From: Phormidium tanganyikae FI6-MK23
GTDB taxonomy: Bacteria; Cyanobacteriota; Cyanobacteriia; Leptolyngbyales; Leptolyngbyaceae
Assembly: GCA_019359175.1 (NCBI GenBank)
Contig: JAHHHU010000028.1
Location: 1-46,866, forward strand
Direction: 5' to 3'
DNA length: 46,866 bases
Positions 1-46,866 of the stretch are shown here, piece after piece (position 1 is the stretch's first letter; each line of letters opens with the position of its first letter). The notes under the pieces are model-generated. The model was not told the DNA's origin, made no database searches, and was given only the letters and a program-made list of their open reading frames with translations. The position numbers and the translations under genes were made by a program.

Positions 1-284
1 AGTCAAAGCGCGTATATCGTTCCATTCCCAGTCGCTCAGCTTGCTGCTGATGTATCGTTAACTCGCCAATGCAGCTTTTGAGGCTCCGAATCCGACCCCG
101 GACGGTGTGCGTGACCTGCTCGATAAAGAATGCCCGATTTCCGGTGCAACTTCACTCAATACCTGCTGCCGCACCACGCGCTCAATGTCTTCGAGCGTTT
201 GCATCTCCTCTCGCTGCATACAGGAAGGAGGCTGGTTGCTTCTCGGATGCAAGCTTTGAACCGTGCTTGTTGCTCTGGAGTCAT
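1..284 (-). pseudogene. Frameshifted N-terminal remnant of an ISKra4-like transposase
   Basis: Reading the minus strand from an ATG at 284 gives MTPEQQARFKACIREA. The reading then jumps to a second frame with EEMQTLEDIERVVRQQVLSE and to a third with FFIEQVTHTVRGRIRSLKS and GELTIHQQQAERLGMERYTR, which runs off the left edge. Joined, the three pieces resemble from memory the N-terminus of ISKra4-type cyanobacterial transposases (a conserved IE.VRQ, then FF, then RSLKS..GEL pattern). At least two frameshifts within 284 bases mean this copy cannot make an intact protein from this start. The rest of the element lies outside the window, and no terminal inverted repeat could be recognised to the right. 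The family call rests on recalled similarity, not a search. Confidence 0.6.
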
Positions 285-507
285 GCGCTTTCTGCCTCAA
301 TCAGAGTCACTTTACTCTAGGCGATCTCATTCAAACTTGCACATTTGCGATGCTCCCATACGATCGCCCAATCGTTTCCTACTGTTGACAGAGCACGATT
401 AACTCCGAAAGGCAGAGAACATCGATCGTTTTCTTTTTTACAGTAAAAGCGTATTGGAAAACACAGATTTTCTAACGTCATTTACTTTTTGTCTTTTGAG
501 GAAAACT

Positions 508-1170
508 ATGAATTCTCACGATCGTATCAACTTTGTGCAACGCTCTCTCGCCGTTTTGAGTGCAACTGGAACTGCGGCATTGATGACGTTACCTGCCTTT
601 GCTCAAGCGCTTCCGACTCAAGGCGTGGTCAATAATGGAGACGTTAATCGCTCAGGTGTATTGAACAATCAAACCCCTTCTAGCACCTCTGATAACTGTG
701 CGCCTTATACAAGCGGCGGTGTAGGTGGCCCGATCGACTCACAATCGAGCAATACGCAAACTTCACCTTCTAGCTACGACACCGCAAGAACTGGAATTGC
801 AGAGCCGAACTCAAACTCGAACGTGAACCAATTCCCCAGTTCAGCGACGCTCGGACAACCTATCGATCAAACAGCGATCGGTTCGACAACCAACAACAAC
901 AATCGCAACGTGCAATCTGCAACCCCGAATCGTCAGTTTGATGGGAACAATCGCAACGTGCAATCTGCAACCCCGAATCGCCAGTTTGATGGGAACAATC
1001 GCAGTGCAGCCGTTGCCTACCGTAGCAATGGCCCTGCGGGAACATCCGGTCATGAAGTGAAAATGAATCTGGATGCGTTCCAACAGCGCCAGAACTCCTA
1101 TCCCACAGCCTATAACCTCGGTGCGCCTCAAGCTTCTGCACCCCTGCCTGTCGCTTGTGCGCCTCGCTAA
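508..1170 (+). CDS. Secreted Asn/Ser/Gln-rich protein with tandem repeat, function unknown
   Basis: This 220-residue protein starts with a Sec-type signal peptide: basic residues, a hydrophobic stretch at about 14-30, and an AFA cleavage site after residue 32. The ATG at 508 is preferred over an in-frame TTG at 454 because GAGGA lies six bases upstream and the signal peptide then begins normally. The mature part is low complexity (Asn, Ser, Gln, Thr, Pro), likely disordered, with a 16-residue unit NNRNVQSATPNRQFDG present twice and a third start of it. There are only two cysteines in the mature chain, one in NCAPY and one in ACAPR at the very C-terminus, so a disulfide is possible. No enzymatic motif is visible. 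It overlaps the convergent permease gene by four bases. I do not recognise the family; a periplasmic or extracellular role is inferred from the signal peptide only. Confidence 0.75.
   Translation: MNSHDRINFVQRSLAVLSATGTAALMTLPAFAQALPTQGVVNNGDVNRSGVLNNQTPSSTSDNCAPYTSGGVGGPIDSQSSNTQTSPSSYDTARTGIAEPNSNSNVNQFPSSATLGQPIDQTAIGSTTNNNNRNVQSATPNRQFDGNNRNVQSATPNRQFDGNNRSAAVAYRSNGPAGTSGHEVKMNLDAFQQRQNSYPTAYNLGAPQASAPLPVACAPR
898..993 (+). repeat. Tandem direct repeat, 2 x 48 bp, in frame
   Basis: Two adjacent 48-bp units (898-945 and 946-993) differ by a single base (CGT versus CGC in an Arg codon). A third copy begins at 994 but diverges after about ten bases. The unit length is a multiple of three, so copy number can change without breaking the reading frame. 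Near-identity at silent sites suggests a recent duplication. Confidence 0.9.
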
Positions 1171-2192
1171 TAGCGAATTCGCGGATCGATGTAAGCATTA
1201 ATTATGTCGATCGCAATACTCGCGATTGCAACAATTGCAGCAAAGAAAATAACAATTCCTTGAACAGTTGGATAGTCCCGTTGTGAAATGGCTCGGTATA
1301 AGCGATTTGCAAGTCCGGGCCAAGAGAACGTTACTTCTGTCAGAATTGCTCCCCCTAGCAGTGCAGCTAAAGTGAGTCCCAGAATTGTGATCACTGGAAT
1401 CATGGCATTTTTCAAAGCGTGATTGATTAGGATCTTCGATTCTGGGATTCCTCTTGCGCGTGCGGCTTCGACATATTCAGCTTGCAAGGTTTGTCTAAGA
1501 TTGACGCGGACAATTCGTTCAAAGATGCCACTGATCAGGACTCCAAGCGTAATCGACGGTAACGCAAGATAGTAAAGGGTGATAAAGAACTGATTCAAAT
1601 TGCCGCCAAGCAGGCTATCGATCGTATAAAGTCCAGTTACGTTTTCTGGAGCCGAGATCGTCACTGGAAACCTTGTTCCGAGCGGGAACCATTTCAATCC
1701 AACTGCAAACACAAGCTGCAACACCATGCCAAACCAAAACATTGGAATGGAATAAGTAATAATTCCAAACAGTCGTCCGCCCGCATCGATCGCAGTATTG
1801 GGACGTGAGGCGGAAATTGCACCGACCGTCACACCCACAACAAGCGCGATCGCTAAACTCACCATTGTAAGTTCGACTGTTGCGGGAAAGAACTTACCAA
1901 TAATTTCCCACACTGATTGTCCTTGAGTAGTCAAAGACTTACCCAAATCGAATCGCAACAGCGACCCCATGTAATCCAAGTATTGAAAAAACAAAGGTTT
2001 ACCCAGTCCAAGTTGATTGCGGAGTTCATCTTTTACGGCTTGGGGCGCTCTTGGGCCTAATAGTGCATCAACCGGATCACCTGGAGTTGCCCGGAGTAGG
2101 AGAAACACGATCGTGGTAATCAGCCACAGCATCAGTGGAGCCATCAACAATCGGGAGAAGACATAGTAGCGTAACGCACTCGATCGAGACAT
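1167..2192 (-). CDS. ABC transporter permease, DppB/OppB (peptide/nickel) type
   Basis: This 341-residue integral membrane protein matches the DppB/OppB/NikB permease family in length and layout. It has an N-terminal membrane helix (about 12-33), the RATPGDP segment that follows it in this family, several further hydrophobic helices, and the EAA loop (EYVEAARARGIPESKI) that docks the ATPase. The C-terminus ends in the usual DPRIRY. It would form half of the inner-membrane channel for di/oligopeptides or a related substrate. No partner permease (DppC), binding protein or ATPase lies nearby, so it must work with components encoded elsewhere. It follows the GH15-like gene by 53 bp on the same strand and could be cotranscribed with it. 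Its stop overlaps the stop of the convergent secreted-protein gene. Confidence 0.88.
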   Translation of the reverse strand: MSRSSALRYYVFSRLLMAPLMLWLITTIVFLLLRATPGDPVDALLGPRAPQAVKDELRNQLGLGKPLFFQYLDYMGSLLRFDLGKSLTTQGQSVWEIIGKFFPATVELTMVSLAIALVVGVTVGAISASRPNTAIDAGGRLFGIITYSIPMFWFGMVLQLVFAVGLKWFPLGTRFPVTISAPENVTGLYTIDSLLGGNLNQFFITLYYLALPSITLGVLISGIFERIVRVNLRQTLQAEYVEAARARGIPESKILINHALKNAMIPVITILGLTLAALLGGAILTEVTFSWPGLANRLYRAISQRDYPTVQGIVIFFAAIVAIASIAIDIINAYIDPRIRY

Positions 2193-2245
2193 AGTTTTAG
2201 TAGCCGTTTGGGATTAAAACATCAGATGGGAATTCGTCCTCGTGT

Positions 2246-5200
2246 TCAATTCGATGCGCTAACCTCCCCTAGCTGCGTCAAGAACTGCATCGCCTTCGCC
2301 ACATAGCTCGCACAGTCATATGGCGAAGTTTCGTAGAACGATCGCCAAGCAGAACTCTTAAACTCATCGTAGCGATCGCGATGTTCTGGATGCTGATCGA
2401 GCCATGCTAACCGCACCGCATGACCGACTAACACATCCAGCACAATGTATTCTTCAACTTTGAATTCTGGGTTTCGTTCTGCGATCGCGTTCAATTCCAT
2501 CAATGCTTCGACATTCACTTGCCGATATTCGGGGGCTTGCATTTTGTTGAGCAGATGCTCAATTTTTAGCGCAAAGTTCTTTTCGCCTGCAGTCATCTCT
2601 GTGGTGAGGAATTCACTTTCGAGCCGATTTCGCCGCTCTAATTTGTCACCGATCACTAATCCTTTGCAATGATGTAACAGCTTCCAAACGCTCGGATAGA
2701 AGTCTTTCGGAACGCGATTGAGTGCGCCATCTAGCTGACGTTTGCGCCACCAATCTTGTGTCGAAGGTTCGACCTCCGCTTTATCGATCAGAATGACCCA
2801 ATCAATCTCTTGATTCGGTAGTTTGACCTTCAGCGATTCTTGCTTGAACAATGCTTTATTTAGGTCTGCATATCCCAGAACAATCTCACGAAGTCGCGTT
2901 CTAATCTCAAACGGGCTTAGGCTCATCAACTTCTCATAAGCTTCGTCCTGAGTAAGATTCAACTCACGCGCTAAATCAGTTGTGATTAGTAAGATCAAAT
3001 ATCCAACTCGCAACGTTAGCAGTCCTTTGAATAGATCTGGTTCTCCTTTGATCAACGAACTGAGATAGATGATCACTTCCTGAGTAAGAACGCGATCGCG
3101 AATATCTTCTCGACAGAACTCCCGAATCTTTTCCAATACTTCGGTGTGTGGTAACGGCTGCATGATGAGAGAATCTTCGCTGTACGCACGCCCGATCGCA
3201 ATCTGCTTCTGCCTCACTAAGATATCTGTCACCGCATCAGACAAACCGACATCGACTTTATCCAGCAACCCTGCACAACGCCGCAGCAAGCTCCAATAAG
3301 GTGATCCAGTCGAGTCCCCGTTAGTTGCTTTTGCGTACAGTTCATTCAGCAAATCTCGAACAGTGGTCGGTGAACTTGCTCCCGATAGTCCGGTTTCAAA
3401 GTCTAGTCCCTCAAGTCGAACTAATGTTCCTAAGAGTTCAACTTGCTCATAAAGGTTCTGTGACAATCTTAGATTCTCTAACATCACTTGAATATCTGTT
3501 TCATATTCCAGCTTAAATTCCTGTGAAACACTCAGCGGAAGAGTACGATCGGGATCAAACGCCAAATGATAGCGAGAAACACCCGCTTGAGCCACTGATC
3601 GAGACTCAAACTTAAAGTCGTGCAGCGAATCGATTCGCTCAGTTCCAGCCGTTCGCACAAACTGTTTAAGCTGTCCCAATTGCACTGGAATTTCTCCGCA
3701 TCGTCCCGCCTGTAGTTCTTGAACCAAATCTAACAAGGCTTCTCGACCTAGCTCAAACATTTCTTTAGTGAGCATCAACGTCACGATCGGGCGGCCTACT
3801 TGCTGCCAATGGCGATGAATGTACGCTAGTTCACTTTTAATGTTAGACACTAAAAAGTGATAGTCCAGCGTCATATAAAACCGTTCGGGTTCAAGAAAAG
3901 AAGGCAGAAATACGATCGTATCTCCTTTGATCTTGTAAACCCGCGCAGTCGTCAGACTCCGCATTCTCCGCTGAGATCGTCCAGTCAGCGACAGTTTTTC
4001 GTTGTGTCCAACTTGGGTATAAGCGGCAGCGAGTTCTCGCGCGTGACGGACTTGAATCGGTTCAACTTGTTTCAGCGTTTGTGTTGTTACGTTGTTCGCT
4101 TCTAGCTTGACCTGTAGCGTTTCGCTTTCTGCTAACAGCGCGATCTGAATTGTTGCTTTTCGGCGTTGTCCTCTGCGTAAATAACGTCCACACGGATCGA
4201 TATCTCCAACGGAAATTAATCCTTCATGCAGCATCTTCGCAACGATGTACAAACTTTGCGCCCAAACAAGCGGAACGTTTTCGTTTGGAATACGAATTTG
4301 GCTATGAGGCTTCGCTTTCTCTGCCTCGATCGAAGATTCTGGAACAATATACAGTTCTGGGAGTAGCTTAACTCCGTCCCGTTCAACTGTGATGGCATCT
4401 AAGCGATCGAGATAGTTCTGTGCTTGAGTCCGATCGCCTCTAAAGATGCCATCTAATGCAAGATAGGTGAAGAACAACGGCCATTCACATTCGATATGTT
4501 CAAACTGCTTGAGTTCAAACGGCTCATAGTGCAATCGTGTCGTGTCTTCGATCGTAGTTTGATGTCCATCGCGGAGAAATCGCTTACAGCCGTAGCGACC
4601 TTGCAGCAAATCGATAATTTTATTGCGAGTTCGATCGACTAGTTCCACATCTTCCACCGCAAAGGCAGGAAACCCGATCGCGCTTAACAATGCAGCATCG
4701 ACTTCCTTAGAACTTGATTCCCGTGGTAACAATGATTCTAATGTTGTCCGACAGCGAGCAATCTCATCCGGTAGGACGTGAATGACAGAATTCTGCCCGC
4801 CTTGCGTCCCAAATAGGTTTAACCCGTTCATCGCTTCCAGTGCAGCCTTTGCCATCCCTACAGAGCTACCATTCAATTCTGGATTACCGTGATTGATCTT
4901 ATTACCACGTTCCCAAATTCCATAATCAGGAGTACGGTAAGTTCGACCAATGTAGTAAACCAAGTTCTGAACAAAGTTCACCTCATCGCAGGTGTAAACG
5001 ATCGACAATCCCGAAGCGGTCATCTGCGCCAACATCAACAGAAACACCGAAGTTGCATCTAACTGCAAATGTCCCCATTCGTCATCACCAACCACTGTTG
5101 ATCCGGTTGCTGTGTCGTATTTTGCGTGCAGTGCTTCTAACGGATTCTGGCTCTCTTTGAATTTCTCAACTTTCTGCGCTTGTTGCATCATCGAAAACAA

Positions 5201-5476
5201 CAATCCGCGCATCAGCTTCACGACGCTATGTTCTAGCTCATAGGTGCGTCCGCGATCGTCATCGAGTTTCCGATACGCTAAAGCTAATCCCCATACCGCC
5301 AGAATGCTATATACATTGTCTCGCACCCAAGCATCGGTATAGTCACCGTGAGCATTGACCGCTGTACTTGCGGGAAGTAGTCCAGAAATCGGATTCTGGC
5401 GGCTCAGAATAATCGATCGAACTTCTTCGTAATAGCGATCGAGCCGATTCGCGAGATCAATTGCTGGAGTTGGCAT
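2246..5476 (-). CDS. Glycoside hydrolase family 15 / phosphorylase kinase alpha-beta-like protein
   Basis: This 1076-residue protein is predicted to be cytoplasmic, as no signal peptide is visible. The N-terminal ~400 residues form an (alpha/alpha)6 GH15-like domain. Visible blocks include ISGLLPAST, DAWVRDNVYSILA, GDDEWGHLQLDATS, and PDYGIWERG, whose Glu lies where GH15 enzymes carry the general acid. NGSSVGMAKAALEAMNG follows. The rest, to the C-terminus, corresponds to the long region of eukaryotic phosphorylase kinase alpha/beta subunits, and total length is close to those. Cyanobacterial homologues are annotated as glycoside hydrolase family 15 or phosphorylase kinase alphabeta; their reaction is not established as far as I know. 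A role in alpha-glucan (glycogen) metabolism is plausible but inferred. Upstream it faces the divergent Uma2 gene across a spacer with a long inverted repeat. Confidence 0.85.
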   Translation of the reverse strand: MPTPAIDLANRLDRYYEEVRSIILSRQNPISGLLPASTAVNAHGDYTDAWVRDNVYSILAVWGLALAYRKLDDDRGRTYELEHSVVKLMRGLLFSMMQQAQKVEKFKESQNPLEALHAKYDTATGSTVVGDDEWGHLQLDATSVFLLMLAQMTASGLSIVYTCDEVNFVQNLVYYIGRTYRTPDYGIWERGNKINHGNPELNGSSVGMAKAALEAMNGLNLFGTQGGQNSVIHVLPDEIARCRTTLESLLPRESSSKEVDAALLSAIGFPAFAVEDVELVDRTRNKIIDLLQGRYGCKRFLRDGHQTTIEDTTRLHYEPFELKQFEHIECEWPLFFTYLALDGIFRGDRTQAQNYLDRLDAITVERDGVKLLPELYIVPESSIEAEKAKPHSQIRIPNENVPLVWAQSLYIVAKMLHEGLISVGDIDPCGRYLRRGQRRKATIQIALLAESETLQVKLEANNVTTQTLKQVEPIQVRHARELAAAYTQVGHNEKLSLTGRSQRRMRSLTTARVYKIKGDTIVFLPSFLEPERFYMTLDYHFLVSNIKSELAYIHRHWQQVGRPIVTLMLTKEMFELGREALLDLVQELQAGRCGEIPVQLGQLKQFVRTAGTERIDSLHDFKFESRSVAQAGVSRYHLAFDPDRTLPLSVSQEFKLEYETDIQVMLENLRLSQNLYEQVELLGTLVRLEGLDFETGLSGASSPTTVRDLLNELYAKATNGDSTGSPYWSLLRRCAGLLDKVDVGLSDAVTDILVRQKQIAIGRAYSEDSLIMQPLPHTEVLEKIREFCREDIRDRVLTQEVIIYLSSLIKGEPDLFKGLLTLRVGYLILLITTDLARELNLTQDEAYEKLMSLSPFEIRTRLREIVLGYADLNKALFKQESLKVKLPNQEIDWVILIDKAEVEPSTQDWWRKRQLDGALNRVPKDFYPSVWKLLHHCKGLVIGDKLERRNRLESEFLTTEMTAGEKNFALKIEHLLNKMQAPEYRQVNVEALMELNAIAERNPEFKVEEYIVLDVLVGHAVRLAWLDQHPEHRDRYDEFKSSAWRSFYETSPYDCASYVAKAMQFLTQLGEVSASN

Positions 5477-5518
5477 AGGAGTTGTAGTGTGGGGACAATG
5501 ATCCGGGTTGCGGTATAG

Positions 5519-5563
5519 AGAATCTCAAAATTCGGGACGGGTGGATCAGAATTTTGAGATTCT
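5519..5563. repeat. Perfect 15-bp inverted repeat in a divergent promoter region
   Basis: The arms AGAATCTCAAAATTC (5519-5533) and GAATTTTGAGATTCT (5549-5563) are exact reverse complements separated by 15 bases. It lies between the divergent starts of the GH15-like gene (5476) and the Uma2 gene (5638). It could be a dimeric regulator site or a cruciform/hairpin. Neither side carries a T-run typical of a terminator for a known gene. Confidence 0.75.
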
Positions 5564-5637
5564 AAATTTTAGCGCGAAAGTTTCATTAGGATTAATATTA
5601 GAGTGCATCAGCCCGTGATTTTCACTGTGATTGAGCA

Positions 5638-6201
5638 ATGACACTTTCTCCACTTCAAGTTCTGACACTTGAGAATTTTTTGTCCCTTCCAGCTTTGGAA
5701 GAGTCTCCTGCGTGGGAATTTATCGATGGTGCTGCAATCCAAAAACCCATGCCAAAAACCCGACATTCCATTCTACAAAAGCGATTGCTCTCTGAGATTG
5801 ATGCTCACAGCAAGGACTACACAGCATTACCAGAGTTGCGCTGTACGTTTGGAGGTCGATCGATTGTTCCTGACATTGCAGTTGTAGAATGGAACCGGAT
5901 TCCGGTCAACTCAGCAGGCGAACCAGAAGATAATTTCATGCAGCCGCCAGACTGGACGATTGAGATCCTTTCACCCGATCAAAATGCAACTCGTGTTATT
6001 GACAACATTCTGCATTGTTTGCGCCACGGAAGTCGATTGGGATGGATGCTTGATCCCGATGATTACTCGGTTCTAAGCTTTATGCCCCAACAAGAACCGG
6101 ATGTCTACAGAGTCGATCGACAACTTCCGGTAATCGAAGGTGTCGATCTGAACCTGACCACACAGCAACTTTTCTCCTGGCTGAAAATCGCCCGACGGTA
6201 A
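5638..6201 (+). CDS. Uma2 family endonuclease-like protein (DUF820), copy 1
   Basis: This 187-residue protein belongs to the Uma2 (DUF820) family, which adopts a PD-(D/E)XK nuclease fold and is greatly expanded in cyanobacteria; substrates are unknown. Visible family blocks are TLENFLSLP at the N-terminus, EFIDGAAIQKPMP, PELRCTFGGRSIVPDIAVVEW (the acidic P-D element), and WTIEILSPDQ with the second acidic residue. After these comes a Leu-Gly-Trp-x-x-Asp-Pro element. It is clearly related to the Uma2 gene at 9081, with shared QKPMP, ELRCTFGGRS, WTIEILSPDQ and NILHC. It ends 6 bp before the convergent amidohydrolase gene. The start is the only ATG near the conserved N-terminus; no strong ribosome binding site is visible. 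Confidence 0.87.
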   Translation: MTLSPLQVLTLENFLSLPALEESPAWEFIDGAAIQKPMPKTRHSILQKRLLSEIDAHSKDYTALPELRCTFGGRSIVPDIAVVEWNRIPVNSAGEPEDNFMQPPDWTIEILSPDQNATRVIDNILHCLRHGSRLGWMLDPDDYSVLSFMPQQEPDVYRVDRQLPVIEGVDLNLTTQQLFSWLKIARR

Positions 6202-6207
6202 AGGCGA

Positions 6208-7629
6208 TTACGAATAGCCGATTGTTGTTCCTGGAAGTCCCATCACCGATCGATATCGCGCTTCTGTTTCGGCAACTGCGATCGATTTACGTTTCGGAGT
6301 CCACTCGCTTCGATCGAATAGTTTCTCCTTCAAATCATCCACGTTCACATTGCAGATTTCATGCTCTGAAATGACTTGCTTCCCGTTCACCCAAGCATGA
6401 CTTACAACATTGACAGGGCGACCGAGAATCAGTAAACCAATCGGATCAGTTCGCGGCAGCATAGACAACGATTTCAAATCATACATCACCAAATCAGCTT
6501 TCTTTCCTACCGTTAAAGAGCCGAACTGATCTGCACGATTCAAACCTGTTGCACCTCCTAGAGATGCCATTTCTACCGACTGTCGCGGCGTGATCCAGTG
6601 ATGATAATCAAAGTCTGTTACGGAATGCAGAATCGATCCGATCTTAATTGCTTCAAGCAAATCTTGAGAATCATTACTTGCAGACCCATCACAGCCAAAT
6701 GCAACATTCACACCCGCTTGGCGGTACTTCAAAATCGGAGCAATTCCACTTCCTAACCGCAAGTTACTTAATGGATTGTGAACGACTGTCGATCGTGTTT
6801 CCGCCATGATTTGAATGTCGCTGTCATCAAGCCAAACACAATGCGCCAAAGAGGTTTTCTCACTGAGCCATCCAATCTCTTTGAGATGCTGCACTGCACT
6901 ACAGCCATACTTTTCTTCAGCCAGTAGTTTCTGTGCCTTGGTTTCAAGTAAGTGAGCATGACGATTTAGATTGTATCGATCGCTTAGTTCAATGCAGCCC
7001 TCAAACAACGCATCAGAACAAAGCTGAATTCCTGTGGGTGCAACCATGATTTCAACTCTTTCATCTGGGCGATGAAACTGATTTATGGCTTCTTGAAGCA
7101 GATCAAGAGTGGCTTGCGTGGGTCGTACATAGTCCCCGTGGTTCACTTCATCGCCGCCTGTCGGAATGCCCGCACTCAAAGCTTCATCCTGAATCAAGGG
7201 TGCAAGAAAAGCTCGAATTCCTACATCTCGATATCCGCGATATGCAGCCTCGATCGTCTCAATCTCCTTCCCTGGAATCAATACTAAATGATCAACAACC
7301 GTCGTTCCACCTGTGAGCAAGGTTTCGATCGCAGTCCCAACCGCGCTCAAATAAGCTTGCTCTGGATCGAGCGGCGTAAACTCATAGAGTTCTGCAATCC
7401 ACAATTCAAGCGGCACAGGTGGAATGATCCCGCGCTGCCACATTTCAGAAGAATGTGTATGTGCATTGACGAATCCAGGCAATAACAGCTTGTTTGTGCC
7501 ATCGATCGCAGTTCCAATCACTTCTAAGTTCGGCGCAATGGCAAGAATGCGATCGTCTTGGATCTGCACATCCACCGTTCTGTACCCTTCACCTTCTGAG
7601 ATCAAGACATTTTGAATCGTAAAACTCAT
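6208..7629 (-). CDS. Metal-dependent amidohydrolase, SAH/MTA deaminase (TrzA/AtzB-like) type
   Basis: This 473-residue cytoplasmic TIM-barrel hydrolase has the metal ligands of the cytosine deaminase-like amidohydrolases. These are NAHTHSSE (HxH at 57 and 59), the His in RHAHLLET, the His in SLAHCVWL and the Asp in FGCDGSASND. The composite beta-sandwich at the two ends (IQNVLI and ADLVMYDL..VSHAWVNGKQVI) is also typical. Relatives deaminate S-adenosylhomocysteine, 5'-methylthioadenosine, guanine or triazines, so the exact substrate cannot be fixed from the sequence. Salvage of a nucleoside-like amine is the best guess. The gene stands alone, convergent with Uma2 copy 1 and divergent from gap1 across a spacer of about 330 bp rich in inverted repeats. 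Confidence 0.82.
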   Translation of the reverse strand: MSFTIQNVLISEGEGYRTVDVQIQDDRILAIAPNLEVIGTAIDGTNKLLLPGFVNAHTHSSEMWQRGIIPPVPLELWIAELYEFTPLDPEQAYLSAVGTAIETLLTGGTTVVDHLVLIPGKEIETIEAAYRGYRDVGIRAFLAPLIQDEALSAGIPTGGDEVNHGDYVRPTQATLDLLQEAINQFHRPDERVEIMVAPTGIQLCSDALFEGCIELSDRYNLNRHAHLLETKAQKLLAEEKYGCSAVQHLKEIGWLSEKTSLAHCVWLDDSDIQIMAETRSTVVHNPLSNLRLGSGIAPILKYRQAGVNVAFGCDGSASNDSQDLLEAIKIGSILHSVTDFDYHHWITPRQSVEMASLGGATGLNRADQFGSLTVGKKADLVMYDLKSLSMLPRTDPIGLLILGRPVNVVSHAWVNGKQVISEHEICNVNVDDLKEKLFDRSEWTPKRKSIAVAETEARYRSVMGLPGTTIGYS

Positions 7630-7666
7630 GAATCAACACCAATAGGCAGACTAAGTTATTAAACTC

Positions 7667-7716
7667 GATCGCGCAGTTGTTTCATCCAAAATTTTGGATG
7701 AAACAACTGCGCGATC
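7667..7716. repeat. Perfect 50-bp palindrome with no spacer
   Basis: Bases 7667-7691 are the exact reverse complement of 7692-7716, with the centre at AAAA/TTTT. The outer part reads GATCGCGCAGTTGTTTCATC and contains a HIP1-like core. It lies 38 bp upstream of the amidohydrolase start and about 240 bp upstream of gap1. A hairpin or cruciform is possible on either strand, but there is no T-tract to mark it as a terminator. Confidence 0.9.
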
Positions 7717-7767
7717 TGAAGTCACTGATCATTAATCGAATTAATTCTTGGTAGGCTTAAAAAGTTG

Positions 7768-7808
7768 GCTCACTTTACGATTGAAATTTCTGCAATCGTA
7801 AAGTGAGC
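7768..7808. repeat. 16-bp perfect inverted repeat, 9-nt loop
   Basis: The arms GCTCACTTTACGATTG (7768-7783) and CAATCGTAAAGTGAGC (7793-7808) are exact reverse complements around a 9-base loop. With the neighbouring 50-bp palindrome it makes two independent strong hairpins in the gap1 upstream region. The 16-bp arm is long for a protein operator; an RNA hairpin or miniature repeat element is as likely. Confidence 0.88.
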
Positions 7809-7888
7809 ATTCGTTAACAAATTAGCTCAACCGTGATGAAAAGATTACATCTATCGAGGTCATTAAGTAAATGCGATAGCGTGATTGA

Positions 7889-8986
<1,098 letters not shown>

Positions 8987-8995
8987 ATCGAATCT

Positions 8996-9027
8996 AGCTA
9001 GGTGGGCTGGTTTCAGTCTGCCTAGCT
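8996..9027 (+). terminator. Stem-loop after gap1
   Basis: AGCTAGGTGGGCTG (8996-9009) can pair over 14 positions with CAGTCTGCCTAGCT (9014-9027) around a GTTT loop, with three G-U pairs in the plus-strand RNA. It starts ten bases after the gap1 stop. No T-run follows, so it may act as a transcript-end stabiliser rather than a full intrinsic terminator. Confidence 0.6.
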
Positions 9028-9080
9028 GGAAGAGATCGATCGAAATGTTAGTGTAGAGTTCTGATTTCCTGGTGGCGCTT

Positions 9081-9644
9081 ATGGTTCAGACTCCTGCAAA
9101 ACCCATCACGCTGGAAGAGTTTCTAAAGCTTCCAGAAACGAAGCCTGCAAGCGAATATGTTGATGGTCAAATTATTCAAAAGCCGATGCCTCAAGGAAAG
9201 CGCAGTGTCATTCAAGGAGAACTCACGCCCACAATTAATACGGTATTGAAACTGGAGCGATTGGGTCGCGCCTTCCCAGAGCTACGTTGTACGTTTGGTG
9301 GACGATCGACAGTTCCAGATGTGGCTGTGTTTACTTTGGATCGCATTCCTCGTGATGAAAACGGTGAAGTTGCGAACGCCTTCAGAATTGCACCGGATTG
9401 GACGATCGAGATTCTCTCTCCAGACCAAAGCCCAACCAAAGTGATCAAAAACATTCTGCACTGTATTGATCATCAAACTCAAATGGGTTGGTTGATTGAT
9501 CCCGAAGAAGAAGTTGTGTTTATTTATTTTTCCGATCGCACCATTCGATTTTTTGATATTCCAGAGCAATCTTTACCCGTGCCATCGTTTGCAAGCAATG
9601 TTCAGCTAACAGTCGGGGAGTTGTTCGGATGGTTGTCGGACTAG
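9081..9644 (+). CDS. Uma2 family endonuclease-like protein (DUF820), copy 2
   Basis: This 187-residue Uma2-family protein is a close paralogue of the gene at 5638. It shares QKPMP, PELRCTFGGRS, the P-D element VPDVAVFTLDRIPRDENGE, PDWTIEILSPDQ, KNILHC and the GWLIDPEEE end block. The fold is PD-(D/E)XK nuclease-like and the natural substrate is unknown. ATG 9081 is preferred over GTG 9072 because GGTGG lies just upstream and the N-terminus then aligns with copy 1; the alternative would add three residues. It follows gap1 after a hairpin and is convergent with the helicase gene. Confidence 0.87.
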   Translation: MVQTPAKPITLEEFLKLPETKPASEYVDGQIIQKPMPQGKRSVIQGELTPTINTVLKLERLGRAFPELRCTFGGRSTVPDVAVFTLDRIPRDENGEVANAFRIAPDWTIEILSPDQSPTKVIKNILHCIDHQTQMGWLIDPEEEVVFIYFSDRTIRFFDIPEQSLPVPSFASNVQLTVGELFGWLSD

Positions 9645-9671
9645 CTCAGACATCTCGGCTGACAATCTTCT

Positions 9672-11954
9672 CTAAAAGTCTACGTCATCATCATCATCTG
9701 ATTCACCGATTACAGAGAGCGGAAACTGTTGCTTTAAGGCGGGAATCACCGGGCAAGGTTTACGATCGTCTAAATTCTCCGGCTTATTCCAGCTAAACGG
9801 AGCCTGTTTTGCAGCAGACATCCACAATAATCGTTTCGCGCGTGTCATTGCAACATACAACAATCGAAACTCTTCTGCGGTTTTCAAATATTCGGCACGT
9901 TCCCAAGCTTCTTCGGTGTTCGGGATCGGCTCTTGATGAACTATCGCTCTAATTTGCGATCGCGCTACTTCAGACAAGGTGAAATCGCCGAGAAACTGCA
10001 TTGCTGGCGGAACGTAGAGCGATCCGGGAATCATGTTTTCGTGCAGGAATGGGATAAAAACATAGTCCCAGTCGAGTCCTTTCGCTTTGTGCATGGTGAT
10101 GACTGTAATCTGACTGGGACGAATATAGCGATCGTCATCTTCGGCTTCAACAGGTTCAAATCGCTCTGAGCTAACGATCTCATTCAAAACTTCTAACATT
10201 GCACTCAGAGAGTTCTCTCTTGTTTGCTGCATGATCCGTTCTGCTAACTTATCGGCTGTTGCAAGCTCTGTTTGCTCGTAGTTCAAGGTGTAAGCCAAGA
10301 ATGAAATTAATTGATAGAGCGGTAGTTCTAATCTCGCTCTGAGTAAGCTCGTACAAAAACGGCTTGCTTGTTGAACTTGCGGATCTTGTGGTGGATCAAG
10401 TGGAGCAGGATAAAGGAACTGTTCTGGGAATGTGATCAGTGCATTGAGGTCTTGATTTGGAATGATGCGACGATCGACAAACACAGACAATGCAGCTTTG
10501 AGATTATCCGGGGAATGAGGTCGATCGAGAAATTGCAGCAAAGACAGCATCTCGGCTGGAATGTGAGATTGTCGATCGCGCATTCCCACTTCAAACACAG
10601 ATATCTGCTCATCAAACCATCGTGCTAGTTCACGCGCGACAAATCGCCCTTGCTCATTGGTGCGAACTAACACCGCTGCCGATCGTTCTGGATAGTTCGT
10701 GAATAATGCGATCGCTCTTTTTCCAATCCATTCCACAGTTTGATGCACATCTTCGGGTGTGTGAATCTCAAAACCTAATCCTTCTGGACTGGGATTTGCA
10801 TCGGCTTGAGGATCGTTTGCCGAAACGGGATGAATCATCTGCGATCGGAATGGTGCAGCTTCATCTTTGCTGTAAGTTCGATTCACCCAGTTCAAGACAA
10901 AGTTTGCAGCTTCGAGAATGATTCGACTGCTGCGACCTGCTTGGTTCATTTCGGCAAGGCGATCTTCGATCGAACAAATCTGACAAAACTCTCGAAAGAA
11001 CACCGGATCAGCGGGTGTGAAGGTTGAGTTAATTGCTTGATTCGGATCGCCTACGCGCACTAAGTTCTGATTGTTCGATTCGGAAGGATCAGTGGCTAAT
11101 AGTTCTAATAGTTTCGTTTGTAGTGGGCTTGAATCTTGTGCTTCGTCTTCAAACACAGCGAACACTTGAGTTTGCCAACGCGATCGAATCGTTGGATGTT
11201 CCAACACTCGCAGCGCACCTAAAACCATCTCGTCATAATCAATGAAATTCCGGTTTTGCAATTGCAGTTGATATTGTTCATACAGTCCCGCAGCGATCGA
11301 CAAAATCGAATACTCATCTGCTGCAATTTGATTTCGCAAATCTTCCGGTAGCAATCCCGAACTTTTTGCTTCTCGAATCACAGTTTCAGCTAGTGCAGGT
11401 AACACTTCTGTTCGCAAAACGGCTTGTCTTCGCAGTCGTTCCGTTTCTTCTCCGTCGAACTGTTGCCCTTCTAATAAGCCTTGATATAAGTTCGGATTCT
11501 GTCCTAACCATTGTTCTACACTGGTGCGAATCAATCGATTTCCCTGTGTCGGTGTGATCAGAATTGAATCAGGATTAAAGCCCGATCGCTCTGGGGCACT
11601 TCGCGCGATCGACCAAGCGAGTCCATGTAGGGTATGAACGACAAAGCCACCTTGCGGTAAGCTCAGTTTTTTCAAATACTCGCGAATTTTCGATTTGATG
11701 TTTGCTGCTGCCGATCGCGTAAACGTCACAACGACTAATTGGCGGCGGCTGTGAAGTTGATATCGTGCGATCGCGACTGCTGCCGCGACTGCCATCCCGG
11801 TCGATTTTCCCGCTCCCGGAACTGCTGAGACTGCTAATCGTCCTTCTTGCCAATCTGCAATTTCTCGCTGTCCCGGACGCAGCGTACCTCGCAACGTCTG
11901 TAATAACTTCTCGCGAATCTCTAACACACTGGAAACAACAGGATCGGCAGTCAT
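9672..11954 (-). CDS. UvrD/Rep-like superfamily 1 ATP-dependent DNA helicase
   Basis: This 760-residue helicase shows the SF1A motifs in order. They are a Q-like GQREI (28-32), Walker A AVPGAGKST (44-52), motif Ia VVTFTRSAA, Walker B/motif II EDEAQD, and motif III VRVGDPNQAI. Motif V follows as VITMHKAKGLDWDYV, then motif VI LLYVAMTRAKRLLW. The DEAQD box and the TMHKAKGL element place it with UvrD/PcrA/Rep rather than RecB, and it has no visible nuclease domain at its C-terminus. It is longer than UvrD's core and lower in similarity, so its specific pathway (repair, recombination, replication restart) is not assignable. The C-terminal tail is acidic (ESDDDDDVDF). It is divergent from the DUF1824 gene with 72 bp between starts. 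Confidence 0.9.
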   Translation of the reverse strand: MTADPVVSSVLEIREKLLQTLRGTLRPGQREIADWQEGRLAVSAVPGAGKSTGMAVAAAVAIARYQLHSRRQLVVVTFTRSAAANIKSKIREYLKKLSLPQGGFVVHTLHGLAWSIARSAPERSGFNPDSILITPTQGNRLIRTSVEQWLGQNPNLYQGLLEGQQFDGEETERLRRQAVLRTEVLPALAETVIREAKSSGLLPEDLRNQIAADEYSILSIAAGLYEQYQLQLQNRNFIDYDEMVLGALRVLEHPTIRSRWQTQVFAVFEDEAQDSSPLQTKLLELLATDPSESNNQNLVRVGDPNQAINSTFTPADPVFFREFCQICSIEDRLAEMNQAGRSSRIILEAANFVLNWVNRTYSKDEAAPFRSQMIHPVSANDPQADANPSPEGLGFEIHTPEDVHQTVEWIGKRAIALFTNYPERSAAVLVRTNEQGRFVARELARWFDEQISVFEVGMRDRQSHIPAEMLSLLQFLDRPHSPDNLKAALSVFVDRRIIPNQDLNALITFPEQFLYPAPLDPPQDPQVQQASRFCTSLLRARLELPLYQLISFLAYTLNYEQTELATADKLAERIMQQTRENSLSAMLEVLNEIVSSERFEPVEAEDDDRYIRPSQITVITMHKAKGLDWDYVFIPFLHENMIPGSLYVPPAMQFLGDFTLSEVARSQIRAIVHQEPIPNTEEAWERAEYLKTAEEFRLLYVAMTRAKRLLWMSAAKQAPFSWNKPENLDDRKPCPVIPALKQQFPLSVIGESDDDDDVDF

Positions 11955-12026
11955 AAGCGTTTAGGTAGTTTGTACTACTACTTTAAGCGGTAAACTTGTT
12001 CGATCGTAGACCTTAAACCGAAATTC

Positions 12027-12416
12027 ATGACGCGATCGGAAGCTGAAACTATTTTGCGACAATTTATCTGTACCGATCCATCTGCTCAACCGCTCGATTA
12101 TGCAGCGATTCGAGAAGCAGTTTTGTTGGTAGCGGATTTGTCTGACTATCAGATTGTTGGAATTTGCGCGGAAACCGCTGAGGAAGGACTTCGGGCGCTT
12201 TCTAGCTATCTCAAAGCATTGGACTATGAAGCTCCAGAGACGCGATCAATTGCAGGTGTGATCTACATTAAGTTCAATCCGTTGACGGGTCGATCGCACA
12301 TTGAACCCTACACTGGAGAGCATCGCGGCGTATTAGTGTCCTGCCAATCTGCCTACGATGATGGCGTGAATGAAACATTCGGACATTTGCCGCTTGATCT
12401 ATTCGAGCAAAACTAA
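12027..12416 (+). CDS. DUF1824 family protein
   Basis: This 129-residue protein matches the DUF1824 family, small soluble proteins found essentially only in cyanobacteria and plastid-bearing relatives; function unknown. Family features seen are SDYQIVGICAETAEEGLRAL in the first half and GVIYIKFNPLTGRSHIEPY, followed by GEHRGVLVSCQS. There is no signal peptide or membrane helix. The start is the ATG that gives the full family length. The stop codon lies inside the terminator shared with the convergent sugar-binding protein gene. Confidence 0.85.
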   Translation: MTRSEAETILRQFICTDPSAQPLDYAAIREAVLLVADLSDYQIVGICAETAEEGLRALSSYLKALDYEAPETRSIAGVIYIKFNPLTGRSHIEPYTGEHRGVLVSCQSAYDDGVNETFGHLPLDLFEQN

Positions 12417-12443
12417 ACCCAGATCGAAGACCAACCTGGGTTT
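12415..12443. terminator. Bidirectional intrinsic terminator between convergent genes
   Basis: AAACCCAG (12415-12422) and CTGGGTTT (12436-12443) are perfect inverted repeats. A short T-run follows on the plus side and A-richness precedes on the other, so the hairpin can end both the DUF1824 transcript and the sugar-binding protein transcript. Confidence 0.75.
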
Positions 12444-12448
12444 TAGCT

Positions 12449-13720
12449 CTACTTAAAAATCAGATCAAGTCGCCGCTGTGAAGCTTTCAGCGCTTCTTCT
12501 GGTGTGGCACGATCGAGCAATGTCGCCTCGATCGCGCGTCCCAAATTATCCGAAATCCGGTTATACCCCGGAAAAATCGGACGCGATCGCCCAAACTTCG
12601 CCTGACCTAAAAACACATCGACCGCAGGCTGTTTCGCTCGGAACGCTTTGTAAGCCTGACTTTCTCGTGATTTCAAATTCGTTGGTAAATAGCCTGTCCC
12701 GATCGCCCATTCCGTCTGAAATTCCTCGCTCATTACAAATTTTGCAAATTCAAATGCGGCTTGTTCTCGCTCTGGGTTTGATTTGAACAGGAATAAATTC
12801 TCACCCCCGATCGCAGTTCCTGGTTGCGTCCCTGTCGGAATCGGCAACACCCCAAAATCAACCTTTGTCGTCTGCAATTGTCCGAGTGTCCAAGGCCCTG
12901 AAAGCTGCATCGCAACTTTACCTGCCAGAAATCCATCAAGTTCATATCCGCGTTCTGGTTGAGACAGAATTGCAGAACCATCTTTGATCAGGTCGCGCCA
13001 GAGTTGTAAAGCTGCGATCGCTCCCGGATTCAATATATTGACTCCGCTTTGTGCCTCCAACACTCCACCCCCACTAAACATAAACGGGAGCCAAGTAAAG
13101 ACTGTCCATTCCCCTTTGCCCAACGGTAAAAGCATTCCATGTTGATCTGCTTTTCCATCTCCGTTGGTGTCGCGAGTCAATTGTTTCGCTACTTGCCGAA
13201 ATTCTGTCCAAGTTTTCGGGAGTTCCGTCACGCCTGCTGCTTTGAACAAACTCGGACGATAGTAGATGCCGACATTGTTCGTCCCAAAGGGAATCGACCA
13301 CGTTTTACCTTCGTATTGCATCGTATTGAGCAAAGCGGGATCGAGTTCAGATTTAACGGTTGAAGTTGCGAGAAAATCATCGATCGACCTTAGCGCATCC
13401 AATTCCACCAGTTGCCCAGTCAGCATCGGAGCGAACCACAACATATCCGGTGCAGCATTTCCGACGACTGCCGCGAGAATTTTCGGCATTTGCTGATCGC
13501 CCTGTCCGACGTAGAGCGATTCGACCTGGATGTTAGGATTTTTTTGATTAAAGCGATCGACTAATTTCTGCAAAACATCTCGATTCGGGGGCGGGTTCAC
13601 GCCTTGCCACAGAGTTAAGCGAATCACGTTTGAGGATTGAGCAGGCTGACACGCAAAGAGCGTGAGACAAAGCGCGATCGTAAAAACAAATTTCAGCAAA
13701 GGTGAAAACCGCAGCGGCAT
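12449..13720 (-). CDS. ABC sugar transporter substrate-binding lipoprotein (family 1)
   Basis: This 423-residue extracytoplasmic solute-binding protein has a lipoprotein signal peptide with lipobox LFAC and the modified Cys at 24. The mature part opens with IRLTLWQGVNPPP and has FNQKNPNIQVES, AAPDMLWF, GIYYRPSLFKAAGV..LPKTWTEFRQVAKQL, and the late block FLAGKVAMQLSGPW. All are typical of MalE/UgpB-like carbohydrate-binding proteins. The sugar is unknown. It faces the second binding protein divergently, with only 37 bp between starts, implying a shared regulatory region. It has no permease or ATPase on its own side. Confidence 0.9.
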   Translation of the reverse strand: MPLRFSPLLKFVFTIALCLTLFACQPAQSSNVIRLTLWQGVNPPPNRDVLQKLVDRFNQKNPNIQVESLYVGQGDQQMPKILAAVVGNAAPDMLWFAPMLTGQLVELDALRSIDDFLATSTVKSELDPALLNTMQYEGKTWSIPFGTNNVGIYYRPSLFKAAGVTELPKTWTEFRQVAKQLTRDTNGDGKADQHGMLLPLGKGEWTVFTWLPFMFSGGGVLEAQSGVNILNPGAIAALQLWRDLIKDGSAILSQPERGYELDGFLAGKVAMQLSGPWTLGQLQTTKVDFGVLPIPTGTQPGTAIGGENLFLFKSNPEREQAAFEFAKFVMSEEFQTEWAIGTGYLPTNLKSRESQAYKAFRAKQPAVDVFLGQAKFGRSRPIFPGYNRISDNLGRAIEATLLDRATPEEALKASQRRLDLIFK

Positions 13721-13757
13721 GATTAGGATGAAAGAATTATGAATCTCTGATTAGTGT

Positions 13758-14999
13758 ATGAGAAAGTTGATCTCAAGTTCGATCACGATTGGTTTACTCT
13801 TCTTCACAGTCAGTTGTCGATCGGGTTCTACAAATCAAGTCGAAATTACTCTAAGCGGTTGGCAAAGCAATCCAAATGAAGGCAAATTACTCGATAAAGT
13901 AATTCGAGAATTTGAGGCAAAAAATCCAACGATCAAAGTAAAGCGAGAAGTGATCAACAGTCAATATATGGACGTAATCAGAACTCGCTTGATCGGAGAA
14001 GTTGCCCCAGATGTTTTCTATTTAGAAGCATTTGAAGCCCCAACCTTAATCAAATACGGTGTCTTAGAGCCGCTGAATTCTTATATTAAACCAGACTTCA
14101 AACTGAATGATTTTGAACCCAGTCTATTGAATGCATTTAAGCAAAATGGAAACGTCTACGGAATTCCAAAAGACTTTTCAACATTGGCATTGTTTTACAA
14201 TTCAACTGCTTTGAAAAATGCGGGAATCACTCAGCCACCGAAAACATGGGATGAATTGAGGAAAGCGGCGAAGAAATTAACGATCGAGAAAAACGGCAAA
14301 GTCGAACAGTATGGAATGGGCGTTGTTCCAGAATTACCGCGCCAAACTTTTATGATCAAAGCCTTTGGCGGGAAGCTTGTCGATCGAAACAACTACGCTT
14401 CATTTGCGAGTCCCAATGGGCTTGAAGGATTACAGCTTGTAATTGATCAATATCGACGCGATCGTACTGCGGCTCAAGCTTCCGATGTTGGTGCAAACTC
14501 AAACAGTGAATCCTTTGGGCAAGGACGAGTTGCAATGACGCTCGATGGCGCTTGGGCGATTCCCTATCTCAAAGAAACCTTTCCAAACCTGAAATTCCAA
14601 ACTGCCGAAGTTCCGAAAATTAACGATCGACAAGGCACGATGCTCTATACGGTTGCTTATGTGATGAATTGGCAATCCAAACAAAAAGAAGCATCTTGGA
14701 AATTGATTCAATTTCTGACCAATGAATCCGGAATGAAGACTTGGGCAAATCAAGGAGTTGCATTACCTTCGCGTCGATCGGTGTTAGCGGGAATGAAATA
14801 TGATCGTAATCCAATTTATTCACCATTTGTTTCAGGCGCAAAATATGGAACGATTTGGCAAGCAGGTGAAACTTTACCGACAATTATGACCAGTTTTAAC
14901 AATCAATTTGTCAGCGCGTTGCTCGGACAGCAGCCCCTACCTGATGCAATGAAACGCGCTCAAGAAACTGCAAATCGAGAAATTTATCTATCGAATTAG
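13758..14999 (+). CDS. ABC sugar transporter substrate-binding lipoprotein, first gene of a three-gene operon
   Basis: This 413-residue family 1 solute-binding protein has a lipobox ending at Cys20 (TVSC). Landmarks are ITLSGWQSNP, FEAKNPTIKVKRE, APDVFYLEAFEAP, GVLEPLN, PKDFSTLALFYN, AGITQPPKTWDELRKAAKKL and the late block GRVAMTLDGAWAIPYLK. It delivers a carbohydrate to the two permeases that follow with 2-bp gaps, so the three genes are one transcript. Compared by eye with its neighbours the operon is richer in A+T. It is similar in architecture but not closely similar in sequence to the divergent protein at 12449, suggesting different sugars or partners. Confidence 0.92.
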   Translation: MRKLISSSITIGLLFFTVSCRSGSTNQVEITLSGWQSNPNEGKLLDKVIREFEAKNPTIKVKREVINSQYMDVIRTRLIGEVAPDVFYLEAFEAPTLIKYGVLEPLNSYIKPDFKLNDFEPSLLNAFKQNGNVYGIPKDFSTLALFYNSTALKNAGITQPPKTWDELRKAAKKLTIEKNGKVEQYGMGVVPELPRQTFMIKAFGGKLVDRNNYASFASPNGLEGLQLVIDQYRRDRTAAQASDVGANSNSESFGQGRVAMTLDGAWAIPYLKETFPNLKFQTAEVPKINDRQGTMLYTVAYVMNWQSKQKEASWKLIQFLTNESGMKTWANQGVALPSRRSVLAGMKYDRNPIYSPFVSGAKYGTIWQAGETLPTIMTSFNNQFVSALLGQQPLPDAMKRAQETANREIYLSN

Positions 15000-15001
15000 C
15001 A

Positions 15002-15889
15002 ATGATATTGAAACAGAAATCTAGAGATGCCTTATTCGGTTATGCCTTTATGACACCGACCATTATTATCTTAGGTGTCTTTCTGGTGTTGCCGATCGTT
15101 TGTGCGATCGTACTCGCTTTCTATCGTGTTCAACTCCTGGGCGAAGTCGATTTCCGCTTTGCTGGATTGAGAAACTTTATTCGGATTCGAGAGGATGAAC
15201 GAGTCTGGATCGCACTTACAAATACAATTCAATATGTTCTAATCGTCGTTCCAGCTCAAACGATTCTCGCGCTTGTTCTCGCATTATTATTAAACGCCAA
15301 AATTCGTGGTAGAAGCTGGTTTCGAATCGTATTCTTCTTACCGACCGTTACATCATCTGCGGTTCTCACATTGATTTTCATGTGGATTTATAACTCAAAT
15401 GGATTGTTAAATAACTTTCTAAGTTTCGTCGGGCTACCCACTTACAATTGGCTTGGCGATCCACAAGTTGCACTCAAAGGAATCATGTTGATGAATATCT
15501 GGGCAACTGCGCCATTGTTTATGGTGATTTATTTAGCAGCGCTGCAAGATATTCCAGAAAGTTTATACGAAGCCGCTTCAATCGATGGTGCAACCACTTG
15601 GGAAAAGTTTTGGTGTATTACGCTGCCATTTCTGAAACCTGTCACATTTTTTGTAATTACTATCGGGATTATGGGCACATTCCAATTGTTCGATCAATCC
15701 TACATCTTCTCAAATGGATCGGGCGGGCCTGATAACGCAACATTAACGATCGTACTTTTAATCTATCAGTATGCTTTCAACAGCTTAGATATGGGATACG
15801 CTCTTGCTCTAACGCTGATTCTTGCACTTGTAATTATGTTAGCCACTTTGATTCAACGCTATTTCTTTAGAGAAGAGAGCTTAGATTAA
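15002..15889 (+). CDS. Carbohydrate ABC transporter permease, MalF/UgpA type
   Basis: This 295-residue inner-membrane permease has six predicted helices. The N-terminal block DALFGYAFMTPTIIILGVFLVLPI is typical of the MalF/UgpA/LacF family. The EAA loop reads ESLYEAASIDGATTWEKFWCITLPFLKP, matching the EAA---G---------I-LP consensus that contacts the ATPase. It pairs with the next gene to form the channel. The start ATG lies two bases after the stop of the binding-protein gene, and the gene is followed after two bases by the partner permease. Confidence 0.93.
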   Translation: MILKQKSRDALFGYAFMTPTIIILGVFLVLPIVCAIVLAFYRVQLLGEVDFRFAGLRNFIRIREDERVWIALTNTIQYVLIVVPAQTILALVLALLLNAKIRGRSWFRIVFFLPTVTSSAVLTLIFMWIYNSNGLLNNFLSFVGLPTYNWLGDPQVALKGIMLMNIWATAPLFMVIYLAALQDIPESLYEAASIDGATTWEKFWCITLPFLKPVTFFVITIGIMGTFQLFDQSYIFSNGSGGPDNATLTIVLLIYQYAFNSLDMGYALALTLILALVIMLATLIQRYFFREESLD

Positions 15890-15891
15890 TT

Positions 15892-16728
15892 ATGCTAAAA
15901 GCGAATACATTTCGATGGTGGATTTGGTTGATGTATGGCGGGTTGATTATTTATGCGATCGTCACTTTCATTCCTTTCCTATGGGCACTATCCGCCTCAT
16001 TCAAACCACTTTCAGAAATTTCAGCGAGCGGAACTAATTTCATTCCAAAAGAATTCACGCTTGAGAACTATAGACAAATCTTCTCACAGGAACCTCTATT
16101 TGGAAGATGGTTATTCAACAGTGCGATCGTTGCCATTCTCGTCACGCTATTCAACTTGTTATTTAACTCAATGGCAGGATACGCCCTCGCGAGAATCCGA
16201 TTTCCTGGAAACCGTTTATTCTTCTTTCTAATTCTGGCTGTTCTTGTTGTTCCGGCTCAAATCACATTACTTCCCAGGTTTTTGATTCTTAAATCTCTAG
16301 GTTGGTTAAATTCCTATCAAGGATTGGTCGTTCCAACAATGGTGAACGCAACTTTCATCTTTATGATGCGGCAGTTTTTTATCAACTTCCCAAAAGAACT
16401 AGAAGAAGCCGCGCAACTCGATGGACTCAACCGCTTTGAAACCTTTTTTCAAATTGTTTTACCGTTAGCAAAACCTGCTCTTGCCGCACAAACGATTTTT
16501 ATCTTCATGTCATCCTGGAACGAATTTCTACTGCCGCTTGTCGTAATGTCAAATCCCGAAATGTTTACCTTATCGATCGGCTTAAACGCCTTCAAAGGAC
16601 AATACGTAACGTTCTGGAATTACATCATGGCAGCTTCGATGGTCTTCACCCTTCCCGCCCTCGTTATCTATGCGTTCTTCAATCGCTATTTCATTCAGGG
16701 TGTAACCTTCACCGGAGGCAAATCGTAA
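15892..16728 (+). CDS. Carbohydrate ABC transporter permease, MalG/UgpE type
   Basis: This 278-residue inner-membrane permease is the second half of the channel. It shows the MalG-family layout: an N-terminal helix, the FIPFLWALSASFKPLSEI block, FTLENYRQIF, and the EAA loop KELEEAAQLDGLNRFETFFQIVLPLAKP. It ends with the family's QRG-like FIQGVTFTGGKS. No ATP-binding gene follows; cyanobacteria and many other bacteria often encode one shared MsiK/UgpC-type ATPase elsewhere, which would explain the absence. The next gene, yebC, begins after 43 bp and probably has its own promoter. Confidence 0.92.
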   Translation: MLKANTFRWWIWLMYGGLIIYAIVTFIPFLWALSASFKPLSEISASGTNFIPKEFTLENYRQIFSQEPLFGRWLFNSAIVAILVTLFNLLFNSMAGYALARIRFPGNRLFFFLILAVLVVPAQITLLPRFLILKSLGWLNSYQGLVVPTMVNATFIFMMRQFFINFPKELEEAAQLDGLNRFETFFQIVLPLAKPALAAQTIFIFMSSWNEFLLPLVVMSNPEMFTLSIGLNAFKGQYVTFWNYIMAASMVFTLPALVIYAFFNRYFIQGVTFTGGKS

Positions 16729-16771
16729 CTTTTTCGATATCCTATAAATCGCACTTGTTTCGATTTCAGGT

Positions 16772-17572
16772 ATGGCAGGACATAGTAAGTGGGCGAACAT
16801 TAAGCGCCAAAAAGCCAGAGTAGATGCCAAAAGAGCCAACGTTTTCACCAAAGTTTCGCGTGAAATCATCGTCGCGGCTCGTAATGGTGTTCCCGATCCC
16901 ACTGGCAACTTTCAACTCAGAACCGCGATCGAAAAAGCCAAAGCCGCAGGCATCCCCAACGAAAACATCGATCGCGCGATCGCCAAAGGTGCTGGCAAAC
17001 TTGGTGCTGATGCCGCACTCGAATCGATTCAATACGAAGGCTACGGAGCAGGCGGAGTCGCAGTTCTAATCGAAGCCCTTACCGATAACCGCAATCGTAC
17101 CGCCGCTGACTTACGAGAAGCCTTTAGCAAAAATGGCGGTAATTTAGGCGAAATGGGCTGCGTCGGCTGGATGTTTGAGCAGAAGGGCATCGTTGAATTG
17201 TCTTTCGCTCCACAGAAACGTGGGCGCAAAATTGAAGAAATCTCGATCGACGAAGAAAGCCTACTCGAAGCTTGTCTCGAAGGCGGAGCCGACTCCTACG
17301 AACTGATTGATACCGAAGACGGACAAGCCGCAGAAATCTTCACCGTAGTCGAAAACTTGGAAGCTCTCAGCCAAAGTTTCAAAGACCAAGGCTATACGGT
17401 TACTCAAGTCGAACTGCGCTGGATTCCTCAGAACACGATCGAAGTCACCAACCCTGACCATGTTCGATCGCTTCTCAAACTCATGGACGCACTCGATTCC
17501 CTTGATGATGTCCAAAACGCTACCGCAAACTTTGACATTGCCGAAGAATTGATGCTGGCAGCGATCGCGTAA
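16772..17572 (+). CDS. yebC: YebC/PmpR (TACO1) family protein
   Basis: This 266-residue protein has the signature N-terminus MAGHSKWANIKRQKARVDAKR and the three-domain YebC architecture, including GYGAGGVAVLIEALTDNRNRT and NGGNLGEMGCVGWMF. Members were described as DNA-binding regulators; more recent work on YebC and mitochondrial TACO1 links them to translation of difficult sequences such as proline runs. The family call is certain but which role applies here is not. The protein is slightly longer than usual because of a charged insertion around APQKRGRKIEE. A minus-strand terminator hairpin abuts its stop codon. Confidence 0.93.
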   Translation: MAGHSKWANIKRQKARVDAKRANVFTKVSREIIVAARNGVPDPTGNFQLRTAIEKAKAAGIPNENIDRAIAKGAGKLGADAALESIQYEGYGAGGVAVLIEALTDNRNRTAADLREAFSKNGGNLGEMGCVGWMFEQKGIVELSFAPQKRGRKIEEISIDEESLLEACLEGGADSYELIDTEDGQAAEIFTVVENLEALSQSFKDQGYTVTQVELRWIPQNTIEVTNPDHVRSLLKLMDALDSLDDVQNATANFDIAEELMLAAIA

Positions 17573-17660
17573 AAAAGCCCCGGCGGGTCACTGGATGCTC
17601 CTATCCAGAAACCTTCGGGGTGTCTGTGCTCTATTCAATCTCTAGGATAGAGTCAGATCC
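17571..17660 (-). ncRNA. Candidate small RNA 3' end with orphan intrinsic terminator
   Basis: Read on the minus strand, this stretch folds into two hairpins. The first is CTCTAT/ATAGAG (17652-17629) with a 12-nt loop. The second is a compound hairpin with outer arms CCCCG/CGGGG (17620-17616 with 17582-17578), an inner 6-bp stem CTGGAT/ATCCAG and an AGGAGC loop. The latter is followed directly by a run of six T (17576-17571), the hallmark of an intrinsic terminator for a minus-strand transcript. No minus-strand gene lies upstream within the spacer or the next gene, so a short noncoding RNA starting somewhere around 17690-17830 is the simplest explanation. No convincing promoter was identified and no known RNA family was assigned. 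The 5' end given here is arbitrary. Confidence 0.4.
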
Positions 17661-17836
17661 TCCTCCCCCACTCATCCAGCACGCTCATTCAATCGGGTGA
17701 ATTTCAAATCGCTAAAAGGTCGCAGAATCAGCCGATCTGCTGGATTCCACTGAGAAATTTAGCGGGCGTACTATTGAGTTAATTGCTCACATCGGAAATA
17801 TACGCGACAATAGTTGTAAAGTTTCGTATCACGGGT

Positions 17837-19096
17837 ATGCAGTTCGTTGAGCCGAGAATTTCTGAATACGACATTACGATCGTGGGTGGCGGTGTGGTTG
17901 GAACCACGTTCGCCTGCGCATTAAAGGATTCTGGCTTTCGAGTCGCACTGATCGAAGCCGAACTGAAATCACAATCTGTCTCCCGCGCTCAGGCGTATTC
18001 GATTTCACTTCTATCGAGCCAAATTTTTGAAGGGATGGGCGTGTGGCAGCAAATCCGCCCCCAAGTTGAAACTTATAAAAAAGTGCGCCTCTCAGATTCG
18101 GATTGCCCAACTACCGTTCAGTTTGCACCCCGCGATATTGGAACCGAAACACTCGGCTATGTAGCCGAACATCGAGTCTTAATCACTGCGATTCAAGACC
18201 TTCTCCAGACTTGCCCAAATGTTGAGCTATTTTGTCCGGCAAAAGTCGTGAAAACTGAATACCACTCAGACAACGCTATTTTAGATGTGATGCTGAATGG
18301 TGAAGTGCAGCAAATCCGATCGCGCTTAGTTGTCGCCGCCGATGGCTCACGATCTCCCTTACGCCAACAAGCCGGAATCAAAACGCTAGGTTGGCAATAT
18401 TGGCAAGCCTGCGTCGTCGCGACCTTAAAGCTCGAATCTCCGCACGACAACACTGCTTATGAATGGTTCTGGAAAACCGGGCCTTCTGGCATTCTCCCAC
18501 TACCCAACAATCGCTGCCGAATTGTTTGGACAGCGACCCATACGGAAGCAGAGGAACTATTAGCGTTAGACGATCGAGCTTTTATCTCAGCCTTCAAAGA
18601 ACGCTACGGCTCTCACTTCGGCACACCAGAAATCGAAGGAAAACGTTATCTATTCCCGATTCAATTGATGCACAGCCGCAAGTATGTCCTGCCGCAGTTA
18701 GCCTTAATCGGTGATGCCGCTCATAGTTGCCATCCGTTAGGCGGTCAAGGAATCAACATGGGAATCCGTGATGCGGCTGCTCTAGCTCAAGTTCTACAAG
18801 CAGCACGGGAACGGGGCGAAGACATTTCAAGCCTCAAAGTTCTGAAGCGATACGAACGTTGGCGACAATGGGAAAACCTGCTCATCCTCAGCATTACCGA
18901 CTTATTGAATCGAACATTCTCGAATCAAATTTTCCCGATCGTGCAAATCCGCCGCTTCAGCTTATGGTTTCTGCGAAATATGCAGCCGATTCGCTCGATC
19001 GTATTTCGTCTCATGTCAGGCTTAACTGGACGCGCTCCGCAACTTGCTCAGAGATCGTGCAGCTTACCGCATCTGTCTCTAAGGGTTGAGAATTAG
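17837..19096 (+). CDS. FAD-dependent monooxygenase, UbiH/Coq6 family
   Basis: This 419-residue flavoprotein has the N-terminal dinucleotide-binding motif DITIVGGGVVG (12-22). The mid-protein VAADGSRSPLRQQAG (DG motif) and the C-terminal LIGDAAHSCHPLGGQGINMGIRDA (GD motif) follow, the three marks of aromatic-ring hydroxylases of the UbiH/UbiF/Coq6 group. In proteobacteria these hydroxylate ubiquinone precursors. Cyanobacteria make plastoquinone, phylloquinone and tocopherol instead, so the substrate here is open; a prenylquinone-related hydroxylation is only an inference. ATG 17837 is chosen because it places the FAD motif near the N-terminus; an upstream in-frame start at 17783 adds 18 residues of no family similarity. 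Confidence 0.87.
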   Translation: MQFVEPRISEYDITIVGGGVVGTTFACALKDSGFRVALIEAELKSQSVSRAQAYSISLLSSQIFEGMGVWQQIRPQVETYKKVRLSDSDCPTTVQFAPRDIGTETLGYVAEHRVLITAIQDLLQTCPNVELFCPAKVVKTEYHSDNAILDVMLNGEVQQIRSRLVVAADGSRSPLRQQAGIKTLGWQYWQACVVATLKLESPHDNTAYEWFWKTGPSGILPLPNNRCRIVWTATHTEAEELLALDDRAFISAFKERYGSHFGTPEIEGKRYLFPIQLMHSRKYVLPQLALIGDAAHSCHPLGGQGINMGIRDAAALAQVLQAARERGEDISSLKVLKRYERWRQWENLLILSITDLLNRTFSNQIFPIVQIRRFSLWFLRNMQPIRSIVFRLMSGLTGRAPQLAQRSCSLPHLSLRVEN

Positions 19097-19142
19097 ACAG
19101 CGATAATGCAAAGATCATGATCGGCAAGTTGTGGATGGTGTT

Positions 19143-19835
19143 ATGCCGAAAGCGATCGTATTACTCTCTGGTGGTTTAGATTCCGCAACGACAACGGCAC
19201 AGGCGATCGTAGATGGTTACGAGCCGATCGCGCTCTCATTTCGTTACGGTCAACGGCACGATCGAGAACTCCAAGCCGCTCAGATTTTGTCGAAACATTT
19301 CAATCTGTCGCAGCATTTTGTGATTGATGTGAATTTGGCGCAGTGGGGCGGATCAGCTTTGACCGATACTGCGATTGACGTTCCCACTGAAGGTATCCAA
19401 CCCGATTTGATTCCGATTACCTATGTTCCAGGGCGGAATACGGTGTTTATCTCAATCGCGCTTTCTCTAGCAGAAGCGCAAAACGCAGAAGCAATCTATC
19501 TGGGTATCAATGCGGTAGATTATTCGGGCTACCCAGATTGCCGTCCAGAGTATCTATCAGCGTTTCAAACCCTAGCTCAGTTGTCCTCTAAAGCAGGATT
19601 AGAAGGCAAAGCACCGAAATTAGTCGCACCGCTGGTTATGGATTCTAAAACCGATATTGTGAAGCGGGCGCTCGCGCTCGGCGTTCCGATTGACAAAACC
19701 TGGTCGTGCTATCAAGGTGGTGAGTTGCCTTGTGGCGTGTGTGATTCTTGTCGAATTCGCGATCGAGCACTGATCGAAGCTGGACATCCAGAACTTGCCA
19801 CACCCCAAGGGCGAAACTTCTATCAAGAAGCTTAA
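19143..19835 (+). CDS. queC: 7-cyano-7-deazaguanine synthase (preQ0 synthase)
   Basis: This 230-residue enzyme performs the ATP-dependent conversion of 7-carboxy-7-deazaguanine to preQ0, a precursor of queuosine in tRNA. Seen are the PP-loop SGGLDS (9-14), [44 protein letters not shown], and the zinc site [15 protein letters not shown] near the C-terminus. All catalytic elements are present and the length is normal. The ATG at 19143 is preferred to the GTG at 19131. It lies 46 bp after the FAD hydroxylase on the same strand. No other que gene is in the window. Confidence 0.95.
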
Positions 19836-20371
19836 GGATTGCTTCAAGAAATTGAACAAAAACTTAAATTCAAACAAAAGTAATTCCGCATTTACTGTTG
19901 AATAAAGTTGCAATGAAATCTAAAGGAAATCAGTAGTCGATCGCTTTAGCAATTGATTGCATCTTTGCTCAGAAAACTGGTTCAAAACTTCTCAACTTCT
20001 TCCAAATTGAAATCGATCAGCTTGCGCTCTTTTCTAATTTAATTATTGGGGAACTGAGCGCTACCTCAATCGGGTTGTATCTTCTATAAGTCTTTACAAA
20101 TCCAGATAATCGTCATCAAAGACAATCCGCGATCGATTTCAAATCGATCGATATGACTCGATTAAATCTTCAATTTCTAAGGAAGTTAAAGATTTTAGTT
20201 AAAAAGTTTACCAAAAGTATTTCTAAAAGCTTAAAAGCTAAGAAATACCAAAGCATGAAAACCAACAATAAACGATTAAAACTCAAGCGTCAAAAGATTT
20301 TCAGCCAATTTTATCTCGAAAAGCGCAGATTAAACAGTCGCTATATTGAATTTCAGATTGGTACTTTTGTC
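19836..20371. other. A+T-rich spacer with a 19-bp palindrome
   Basis: No gene is supported in this stretch. It is visibly A+T-rich. The palindrome GATCGATTT-C-AAATCGATC occupies 20131-20149. From 20153 an open frame runs into the receiver gene, but its first ~70 residues are almost all Lys/Arg/Leu/Ser, as expected for translated A-rich DNA, so it is treated as leader rather than protein. Confidence 0.5.
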
Positions 20372-20758
20372 ATGGTCTTTCCGTCCACTTACATCCTACT
20401 TTTAGCTCCACAACTCGAAGAATTGCAGGGATTGGAATCATTGCTCCAGCAAGTCGCACTCGACGTAGAGATCGTAGACACCGCCGATCAAGCTCTTGCG
20501 CGGGTGCTGCAAAACCCCCCCTGCCTCATCATTCTGCAAGAACACCTCCGCTCTGAGTCCACAATTCATCAACTCCGCACGATCGCTGATGCCGATCGTA
20601 TGACGTTGGTCATTGTTACAGAGATAGATTCTCCTAGTTGGTTTCACCAAGATCAGCGCCCCGATGTCGATGGCTTTCTGGTCAAACCTCTTAGTTCAGA
20701 TGTATTGTTTTCGCTGATTCATTCGGCTTCAGCACGCCAATATTGTCAACGATCGTAA
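20372..20758 (+). CDS. Degenerate response-regulator receiver-like protein
   Basis: This 128-residue protein resembles a stand-alone CheY-like receiver in pattern: YILLLAPQLEELQGLESLL, ALARVLQNPPCLIILQE, TLVIVTEID, DGFLVKPLSSDVLFSLI. The beta5 Lys of KP is present and a Thr is near the beta4 position. The residue expected to be the phospho-acceptor Asp after beta3 falls at LQE, and the beta1 acidic pair is replaced by LAPQ. It is therefore probably not phosphorylated in the usual way and may act as a pseudo-receiver in protein-protein contacts. The ATG at 20372 gives a domain-sized protein; the upstream open frame to 20153 would add a very basic 73-residue extension. Confidence 0.6.
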   Translation: MVFPSTYILLLAPQLEELQGLESLLQQVALDVEIVDTADQALARVLQNPPCLIILQEHLRSESTIHQLRTIADADRMTLVIVTEIDSPSWFHQDQRPDVDGFLVKPLSSDVLFSLIHSASARQYCQRS

Positions 20759-21587
20759 AGCTGTGTTGTCAAATGCTGACATCCCACCCACATCTATCAA
20801 TAGACAATAGACAGGCTTTTTTAATTCGTTCTTCAGCGTGATAGGGAAAACTAATCATTCAGAAGTTTCAACTTGTGCGCCGCTACTCGCAATAACTATT
20901 ATTTATCAGTAAGTTAAGGGTTCCAAGTGCTGCTGAACTCCCTAGTTATCAGGATTTGGACGCGAACTGCGAACTAGCATCCTATTAATGAAGCTAATCA
21001 TCAGTTTGAGTCAGTCCCACAATTTTGGGCTACCGTTATCAACAGAACGACAAAATTATCTATCACTTTTGGGGGTAGCACAGAGATACAAGCGTGGATC
21101 ACGCCAGAATTTTGCGATAGATTTGAGTCAGATTCGATGCCTCACCTCAAAAGATGATTACTCTGTTGAACTGTAAATCGATATGTAAATTTTATAAGCA
21201 CGCAATCACTGCGATCGCTTAACCGTAATGGCAACGTGAATGCTAAACACAGTAGATTTGTCCAGTTCGATTCATAAAGAAATCAGAAAAAGGGTGCAAC
21301 TTTTGTGAGAAAGGCTACAATCGGGGAGACATTCCAATCACTTAGAAATAATGATCTCAGAATTTCAGCTTCTGCCAACCGTATTTCCCCGGAAAGTTAG
21401 GGCAGTCGCTAATTTTGTCTGATCATTTTTACGATCGCTCTACTGCACACCAGTTGACGAACGCGAGCCTGTCATGCTTGCAACCGATACCGCCTCTGGG
21501 TCAGCAAGACTGCATCGAACCGACCAACACCTGTTTCCAGTGCTGGGACATTTTACTTCATTACTTAAGGAGCATGAGGAACGCGGC
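20759..21587. other. Long leader region upstream of sigA
   Basis: This 829-bp stretch has no convincing gene. A 62-codon open frame at 20988-21176 and a 23-codon frame at 21351-21422 (MISEFQLLPTVF...) are present but unsupported; the latter could be a leader peptide. A TACAAT hexamer near 21316 is a possible -10 box for sigA. Cyanobacterial sigA genes often have long 5' leaders with several promoters, which fits the size. Confidence 0.45.
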
Positions 21588-22712
21588 ATGACCCAAGCCA
21601 AAGACTTACTCGTTGTTGAAGAAGCATTCGACCCTTCAGAAGCTCTAGAAGTCGAGATAGATCTCGACGATCTTGAAGATATTGATGATTCGGGAGAGGA
21701 TGACGAAGAGGGGAAACCCAGTAAGGGGCGTGCGACTCGTCGCCGGACTCAAGCCAAGAAGAAGCACTACACCGAAGATTCAATTCGGTTGTATTTGCAA
21801 GAAATCGGTCGAATTCGCCTTCTCCGCGCTGACGAGGAAATTGAACTCGCACGCAAAATTGCAGACTTGCTGGAACTAGAGCGGATTCGGTTCCGTTTAG
21901 CCGATAAGCTCGATCGAGAGCCGTCGGATGCAGATTGGGCAGAGGAGGTTAAGATGCCTCTGCAACAGTTCCGCCATCGCTTACATCTGGGTCGTCGCGC
22001 CAAGGATAAAATGGTGCAGTCGAACCTCAGATTGGTGGTGTCGATCGCGAAAAAGTATATGAATCGCGGTTTATCATTCCAAGATTTGATTCAAGAAGGT
22101 AGCTTGGGCTTGATTCGGGCGGCTGAGAAGTTCGACCACGAAAAAGGCTATAAGTTCTCGACGTATGCAACCTGGTGGATTCGTCAGGCGATTACGAGAG
22201 CGATCGCGGATCAGTCCAGAACGATTCGCCTTCCGGTTCACTTGTATGAAACCATTTCGCGCATCAAAAAGACAACGAAACTGTTGTCTCAGGAAATGGG
22301 ACGCAAGCCAACTGAGGAAGAAATTGCAACTCGGATGGAAATGACGATCGAGAAGCTTCGTTTCATCGCAAAATCTGCTCAGTTGCCGATCTCGTTGGAA
22401 ACTCCGATCGGGAAAGAGGAAGACTCTCGTCTGGGAGACTTTATCGAGTCTGATGGTGAAACACCAGAAGATCAGGTTTCTAAGAATTTGCTACGTGAAG
22501 ACCTCGAAGGCGTTTTGGCAACCCTCAGCCCGCGCGAAAAAGATGTGTTGCGGTTGCGCTACGGCTTGGATGACGGTCGGATGAAGACCCTTGAAGAAAT
22601 CGGTCAAATCTTCAATGTGACTCGTGAACGCATTCGTCAAATCGAAGCGAAAGCACTGAGAAAGTTACGCCACCCGAATCGCAATAGTGTCTTGAAAGAA
22701 TACATTCGGTAG
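21588..22712 (+). CDS. sigA: RNA polymerase principal sigma factor SigA (group 1, RpoD)
   Basis: This 374-residue group 1 sigma-70 factor directs housekeeping transcription. An acidic N-terminal stretch ([22 protein letters not shown]) and a basic [15 protein letters not shown] linker lead into region 1.2 [15 protein letters not shown]. Region 2 follows with [20 protein letters not shown], then [18 protein letters not shown] for -10 recognition and melting. Region 3 comes next, then region 4 with the helix-turn-helix [20 protein letters not shown]. The exact C-terminus [11 protein letters not shown] is that of cyanobacterial SigA. The start at 21588 is chosen because GAGGA lies seven bases upstream; an in-frame ATG at 21474 would add 38 residues unlike the family. 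An intrinsic terminator follows. Confidence 0.96.
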
Positions 22713-22734
22713 GGTTCAGCAATTTTCAGATTCG

Positions 22735-22765
22735 CCCGGTCGTGTTTATCGCGATCGGGTTTTTT
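22735..22765 (+). terminator. Intrinsic terminator of sigA
   Basis: CCCGGTCG (22735-22742) pairs with CGATCGGG (22752-22759), one G-U pair, 9-base loop, followed by six T. It lies 22 bp after sigA and just touches the end of the convergent folA gene. Confidence 0.88.
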
Positions 22766-23240
22766 AGCGGCAATATGTTTCAAATCGATAGCCGTTTCGC
22801 TGTTCTGATTTGACTAATTCAAATTCGCTTAAACAATCGCGCCATTCCAGAAAAAATATGTCCCCTGTGTAATCGCCTTCTACGATCGTTAATTCCATTC
22901 GATCAACAAATTCCAACGCTTGTCGATAAATCGATGCGCCCCCAATCACGAACAATTTTTCATCGCTACAATCGAGAACTTCAGAAAGCGATCGCACAAA
23001 CTCAACATTGGGAAGATTAGATTTGAGGAATTGTGAGGAAACGATAACGTTCTTGCGGTGAGGGAGTGGACGTTTTTGCAGATCAAACTCCCAAGTTTTT
23101 CGACCCATAATGACGGTATGATGCAGCGTGAGTTTCCGAAAACGTTGGAGATCTTCTGGAATTGACCAAGGTAGTTTGCCGCGATCGCCAATGACTCCGT
23201 TTGTTTGCGCGATTGCAGCGATTAAGATAACTTCGGGCAT
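22764..23240 (-). CDS. folA: Dihydrofolate reductase
   Basis: This 158-residue DHFR reduces dihydrofolate to tetrahydrofolate with NADPH. It has the expected IAAIAQTNGVIGDRGKLPW start (Met20-loop region), the acidic active-site residue in IPEDLQRFR, VIMGRKTWE for NADPH binding, and the late FVIGGASIYRQAL block. Length is standard for bacterial DHFR. It is oriented against sigA (their ends meet at the terminator) and is divergent from pipX with a 200-bp spacer holding both promoters. Some cyanobacteria lack a folA, so its presence is worth recording. Confidence 0.94.
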   Translation of the reverse strand: MPEVILIAAIAQTNGVIGDRGKLPWSIPEDLQRFRKLTLHHTVIMGRKTWEFDLQKRPLPHRKNVIVSSQFLKSNLPNVEFVRSLSEVLDCSDEKLFVIGGASIYRQALEFVDRMELTIVEGDYTGDIFFLEWRDCLSEFELVKSEQRNGYRFETYCR

Positions 23241-23440
23241 GAGTCGCGTTTTGTTTTCAGGACAACTTGAGCAGTTCCTCTATTCTGTAATCTCTACAGT
23301 TGCAAAAACTTCTTTAGCCACGACTTGCACAATTCATGGCAAAGGCGAACAAATTATTCCAGTGGATGATTACAATTTGTAAATTCCTATCGATACTTAA
23401 TTCTAAAGCGTGCGCTCACTCTCTTCCTGATGGATGGTAA

Positions 23441-23710
23441 ATGGATACTGAGAATTATTTGAACCACCCAACCTTTGGGCTGTTATTTCGGGTGTGTTTG
23501 GTTGAGGAACATCGAGAATTATTCAGTACACTCTACGCTCAACGGTTGTTTTTTGTTGTGTTGCATAACGCTGACGAATTGGAATTTGAACCGATCGGAC
23601 GTAGCGATGCGAAAGTACTGGTCGAAAATCGCATGAGAATGCTACGTCGATCGGGAATGTACAAAGAGTACGATCAACTTCAGAAGGCTCACAAAAATAC
23701 ATTCCAATGA
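23441..23710 (+). CDS. pipX: PII-interacting protein X, NtcA co-activator
   Basis: This 89-residue protein is PipX over its whole length, with the Tudor-like N-terminal domain (ENYLNHPTFGLLFRVCLVEE..LFSTLYAQRLFFVV) and the two C-terminal helices (DAKVLVENRMRMLRRSGMYKEYDQLQKAHKNTFQ). PipX swaps partners between the PII protein GlnB and the transcription factor NtcA: with high 2-oxoglutarate it co-activates NtcA, and with low it is held by PII. The stop overlaps the next start by four bases (ATGA), giving the conserved pipX-pipY pair and suggesting translational coupling. PipX is confined to cyanobacteria, so this gene fixes the phylum. Confidence 0.97.
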   Translation: MDTENYLNHPTFGLLFRVCLVEEHRELFSTLYAQRLFFVVLHNADELEFEPIGRSDAKVLVENRMRMLRRSGMYKEYDQLQKAHKNTFQ

Positions 23711-24369
23711 CCGCGACGTTACAGAACCACATTGCCGAATTTTGCGCCAAAGTTCCATCCCACATCCGAGTGATTGCTGTGACTAAAACAGTTTCGGTGG
23801 AGGCGATGAGAGCCGCTTATGCTGCCGGAATTCGAGATTTTGGCGAAAACCGAGTTCAAGAAGCGGAGACGAAACGCGCAGAACTGAAAGATTTAACCGA
23901 TATAACGTGGCACTTTATCGGGCATTTGCAGAGTAACAAGGCAAAAAGCGCGATCGAGATCTTCAATTGGATTCAATCCGTTGACAGTCTGAAACTTGCA
24001 GAGCGGCTCGATCGATTGGCAGGAGAACGCGATCGTAAACCGCAAGTCTGTCTACAAGTCAAGCTGATGAATGATCCCAGCAAATCAGGCTTCTCAGTTT
24101 CAGAACTTTGGGAAGCGATTCCGCAGCTTGAAAAGATAGAGCATTTGCAGATTAGAGGATTGATGGTAATCCCGCCGTTTGATCTCGAATCTGATGCAAC
24201 CTTAGCGCTGTTTCACCAAGCGAAAGAACTGGCTGAGAAGATCCGACTAGAGAGCAATCTTCAAATCGATCAGCTTTCGATGGGAATGTCAGATGATTAC
24301 GCCCTGGCAATTCAGGCGGGTGCAACTATGATCCGACCAGGGCGAATTTTATTCGGTGCAAGATTCTGA
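23707..24369 (+). CDS. pipY: PLP homeostasis protein PipY (YggS/PLPBP family)
   Basis: This 220-residue TIM-barrel PLP-binding protein has no known catalytic activity and keeps vitamin B6 and amino/keto acid pools balanced. The PLP-binding Lys27 lies in IAVTKTVS, and the family blocks GIRDFGENRVQEAETK, WHFIGHLQSNKAK, QVKLMNDPSKSGF, GLMVIPP, LSMGMSDDYALAIQAGATMIRPGRILFG are all present. It is the second gene of the pipX-pipY operon and lies upstream of sepF, the same order of yggS-like gene then sepF as in the Bacillus ylmE-ylmF(sepF) region. Confidence 0.96.
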   Translation: MTATLQNHIAEFCAKVPSHIRVIAVTKTVSVEAMRAAYAAGIRDFGENRVQEAETKRAELKDLTDITWHFIGHLQSNKAKSAIEIFNWIQSVDSLKLAERLDRLAGERDRKPQVCLQVKLMNDPSKSGFSVSELWEAIPQLEKIEHLQIRGLMVIPPFDLESDATLALFHQAKELAEKIRLESNLQIDQLSMGMSDDYALAIQAGATMIRPGRILFGARF

Positions 24370-25013
24370 CAACAATTACAGCAGTTTCAAAAATACTGAT
24401 ACTGTATGTAAGCTGAATATGACAATGGGTCGAAACCTTGAATTCGATCGCGAAATCTTCTCTTTAGCCTTGTAACAAAAAATACATGAATACAGCGTTG
24501 AATTACGAGATGTCAGCATCAAATCTGTCTCGGTTCAATGCCAGATGCTCCCATTTCATACTTAGGGAAATGTACGCCGGAATTCTATTGAATTGTGATC
24601 GTTGTTTCGGCTGCCAAATTTGCCCTGTGCTTTGGAAACAATCCACTGATTCCAACAATTTAGAGAAGCCAGAACACTCTGCCCCACCGAATTGCAACAA
24701 ATTTAAGAGAAATTTTCAGATTTTTGATCCAACTTCCGAAAGTGCCGATACAATTGCACGCGGAGGCTAAAAAACTCCAAGAGAAGTATTCAAGTTCAAT
24801 CGCTGGATGTATACTGATTCTTCAATTCGTTATTTGTGCGGCAGTATAAGAACTTATCTAAGCTGTCAAACCACAAAATGGAATTTGCCCAACCAGCAAA
24901 GCAGTTTAGCATTAAACTCCAGCGATCAAAAATATCAGCGGTGGCTCTGCTACTCTCAATGACTTGACCGTGACTTTTCAGCAAACTCGATAGATGTGGA
25001 TGGAGCGTGAACA
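24370..25013. other. 644-bp spacer between pipY and sepF
   Basis: No gene is convincingly supported. A 94-codon open frame (24486-24770) has no ribosome binding site and no recognisable family. The spacer holds a perfect NtcA-type palindrome near its left end and, at the right end, GGAG eight bases before the sepF GTG start. sepF probably has its own promoter within the region. Confidence 0.5.
24471..24486. promoter_or_regulatory. Candidate NtcA-binding site
   Basis: TGTA-ACAAAAAA-TACA matches the full NtcA palindrome TGTA-N8-TACA. It lies 102 bp after pipY. A canonical class II arrangement needs a TA-N3-T -10 box about 22 bases away; none is exact in the plus direction, although loosely similar A+T-rich hexamers exist. 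The match is short, so chance is possible. Confidence 0.4.
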
Positions 25014-25622
25014 GTGAGTATTTTCAGCAAATTGCGGGATTTTGTCGGACTAAATGAACCCGTCGAATACGAATACGAATACGACGAAATGGATGGGCAA
25101 GAGTATCAGTCGCTCTATCAAGAAGAGAGCGCTGCGCCTGTTGCTCCGGTAGCTGTGACCGAAGAAGAAAACCGAGCGCGTCGCACCACTCGTTTTCGCG
25201 ATCGGGCTGTTGGAATTGGAAGTGAAACCGCTGGTGTAGGAGCCGCTATGAATAATGTGATTGGAATGCCAGGCGCAGCAAACGGAATTTCGGAAGTCGT
25301 GGTCGTGGAACCCCGCACGTTTGAAGAAATGCCCCAAGTAATTCAAGCATTGCGTGAGCGCAAATCAGTCGTGTTGAATCTGACGATCATGGATCCGGAT
25401 CAAGCGCAACGGGCTGTAGATTTCGTCGCAGGTGGTACTTATGCGATCGATGGTCATCAAGAGCGGATTGGCGAAAGCATTTTCCTCTTCACCCCAAGCT
25501 GTGTCCAAGTCAGCACTCAAGCAGGTGTGTTGAACGAAGTTCCTCAAGCAACCCCAGCTCGTCCTCGCGCTGCGGCTCCGACACCCGCTTGGGGCACAGA
25601 ACCGAGAGCGGCACAAGGTTAG
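25014..25622 (+). CDS. sepF: Cell division protein SepF (Cdv2)
   Basis: This 202-residue protein anchors and bundles FtsZ filaments at the division site. The N-terminal amphipathic helix [13 protein letters not shown] can bind membrane. A long acidic and variable linker rich in Tyr, Glu and Ala follows. The C-terminal SepF (DUF552) domain is at about 90-175, with [67 protein letters not shown] condensed into its typical pattern. The C-terminus is a Pro/Ala-rich tail. The start is GTG with GGAG eight bases upstream. proC follows after 67 bp containing a weak hairpin (25652-25657 side of an AAGGGT/ACCCTT stem), so the two may be partly cotranscribed. Confidence 0.95.
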
Positions 25623-25689
25623 AAAAGGTTCAAGGGTGGAAGATAGCAGATCTCGAACCCTTTAATCTGTTGAATTCGAGGGCGATAGT

Positions 25690-26487
25690 TTGTCTAAACA
25701 ATTTGGCATGATTGGCGGCGGGATGATGGGAGAAGCTCTCTTGTCCCGCCTTGTTGCACAGAAGGTATTTGAGCCATCCGCGATCGTGGTGAGTGAACCG
25801 AATCGATCACGGACGGAATTTTTGGCGCAGCAGTATCACGTTCAAGTCACTGATCAGAACCAACAAGCTGCAGAATCGGACGTGATACTGCTGGCAATTA
25901 AGCCGCAAGTATTTCCGCTGATTGCTCAAGAATTTGCGGGTCAGAAAGTTTCTGCATTAGTGATCTCGATTCTCGCAGGAACGCCGATCGCTCAATTAGA
26001 GAAAGCCTTTCCCGGTGCGCCTGTAATCCGAGCGATGCCGAACACACCAGCAGCGGTTGGAGCGGGTATTACTGCGATCTCATCCGGTCAGCACGTTCAA
26101 CCGCATCACATCGAACAAGCTAGACAAATTCTTAGCACTGTAGGCGAAGTTGTTGAAGTCCCAGAATCGATGTTGGATGCTGTGACTGGATTATCTGGAT
26201 CAGGCCCAGGATATATTGCGATCGTCATCGAAGCTTTAGCCGATGGTGGAGTCGCAGCGGGATTACCGAGAGCGATCGCGCTCAAGTTAGCAATCCAAAC
26301 GGTGCGAGGAACGGCTCAATTATTGCAAGAGTCAGAAATTCATCCTGGGGAACTGAAAGATCGCGTCACTAGTCCGGGCGGAACGACGATCGCGGGAATT
26401 GCAGAACTCGAAAAAGCAGGAGTGCGATCGGCATTTATCGAAGCGGTGAAAGCGGCAGTTGTTCGATCGAAAGAACTTGGACAATAG
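25690..26487 (+). CDS. proC: Pyrroline-5-carboxylate reductase
   Basis: This 265-residue enzyme carries out the last step of proline synthesis, reducing 1-pyrroline-5-carboxylate with NAD(P)H. The Rossmann motif FGMIGGGMMGEAL is at the very N-terminus, RAMPNTPAAVGAG mid-protein, and the C-terminal signature blocks DAVTGLSGSGPGYIAIVIEALADGGVAAGLPR and LKDRVTSPGGTTIAGI are all intact. The start is a TTG with GAGGG seven bases upstream; starting at the internal ATG would cut into the dinucleotide fold. sepF-proC adjacency is conserved in cyanobacteria and seen in several Gram-positive bacteria. Confidence 0.95.
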   Translation: MSKQFGMIGGGMMGEALLSRLVAQKVFEPSAIVVSEPNRSRTEFLAQQYHVQVTDQNQQAAESDVILLAIKPQVFPLIAQEFAGQKVSALVISILAGTPIAQLEKAFPGAPVIRAMPNTPAAVGAGITAISSGQHVQPHHIEQARQILSTVGEVVEVPESMLDAVTGLSGSGPGYIAIVIEALADGGVAAGLPRAIALKLAIQTVRGTAQLLQESEIHPGELKDRVTSPGGTTIAGIAELEKAGVRSAFIEAVKAAVVRSKELGQ

Positions 26488-26551
26488 TTTCTGCATCGCT
26501 TCTTGCAAGGCAATGTTAGAATTTGGGCGATCTCGTCCGCAGGCGGCTTTT

Positions 26552-26986
26552 ATGCGTTGGTCCACAGTTCTCAAATTTTTTCTTGGCGTGTTGTTAGCGA
26601 TCGCGCTTCTTGCGGGTGGTGGTGTCGTTGCTGCACGGGTGATGATGGCGCGTCTTGCAGTTCTTCCGCCCAAGCCGACGTTTCCAAATGATACGGCAGC
26701 CGGAAAACCTGCGGCAAAACCCGCTGCGAAACCTACGGCAGATAAACCGGATGCTGCTGCGAAACCGCTTCCTCCCGGTGCATTTCCGGGGCGGGTGACT
26801 CAATCGATCGGGCTTGTGGTGCGGGATGCTCCCGGCAGCGATGGAGGCTCGATCGGTGGCGTGGATTTTAACGATCGCGTGACAGTGCTGGAAACAAATG
26901 CCGATAAGACTTGGCAGAAGATTCGATCGAGCAATGGTCAGGAAGGATGGGTTCGCGCTGGAAACGTTGAGCAAGTAAATCAGTAG
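26552..26986 (+). CDS. Membrane-anchored SH3-domain protein
   Basis: This 144-residue protein has an N-terminal membrane segment (about 6-30: VLKFFLGVLLAIALLAGGGVVAA), then a linker with an imperfect AAKP repeat (about 50-70). A C-terminal bacterial SH3-like domain follows, running from RVTQSIGLVVRDAPGSDGGSIGGV to NDRVTVLE and KIRSSNGQEGWVRAGNV. Such domains usually bind cell-wall or protein peptides in the periplasm. ATG 26552 has AGGCGG a few bases upstream and begins directly at the membrane anchor. It follows proC by 64 bp and lies close to the next GNAT gene, so the group may be one transcription unit. Confidence 0.8.
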   Translation: MRWSTVLKFFLGVLLAIALLAGGGVVAARVMMARLAVLPPKPTFPNDTAAGKPAAKPAAKPTADKPDAAAKPLPPGAFPGRVTQSIGLVVRDAPGSDGGSIGGVDFNDRVTVLETNADKTWQKIRSSNGQEGWVRAGNVEQVNQ

Positions 26987-27001
26987 TTATTAAAACTCAC
27001 T

Positions 27002-27469
27002 ATGATTCGATTGACTACGCCTGATGACACAAACGCGTTACTTGATTTGGCAGAAGCAACAGGACTTTTCGAGTCAAACCAAGTCGAAGAACTAGCTCAG
27101 ATGCTCAGTCAGCATTTCAGTAGTGAAACAGATAGTCAAGATATATGGTTTACCGACTACGAAGATGAGCCAGTAGGTGTCGCTTATGTCGCCCCAGAGC
27201 GAATGACCGAGGGAACATGGAATCTTTATCTGATCGCTATTCATCCTAACTGCCAAAAGCAGGGACGTGGAGCCACCTTGTTAGGACATATTGAGCAGAT
27301 ACTAGCTGAACGCGGTGAGCGTGTGCTACTGGTGGAAACATCTGGACTAGAAGACTTTGAATACGTTCGTGCTTTTTATCGAAAGAATGGTTACGACGAG
27401 GAAGCGAGAATTCGGGAATTTTACAGAGCAGGAGACGACAAAATCATTTTCCGCAAAGCACTAAAGTAA
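27002..27469 (+). CDS. GNAT family N-acetyltransferase
   Basis: This 155-residue protein has the GNAT fold: DTNALLDLAEATGLF at the start, VGVAYVAPERMTEGTWNLYLIAIHPNCQKQGRGATLL (beta4 followed by the acetyl-CoA pyrophosphate loop QKQGRG), and a C-terminal VRAFYRKNGYDEEARIREFYRAGDDKIIFRK block typical of the RimI-like group. The acceptor substrate is unknown. It starts 15 bp after the SH3-domain gene. Its stop is followed in the same frame by a further 29 sense codons with biased composition, described separately. Confidence 0.85.
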   Translation: MIRLTTPDDTNALLDLAEATGLFESNQVEELAQMLSQHFSSETDSQDIWFTDYEDEPVGVAYVAPERMTEGTWNLYLIAIHPNCQKQGRGATLLGHIEQILAERGERVLLVETSGLEDFEYVRAFYRKNGYDEEARIREFYRAGDDKIIFRKALK

Positions 27470-27559
27470 ACGCAAGATAAGTTAGTTGCAGCAGCTCGAA
27501 AAGCGAAGCAAGAAATTGCAGAAGGTCAATCGATGCCGATGGACTATGAGCAGCTATGA
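27470..27559 (+). pseudogene. In-frame open stretch after the GNAT stop, possible gene remnant
   Basis: Immediately after the GNAT stop codon the same frame continues TQDKLVAAARKAKQEIAEGQ and then SMPMDYEQL before a second stop. The Lys/Ala/Glu-rich helix and polar end look like the C-terminus of a small antitoxin-like or DNA-binding protein. No start codon precedes it. It could be a decayed neighbouring gene or a chance open frame. Confidence 0.3.
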
Positions 27560-27585
27560 AGTTTGCTCAGTATTAATAGTTCACT

Positions 27586-28014
27586 CTAGATTACAGCTCG
27601 TCTCTCATCGAGCCATTGCTGAAGGATTAGGGCGGCGGCTTTACGATCGATAACCCCCTTATTTTCCCGCAGTGAAATCCCGTCCGCAATCATCGATTGT
27701 TCCGCCTGATAGCTCGTCAATCGTTCGTCTACATATTCGATCGGTAACGATAACGCTTTTGAAATCGTCTCACTAAATTTCTGAATGTGTCGAGCTTGCG
27801 TTCCAAGCGAGCCATCCATCGAATAGGGCATTCCAATGATGAGAATTTCGACTCCGCGATCGCAAACAATTTGACGCAGATCTTCGATCGTCTGAGGATA
27901 AGATTTGCGCGTAATTGTGGTGAGACCGGTAGCAATTAAACCTGTTCCGTCGCAGCCTGCAACGCCGATGCGTTTCTGCCCCACATCTAGCCCCAGTGCT
28001 GCAACTCTCTTCAT
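27586..28014 (-). CDS. ruvX: Holliday junction resolvase-like protein RuvX/YqgF
   Basis: This 142-residue RNase H-fold protein is of the YqgF/RuvX family, associated with pre-16S rRNA 5' processing and possibly with branched DNA. Conserved blocks are LGLDVGQKRIGVA (first catalytic Asp at 10), ILIIGMPYSMDGSLGTQARHIQKF, VDERLTSYQAEQSM, and DRKAAALILQQWL with the late acidic residue. Length is normal. Its start overlaps the stop of the upstream GNAT gene by one base (TAATG), so the two are translationally coupled. Confidence 0.93.
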   Translation of the reverse strand: MKRVAALGLDVGQKRIGVAGCDGTGLIATGLTTITRKSYPQTIEDLRQIVCDRGVEILIIGMPYSMDGSLGTQARHIQKFSETISKALSLPIEYVDERLTSYQAEQSMIADGISLRENKGVIDRKAAALILQQWLDERRAVI

Positions 28015-29276
28015 TAGCAGCAGGGATCTTCGCGATGGGGTTCTTGCGATGCCGCTTTCATTAGCTCCTGAACACTTTTCGGTGTTGGCTTATCCGTGTT
28101 GGGTGCTTGAGGCTTCTGCTCCGGTGCGGGTAGCTTAACGGACTTCATCATCGAAATGCGTCCCGGCACGGGTTTACGAGCAGGCTGGAGATTCTGAAGC
28201 ATTTCTGCGAGTTGAAGCCCTTCAGCGATCGACTTGGTTTCCCGAACTTTGTGCCAAACGGAACGCGACATTAGAAGCGTGTGACCAATGCGATCGGCTC
28301 CGATGCTGGCCAAGTATTCCTCGCGTTCAGGCTGATAGTCAGGCGATGCCATCTGTAACGCTTGAGCGGGCAAATCTTGCATAATCCGCGCCATCTGTGC
28401 CATCAGTTCGGGATAGAGCCAAGTGTAGGCAGGATTGACCATGAGATGGGCGGTATGAGGCTGTGAACCGTCGCGACATAAGTGGAGTTGAAAATATCCG
28501 ATCGCGGCTTTGCGCTGTGGCTCAAATACATATCCGCTCACAACTTCAGTTCGGGTGAAGACTTGCTTTGCCCATTCGACTAGGCTACCAAACACGCTGG
28601 TTTTGAAATCTTGCACATGACGATCGAAGACTTGACGCACCAAAGGCGGCATCGCCATCGTATCGAGTTGATAAAGCAATTGAGCATCTGCATTGCTCAC
28701 CGGGAGCAAATTCGGCAGATCCGGTTCGCGTTCTGCAATCTCTTGAAGTTGTTCAGCGGAAATTTCCCAATAGGTCATATTCGCCAAAGGCTGGAAGCCG
28801 TTGTGACGGTACAGATCGAGCGCGGCTTTATCGTTCACGTCGATTTCGAGTACCCAGGTACGGGCTTGCCAAATTCGCTCTAGACAAAACCGAATCAGTA
28901 GAGAACCGATGTCTACTTTGGTTAAAACTTGCGATTCGGCATCCTCAGATTCAACGATTGCCGGAGCTACCACGACACGATCAACCCGCCAAGTGCTTCG
29001 AGTCCGATTAAACGGCGACACCTGGATCATGCCTTTAATCTGCTGGTTTAGTTCTGCAACATGAACGCAGGGTAAGCTTTGCAGCGGATTGGGGAAAAGG
29101 CTGAGGAGTTTCAGTACTCCGTACCAGTTGCGGATCGAGACATTCTTTTCGCGAACCGTAGAGCATTGAGGCAATTCACTTTCGGGTGATTGCTGCGTCA
29201 GTTGGTCGATCGCGTCGAGATCCCGATATTGAACGGGGCGAAGCACAACGTTGGAGGTCTGAGGAAGTCGAGGCAT
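28014..29276 (-). CDS. Large GNAT-related protein upstream of ruvX
   Basis: This 420-residue soluble protein has an acetyltransferase-like N-terminal half. It runs VVLRPVQYRDLDAIDQLTQQSP, then a sheet MIQVSPFNRTRSTWRVDRVVVAP, LIRFCLERIWQARTWVLEIDVNDKAALDLYRHNGFQPLANMTYWEI, which ends as GNAT domains do. A second similar half follows (GYVFEPQRKAAIGYFQL onward), and the C-terminus is a Pro/Lys-rich tail (KPQAPNTDKPTPKSVQEL) ending in PCC. The canonical QRxGxG loop is not obvious in either half, so activity may be lost or diverged. It is coupled to ruvX. The substrate is unknown. Confidence 0.72.
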   Translation of the reverse strand: MPRLPQTSNVVLRPVQYRDLDAIDQLTQQSPESELPQCSTVREKNVSIRNWYGVLKLLSLFPNPLQSLPCVHVAELNQQIKGMIQVSPFNRTRSTWRVDRVVVAPAIVESEDAESQVLTKVDIGSLLIRFCLERIWQARTWVLEIDVNDKAALDLYRHNGFQPLANMTYWEISAEQLQEIAEREPDLPNLLPVSNADAQLLYQLDTMAMPPLVRQVFDRHVQDFKTSVFGSLVEWAKQVFTRTEVVSGYVFEPQRKAAIGYFQLHLCRDGSQPHTAHLMVNPAYTWLYPELMAQMARIMQDLPAQALQMASPDYQPEREEYLASIGADRIGHTLLMSRSVWHKVRETKSIAEGLQLAEMLQNLQPARKPVPGRISMMKSVKLPAPEQKPQAPNTDKPTPKSVQELMKAASQEPHREDPCC

Positions 29277-29356
29277 AAGAGATTAAGAAGGCAGCGGTTC
29301 AACCCCAGAGTACGAATTGAGCGACGGCTTTGGTGTCAACCTTAAGGGGTATTCGT

Positions 29357-30571
29357 TTAAGGTTGATTGACCGATTGCAGCCCAACGGCAGAGCGTTCTG
29401 AAAAAGCGTCGGTTGGTCGGATCAGAACCACGGGGGTCTGTTCGTTGGCGTTGCCTGCTGGATTGGTGATCAGTGCTTGTTTTAGCAAAGCCATCGACAA
29501 ATCAGAAGACGCTGCTAGTATTTTAACTGCTTTCAAGTCGTTGACATCGACAATTGCCGCAGATAGTCCAGTTTCTTGCTGAATTCGATCGACGATCGCT
29601 TGAGGATTGTCAGGGCCCAAGACGATAAATTGGTCGTAAGGCGGAATGGTTCCGGTCACATCGTCGATCAGTCGCGCTTGTTCGCCTGCGAGTTGATAAA
29701 ACACGCCTTTGCGACCAAAGATTTTCGCGATCGAGCCAACGATAAACGCGCCTAGTACCCGCACCGATCCTTCAAGATTAATCAAAGTCTGCAATCCGCA
29801 AGCACTCGCCAAACTGGAGGTCGGCAAGAACATATAGCAGAGTCGAGTCGCCAGCCAACCGGGTTTCACTTCGCTCGGATGTTGGAAGCGTCCCTGCATA
29901 ATTGCGATCGGAGATTCACCGATCGTCACAATGTCGCCAGGTTGCGCGTGGGGCATGACGTAGCGTTTAACCACGCTCACGGGATCATCGAGATGGGTGA
30001 GCAAGTGAGTTTTGATTGGCAATACATCTGCGTGGGTTGCGGGTCGCCAGCGTTTCGATTCTTCGACTGACGGGAATTTGAGCGGCACGATCACATGGCG
30101 GATACGGGGAATCCAGCCTTGTGAGCCGTATGCAACGTAATTGAGTTGAATCCAGGCAACTTTTAGACCGCTGAGATCTTCGCCTTCGATTTCGATAATG
30201 GCTTCGATCGGATCACGCGCTCCACTTTTGACGACGTGCCCTTCCCAGTAGCCATCTTCTCGGACTTCAGCGTTCTTAAATCGGGGAGTCATGCGGGTTT
30301 TAATCTTGATGCCTTCAAGACTGCCAGAAGACAGCAGTTTTACCTCTGCACGAACATTGGGAGCCATGACTTCTAATCGGCGGGTGACGTTGTGTAACTC
30401 TAGCTGTCCGACTAAAACGTACCGCTGTGGCTCATAGACTGCCAGTTCCCACTTGCCCGAATTGAGTTCTAGCGTATTGGTAGGGCGCTGCCAGTACTGC
30501 GCTTCGAGCAGCAAAACCACCAATATAACGAGTCCCACGATGCTGCCGAGAATGGCGATGAGTATGCTCAC
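29357..30571 (-). CDS. CofE-like (F420-0:gamma-glutamyl ligase family) membrane-anchored protein
   Basis: This 404-residue protein has one N-terminal membrane segment (about 4-24: LIAILGSIVGLVILVVLLLEA). The N-terminal half is unusual and includes WELAVYEPQRYVLVGQLELHNVTRR. The C-terminal half, from about residue 180, resembles the F420-0:gamma-glutamyl ligase (CofE) family: PIKTHLLTHLDDPVSVVKRYVMPHAQPGDIVTIGESPIAIMQG and FGRKGVFYQLAGEQARLIDDVTGTIPPYDQFIVLGP. CofE adds glutamates to coenzyme F420. A signal-anchored fusion and the lack of any other F420 gene here suggest a different ligand or ligase role. A 9-bp inverted repeat spans its stop codon (29337-29365). Confidence 0.7.
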   Translation of the reverse strand: MSILIAILGSIVGLVILVVLLLEAQYWQRPTNTLELNSGKWELAVYEPQRYVLVGQLELHNVTRRLEVMAPNVRAEVKLLSSGSLEGIKIKTRMTPRFKNAEVREDGYWEGHVVKSGARDPIEAIIEIEGEDLSGLKVAWIQLNYVAYGSQGWIPRIRHVIVPLKFPSVEESKRWRPATHADVLPIKTHLLTHLDDPVSVVKRYVMPHAQPGDIVTIGESPIAIMQGRFQHPSEVKPGWLATRLCYMFLPTSSLASACGLQTLINLEGSVRVLGAFIVGSIAKIFGRKGVFYQLAGEQARLIDDVTGTIPPYDQFIVLGPDNPQAIVDRIQQETGLSAAIVDVNDLKAVKILAASSDLSMALLKQALITNPAGNANEQTPVVLIRPTDAFSERSAVGLQSVNQP

Positions 30572-30651
30572 AAAGTCTCCTTATGTCGTTGCCTGAAAAA
30601 AGATATACGGCAGTTGTGCGATCGTCAACTGATTTTCAATTGTTCTCTAGA

Positions 30652-31602
30652 TTAGGACGTTTCGCGAATTTTTGAGCGACGTTCTTCGCGATGGCGATCG
30701 TGCCAAAACCAGGCTTCGTCGCTCTGGTGTTCGGCGGCTTCGATTCGCTCGACTGCCCAGGTTAAGTATTCTGAGTGTCGATCGCAACCGAGCCAGTTGC
30801 GTCCGAGTTGTTCAGCGACGACAGCAGTGGTTCCAGAACCAAGAAAGGGATCGAGAATGCGATCGCCGCGTTGCGAAGAGGCGAGAACGAACTTTCTGAT
30901 CAGTTCTTCAGGTTTTTGGGTGGGATGCGGCGTTTTTTCATTCATGCCGTTACAAGTCGTTGGCACTTCAATTACGTCGCGGGGCTTGGCTCCTTTGGGG
31001 TGAGGATGCCAGAGTTTTGAATCATTTTTTCCACGATCGCTATATTGACTGGTCGCGGCTTGCGGATGTTCGGGATATTTCAGCGTGTGTTCACTGTAAC
31101 GAGTGCGAATGTTCTCAACAGAAAGCGCGAATGTTTTGGTTTTACGAAAATGCAGAATGCTTTCATGCGATCGACCCCAATCGTTTGATAAGTTGGCTTT
31201 GTTTTTGTAGTGCCAAATCAGCCAGCGGCATCCTTGAAAAAATTGTGAAGCGGGGAGTTTCAGGTCTGCCAAAATTTCGGAAAAACCACAGATGTAAAAT
31301 GTTCCAGTGGGCTTAAGAATGCGGGCAACTTGTTCGATCCATTGCATTGACCATTCAACATACGATCGCTGTGATTCAAAGGTGTCCCATTCTGCTTTTT
31401 TCAAGTTGTAGGGAGGGTCGGAAAACACTAAATCAATTGATTCGGAAGGGAGCGTTTTCAACCATTCCACCGCGTCCCCTAACCAAAGCTGACCGTTATC
31501 ATGGCAGTAGAAAAGCTGGGATGAAGAAGTTTTTTGATCAGAATCGGTCACGATACGATCGAGCGATTTAAGATGATCAATAGCCGATTCAAACTGCGGC
31601 AT
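30652..31602 (-). CDS. Orphan beta-class DNA methyltransferase (N6-adenine or N4-cytosine)
   Basis: This 316-residue methyltransferase has catalytic motif IV SDPPYNLKKAEWDTF in the N-terminal third, a target-recognition stretch in the middle (WHPHPKGAKPRDVIEVPTTCNG), and the AdoMet-binding motif I ILDPFLGSGTTAVVAEQLGRNWLGCD near the C-terminus. This order (IV, TRD, I) defines the beta class. DPPY favours adenine N6 but also occurs in some N4-cytosine enzymes, so the target base is not certain. No restriction endonuclease gene adjoins it; cyanobacteria carry several such solitary methyltransferases, one of which acts on the HIP1 core. Which recognition sequence applies here cannot be read from the protein. 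It is divergent from the MMADHC-like gene. Confidence 0.87.
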   Translation of the reverse strand: MPQFESAIDHLKSLDRIVTDSDQKTSSSQLFYCHDNGQLWLGDAVEWLKTLPSESIDLVFSDPPYNLKKAEWDTFESQRSYVEWSMQWIEQVARILKPTGTFYICGFSEILADLKLPASQFFQGCRWLIWHYKNKANLSNDWGRSHESILHFRKTKTFALSVENIRTRYSEHTLKYPEHPQAATSQYSDRGKNDSKLWHPHPKGAKPRDVIEVPTTCNGMNEKTPHPTQKPEELIRKFVLASSQRGDRILDPFLGSGTTAVVAEQLGRNWLGCDRHSEYLTWAVERIEAAEHQSDEAWFWHDRHREERRSKIRETS

Positions 31603-31663
31603 ATCTAACAGAAAAATGGTGCATTAGCACTATATCCGATCGATCCATTCTTTTTGCTAAACG

Positions 31664-32143
31664 ATGCAATATTCTGTCCATCCACCGAGCGAATATATCT
31701 GTCAGCATTCTGAGAAGTTATTGCCAGAATGGTCTAATCCAATTCGCTCGATCGTGGTGGTTTTGCAGCCTGCCGATCGAGAATTAACTGAGCGATGTTG
31801 GGAAACGGATTTGCAGAAACAAGTCTTGCGATCGCAGTTTCTCGAATTCGGTTTCAAGGTGGCAAAATTGCTGCGGCAACAAGGACATTTAGCCGAATTA
31901 TTTGATCCCAAAACGGGGTTACCGATTTTGTCGGGGGCGGGATCTTTGCGGCTCGATGATGTGGCAGTCGTGCGATCGACGTTAGGGTATGAGATCGCGC
32001 CCGTGGGAAACTGTTTTACGATCGTGCATCCGATTTGGGGCGGAGCGGTTTATCCTTCGATTTTGATGTCCTCGGCGGATTCGATCTTGGTGGAAGCGGC
32101 AGTGGCGGGTTTGGTGGAATGCCACCAAGCTTTGAGCGGCTGA
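31664..32143 (+). CDS. MMADHC-like (methylmalonic aciduria/homocystinuria type D) domain protein
   Basis: This 159-residue protein resembles small cyanobacterial proteins annotated as methylmalonic aciduria and homocystinuria type D protein, recognised by MQYSVHPPSEYI at the start, SIVVVLQPADRELTE, and GLPILSGAGSLRLDDVAVVRSTLGYE. The human relative helps deliver cobalamin to its enzymes. Whether the cyanobacterial version has any cobalamin role is unknown. The assignment is from recalled similarity only. Its last ~94 bases overlap tail to tail with a hypothetical gene on the minus strand. Confidence 0.6.
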   Translation: MQYSVHPPSEYICQHSEKLLPEWSNPIRSIVVVLQPADRELTERCWETDLQKQVLRSQFLEFGFKVAKLLRQQGHLAELFDPKTGLPILSGAGSLRLDDVAVVRSTLGYEIAPVGNCFTIVHPIWGGAVYPSILMSSADSILVEAAVAGLVECHQALSG

Positions 32144-32451
32144 GGCAATTTAATCCAGTAGAGCGTGAGGATGATCAGGTCAGGTGCTTCACGCCCGACG
32201 ATTTCGACGTTGTAGGACGGGCTGTTTCGGGTAGCGAGATCGACAATAAAGCGCCGTCCAATTCTTCGCCAACTAGGTTCCTTACCGTGCCATTCGATGC
32301 GGCAGCAGGGATAAGGAAGTTGTTCTCGATCGAATAAGCGGCAGCAGGGCCCAATCACGCGATAGGTGAAGTGACCACCGGGGCTGGAGAAGGTATGCCC
32401 ATGAGTGAATGGACGTGACAGGGTGGGCGAATTCAGGTCATGGGCAGACAT
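32050..32451 (-). CDS. Hypothetical protein coupled to the PRC-barrel gene
   Basis: This 133-residue protein is of unrecognised family. The ATG at 32451 lies six bases beyond the stop of the PRC-barrel gene (a GTG at 32454 is also in frame), so it sits downstream in the same operon, which supports it being real. The central part (FSSPGGHFTYRVIGPCCRLFDREQLPYPCCRIEWHGKEPSW) is compositionally protein-like with paired Cys residues, while the last ~30 residues, opposite the MMADHC-like gene, are lower in quality. There is no signal peptide or membrane segment. A shortened or different 3' end is possible. Confidence 0.6.
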   Translation of the reverse strand: MSAHDLNSPTLSRPFTHGHTFSSPGGHFTYRVIGPCCRLFDREQLPYPCCRIEWHGKEPSWRRIGRRFIVDLATRNSPSYNVEIVGREAPDLIILTLYWIKLPQPLKAWWHSTKPATAASTKIESAEDIKIEG

Positions 32452-32456
32452 CACAG

Positions 32457-33554
32457 CTAGTAGCCTTCTTCCTCGTATTCTGGTTGTTTTTGCTTTGGTT
32501 TATCGGGGATGTTCAACGGCGGCAAAGGAACTCCAGGATCTTCGGTTTCTTCTGCCTCGTCTAGAATCTCTTCCTCATCTTTCGTTGTGTCTGCCCAAGG
32601 ATCTTCGTCTAGATTTCCCGGCTCGAAGCTTTCCGGTAGCGCAGACGGCTCTGATTGAACGATCTCATATTCGACAGAGATCGGTTCTTCTTCATCGTCA
32701 TCGACGTAGTTACCGTTGTCGTCTTCGTACTCATCATCGCGCGTTGCGAGTCCGCCCCAGTTGTCTTCTTCGTCCTCTTCGTAGGCTTCTGGCGTCGGAT
32801 AAATTTCGGCTTCGCGATATTTTTGACGCGGCGGTTCTGGTTCGCGTTGGAGGGGAATCGGTTCGCGATCGTCTTCCCACTCGTCGGGTTCCCAAGTTTC
32901 TTCGATGCGTTCGAGCGGTTGACGTTGTTGCGGAGTTTCGAGGCGCGTCGGCTGTCCTGACGGAAGCTGATTTTCGGGTCGAGCGGGGGCGAGGTACTGA
33001 TCTTGTTCGCGCTCCCACGGAGCTTTGCCGATACCGAGACGCTCTAGTACACCGACACTAAGCTGGCTCATTCGATCTTCAGAACCTTCGATCACAATTA
33101 AGCGATCGGGCCCGCTACTGACAATTTCGGTAATGGGTAATTCGTAGGTGCTGACGATTTGATCGGGAATGAGGGGAAGCCCGATCGATGCGATCACTAG
33201 ATTATCGAGTTTGCCTGTGTCGATGTTGAATCGGAAGCCGCGCACTTTTCCGAGCAGTTCTCCGGTTTCGGTGATGACTTCGTAACCCACGAGATTGCTG
33301 TAGCCTTCGAGATCAACATCTTCGATTACGTCTTCGTCGTCTACTAAGATGACATCTCCGATCTGGCGAATGCTGGCGAGCATCATCGGTTGAGCAGTGC
33401 CGTAGAACAGATTCGGGCGCAAACTGAGAGCGACGACTTCTTGAGAATCGATATCGACCCAAAGCTGACTCACCACGCCGAGCCGTTTTCCGGTGCTGCG
33501 CGTAATCACCTGAGTTCCAAGTATGTCGGAGCGTTGGCGAAATTCTTCTGTCAT
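32457..33554 (-). CDS. PRC-barrel domain protein with acidic disordered tail
   Basis: This 365-residue protein has two PRC-barrel domains in tandem. The first (about 10-75) includes GTQVITRSTGKRLGVVSQLWVDIDSQEVVALSL. The second (about 85-160) includes NLVGYEVITETGELLGKVRGFRFNIDTGKLDNLVIA. PRC barrels are small beta domains in photosynthetic reaction-centre H subunits and in ribosome maturation factor RimM. After residue ~170 the sequence becomes Glu/Asp/Pro-rich and disordered. In cyanobacteria such proteins are common and poorly characterised. It is followed by a hypothetical gene in the same operon and preceded by smc on the same strand, 90 bp away. Confidence 0.82.
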   Translation of the reverse strand: MTEEFRQRSDILGTQVITRSTGKRLGVVSQLWVDIDSQEVVALSLRPNLFYGTAQPMMLASIRQIGDVILVDDEDVIEDVDLEGYSNLVGYEVITETGELLGKVRGFRFNIDTGKLDNLVIASIGLPLIPDQIVSTYELPITEIVSSGPDRLIVIEGSEDRMSQLSVGVLERLGIGKAPWEREQDQYLAPARPENQLPSGQPTRLETPQQRQPLERIEETWEPDEWEDDREPIPLQREPEPPRQKYREAEIYPTPEAYEEDEEDNWGGLATRDDEYEDDNGNYVDDDEEEPISVEYEIVQSEPSALPESFEPGNLDEDPWADTTKDEEEILDEAEETEDPGVPLPPLNIPDKPKQKQPEYEEEGY

Positions 33555-33644
33555 TGAGTCCCGAATCCTGTCTTTTACACTTTTTTCTAATTATCAAACC
33601 ATATCAAGGATCGATCGGTACGGAATGCCGAACGCAATTCGAGC

Positions 33645-36600
33645 CTAAACACTTTGAGGAAGCTTAATTCCTAGAACCTGGGTGAAGGCTCCTCGCGCTT
33701 GTGTCACTCCGATCGTGCGTTGAGCAGATTCGATCATCGGTCGTCGCAAGCTTACTACAATAAATTGCGCTTGTTGGGCTTGCTGCTTGATCATTTTAGC
33801 TAATCGCTCCACGTTTGCTCCATCTAGAAACATATCCACCTCGTCAAAGGCGTAAAACGGCGACGGTCGGTAACGTTGCAGCGCAAAAATAAAGCTGAGT
33901 GCGGTCAGGGATTTTTCGCCCCCGGACATTGAGGCGAGACGCTGAACGGGTTTTCCTTTTGGGTGAGCGATTAGGTTCAAACCGCCGCCGAATGGATCGT
34001 TGGGGTCTTCGAGCTGAAGCCGTCCATCTCCATCGGATAGCGAGGCGAAGATTTTCTGAAAGTTGATGTCTACGGCTTCGTATGCCTCCATAAAAGCGCG
34101 TTGTCGTAGGGTGGTGAAGTTTTCGATTCTTAATAAAAGCTCGGTGCGTTCTTCTTGTAGCGTTTCGAGTTTTTCGGTGAGTTCGTCGAGTCTGGCTTGA
34201 GTGCGATCGTATTCTTCTAGCGCCAACATATTTACAGGTTCCATTGCCTGTAAGCGTTTTTGCATCGATCGGATTTCGTGCTGGAGTTGTCCGAGGTCGC
34301 GGGTCACGGTGTCGGGAATTTCGGGGATCGGATCGGGGAGTTCGGCGTGTTGGGCGGCGAGTTGTTCCTGTTCGGTTAGAAGTTGTTCGCGACGAGCTTG
34401 AATGGTTTCGTGAGTTTTATCGCGTTGCCATGCGTGTTGCTGCTGGCGGTTTTGCAGTTCGCGCAGTTGTCGATCGACGGCATCGCGCTTGTTTCTTTCT
34501 TCACCCAAGGTTTTCTCAAGTTTAGCGAGTGCGGTTTTCAGTTCGGTTATCTGGGTATTTACTGCAGCTTGTTGCGTCGTGTTTTCAGATTGTTGTTGCA
34601 GTTGAATGGTTTGCTGCGATCTCGCTTCTTGAATCCGAATTTGTCCTTGCTCGATTTTTTCTTGCAGAAGTTGATATCGCGTTTCGAGATCTTGCGATCG
34701 TTGTTCGATCGCTCTGAGCGCGGTTTCTTTATCGTTGAGAACGGATTCCAGCGATCGAATTCCTGCTTGAATCTGTTGCCATTCGCTGTGTGATTGAGAC
34801 TGCTCGAGGTCGGCAAGAGAGCTTCTAAGCCGTTCTAACTGCGCTTCTTGGGTGGGAGTTTCCGTATCAAGAATGTGCAATCGAGTTTGAGCGATCGACA
34901 GTTCTTGCTGGTTTTTCTCAAACGCGCGGGTGAGTTGAATTTGTTCGGATTCGAGTCGTTTCAGTTCGGTTTGAACTTGTTGTTTTTTTAGTTCCAACTC
35001 TCGATAGTGTTGACGCGCTTCGGTTAAGGATTTGGTGCGGTCTTTTTGGGCGATCGTGGCTTTTGCGATCGCGCCTTCGCAATGTCCCAGAATTTGATCA
35101 ATTTCCTGCAATCGTCGCCGTAATGCTGCGAGTTCGGGTGATTCTGCGGCGTGACCTGTACCGAATTTGAGTGACGATCGATTGCCACTACTGCCTCCGG
35201 TCATGGCTCCACTGGCTTCGAGCAGTTCCCCATCGAGCGTCACGATCCGATACTGTCCCAAATGCCGCCGCGCATCGCTCAGGGTTTCAAATACAACTGT
35301 TGTACCGAACACATAAGCAAACACATCATGAAATCGGTCTTCAAATTCGACTAAGTTAATCGCGTAACCGATACAGCCTTGCATCGATCGCATGGTTGCG
35401 CGGTTGGGAATGTGGGGCGGATTGAGTTTGTTAAGTGGTAAGAATGTGGCACGGCCAGCGCGGCGTTGTTTGAGAATGTCGATCGCTGCTGCTGCGATCG
35501 CGTCATCTTCGACCACGATATTTGCCAATCTCGCACCTGCTGCGGTTTCTAAGGCAAGCTGATATCGCGGATCGACTTGTCCTAATTCTGCAACTAAGCC
35601 ACAAATTCCCGTTAATCCCATTTTGAGAATGACTTGTGATGCTTGTGTTCCTTGTGCTTCCTGAACTGCTTGAGTTTGTGCTTCTAATTTGTCTAATTTG
35701 CGTTGTTTATCGCGTTGTTCTTCTAGCAGTCGCGATTGAGTTTGCTGTTGAATCTCTAATTCTCGATCGACTTCTGAAACTGATGTCGCCAATGATTGTA
35801 TTTGCACCATTGCAGCATTGAATTGCTGTGCTAAATCACCTTCTTCGATCTGTTTCTCATTCAGTTGGGCAGTGATTGTTCTGAGTGAATCAGTTTGGTC
35901 TTGGACTTGTCGGTCGAGTTGATTCGTTTTCTCTCTCAGTGCCGCTTGTTCGGTTCGCTGTGGCTCTAATGATTTGGTGAGCGTTTCGATTTGATGGTGT
36001 AACTGTGTTTGTTCTTGAACCCACGCTTCTGCATTCGCAGCGGAAGCATTTGCTTCATCGCGTTTACGATCGAGCAATTCTCGCGCCTGATCGCGTTCCC
36101 GTTTCGCGTTGACCAACTGCTGTGTTTCGATCAATTGTTTTTCTTGAGTTAAAGCGGCTAGGGCTTGAGTATTTTCTTGCAGATCTCGCTGCGATTTTGC
36201 CAAACTCTGGTTCAAATCTTGGCTAGTTTTTTGTAGGTCTTCTTGCTGGCGTTCGAGTTGGCGCAGTTCAGCTTCTCGTGTCGCGACAGTCGATTGTACG
36301 GCGAGCAGTTCTTCTTCACCGAGCGATCGCACATGAGCATTGAGCGTTTCTAACTCGGCTGAAGTTTGATTGATTTGAATGTCGATCTCAGCAATTTGCT
36401 CGGTTAAATCTGCAACTTCTTTTTCACCCGATTGGATTTGTTCTTGAAGTTTGCGAACGCCTTGAGCTGCTTGCTCATAGCGAATCACGATTTCCCATTG
36501 TTCTTTGGCTTGAACTTCAGAACGAAGCTTCTTGTATTTCTCAGCTTTGATTCGATCTTGCGCTAAACGATCGCGCTGTTCGATCAGTTCGCGTTCAACA

Positions 36601-37328
36601 ATGTGGAACTTATCTTCTTGATCTTTGACCGCATCGAGCTTGTCTTTGGCTTGATTAATTTTACGGTCGAATGATGCCACTCCCGCGAGTTCATCAATAA
36701 TCTCGCGACGTTCTCGACCATTCATCGAAATGATTCGCGTTACGTCCCCCTGAAGTACCACGTTGTATCCTTCAGGATAAATCCTCATTCGGTCTAATTG
36801 TTCATGCAAATCTGTTAACGTACAGGGTTCACCATTGATGTAATAGTTTGACGTATACGTCCCCTGCTGAGTCACCCGAAGCTTACGGGTCACGCTCCAT
36901 TCTGCGTTAATCGCACCGTTTCCATTTCCGTTTCCGTTACCATTCAGCTCATAAACGGTATCCGGTTCACTTACGTGCCCATTCTCGCTATTCGGTTCGT
37001 TGAGCGAAATCTCTGCGTTCTCTTCGCTCGGATTGTTCAACGCATTAAATAGATCCAACTCATCGGACAGATCAAACACCGTAGTGACTGCCGCTTCGAC
37101 CGTCGATCGTCCTTTTGTTGCCTGCGTATGATTCACCAAATCGGGCAATCGTTCTGCCCGCATTCCCTTTGAGCCTGCAAGACCGAGACAAAACAGCAGA
37201 GCATCCAACAGATTTGATTTTCCTGACCCATTTGGCCCTGAAATCACAGTAAATCCTGGCAGCAACGGGATCGGCGTTGTGCCGCCAAAAGATTTGAAGT
37301 TAGTCAGTTCAACGCGCTTGACGTACAC
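33645..37328 (-). CDS. smc: Chromosome segregation protein SMC
   Basis: This 1227-residue condensin ATPase shows Walker A GPNGSGKS at 31-38 in the N-terminal head, and the QGDVTRIISMNGRERREIIDELAG block that marks the end of the head. Very long coiled coils rich in Gln/Glu follow. The hinge is near residues 560-720 (GLTGICGLVAELGQVDPRYQLALETAAGARLANIVVE and GYAINLVEFE). The C-terminal head carries the signature motif LASMSGGEKSLTALSFIFAL and Walker B PFYAFDEVDMFLDGANVERL. All ATPase elements are intact. An insertion in the N-terminal head carries an Asn-Gly run (ELNGNGNGNGNGA) encoded by a six-base repeat near 36921-36950, probably a surface loop. No scpA or scpB is in the window. Confidence 0.95.
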   Translation of the reverse strand: MYVKRVELTNFKSFGGTTPIPLLPGFTVISGPNGSGKSNLLDALLFCLGLAGSKGMRAERLPDLVNHTQATKGRSTVEAAVTTVFDLSDELDLFNALNNPSEENAEISLNEPNSENGHVSEPDTVYELNGNGNGNGNGAINAEWSVTRKLRVTQQGTYTSNYYINGEPCTLTDLHEQLDRMRIYPEGYNVVLQGDVTRIISMNGRERREIIDELAGVASFDRKINQAKDKLDAVKDQEDKFHIVERELIEQRDRLAQDRIKAEKYKKLRSEVQAKEQWEIVIRYEQAAQGVRKLQEQIQSGEKEVADLTEQIAEIDIQINQTSAELETLNAHVRSLGEEELLAVQSTVATREAELRQLERQQEDLQKTSQDLNQSLAKSQRDLQENTQALAALTQEKQLIETQQLVNAKRERDQARELLDRKRDEANASAANAEAWVQEQTQLHHQIETLTKSLEPQRTEQAALREKTNQLDRQVQDQTDSLRTITAQLNEKQIEEGDLAQQFNAAMVQIQSLATSVSEVDRELEIQQQTQSRLLEEQRDKQRKLDKLEAQTQAVQEAQGTQASQVILKMGLTGICGLVAELGQVDPRYQLALETAAGARLANIVVEDDAIAAAAIDILKQRRAGRATFLPLNKLNPPHIPNRATMRSMQGCIGYAINLVEFEDRFHDVFAYVFGTTVVFETLSDARRHLGQYRIVTLDGELLEASGAMTGGSSGNRSSLKFGTGHAAESPELAALRRRLQEIDQILGHCEGAIAKATIAQKDRTKSLTEARQHYRELELKKQQVQTELKRLESEQIQLTRAFEKNQQELSIAQTRLHILDTETPTQEAQLERLRSSLADLEQSQSHSEWQQIQAGIRSLESVLNDKETALRAIEQRSQDLETRYQLLQEKIEQGQIRIQEARSQQTIQLQQQSENTTQQAAVNTQITELKTALAKLEKTLGEERNKRDAVDRQLRELQNRQQQHAWQRDKTHETIQARREQLLTEQEQLAAQHAELPDPIPEIPDTVTRDLGQLQHEIRSMQKRLQAMEPVNMLALEEYDRTQARLDELTEKLETLQEERTELLLRIENFTTLRQRAFMEAYEAVDINFQKIFASLSDGDGRLQLEDPNDPFGGGLNLIAHPKGKPVQRLASMSGGEKSLTALSFIFALQRYRPSPFYAFDEVDMFLDGANVERLAKMIKQQAQQAQFIVVSLRRPMIESAQRTIGVTQARGAFTQVLGIKLPQSV

Positions 37329-37843
37329 AGGAGTTTGGTAAAAATCAGTGTTTAGTGTAGCCCGGAATCCGACAACCGAACGAGAATCATCCGGTTTCTA
37401 ACATAGATAGCACACTTAGAACGCTTGATCTACATAATTTTTGAATAATCTCTGCAATTTTGTTGCGATCGAGCGTCTCCGCTTCGATAAATCGCGTTTT
37501 TTACGATCGCTTGACCCCATTCTGAAAATCGATTAGTCTCTCAGGCTAAACCTTGCGTGCCCGTTCCGATGCCAGGAACAAATTTATGGATGAGTGTATT
37601 GACGAGGCATCGGACTTGAGGATTGGGATTGCTCCATCGAGTTTGAGTATTTTCTTAGAAGATGCTGCTGTGCCTAGTTCTGAAGCTATAATCACGATAT
37701 TGCAGGCATGATTGGTGCTTCTAGAAGTACTTGAGGGTTGCTGCGGAGATCTGGTAACTTCCAAATGTGTTGGAGCAGTGTGAACTATAGAAAAAGTGCC
37801 AACTACCAGGATCATCAGCTTGAAACCTTAAGGTAGGACTGAC
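37329..37843. other. Spacer between smc and Uma2 copy 3
   Basis: This 515-bp stretch has no supported gene. Open frames on both strands (89 codons on minus at 37546-37815, and a TTG-initiated frame of ~50 codons on plus, roughly 37550-37710) lack family similarity and ribosome binding sites. Possible gene decay cannot be excluded. Confidence 0.4.
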
Positions 37844-38425
37844 ATGATTGCTCAAACCGAGAAAAAAAGCTACACCGCTAAAGAGTATTTGGAATTAGAG
37901 CTTGCGTCTGAAGTCCGTAGTGAGTACCGCGATGGAGAAATTGCCCTAATGACTGGTGGCACACCGAATCACAACGACATTGCCGGAAACTTATATGTTT
38001 TGCTGAAAACTGCTTTAAAAGGAAAGAATTATCGGACTTTCTACACTGATCAGCGTCTCTGGATTCCAGTCGTTAGTCTTTATACTTACCTTGACATCAT
38101 GGTAGTGCCCAAGCCGATCGAGCTTCAAACGGGGCGAACTGATACTGTTATGAATCCCTGCTTTATTGCCGAAGTCCTATCGAAATCAACTCAGAATTAC
38201 GATCGTGGCGAAAAATTCCTTGCTTATCGATCAATTCCCAGTTTCCAAGAGTATCTCTTAATTGATCAGTACCGAATCCACGTTGAACATCACGTTAAGA
38301 CTGCTGCTAATCAATGGCTGTTCTCGGAATATAACGACTCAGCGATTACTTTGACGCTTAAAACAGTTGAATCTCAGATTCAAATTGCAGAACTCTACGA
38401 AAACATTGACTTCAGTGAAAGTTGA
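37844..38425 (+). CDS. Uma2 family endonuclease-like protein (DUF820), copy 3
   Basis: This 193-residue protein is a Uma2-family member distinct from the two copies at the left of the window. It has the commoner layout YTAKEYLELELASEVRSEYRDGEIALMTGGTPNHNDIAGNL, YRTFYTDQRLWIPV, the acidic element YLDIMVVPKP, PCFIAEVLSKSTQNYDRGEKFLAYRSIPSFQEYLLIDQ. These give the family's D, E and K positions for a PD-(D/E)XK fold. Uma2 genes are highly multiplied in cyanobacteria and linked to mobile DNA, but their natural targets are unknown. It is convergent with the glutamate synthase gene, with a terminator hairpin between them. Confidence 0.9.
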   Translation: MIAQTEKKSYTAKEYLELELASEVRSEYRDGEIALMTGGTPNHNDIAGNLYVLLKTALKGKNYRTFYTDQRLWIPVVSLYTYLDIMVVPKPIELQTGRTDTVMNPCFIAEVLSKSTQNYDRGEKFLAYRSIPSFQEYLLIDQYRIHVEHHVKTAANQWLFSEYNDSAITLTLKTVESQIQIAELYENIDFSES

Positions 38426-38458
38426 TCAAAGGATTTCAAGCAACTTGCACTGAAAAGA

Positions 38459-38484
38459 GAGCGATCGCACAAATACGATCGCTC
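38459..38484 (-). terminator. Terminator hairpin between Uma2 copy 3 and gltB
   Basis: GAGCGATCG (38459-38467) and CGATCGCTC (38476-38484) form a perfect 9-bp stem with an 8-base loop, made of two HIP1 cores. Read on the minus strand it is followed by TCTTTT, so it likely ends the gltB transcript. Confidence 0.7.
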
Positions 38485-38493
38485 CCCCCTCAA

Positions 38494-41400
38494 CTAAGCC
38501 GAAACCGCAACCTTTTCTACATCAGGATTAGCTTCAGGCGTATCCTTCTCAGACGGTGGAACAACCTGCCAGAACTTCGGCAAACATTCCGACCAGCTTG
38601 CCAAAATCGCCTCCGCTTTCGGGCTACCCGTATGCTCAACGTGCGCCTCAAGCAGTTCTCTTAGCTGTTGTTCACCCGCACGTGCAGTCACTCGCTGAAG
38701 TTTGACAATCTCAGCATTCACTTTTGCTTGGAAACTGCCATCTTCATCCAAGAAGTAAGCCAATCCGCCCGTCATGCCTGCACCAACATTTCGACCTGCA
38801 TGACCAAGAACGACAACAACGCCGCCTGTCATGTATTCGCAACAGTGATCGCCCACACCTTCAACAACGGCTTCCGCGAGTGAGTTTCGGACTGCAAAGC
38901 GCTCTCCGGCTTGACCATTGGCGAAGAGTCTTCCGCCTGTCGCACCATAGAGGCAAGTGTTACCGATGATCACGTTTTGAGATGGGTCGTAGGTTGCTTC
39001 AGTCGGGGGTTTGATGGCGATCGTACCTCCGTGCATTCCTTTACCTACATAGTCATTCGCTTCACCGACTAGGTTCAGTGTCATACAGGGCAGGTTAAAG
39101 GCTCCGAAGCTTTGACCGACACTTCCAGCAAAGTTCAGGGTGATTTGTCCACCGAAACCGGAGTTGCCGTATTGTTTCGCGATCGCGCCTGCAATTCGAG
39201 TTCCAACAGTCCGATCGGTGTTGATGACATCGATCGTTTTAGTAATTTCGCCCTGATCTTGGATCGCAGCTTGAACTTCGGAATCACTTAGCACTTGATC
39301 ATCGAGAACAACGCCATTGCTATGAACGAATTCATGGTTGAGCCAAGAGCGATCGCTACGAGTATCCGGTAGCTGAGTCAAACAATCGAGATTCAACAGT
39401 CGAGTCTTAGTCAAACTCACGCCTTCACGCATCTTTAGAAGATCAGCGCGTCCAATGATTTCGTTGAGGGATTTGTAGCCTAAACGAGCTAAGAGCGATC
39501 GAACTTCTTCCGCGACAAATAAGAAGAAGTTAACAACGTGCTCCGGTGTTCCAGGGAAGCGTTTGCGGAGTTCTTCCTTCTGGCTTGCGACTCCAACTGG
39601 GCAACTGTTGGTGTGGCAGATCCGCGCCATGATGCAGCCTTCCGCAATCATTGCGATCGAGCCAAATCCGAATTCTTCACCACCCATGAGTGCCGCCATT
39701 AGCACATCCCACCCGGCTTTGATGCCGCCATCGACGCGGAGAATGACGCGATCGCGCAGTTGATTTTGCATCAGAACGCGATGAACTTCGGTTAGACCGA
39801 GTTCCCAAGGACTCCCTGCGTGCTTGATCGAGCTAAGGGGTGAAGCACCTGTACCGCCATCGTGACCGGAGATTTGAATAATATCTGCGTTCGCTTTGGC
39901 GACTCCTGCCGCGATCGTGCCGATTCCAACTTCCGCAACTAACTTCACCGAGACTTGAGCCACGGGATTGATTTGATGCAGGTCAAAGATTAGCTGGGCG
40001 AGATCTTCGATCGAGTAAATGTCGTGATGCGGAGGCGGAGAAATTAAAGTAACTCCAGGCTTCGATCGACGCAGCAATGCAATGTAAGGACTCACTTTTG
40101 GCCCTGGCAATTGTCCGCCTTCACCGGGTTTTGCGCCTTGAGCCATTTTGATTTCGATTTGCTTTGCGCTCATCAGATACTCAGGCGTGACACCAAAGCG
40201 ACCCGATGCAACCTGTTTGATCGCAGAGTTCGCAGTATCTCCGGTTTTGAGTCCTTTGAGATGAGGTAAGAGCGGCGAAGTTCCGTCTTCAACTTCGTTC
40301 AGGACTTTATAGCGCACTGGATCTTCTCCACCTTCACCAGAGTTCGATCGACCACCTAAGCGATTCATTGCGATCGCCAAAACCTCATGCGCTTCTCGTG
40401 ACAATGCACCAAGCGACATTCCGCCTGTACAGAAGCGTTTCACAATTTCAGTTGCAGATTCAACTTCATTGATCGAGATAGATTCGCGATCGCTCTTGAA
40501 GTCGAGCAAGTCGCGTAAAGCTGTGATCGGACGATTTGCTAAATGCTGTTGATACAACTCATAGTGATCAAAGCTCTTTGTTCTCACTGCTTGGTGGAGA
40601 TGTTTCGCCAGTTCGGGACTGTTCATGTGATACTCGCCACCCGGACGGTATTGCACAAAGCCAAAGTTTTCGAGCTTCTTCGTGGTTAACTCTGGGAAAG
40701 CGCGACTGTGGAACGACAGAATTTCTTGAGCAAGTTCTGCGATCGTCAATCCACCTAATCTTGATGCTGTGCCAAAGAAACCTAAGTTCAGCAAGTCGCC
40801 ACCAATGCCGATCGCTTCAAAGATCTGTGCAGCTTGATAGCTCGATAACAATGAAATGCCCATCTTCGAGAGGATTTTGAGCAATCCCTCTTCGATCGCT
40901 TTTCGATAGTTCGCTTGCACCGCAGTCAAGCTTGCCGCTTTGATTTTGCCGCGCTCCATCAAGCTCTGAGTCCTGGAATCCGCCCACCATTGCCGCACCG
41001 TTTCCAATGCGAGATAAGGACAAACCGCACTCGCGCCATAGCCAATCAAGCAAGCGAAATGATGTGTACTCCAAGCTTGAGCGGTATCGACAATCAGAGA
41101 TGCCTTCATCCGTAAGCCTTGGCGGATCAGATGATGGTGGACAGCTCCCACGGCTAACATTGGCGGGATGTAGCTTTGATCGGCGCTTAATCGGGTGACA
41201 TTACCAGAGTGATTTAAGCGATCGCTTAATACCAAGATCTTTTTCCCCGATCGCACCGCTTCCGCTGCTTGCTCACATAAGTTCTTGACCGCAGCTTTCA
41301 GCCCATCAGGCCCAGTAGCAATCTCAAACAGAGTGGAAAGATTTGCAGTTTCAAGACCCGAATTACGAATTTGATCAAGTTCTGGTTCGGTTAGAACAGG

Positions 41401-43146
41401 CGACTCTAACAAGAACAAATTCGCGCCTTCGGGCTTAGTTTCGAGCAGATTGCCACGCTCACCAAGTTGAATGGTCAGCGACATGACGAGCTTTTCGCGC
41501 AGAGGATCGATCGGTGGATTTGTCACCTGAGCAAACCGCTGTTTGAAGTAGTCATACAGCAAGTGAGGACGCTCAGACAGCACCGCCAATGGAATATCAT
41601 CACCCATGCAGAACGTCGGCTCTTTGCCTTGTGCCGCCATGTCTTGAATGACCATTTCGACATCTTCCAAGGTGTAGCCGAATGCAGTCTGATGAGTCAG
41701 AAGTGCTTGCTGATTCAATTCAGCAGCTTCTAAAAATTCCTGAGAATGCAGTGCTTTCCGATTCTGCTTCAGCCATTCTCCATAAGGATGAGCGCTTGCA
41801 ACCCGTTGTTTAATGTCCCAGTTTTTCAGCACTTCATGAGTTTGCAAGTCAAACGCAATCATTTGACCCGGGCCTAAACGCCCTTTCTCAATCACTTCGG
41901 ATTCTGGAATATCGACTACGCCTGCTTCCGATGCTACGACCAGATAACCATCGCGAGTAATCGTATATCGGGCTGGGCGCAATCCATTTCGATCGAGCGT
42001 TGCTCCCACCCATTTTCCGTCACAGAACGCTAACAAAGCTGGGCCATCCCAAGCTTCCTGAATTCCACTGTGATACTCATAGAAGTCCACAATTTCAGGA
42101 TGATCCGTCAGTTCCGGCTGATTCTTGTAAGCCTCTGGAACCATCATCATCAACGCTTCAACGGGGCTACGTCCAGAACGAACGAGCAGTTCCATCACGT
42201 TATCCAAGTTGGCAGAGTCGCTATTGTTGGAATTTACGGTGGGTTTCAGGGCAGTAATGCGATCGCCCCAAAATTCGTGACTCAAATCCGCTTCCCGTGC
42301 TCTCATCCAGTTGACGTTACCAAGCAGTGTATTGATTTCGCCGTTGTGACCCAAAAGCCGCATCGGTTGAGCCAACGGCCATTTCGGCATCGTATTTGTG
42401 CTGAAACGACGGTGATACAGCGCAAACGGACTCTTATAGCTCGGATTTTGCAAGTCTAGATAAAACTCGCCCAAGATTGCCGATCGCACCATGCCCTTGT
42501 AAACGATCGTGCGAGTCGAGAACGAACAGACATACAGTTCATCAAATCCGGGCTGTGCTTTCTCTGCCAAAATCCGGTGAATCTGTTTACGAGTGAGATA
42601 AAGCTTCCGTTCAAGCTCATCGCCGCTCAGTGTGTCGGACTTCACTAACAATTGCTCGATTTGCGGCTGATTTTCCCGCGCTTGAATCCCAAGAATTTCG
42701 GGCTTGACTGGAACAATTCGCCAACCCAAAAACGTTAAGCCTTCTTCAGCAATAATTTTCTCGGCAATTTCTTTAACCGATGCAGCGATCGCGCTTTCTT
42801 GCGGCAAGAACACCATGCCAACTCCGACATGATTCGGCTCCAGCGTCACACCTTGATCACTCGCCCACTGATTCAAAATCTCCCAAGGAATCGCAGCCAT
42901 CAGACCCGCGCCATCTCCGGAGTCCTGATCCGCGCTACACCCGCCACGATGCTCCAAGCAAGCCAGTGCAGCCAAAGCTTTCGCCATCAGATCATGGCTG
43001 TCTCGACCTTTTTGATCCACAATAAAACCGACACCGCAGGCATCCCGTTCTTCAACTAGCCAGCGCTGACCTTCATATCCATTCGACTGATTCTGATACT
43101 CTGACGGAACACTTGCTTGACTCATGGAAGGACTCATTCGATTCAT
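38494..43146 (-). CDS. gltB: Glutamate synthase, probably ferredoxin-dependent (Fd-GOGAT)
   Basis: This 1550-residue GOGAT transfers the glutamine amide to 2-oxoglutarate, making two glutamates, with electrons from ferredoxin. The N-terminal type II glutamine amidotransferase begins [11 protein letters not shown]: Cys37 becomes N-terminal after removal of a 36-residue propeptide. The FMN/synthase domain has [19 protein letters not shown]-type elements, and the 3Fe-4S cluster Cys residues lie in [19 protein letters not shown]. The MARICHTN and [19 protein letters not shown] wording resembles plant and cyanobacterial Fd-GOGAT (often called glsF/gltS) more than the NADPH type, and no gltD-like small subunit adjoins it. 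The ferredoxin assignment is an inference. The start may instead be one of two further in-frame ATGs within ten codons. Confidence 0.92.
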
Positions 43147-43767
43147 TTCAAGGAAAGTTTGGGGTTAAACCGGAGACGAACTGGGCTAAGGAAAAATTAG
43201 CGCTGGAAGATCTGGGAGAAGCTTTTGTGAAGAAAAGAAAATTACGCTCACATAAACTTAACAATCGAGTAAAAATTTCCGCTCGTCAAGCAGTTTTGCG
43301 ATCATCGTAGGGGATACTCAAGGACAAAACCGCTACCTCTGTTGCGATCTGCTCAAACTTAAGAAGCGATTTGATCGTCTTAAAGTTCAACAGAGTTTTA
43401 GACTCCTCTCGGTCGAATGCATTGCAGTAACAAAGTTGCGTTATGTAACAGGGAAATCTAGCTTAACTGAGTTTTTACAAAGACTGGGATAAGAATAGTA
43501 TAGAAAATTCTGCGCTCTGACAATCTCTGTAAAAATGCGGGGATCCGTAAATTTTGTGTGCAGCTCTAATTCGACCTTAGCAACGGCTTACATTTCTTAA
43601 TCCTGCCTGAACTTCTTTCAAGCGAACTTTAAACGCTCCAAACTGCAAGAATCAGTAAGTTATGGTTTCCTGATAGTCTGAGACTTCTAATCGGAACTTG
43701 TCGATCACAGTAAAATGACCTGCGGCAATTGCGGATTTTTACCCTTCGCTTCGTGAAATCTTGTCAG
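43147..43767. other. Divergent promoter region between gltB and the phosphodiester glycosidase
   Basis: This 621-bp spacer has no supported gene. A 65-codon frame (43113-43310) begins inside gltB and is not convincing. GTAAC recurs near 43428-43450 in direct orientation, and an A+T-rich segment lies around 43490-43510. An exact NtcA palindrome (GTA-N8-TAC) was looked for because of gltB and was not found by eye. Confidence 0.45.
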
Positions 43768-45567
43768 ATGGCTTCTCTAAAATTCGGTTTCTACGTTCTT
43801 ACATTTCTGTCGATTCTGTCGATCGCACTTCCTGCCCTTGCGGATGCTCCAGCCGCCCTCGATTTTAATCTCGCTCAACAGACCCCACCCCGCAGAACAG
43901 CACCCTTGAACTTCAGTTCTCCGATCGCACAAGGAACCCAAATCGTTCTAAATGGACAGACCTTTAGTGGAAATTGGCTACAGTGGCAGGCGGACGGAGC
44001 AACCCGGATTGGACTGAGCGATGCGATCGTAGTGCAGCGATTTGGGGCTGACCTGCTCAGTACAACAGATGCGGCTCGCCAGCCGATTCAATGGTTTTCT
44101 GGAGCAGTTTTTCCGACTCGATTAGCACCGCCCTTGCGATATCTAGACATAACGGAATTCGCGCAGAAAAACGGTTGGCAAACTCAAATTAATGGAAACG
44201 CGCTACAGATTTCGGCTCCGATCGCGAATCTGGTCGCCATTCAGCAAGACCAACCAGGCGCAAATGTCGATCGCATTACGATCTCGCTCGATCGTCCCGC
44301 AACTTGGCAAGCTGACCCGCAGCAAAACGAACTTGTTTTAACCCTAGATGCCCAAGCGAATCAGAACCAACTGCAAAAATTCAAGCCGAGTCCTGCAAGT
44401 CGAATTCGATCTCTAAAAGTCGAGCCAACTGGAAACCGCACCACGATTACAGTTGGCGTTCCGATTAACTTACGTCCTCGAATTACAACTGCATCAAATC
44501 CCGATCGCATCTCGATCGAAGTCGGCTCAAACTCTCTCAGCGATAAAGATATTTTGTGGGCGAATGGCTTATTCTGGCGGCAGAAATCTTTAGCGATCGG
44601 AGCGAATCAATTCCCGATCGTTTGGCTCGAAGCCAATCCCCGACAACCCGGACTAAGCATTCGCCCAATTTTGCCAAACGCCGCCACCTTGATCGGAACC
44701 TTACCGCTATTTCAAACAGCACAGCAATCTTTAGCGACAGCAGCTATCAATGGCGGATATTTCAATCGCAACAATCAGCTACCGCTTGGAGCAATCAAAA
44801 TTGACAATCGATTCACATCCAGTCCGATCTTAGGTCGGGGTGTAGTCGGATGGGATGCTGCTGGAAATTGGAAGTTCGATCGCTTAACGCTTCAAGAAAC
44901 TTTGATTCTCGGCTCCGGTCAGCGGTTCCCCCTAACCACGCTAAATTCTGCTTATGTTCAAGCTGGAATTGCTCGCTATACAGCCGATTGGGGCAGCACT
45001 TACACGACGCTCTCTGATAACGAAATCTTGATCAACGTGCAAAACAACCAAATCGGAGTCCAGCAAACAGCCGCAACCGCTGGAACTGTAATCGCTGTCC
45101 CTACGACCGGATATTTATTAGTTTTTCGATCGAACCGTACCGCCGCCGCATCTTTCACTCCCTCGACTCCCGTTCAGCTCGAAAGCGTCTTTAACCCTGC
45201 CGATCTTGCCGCATTGCCGAATCTCATCGGAGGTGGGCCGCTTCTCATTCGCAACGGTCAAATCGTTCTTGATGGTCGCTTGGAGCAGTTCAGCCCAGCA
45301 TTTATCCAAGAAAGAGCGGCTCGAAGCGCGATCGGACAAACCGCAGACGGCAGAATTCTCATCGTCACCGCTCAAAACAACGTTTTAGGGTCAGGCGCAA
45401 CATTGAGCGATATGGCAGAAATCATGCAGCAATTGGGAGCCGTCAATGCCCTAAATCTCGACGGTGGAAGTTCAACCACGCTCTATTTGGGGGGACAAAT
45501 TCTCGATCGACCATCCCGATCGTCTGCACGAGTTCACAATGGCATCGGCGTTTTTCTCCAGCCCTAG
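43768..45567 (+). CDS. Secreted phosphodiester glycosidase (NAGPA/DUF2233) family protein
   Basis: This 599-residue exported protein starts with a signal peptide (hydrophobic ~5-25, ending ALPALADA). The N-terminal half has AMIN-like beta-strand repeats (DRITISLDRPATWQADPQQNELVLTLDAQ and TTITVGVPINLRPRITTASNPDRISIEVG), which in other proteins bind peptidoglycan or periplasmic partners. The C-terminal half is the phosphodiester glycosidase/DUF2233 domain: AAINGGYFNRNNQLPLGAIKID, IGGGPLLIRNGQ, RSAIGQTADGRILIVTA, and LNLDGGSSTTLYLGGQ near the end. Relatives cleave N-acetylglucosamine from phosphodiesters or act on cell-wall sugars; the substrate here is unknown. Upstream in-frame TTG/GTG starts exist, but the ATG places the signal peptide correctly. 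Confidence 0.85.
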   Translation: MASLKFGFYVLTFLSILSIALPALADAPAALDFNLAQQTPPRRTAPLNFSSPIAQGTQIVLNGQTFSGNWLQWQADGATRIGLSDAIVVQRFGADLLSTTDAARQPIQWFSGAVFPTRLAPPLRYLDITEFAQKNGWQTQINGNALQISAPIANLVAIQQDQPGANVDRITISLDRPATWQADPQQNELVLTLDAQANQNQLQKFKPSPASRIRSLKVEPTGNRTTITVGVPINLRPRITTASNPDRISIEVGSNSLSDKDILWANGLFWRQKSLAIGANQFPIVWLEANPRQPGLSIRPILPNAATLIGTLPLFQTAQQSLATAAINGGYFNRNNQLPLGAIKIDNRFTSSPILGRGVVGWDAAGNWKFDRLTLQETLILGSGQRFPLTTLNSAYVQAGIARYTADWGSTYTTLSDNEILINVQNNQIGVQQTAATAGTVIAVPTTGYLLVFRSNRTAAASFTPSTPVQLESVFNPADLAALPNLIGGGPLLIRNGQIVLDGRLEQFSPAFIQERAARSAIGQTADGRILIVTAQNNVLGSGATLSDMAEIMQQLGAVNALNLDGGSSTTLYLGGQILDRPSRSSARVHNGIGVFLQP

Positions 45568-45750
45568 CATTCCGCTGCACTTCTTTATCATTTTCGCAAT
45601 TCAAATCAAGACTTCGTAAAATCTTTTCAAATTGTCCACTATAAGCGAGCGCCTTCCGGATTGGTTTGTTAGCCTTCTTGGTTGGGAATCAAATCTGCGC
45701 GAATTCGCCCACTCGTCCGCGAACTTTTAGTACTTATGAGGAGAGAAACG

Positions 45751-46161
45751 GTGGCTCAGGCTCAAGAAAAGACTCAAACTCCAGCCCTTGTGCTGTCTCC
45801 AAACCCAGTTAAAACCGCTGCAACCGAACTTCGCCCTTGGGGGTCGTTCACGATTCTCGAAGAAGGTCGCGGCTACAAAATCAAGCGCATCGAAGTCAAA
45901 CCTGGACATCGCCTAAGTTTACAAATGCACCACCACCGCAGCGAACACTGGATCGTCGTATCCGGAACGGCAAAAGTCGAATGCGGCGGCGAAGAAATCA
46001 CACTCGGCAGTAACCAATCAACCTATGTGCCGCAATGCACAACCCACCGTTTAGAGAATCCTGGCGTAATTCCCCTAATTCTCATCGAAGTCCAAAACGG
46101 CGAATATCTTGGAGAAGATGACATCGTAAGATTCCAAGACGATTACTCCCGCGCGAATTAA
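45751..46161 (+). CDS. Cupin, mannose-6-phosphate isomerase type II C-terminal-like
   Basis: This 136-residue single-domain cupin is like the C-terminal isomerase domain of bifunctional AlgA/ManC enzymes: RPWGSFTILEEGRGYKIKRIEVKPGHRLSLQMHHHRSEHWIVVSGTA with the three metal His/Glu ligands, then TLGSNQSTYVPQCTTHRLENPG carrying the last His. The guanylyltransferase half is absent. It may interconvert mannose-6-phosphate and fructose-6-phosphate, supplying GDP-mannose for polysaccharide, but stand-alone cupins of this type have not always been shown to be enzymes. GTG at 45751 is selected because GAGGAGA lies seven bases upstream; longer starts add no family sequence. A clear terminator follows. 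Confidence 0.83.
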   Translation: MAQAQEKTQTPALVLSPNPVKTAATELRPWGSFTILEEGRGYKIKRIEVKPGHRLSLQMHHHRSEHWIVVSGTAKVECGGEEITLGSNQSTYVPQCTTHRLENPGVIPLILIEVQNGEYLGEDDIVRFQDDYSRAN

Positions 46162-46180
46162 ATATTGAATTTTATTTTGG

Positions 46181-46217
46181 AGTGAGGCAGTTCTAAGGGA
46201 TTGCCTCACTTTGTTTT
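46181..46217 (+). terminator. Intrinsic terminator of the cupin gene
   Basis: AGTGAGGCA (46181-46189) pairs perfectly with TGCCTCACT (46202-46210), 12-base loop, followed by TTGTTTTT. It starts 20 bp after the cupin stop. Confidence 0.88.
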
Positions 46218-46272
46218 TGGGCTAAACGATCGCGGTACGATTGAAAACGCCAATTTCAACTTCTCCGATTAC

Positions 46273-46605
46273 ATGATCGAACTGAGCCAGTCCGCGATCG
46301 CAGAAATCCGCCGCCTTCGCACTCGTCACCCCGATCCATCCGCCTTTTTCCGCCTACAAATTGAACCTGGTGGATGTGCGGGACTTTCATACCTAGCCAA
46401 ATTTGAAACTGAACTGAATTCGAGCGATCGCATTCAACAGTGCCACGGAATTCAAATCGCGATCGACCCTCACAGCGCTCAATATCTGGATAATCTAACG
46501 ATCGATTTTTCAGAAGACCTGATGGGCGGCAGTTTCCGCTTCCACAATCCAAATGCCAAAAAAAGTTGTGATTGTGGTGTCTCGTTCTCGGTAAACGAGA
46601 GCTAG
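46273..46605 (+). CDS. HesB/IscA family iron-sulfur cluster protein
   Basis: This 110-residue A-type Fe-S scaffold/carrier-like protein contains IELSQSAIAEIRRL, FRLQIEPGGCAGLSYLAKFE (first Cys), IDFSEDLMGGSFRFHNPNAKKSCDCGVSF. The C-terminal pair is C-D-C rather than the usual C-G-C, so the three conserved cysteines are retained with a spacing variant. It would bind iron or a cluster and pass it to target enzymes. ATG 46273 is chosen because it begins at the domain; a TTG-initiated frame from 46201 starts inside the terminator. It lies upstream of rpsL on the same strand. Confidence 0.88.
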   Translation: MIELSQSAIAEIRRLRTRHPDPSAFFRLQIEPGGCAGLSYLAKFETELNSSDRIQQCHGIQIAIDPHSAQYLDNLTIDFSEDLMGGSFRFHNPNAKKSCDCGVSFSVNES

Positions 46606-46641
46606 AATAGATAGGCTCTACAGACAGCGATCGACTCAACT

Positions 46642-46683
46642 TGTCAAAAGTGTTTGACAGGTGTATTGATCCGTTGGTATGTT
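46642..46683 (+). promoter_or_regulatory. Candidate rpsL promoter with overlapping inverted repeat
   Basis: TTGACA (46654-46659) and TATGTT (46678-46683) are spaced 18 bp apart and lie 57 bp before the rpsL start, a good sigma-70-type promoter. The -35 hexamer is the right arm of TGTCAAA-AGTG-TTTGACA (46642-46659), so a dimeric repressor could compete with polymerase. Confidence 0.55.
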
Positions 46684-46739
46684 TAGTGATCGTTGAAAGT
46701 CGAAGCAGTTTAAAAGCTGCGTTCTCCAATACATTAAAA

Positions 46740-46866
46740 ATGCCCACCATCCAGCAACTCATCCGTAGTGAGCGCAGTAAGGCTCAGAAGAAAACCAAAT
46801 CCCCGGCTCTGAAGAGTTGCCCTCAGCGTCGTGGAGTTTGCACACGGGTTTATACAACCACACCGA
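46740..46866 (+). CDS. rpsL: 30S ribosomal protein S12, 5' part
   Basis: The ATG at 46740 opens [20 protein letters not shown] and continues with [22 protein letters not shown], the N-terminus of ribosomal protein S12, at the decoding centre of the small subunit. The gene runs off the right edge. In cyanobacteria rpsL normally starts the str operon (rpsL-rpsG-fusA-tufA), so those genes probably follow. Confidence 0.97.

Follow-up and report, generated by a model that had tools for sequence, protein, structure and literature searches.

A hairpin without an obvious gene

Immediately downstream of yebC in Phormidium tanganyikae FI6-MK23, a hairpin followed by six T stands on the minus strand, where no gene would need it. 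What, if anything, ends there? We addressed this question in the window, a stretch of 46,866 nucleotides (contig JAHHHU010000028.1), and in related genomes. The minus-strand terminator is real by fold and by sequence (Table 1), its T-run overlapping the yebC stop codon TAA at 17570–17572. No plausible minus-strand gene lies upstream of it: nearby minus-strand open reading frames of at least 50 amino acids all fall inside yebC or the ubiH-like gene. An earlier note had read the element as the 3′ half of an unannotated small RNA (sRNA) of 100–200 nt with two hairpins. Its core idea, a minus-strand sRNA ending near 17571, has strong support from conservation, covariation and synteny, while the anatomy is revised to one hairpin and a predicted length of about 66 nt. 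A real sRNA gene very probably occupies this locus, and a stand-alone minus-strand gene with the promoter, regulator and pairing proposed below is the likely explanation of the observations as a whole. An orphan terminator can thus mark a real gene; to our knowledge, few cyanobacterial sRNA families have been defined outside model strains.

The surrounding genes are ABC-type transport genes upstream of yebC (13758–16728; identified by eye as a binding protein and two permeases) and queC downstream of ubiH (19140–19835; PF06508, 2e-70). A promoter-like stretch of the ubiH-like gene, TACGCGANAATAG..TGTAAAGTTTCGTATC on the plus strand at 17801–17830, is conserved: genomes G005 and G007 also keep it, and G009 keeps part of it.

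Table 1. Features of the yebC–ubiH locus in window coordinates. A4 is the alignment fitted to the minus-strand structure (34 rows, 32 distinct); A2 is a MAFFT alignment of 11 rows.
Feature	Positions	Strand	Sequence or family form	Basis
Predicted small RNA, about 66 nt	17571..17636	minus		start near 17636, end near 17571
Terminator hairpin	17578..17620	minus	CCCCGAAGGTTTCTGGATAGGAGCATCCAGTGACCCGCCGGGG, then C, then the six T	fold and covariation on A4
Terminator T-run	17571..17576	minus	six T	sequence; T in 23–31 of 32 distinct rows, columns 99–105
Unpaired 5′ tail, near-invariant	17622..17636	minus	GAATAGAGCACAGAC	unpaired in the predicted 66-nt fold
Apical stem-loop	17593..17606	minus	GGATAGGAGCATCC	alignment A2
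Putative -10 promoter box	17644..17649	minus	TATCCT; family consensus TANNNT	T1, A2 and T6 invariant in 32 of 32 distinct A4 rows
Proximal operator-like half-site	17671..17678	minus	TGGATGAG	begins 29 bases upstream of the -10 box
Distal operator-like inverted repeat	17685..17700	minus	TCACCCGATTGAATGA; family TCACCCA-N2-TGGRTGA	TCRYCC in relatives
Purine run	17659..17669	minus	GGGGGAGGAGG	unconserved DNA between operator and -10 box (alignments)
yebC (YebC/TACO1 family), convergent neighbour	16772..17572	plus		Pfam PF01709, 5.8e-51; NCBIfam NF001030, 6.7e-95
UbiH-like FAD-dependent hydroxylase, divergent from the sRNA	17837..19096	plus		NCBIfam NF005612, 5.2e-180

A cassette conserved within one family

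Comparison across relatives defines a recurrent cassette: a TANNNT -10 box, 6–8 nt, a UAGAGYAYA tail, a covarying terminator hairpin with a usually G-rich loop, and a T-run. In 15 aligned copies, the minus-strand order is TCACCC..TGGRTGA, TGGRNGAA, TANNNT, 6–8 nt, G(A/T)(A/G)TAGAGYACAGA, hairpin, T-run; most of these loops read AUGGGGG, and the stem sequences vary yet still pair. The tail alone found 14 of the first 15 copies. Covariance models match the window copy at 17567–17650 (R1, E 5.5e-15; R3, E 1.5e-8), the copy being itself among those from which R1 and R3 were built.

The cassette is present in 30 of the 42 genomes of the window's family, a count made up of 29 genomes at E ≤ 0.05 and G037 (E 0.26), which has the tail, hairpin and operator. 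Model R1 matched 28 of the 42 at E ≤ 1 and R2 matched 18, its weak matches including chance ones. Across 388 genomes of the class, R3 found 30 at E ≤ 0.05, of which 29 belong to the family. The thirtieth, G304 from another family, carries an unrelated repeat family without operator or G-loop, and a further match there, L135, resembles neither the sRNA nor that repeat. The G304 repeat is short, has TTGAATAGAGTACAGC and a long palindrome, occurs in several copies (L128, L130–L134), and looks MITE-like. No convincing cassette was found in the 346 other genomes of the class with R3 under strict filters; searches over 40 genomes use stricter filters, so that weak relatives outside the family can be missed.

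The exact pattern TAGAGYACAGA-N13-34-ATGGGGG occurs in 15 of the 388 class genomes, all in the window's family, and its reversed control in three, all outside it. The window's own genome, with one copy of the cassette, goes unmatched because its loop has diverged. A stricter pattern, searched in a collection of 84,980 species genomes, returned 10 stretches in nine assemblies: five from Leptolyngbya or Leptolyngbyaceae (two of them from one assembly), and others from Leptolyngbyaceae C42_A2020_001, Phormidesmis priestleyi ULC007, Myxacorys almedinensis A, Pantanalinema sp. GBBB05 and the 'Pseudanabaenaceae cyanobacterium' LEGE 13415.

At the DNA level, a search of 97 genomes matched eight genomes of the window's genus and a 34-base piece in G025. 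Two of the eight, G005 and G007, matched only through 50 bases next to ubiH; the interval between yebC and ubiH lacks the cassette in both, and no copy turned up elsewhere in them. The sRNA family is compact, has strong comparative support and a recognisable operator, and is lacking at the yebC site in two sister species, all of which makes its transcript, regulator and targets directly testable.

The hairpin covaries

The stem of the hairpin is maintained by compensatory change, which the earlier note had named as support for an RNA. On A4, whose fit to the minus-strand structure favours both the covariation score and the G-U count, pairing holds in 89.7% of cells. Changes on both sides were counted in 83 cells, whereas shuffles gave 26.8 and none of 500 reached that number; controls in which the partner was slid gave 11–19. 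Two-sided changes fall on 13 of 16 pairs, a number reached by 13 of 500 shuffles. The MAFFT alignment A2 points in the same direction, with 11 two-sided cells versus 3.9 in shuffles (0 of 500), although 50 of 500 shuffles matched its number of pair types. RNAalifold was of little help with MAFFT alignments (-2.4 kcal/mol in one, five pairs in another), because stem sequences turn over and are misaligned; counts on the named structure and the fitted alignment were used in its place.

As a 66-nt minus-strand RNA, the window copy has a folding energy of -22.8 kcal/mol (z -2.62), matched by 1 of 200 shuffles. A longer 124-nt minus-strand segment is not unusually stable (z -1.20; 28 of 200), and in it the 5′ tail is not predicted unpaired, unlike in the 66-nt fold. 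The second hairpin of the earlier note (CTCTAT / ATAGAG, 17629–17652) exists as an inverted repeat in the DNA and is absent from the 124-nt minus-strand minimum free energy fold; in relatives, these positions take in the -10 box and spacer and run into the start of the RNA. Since this repeat is not kept in loci L034 and L044 and mostly precedes the predicted start, the two-hairpin model was rejected.

What is conserved and unpaired in the RNA is instead the predicted 5′ tail GAAUAGAGCACAGAC and, more in relatives than in the window, the apical loop. The UAGAGYAYA core of the tail shows at most one exception per column among 32 distinct copies, both Y columns being scored as Y. Four loop columns are G in 26–29 of 32 distinct rows, the remainder being mostly gaps. 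In the window, the loop has diverged from the family norm GGATGGGGGCATCC to GGATAGGAGCATCC (alignment A2), and since the G-run is lost, this copy may be drifting. The purine run that the earlier note had put forward as an antisense seed is present in the window but not kept in relatives, and belongs to the putative promoter DNA upstream. A peptide read from the loop AUG was considered and rejected: in L098 and L099 it runs for three codons only, it continues differently elsewhere, and has no AUG in the window.

A putative promoter and a shared operator-like repeat

The start of the RNA is placed by the -10 box, which stands 6–8 nt before the tail. All 32 rows have TANNNT there (chance expectation 2.5% per site), in matches that are biased towards the box because models R1–R3 include its columns. 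Farther upstream, YGGRNGAR lies at -29/-30 from the -10 box in 24 of 31 rows and TCRYCC at -51 to -53 in 21 of 31; these counts leave out L120, a near-copy of L091, and L115 and L116, low-scoring R2 matches without a tail that were removed before the fold, operator and -10 counts. The resulting spaced repeat, TCACCC..TGGRTGA..TGGRTGAR at a nearly fixed distance, looks like an operator.

The operator pattern occurs in 10 of the 42 family genomes, once in each, and its reversed control gave no match. Seven of the ten matches are the sRNA promoter; the others lie in G035, G018 and G008. In G035 (L138; C180, near 7593, minus strand), the same operator precedes a different sRNA-like gene, which has another tail, the stem ACCTGGC/GCCAGGT and an apical loop GGGGGGCT that again carries a G-run, followed by A and eight T; it is possibly a sibling RNA of the same regulon. 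In G018 (L145; C17, near 232340, minus strand), it lies upstream of a reading frame beginning MNPLKQSRLIRFLQEEL, which resembles DUF2949. In G008 (L136; C237, near 922), operator and -10-like box stand without the sRNA tail. This site adjoins the threonine-dehydratase-like gene that also neighbours the sRNA in G024, G033 and G037, and may for this reason be the remnant of a lost copy. Also in G008, TGTAAAGTTTC, similar to the ubiH promoter-like stretch, stands after the operator.

A proposed mode of action

In the mechanism that we propose, RNA polymerase would start from a sigma70-type promoter at the predicted -10 box and stop at the intrinsic terminator, yielding an RNA of about 66 nt: the unpaired 5′ tail followed by one hairpin, with an apical loop that is G-rich in most relatives. 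A regulator would probably bind the spaced TGGRTGA half-sites, which lie at roughly -35 to -64, and we lean modestly towards an activator over a repressor. Like other cyanobacterial sRNAs, the RNA would pair in trans with mRNAs through its tail and perhaps its loop. Base pairing is suggested because the tail and, less strictly, the loop are kept despite sequence turnover, and we regard it, with moderate confidence, as the most likely mode.

The loop could also be read differently, as the binding site (its G-run or AGGA) of a protein that the sRNA titrates. Its conservation while the stem sequence turns over would fit, as would the tandem and extra copies of some genomes, which suit a sponge. 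Each RNA, however, offers a single loop, the loops differ in L085, L094, L095, L129 and the window, and the authors of PMC2662882 could identify no RsmA/RsmE homologues in cyanobacteria. We consider titration unlikely.

On the assumption of base pairing through the tail, its complement CTGTGCTCTAT was sought in eight genomes of the genus. It is not enriched there (9 non-self against 12 control matches in an 11-base search). In G000, the sole non-self match ends 5 nt ahead of a predicted ATG; in G001, one of three non-self matches does so at 18 nt. The two genes that follow are orthologous and encode 188 and 189 amino acids. A 16-base block is unchanged between the two genomes though much other 5′ region has diverged, and, by reading, up to 13 bp can form with the tail in G000 and up to 15 bp in G001. 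The 188-aa protein had no Pfam match above cut-off and no NCBIfam match; 2.0 Mb of sequence from G003 and G006 yielded no orthologue of its gene, and the other four genus carriers showed no exact 11-base site before this gene within the 11-base search. We treat the pair of sites as a weak lead, not as evidence for a target.

Separately, at L153 (G006) and L160 (G003), TGAATAGAGCACAGA, nearly the sRNA tail, recurs at a stop codon that a terminator-like hairpin closely follows; it is possibly a 3′-UTR-derived relative, or chance.

These pieces could be assembled into a lineage-specific regulon, a tentative picture that we think is rather less likely to be right than wrong. One Leptolyngbyaceae-like transcription factor, acting on TCACCCA-N2-TGGRTGA/TGGRTGAR, would drive the sRNA, its L138 sibling and some mRNAs (the short-ORF gene at L145 in G018), and the sRNA would repress mRNAs by pairing of its tail with sites before their start codons, for example the 188-aa gene at G000:C2 and its G001 orthologue.

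The gene is independent of yebC

Does the hairpin simply belong to yebC? We found yebC in 37 of the 42 family genomes, of which 30 became loci; with both strands scanned, plus-strand TCTGTRCTC lies beside yebC in 14 of the 30, with a variant in L032. A copy downstream of and convergent with yebC is present in 20 of the 30 carrier genomes, spanning 13 genera (G000–G004, G006, G013–G020, G022, G023, G025, G028, G029 and G035). The other 10 carry the cassette only away from yebC (G011, G012, G024, G027, G031, G032, G033, G036, G037 and G040), two of which, G033 and G036, have no yebC match at all. The cassette is therefore an independent gene.

This bears on the reading that the locus holds only a terminator, bidirectional or for readthrough, or a yebC 3′-end element with no RNA gene behind it. 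The tail-to-tail arrangement with yebC in the 20 genomes and a hairpin that is stable on both strands would agree with such an element. The T-run lies on the minus side, however, conservation extends beyond the hairpin to the 5′ tail, -10 box and operator, and both the 10 genomes just named and the five with more than one copy speak against a role tied to yebC. We regard this reading as very unlikely.

Carrier genomes have one to three copies, with more than one in G013, G014, G023, G029 and G036. Those of G036 are tandem, and the three matches in G023 look like one tandem array split by a contig end, judging from their overlapping flanks. Neighbours of the 13 copies away from yebC, named by eye, include a nucleotidyltransferase-like gene in G011, G014 and G027, a threonine-dehydratase-like gene in G024, G033 and G037, a UbiH-like gene in G029 and G036, and others elsewhere. 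Some sites are thus common to groups of genera, and the association with UbiH extends beyond the window's genus.

The cassette points along the minus strand

On A4, fitted as it is to the minus-strand structure, 34 cells are G-U and 11 A-C, the former being wobble pairs if the RNA is the minus strand. Apart from L115 and L116, 32 rows were compared by strand, and in 26 of these the sRNA strand gives the more stable fold.

The six exceptions, in which the complement folds better, include the window copy (-28.3 on the plus strand versus -22.8 kcal/mol). Plus-strand segments of 118 nt (z -4.44) and 53 nt (z -3.43) are here unusually stable, with 0 of 200 shuffles as good in either case. This better plus-strand fold, together with the diverged loop, counts against the window copy as a typical member. 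A simple consensus scan listed neither this terminator nor the minus-strand promoter here; as it found fewer terminator-like sites in the surrounding 5 kb than shuffles contain (2 versus a mean of 5.6), it neither supports nor refutes the element.

Could the element then serve the ubiH-like gene from the plus strand, as a promoter with TAGGATA for its -10 box or as a cis-regulatory RNA? The strand preference of the window fold would suit this, the box reads TANNAT on the plus strand in many copies, and the copies at G029:C32 and in G036, away from yebC, are by eye also divergent from a UbiH-like gene. Against it, the plus-strand -10 reading fails in L034, L063 and L064, whereas the minus-strand reading holds in all 32 rows; the other 11 of the 13 inspected copies away from yebC have other neighbours; and ubiH keeps its own promoter-like sequence in the cassette-lacking G005 and G007. 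Because of this evidence on direction, we reject the plus-strand reading as highly improbable and keep to transcription from the minus strand. A mobile or repetitive MITE-like element ending in a terminator, which the several positions between species might suggest, is extremely improbable given the low copy number per carrier genome, with one in the window's own, the long-term linkage to yebC, and a real repeat of this sort in G304 that looked different.

Relation to known RNAs

By its sequence, the gene has the attributes of a trans-encoded sRNA: a predicted promoter of its own, an intrinsic terminator and an intergenic position. Rfam 15 had no match in the window at the gathering threshold, and no Rfam family matched over the element in 12 loci with copies or at L138 (seven loci searched at E ≤ 5, six at E ≤ 2). 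The window element itself drew nothing beyond a chance-level match to scr4677, on the plus strand (11 bits versus 41). Searches of openly licensed PMC papers turned up no description of this RNA. We file it as a new family of a known kind, with Yfr1, IsaR1, PsrR1 and NsiR1 as the nearest in kind; the comparison with IsaR1, PsrR1 and NsiR1 is one of description.

The earlier note had pointed to the cyanobacterial Yfr families. As described in the relevant passages of PMC2662882 and PMC6778093, Yfr2 (Yfr2–5) is likewise short, with its own start site, an unpaired 5′ motif and a long hairpin whose loop is conserved; it likewise has one or a few copies per genome, and its neighbours are not conserved, which we note as a likeness. 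Its own motifs, deduced from primers given in PMC2662882, are GUGUGAGG towards the 5′ end and, around the loop, CGAAACA. Both are absent from all 32 rows of our alignment, and the Yfr2 motif pattern occurs at separate places in all 42 family genomes, with two such places in G000. The RNA described here is therefore an additional one and not Yfr2.

Nor is it Yfr1, whose unpaired motif ACUCCUCACAC is absent from all 32 rows, the RNA having one hairpin only. Yfr1 is likewise about 65 nt, stand-alone and intergenic, and lies between guaB and trxA in Synechococcus 6301 in the account of PMC6202907. It carries its motif between two stem-loops, as portrayed in PMC6778093, whereas here there is a single hairpin, often with yebC as neighbour. 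IsaR1 and PsrR1 of Synechocystis figure in PMC6202907 as trans-acting, condition-responsive sRNAs, IsaR1 being 68 nt long and PsrR1 acting at ribosome-binding regions. The likeness to these two is one of description, and only the absence of an Rfam match holds them apart.

NsiR1, described as a HetR-dependent RNA of heterocyst formers, was also compared by description, the present RNA being found only in a Leptolyngbyaceae-like family. In Nostoc, NsiR1 occurs in tandem copies, each with its own promoter, an arrangement that compares with that of G036 and, by inference, G023. Beside these sRNAs, locus L093 (1779–1907) gave a sub-threshold match to the yybP-ykoY manganese riboswitch (31.7 bits versus 45, E 1.9e-5). 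The match precedes a gene for a membrane protein whose apparent family is often linked to manganese.
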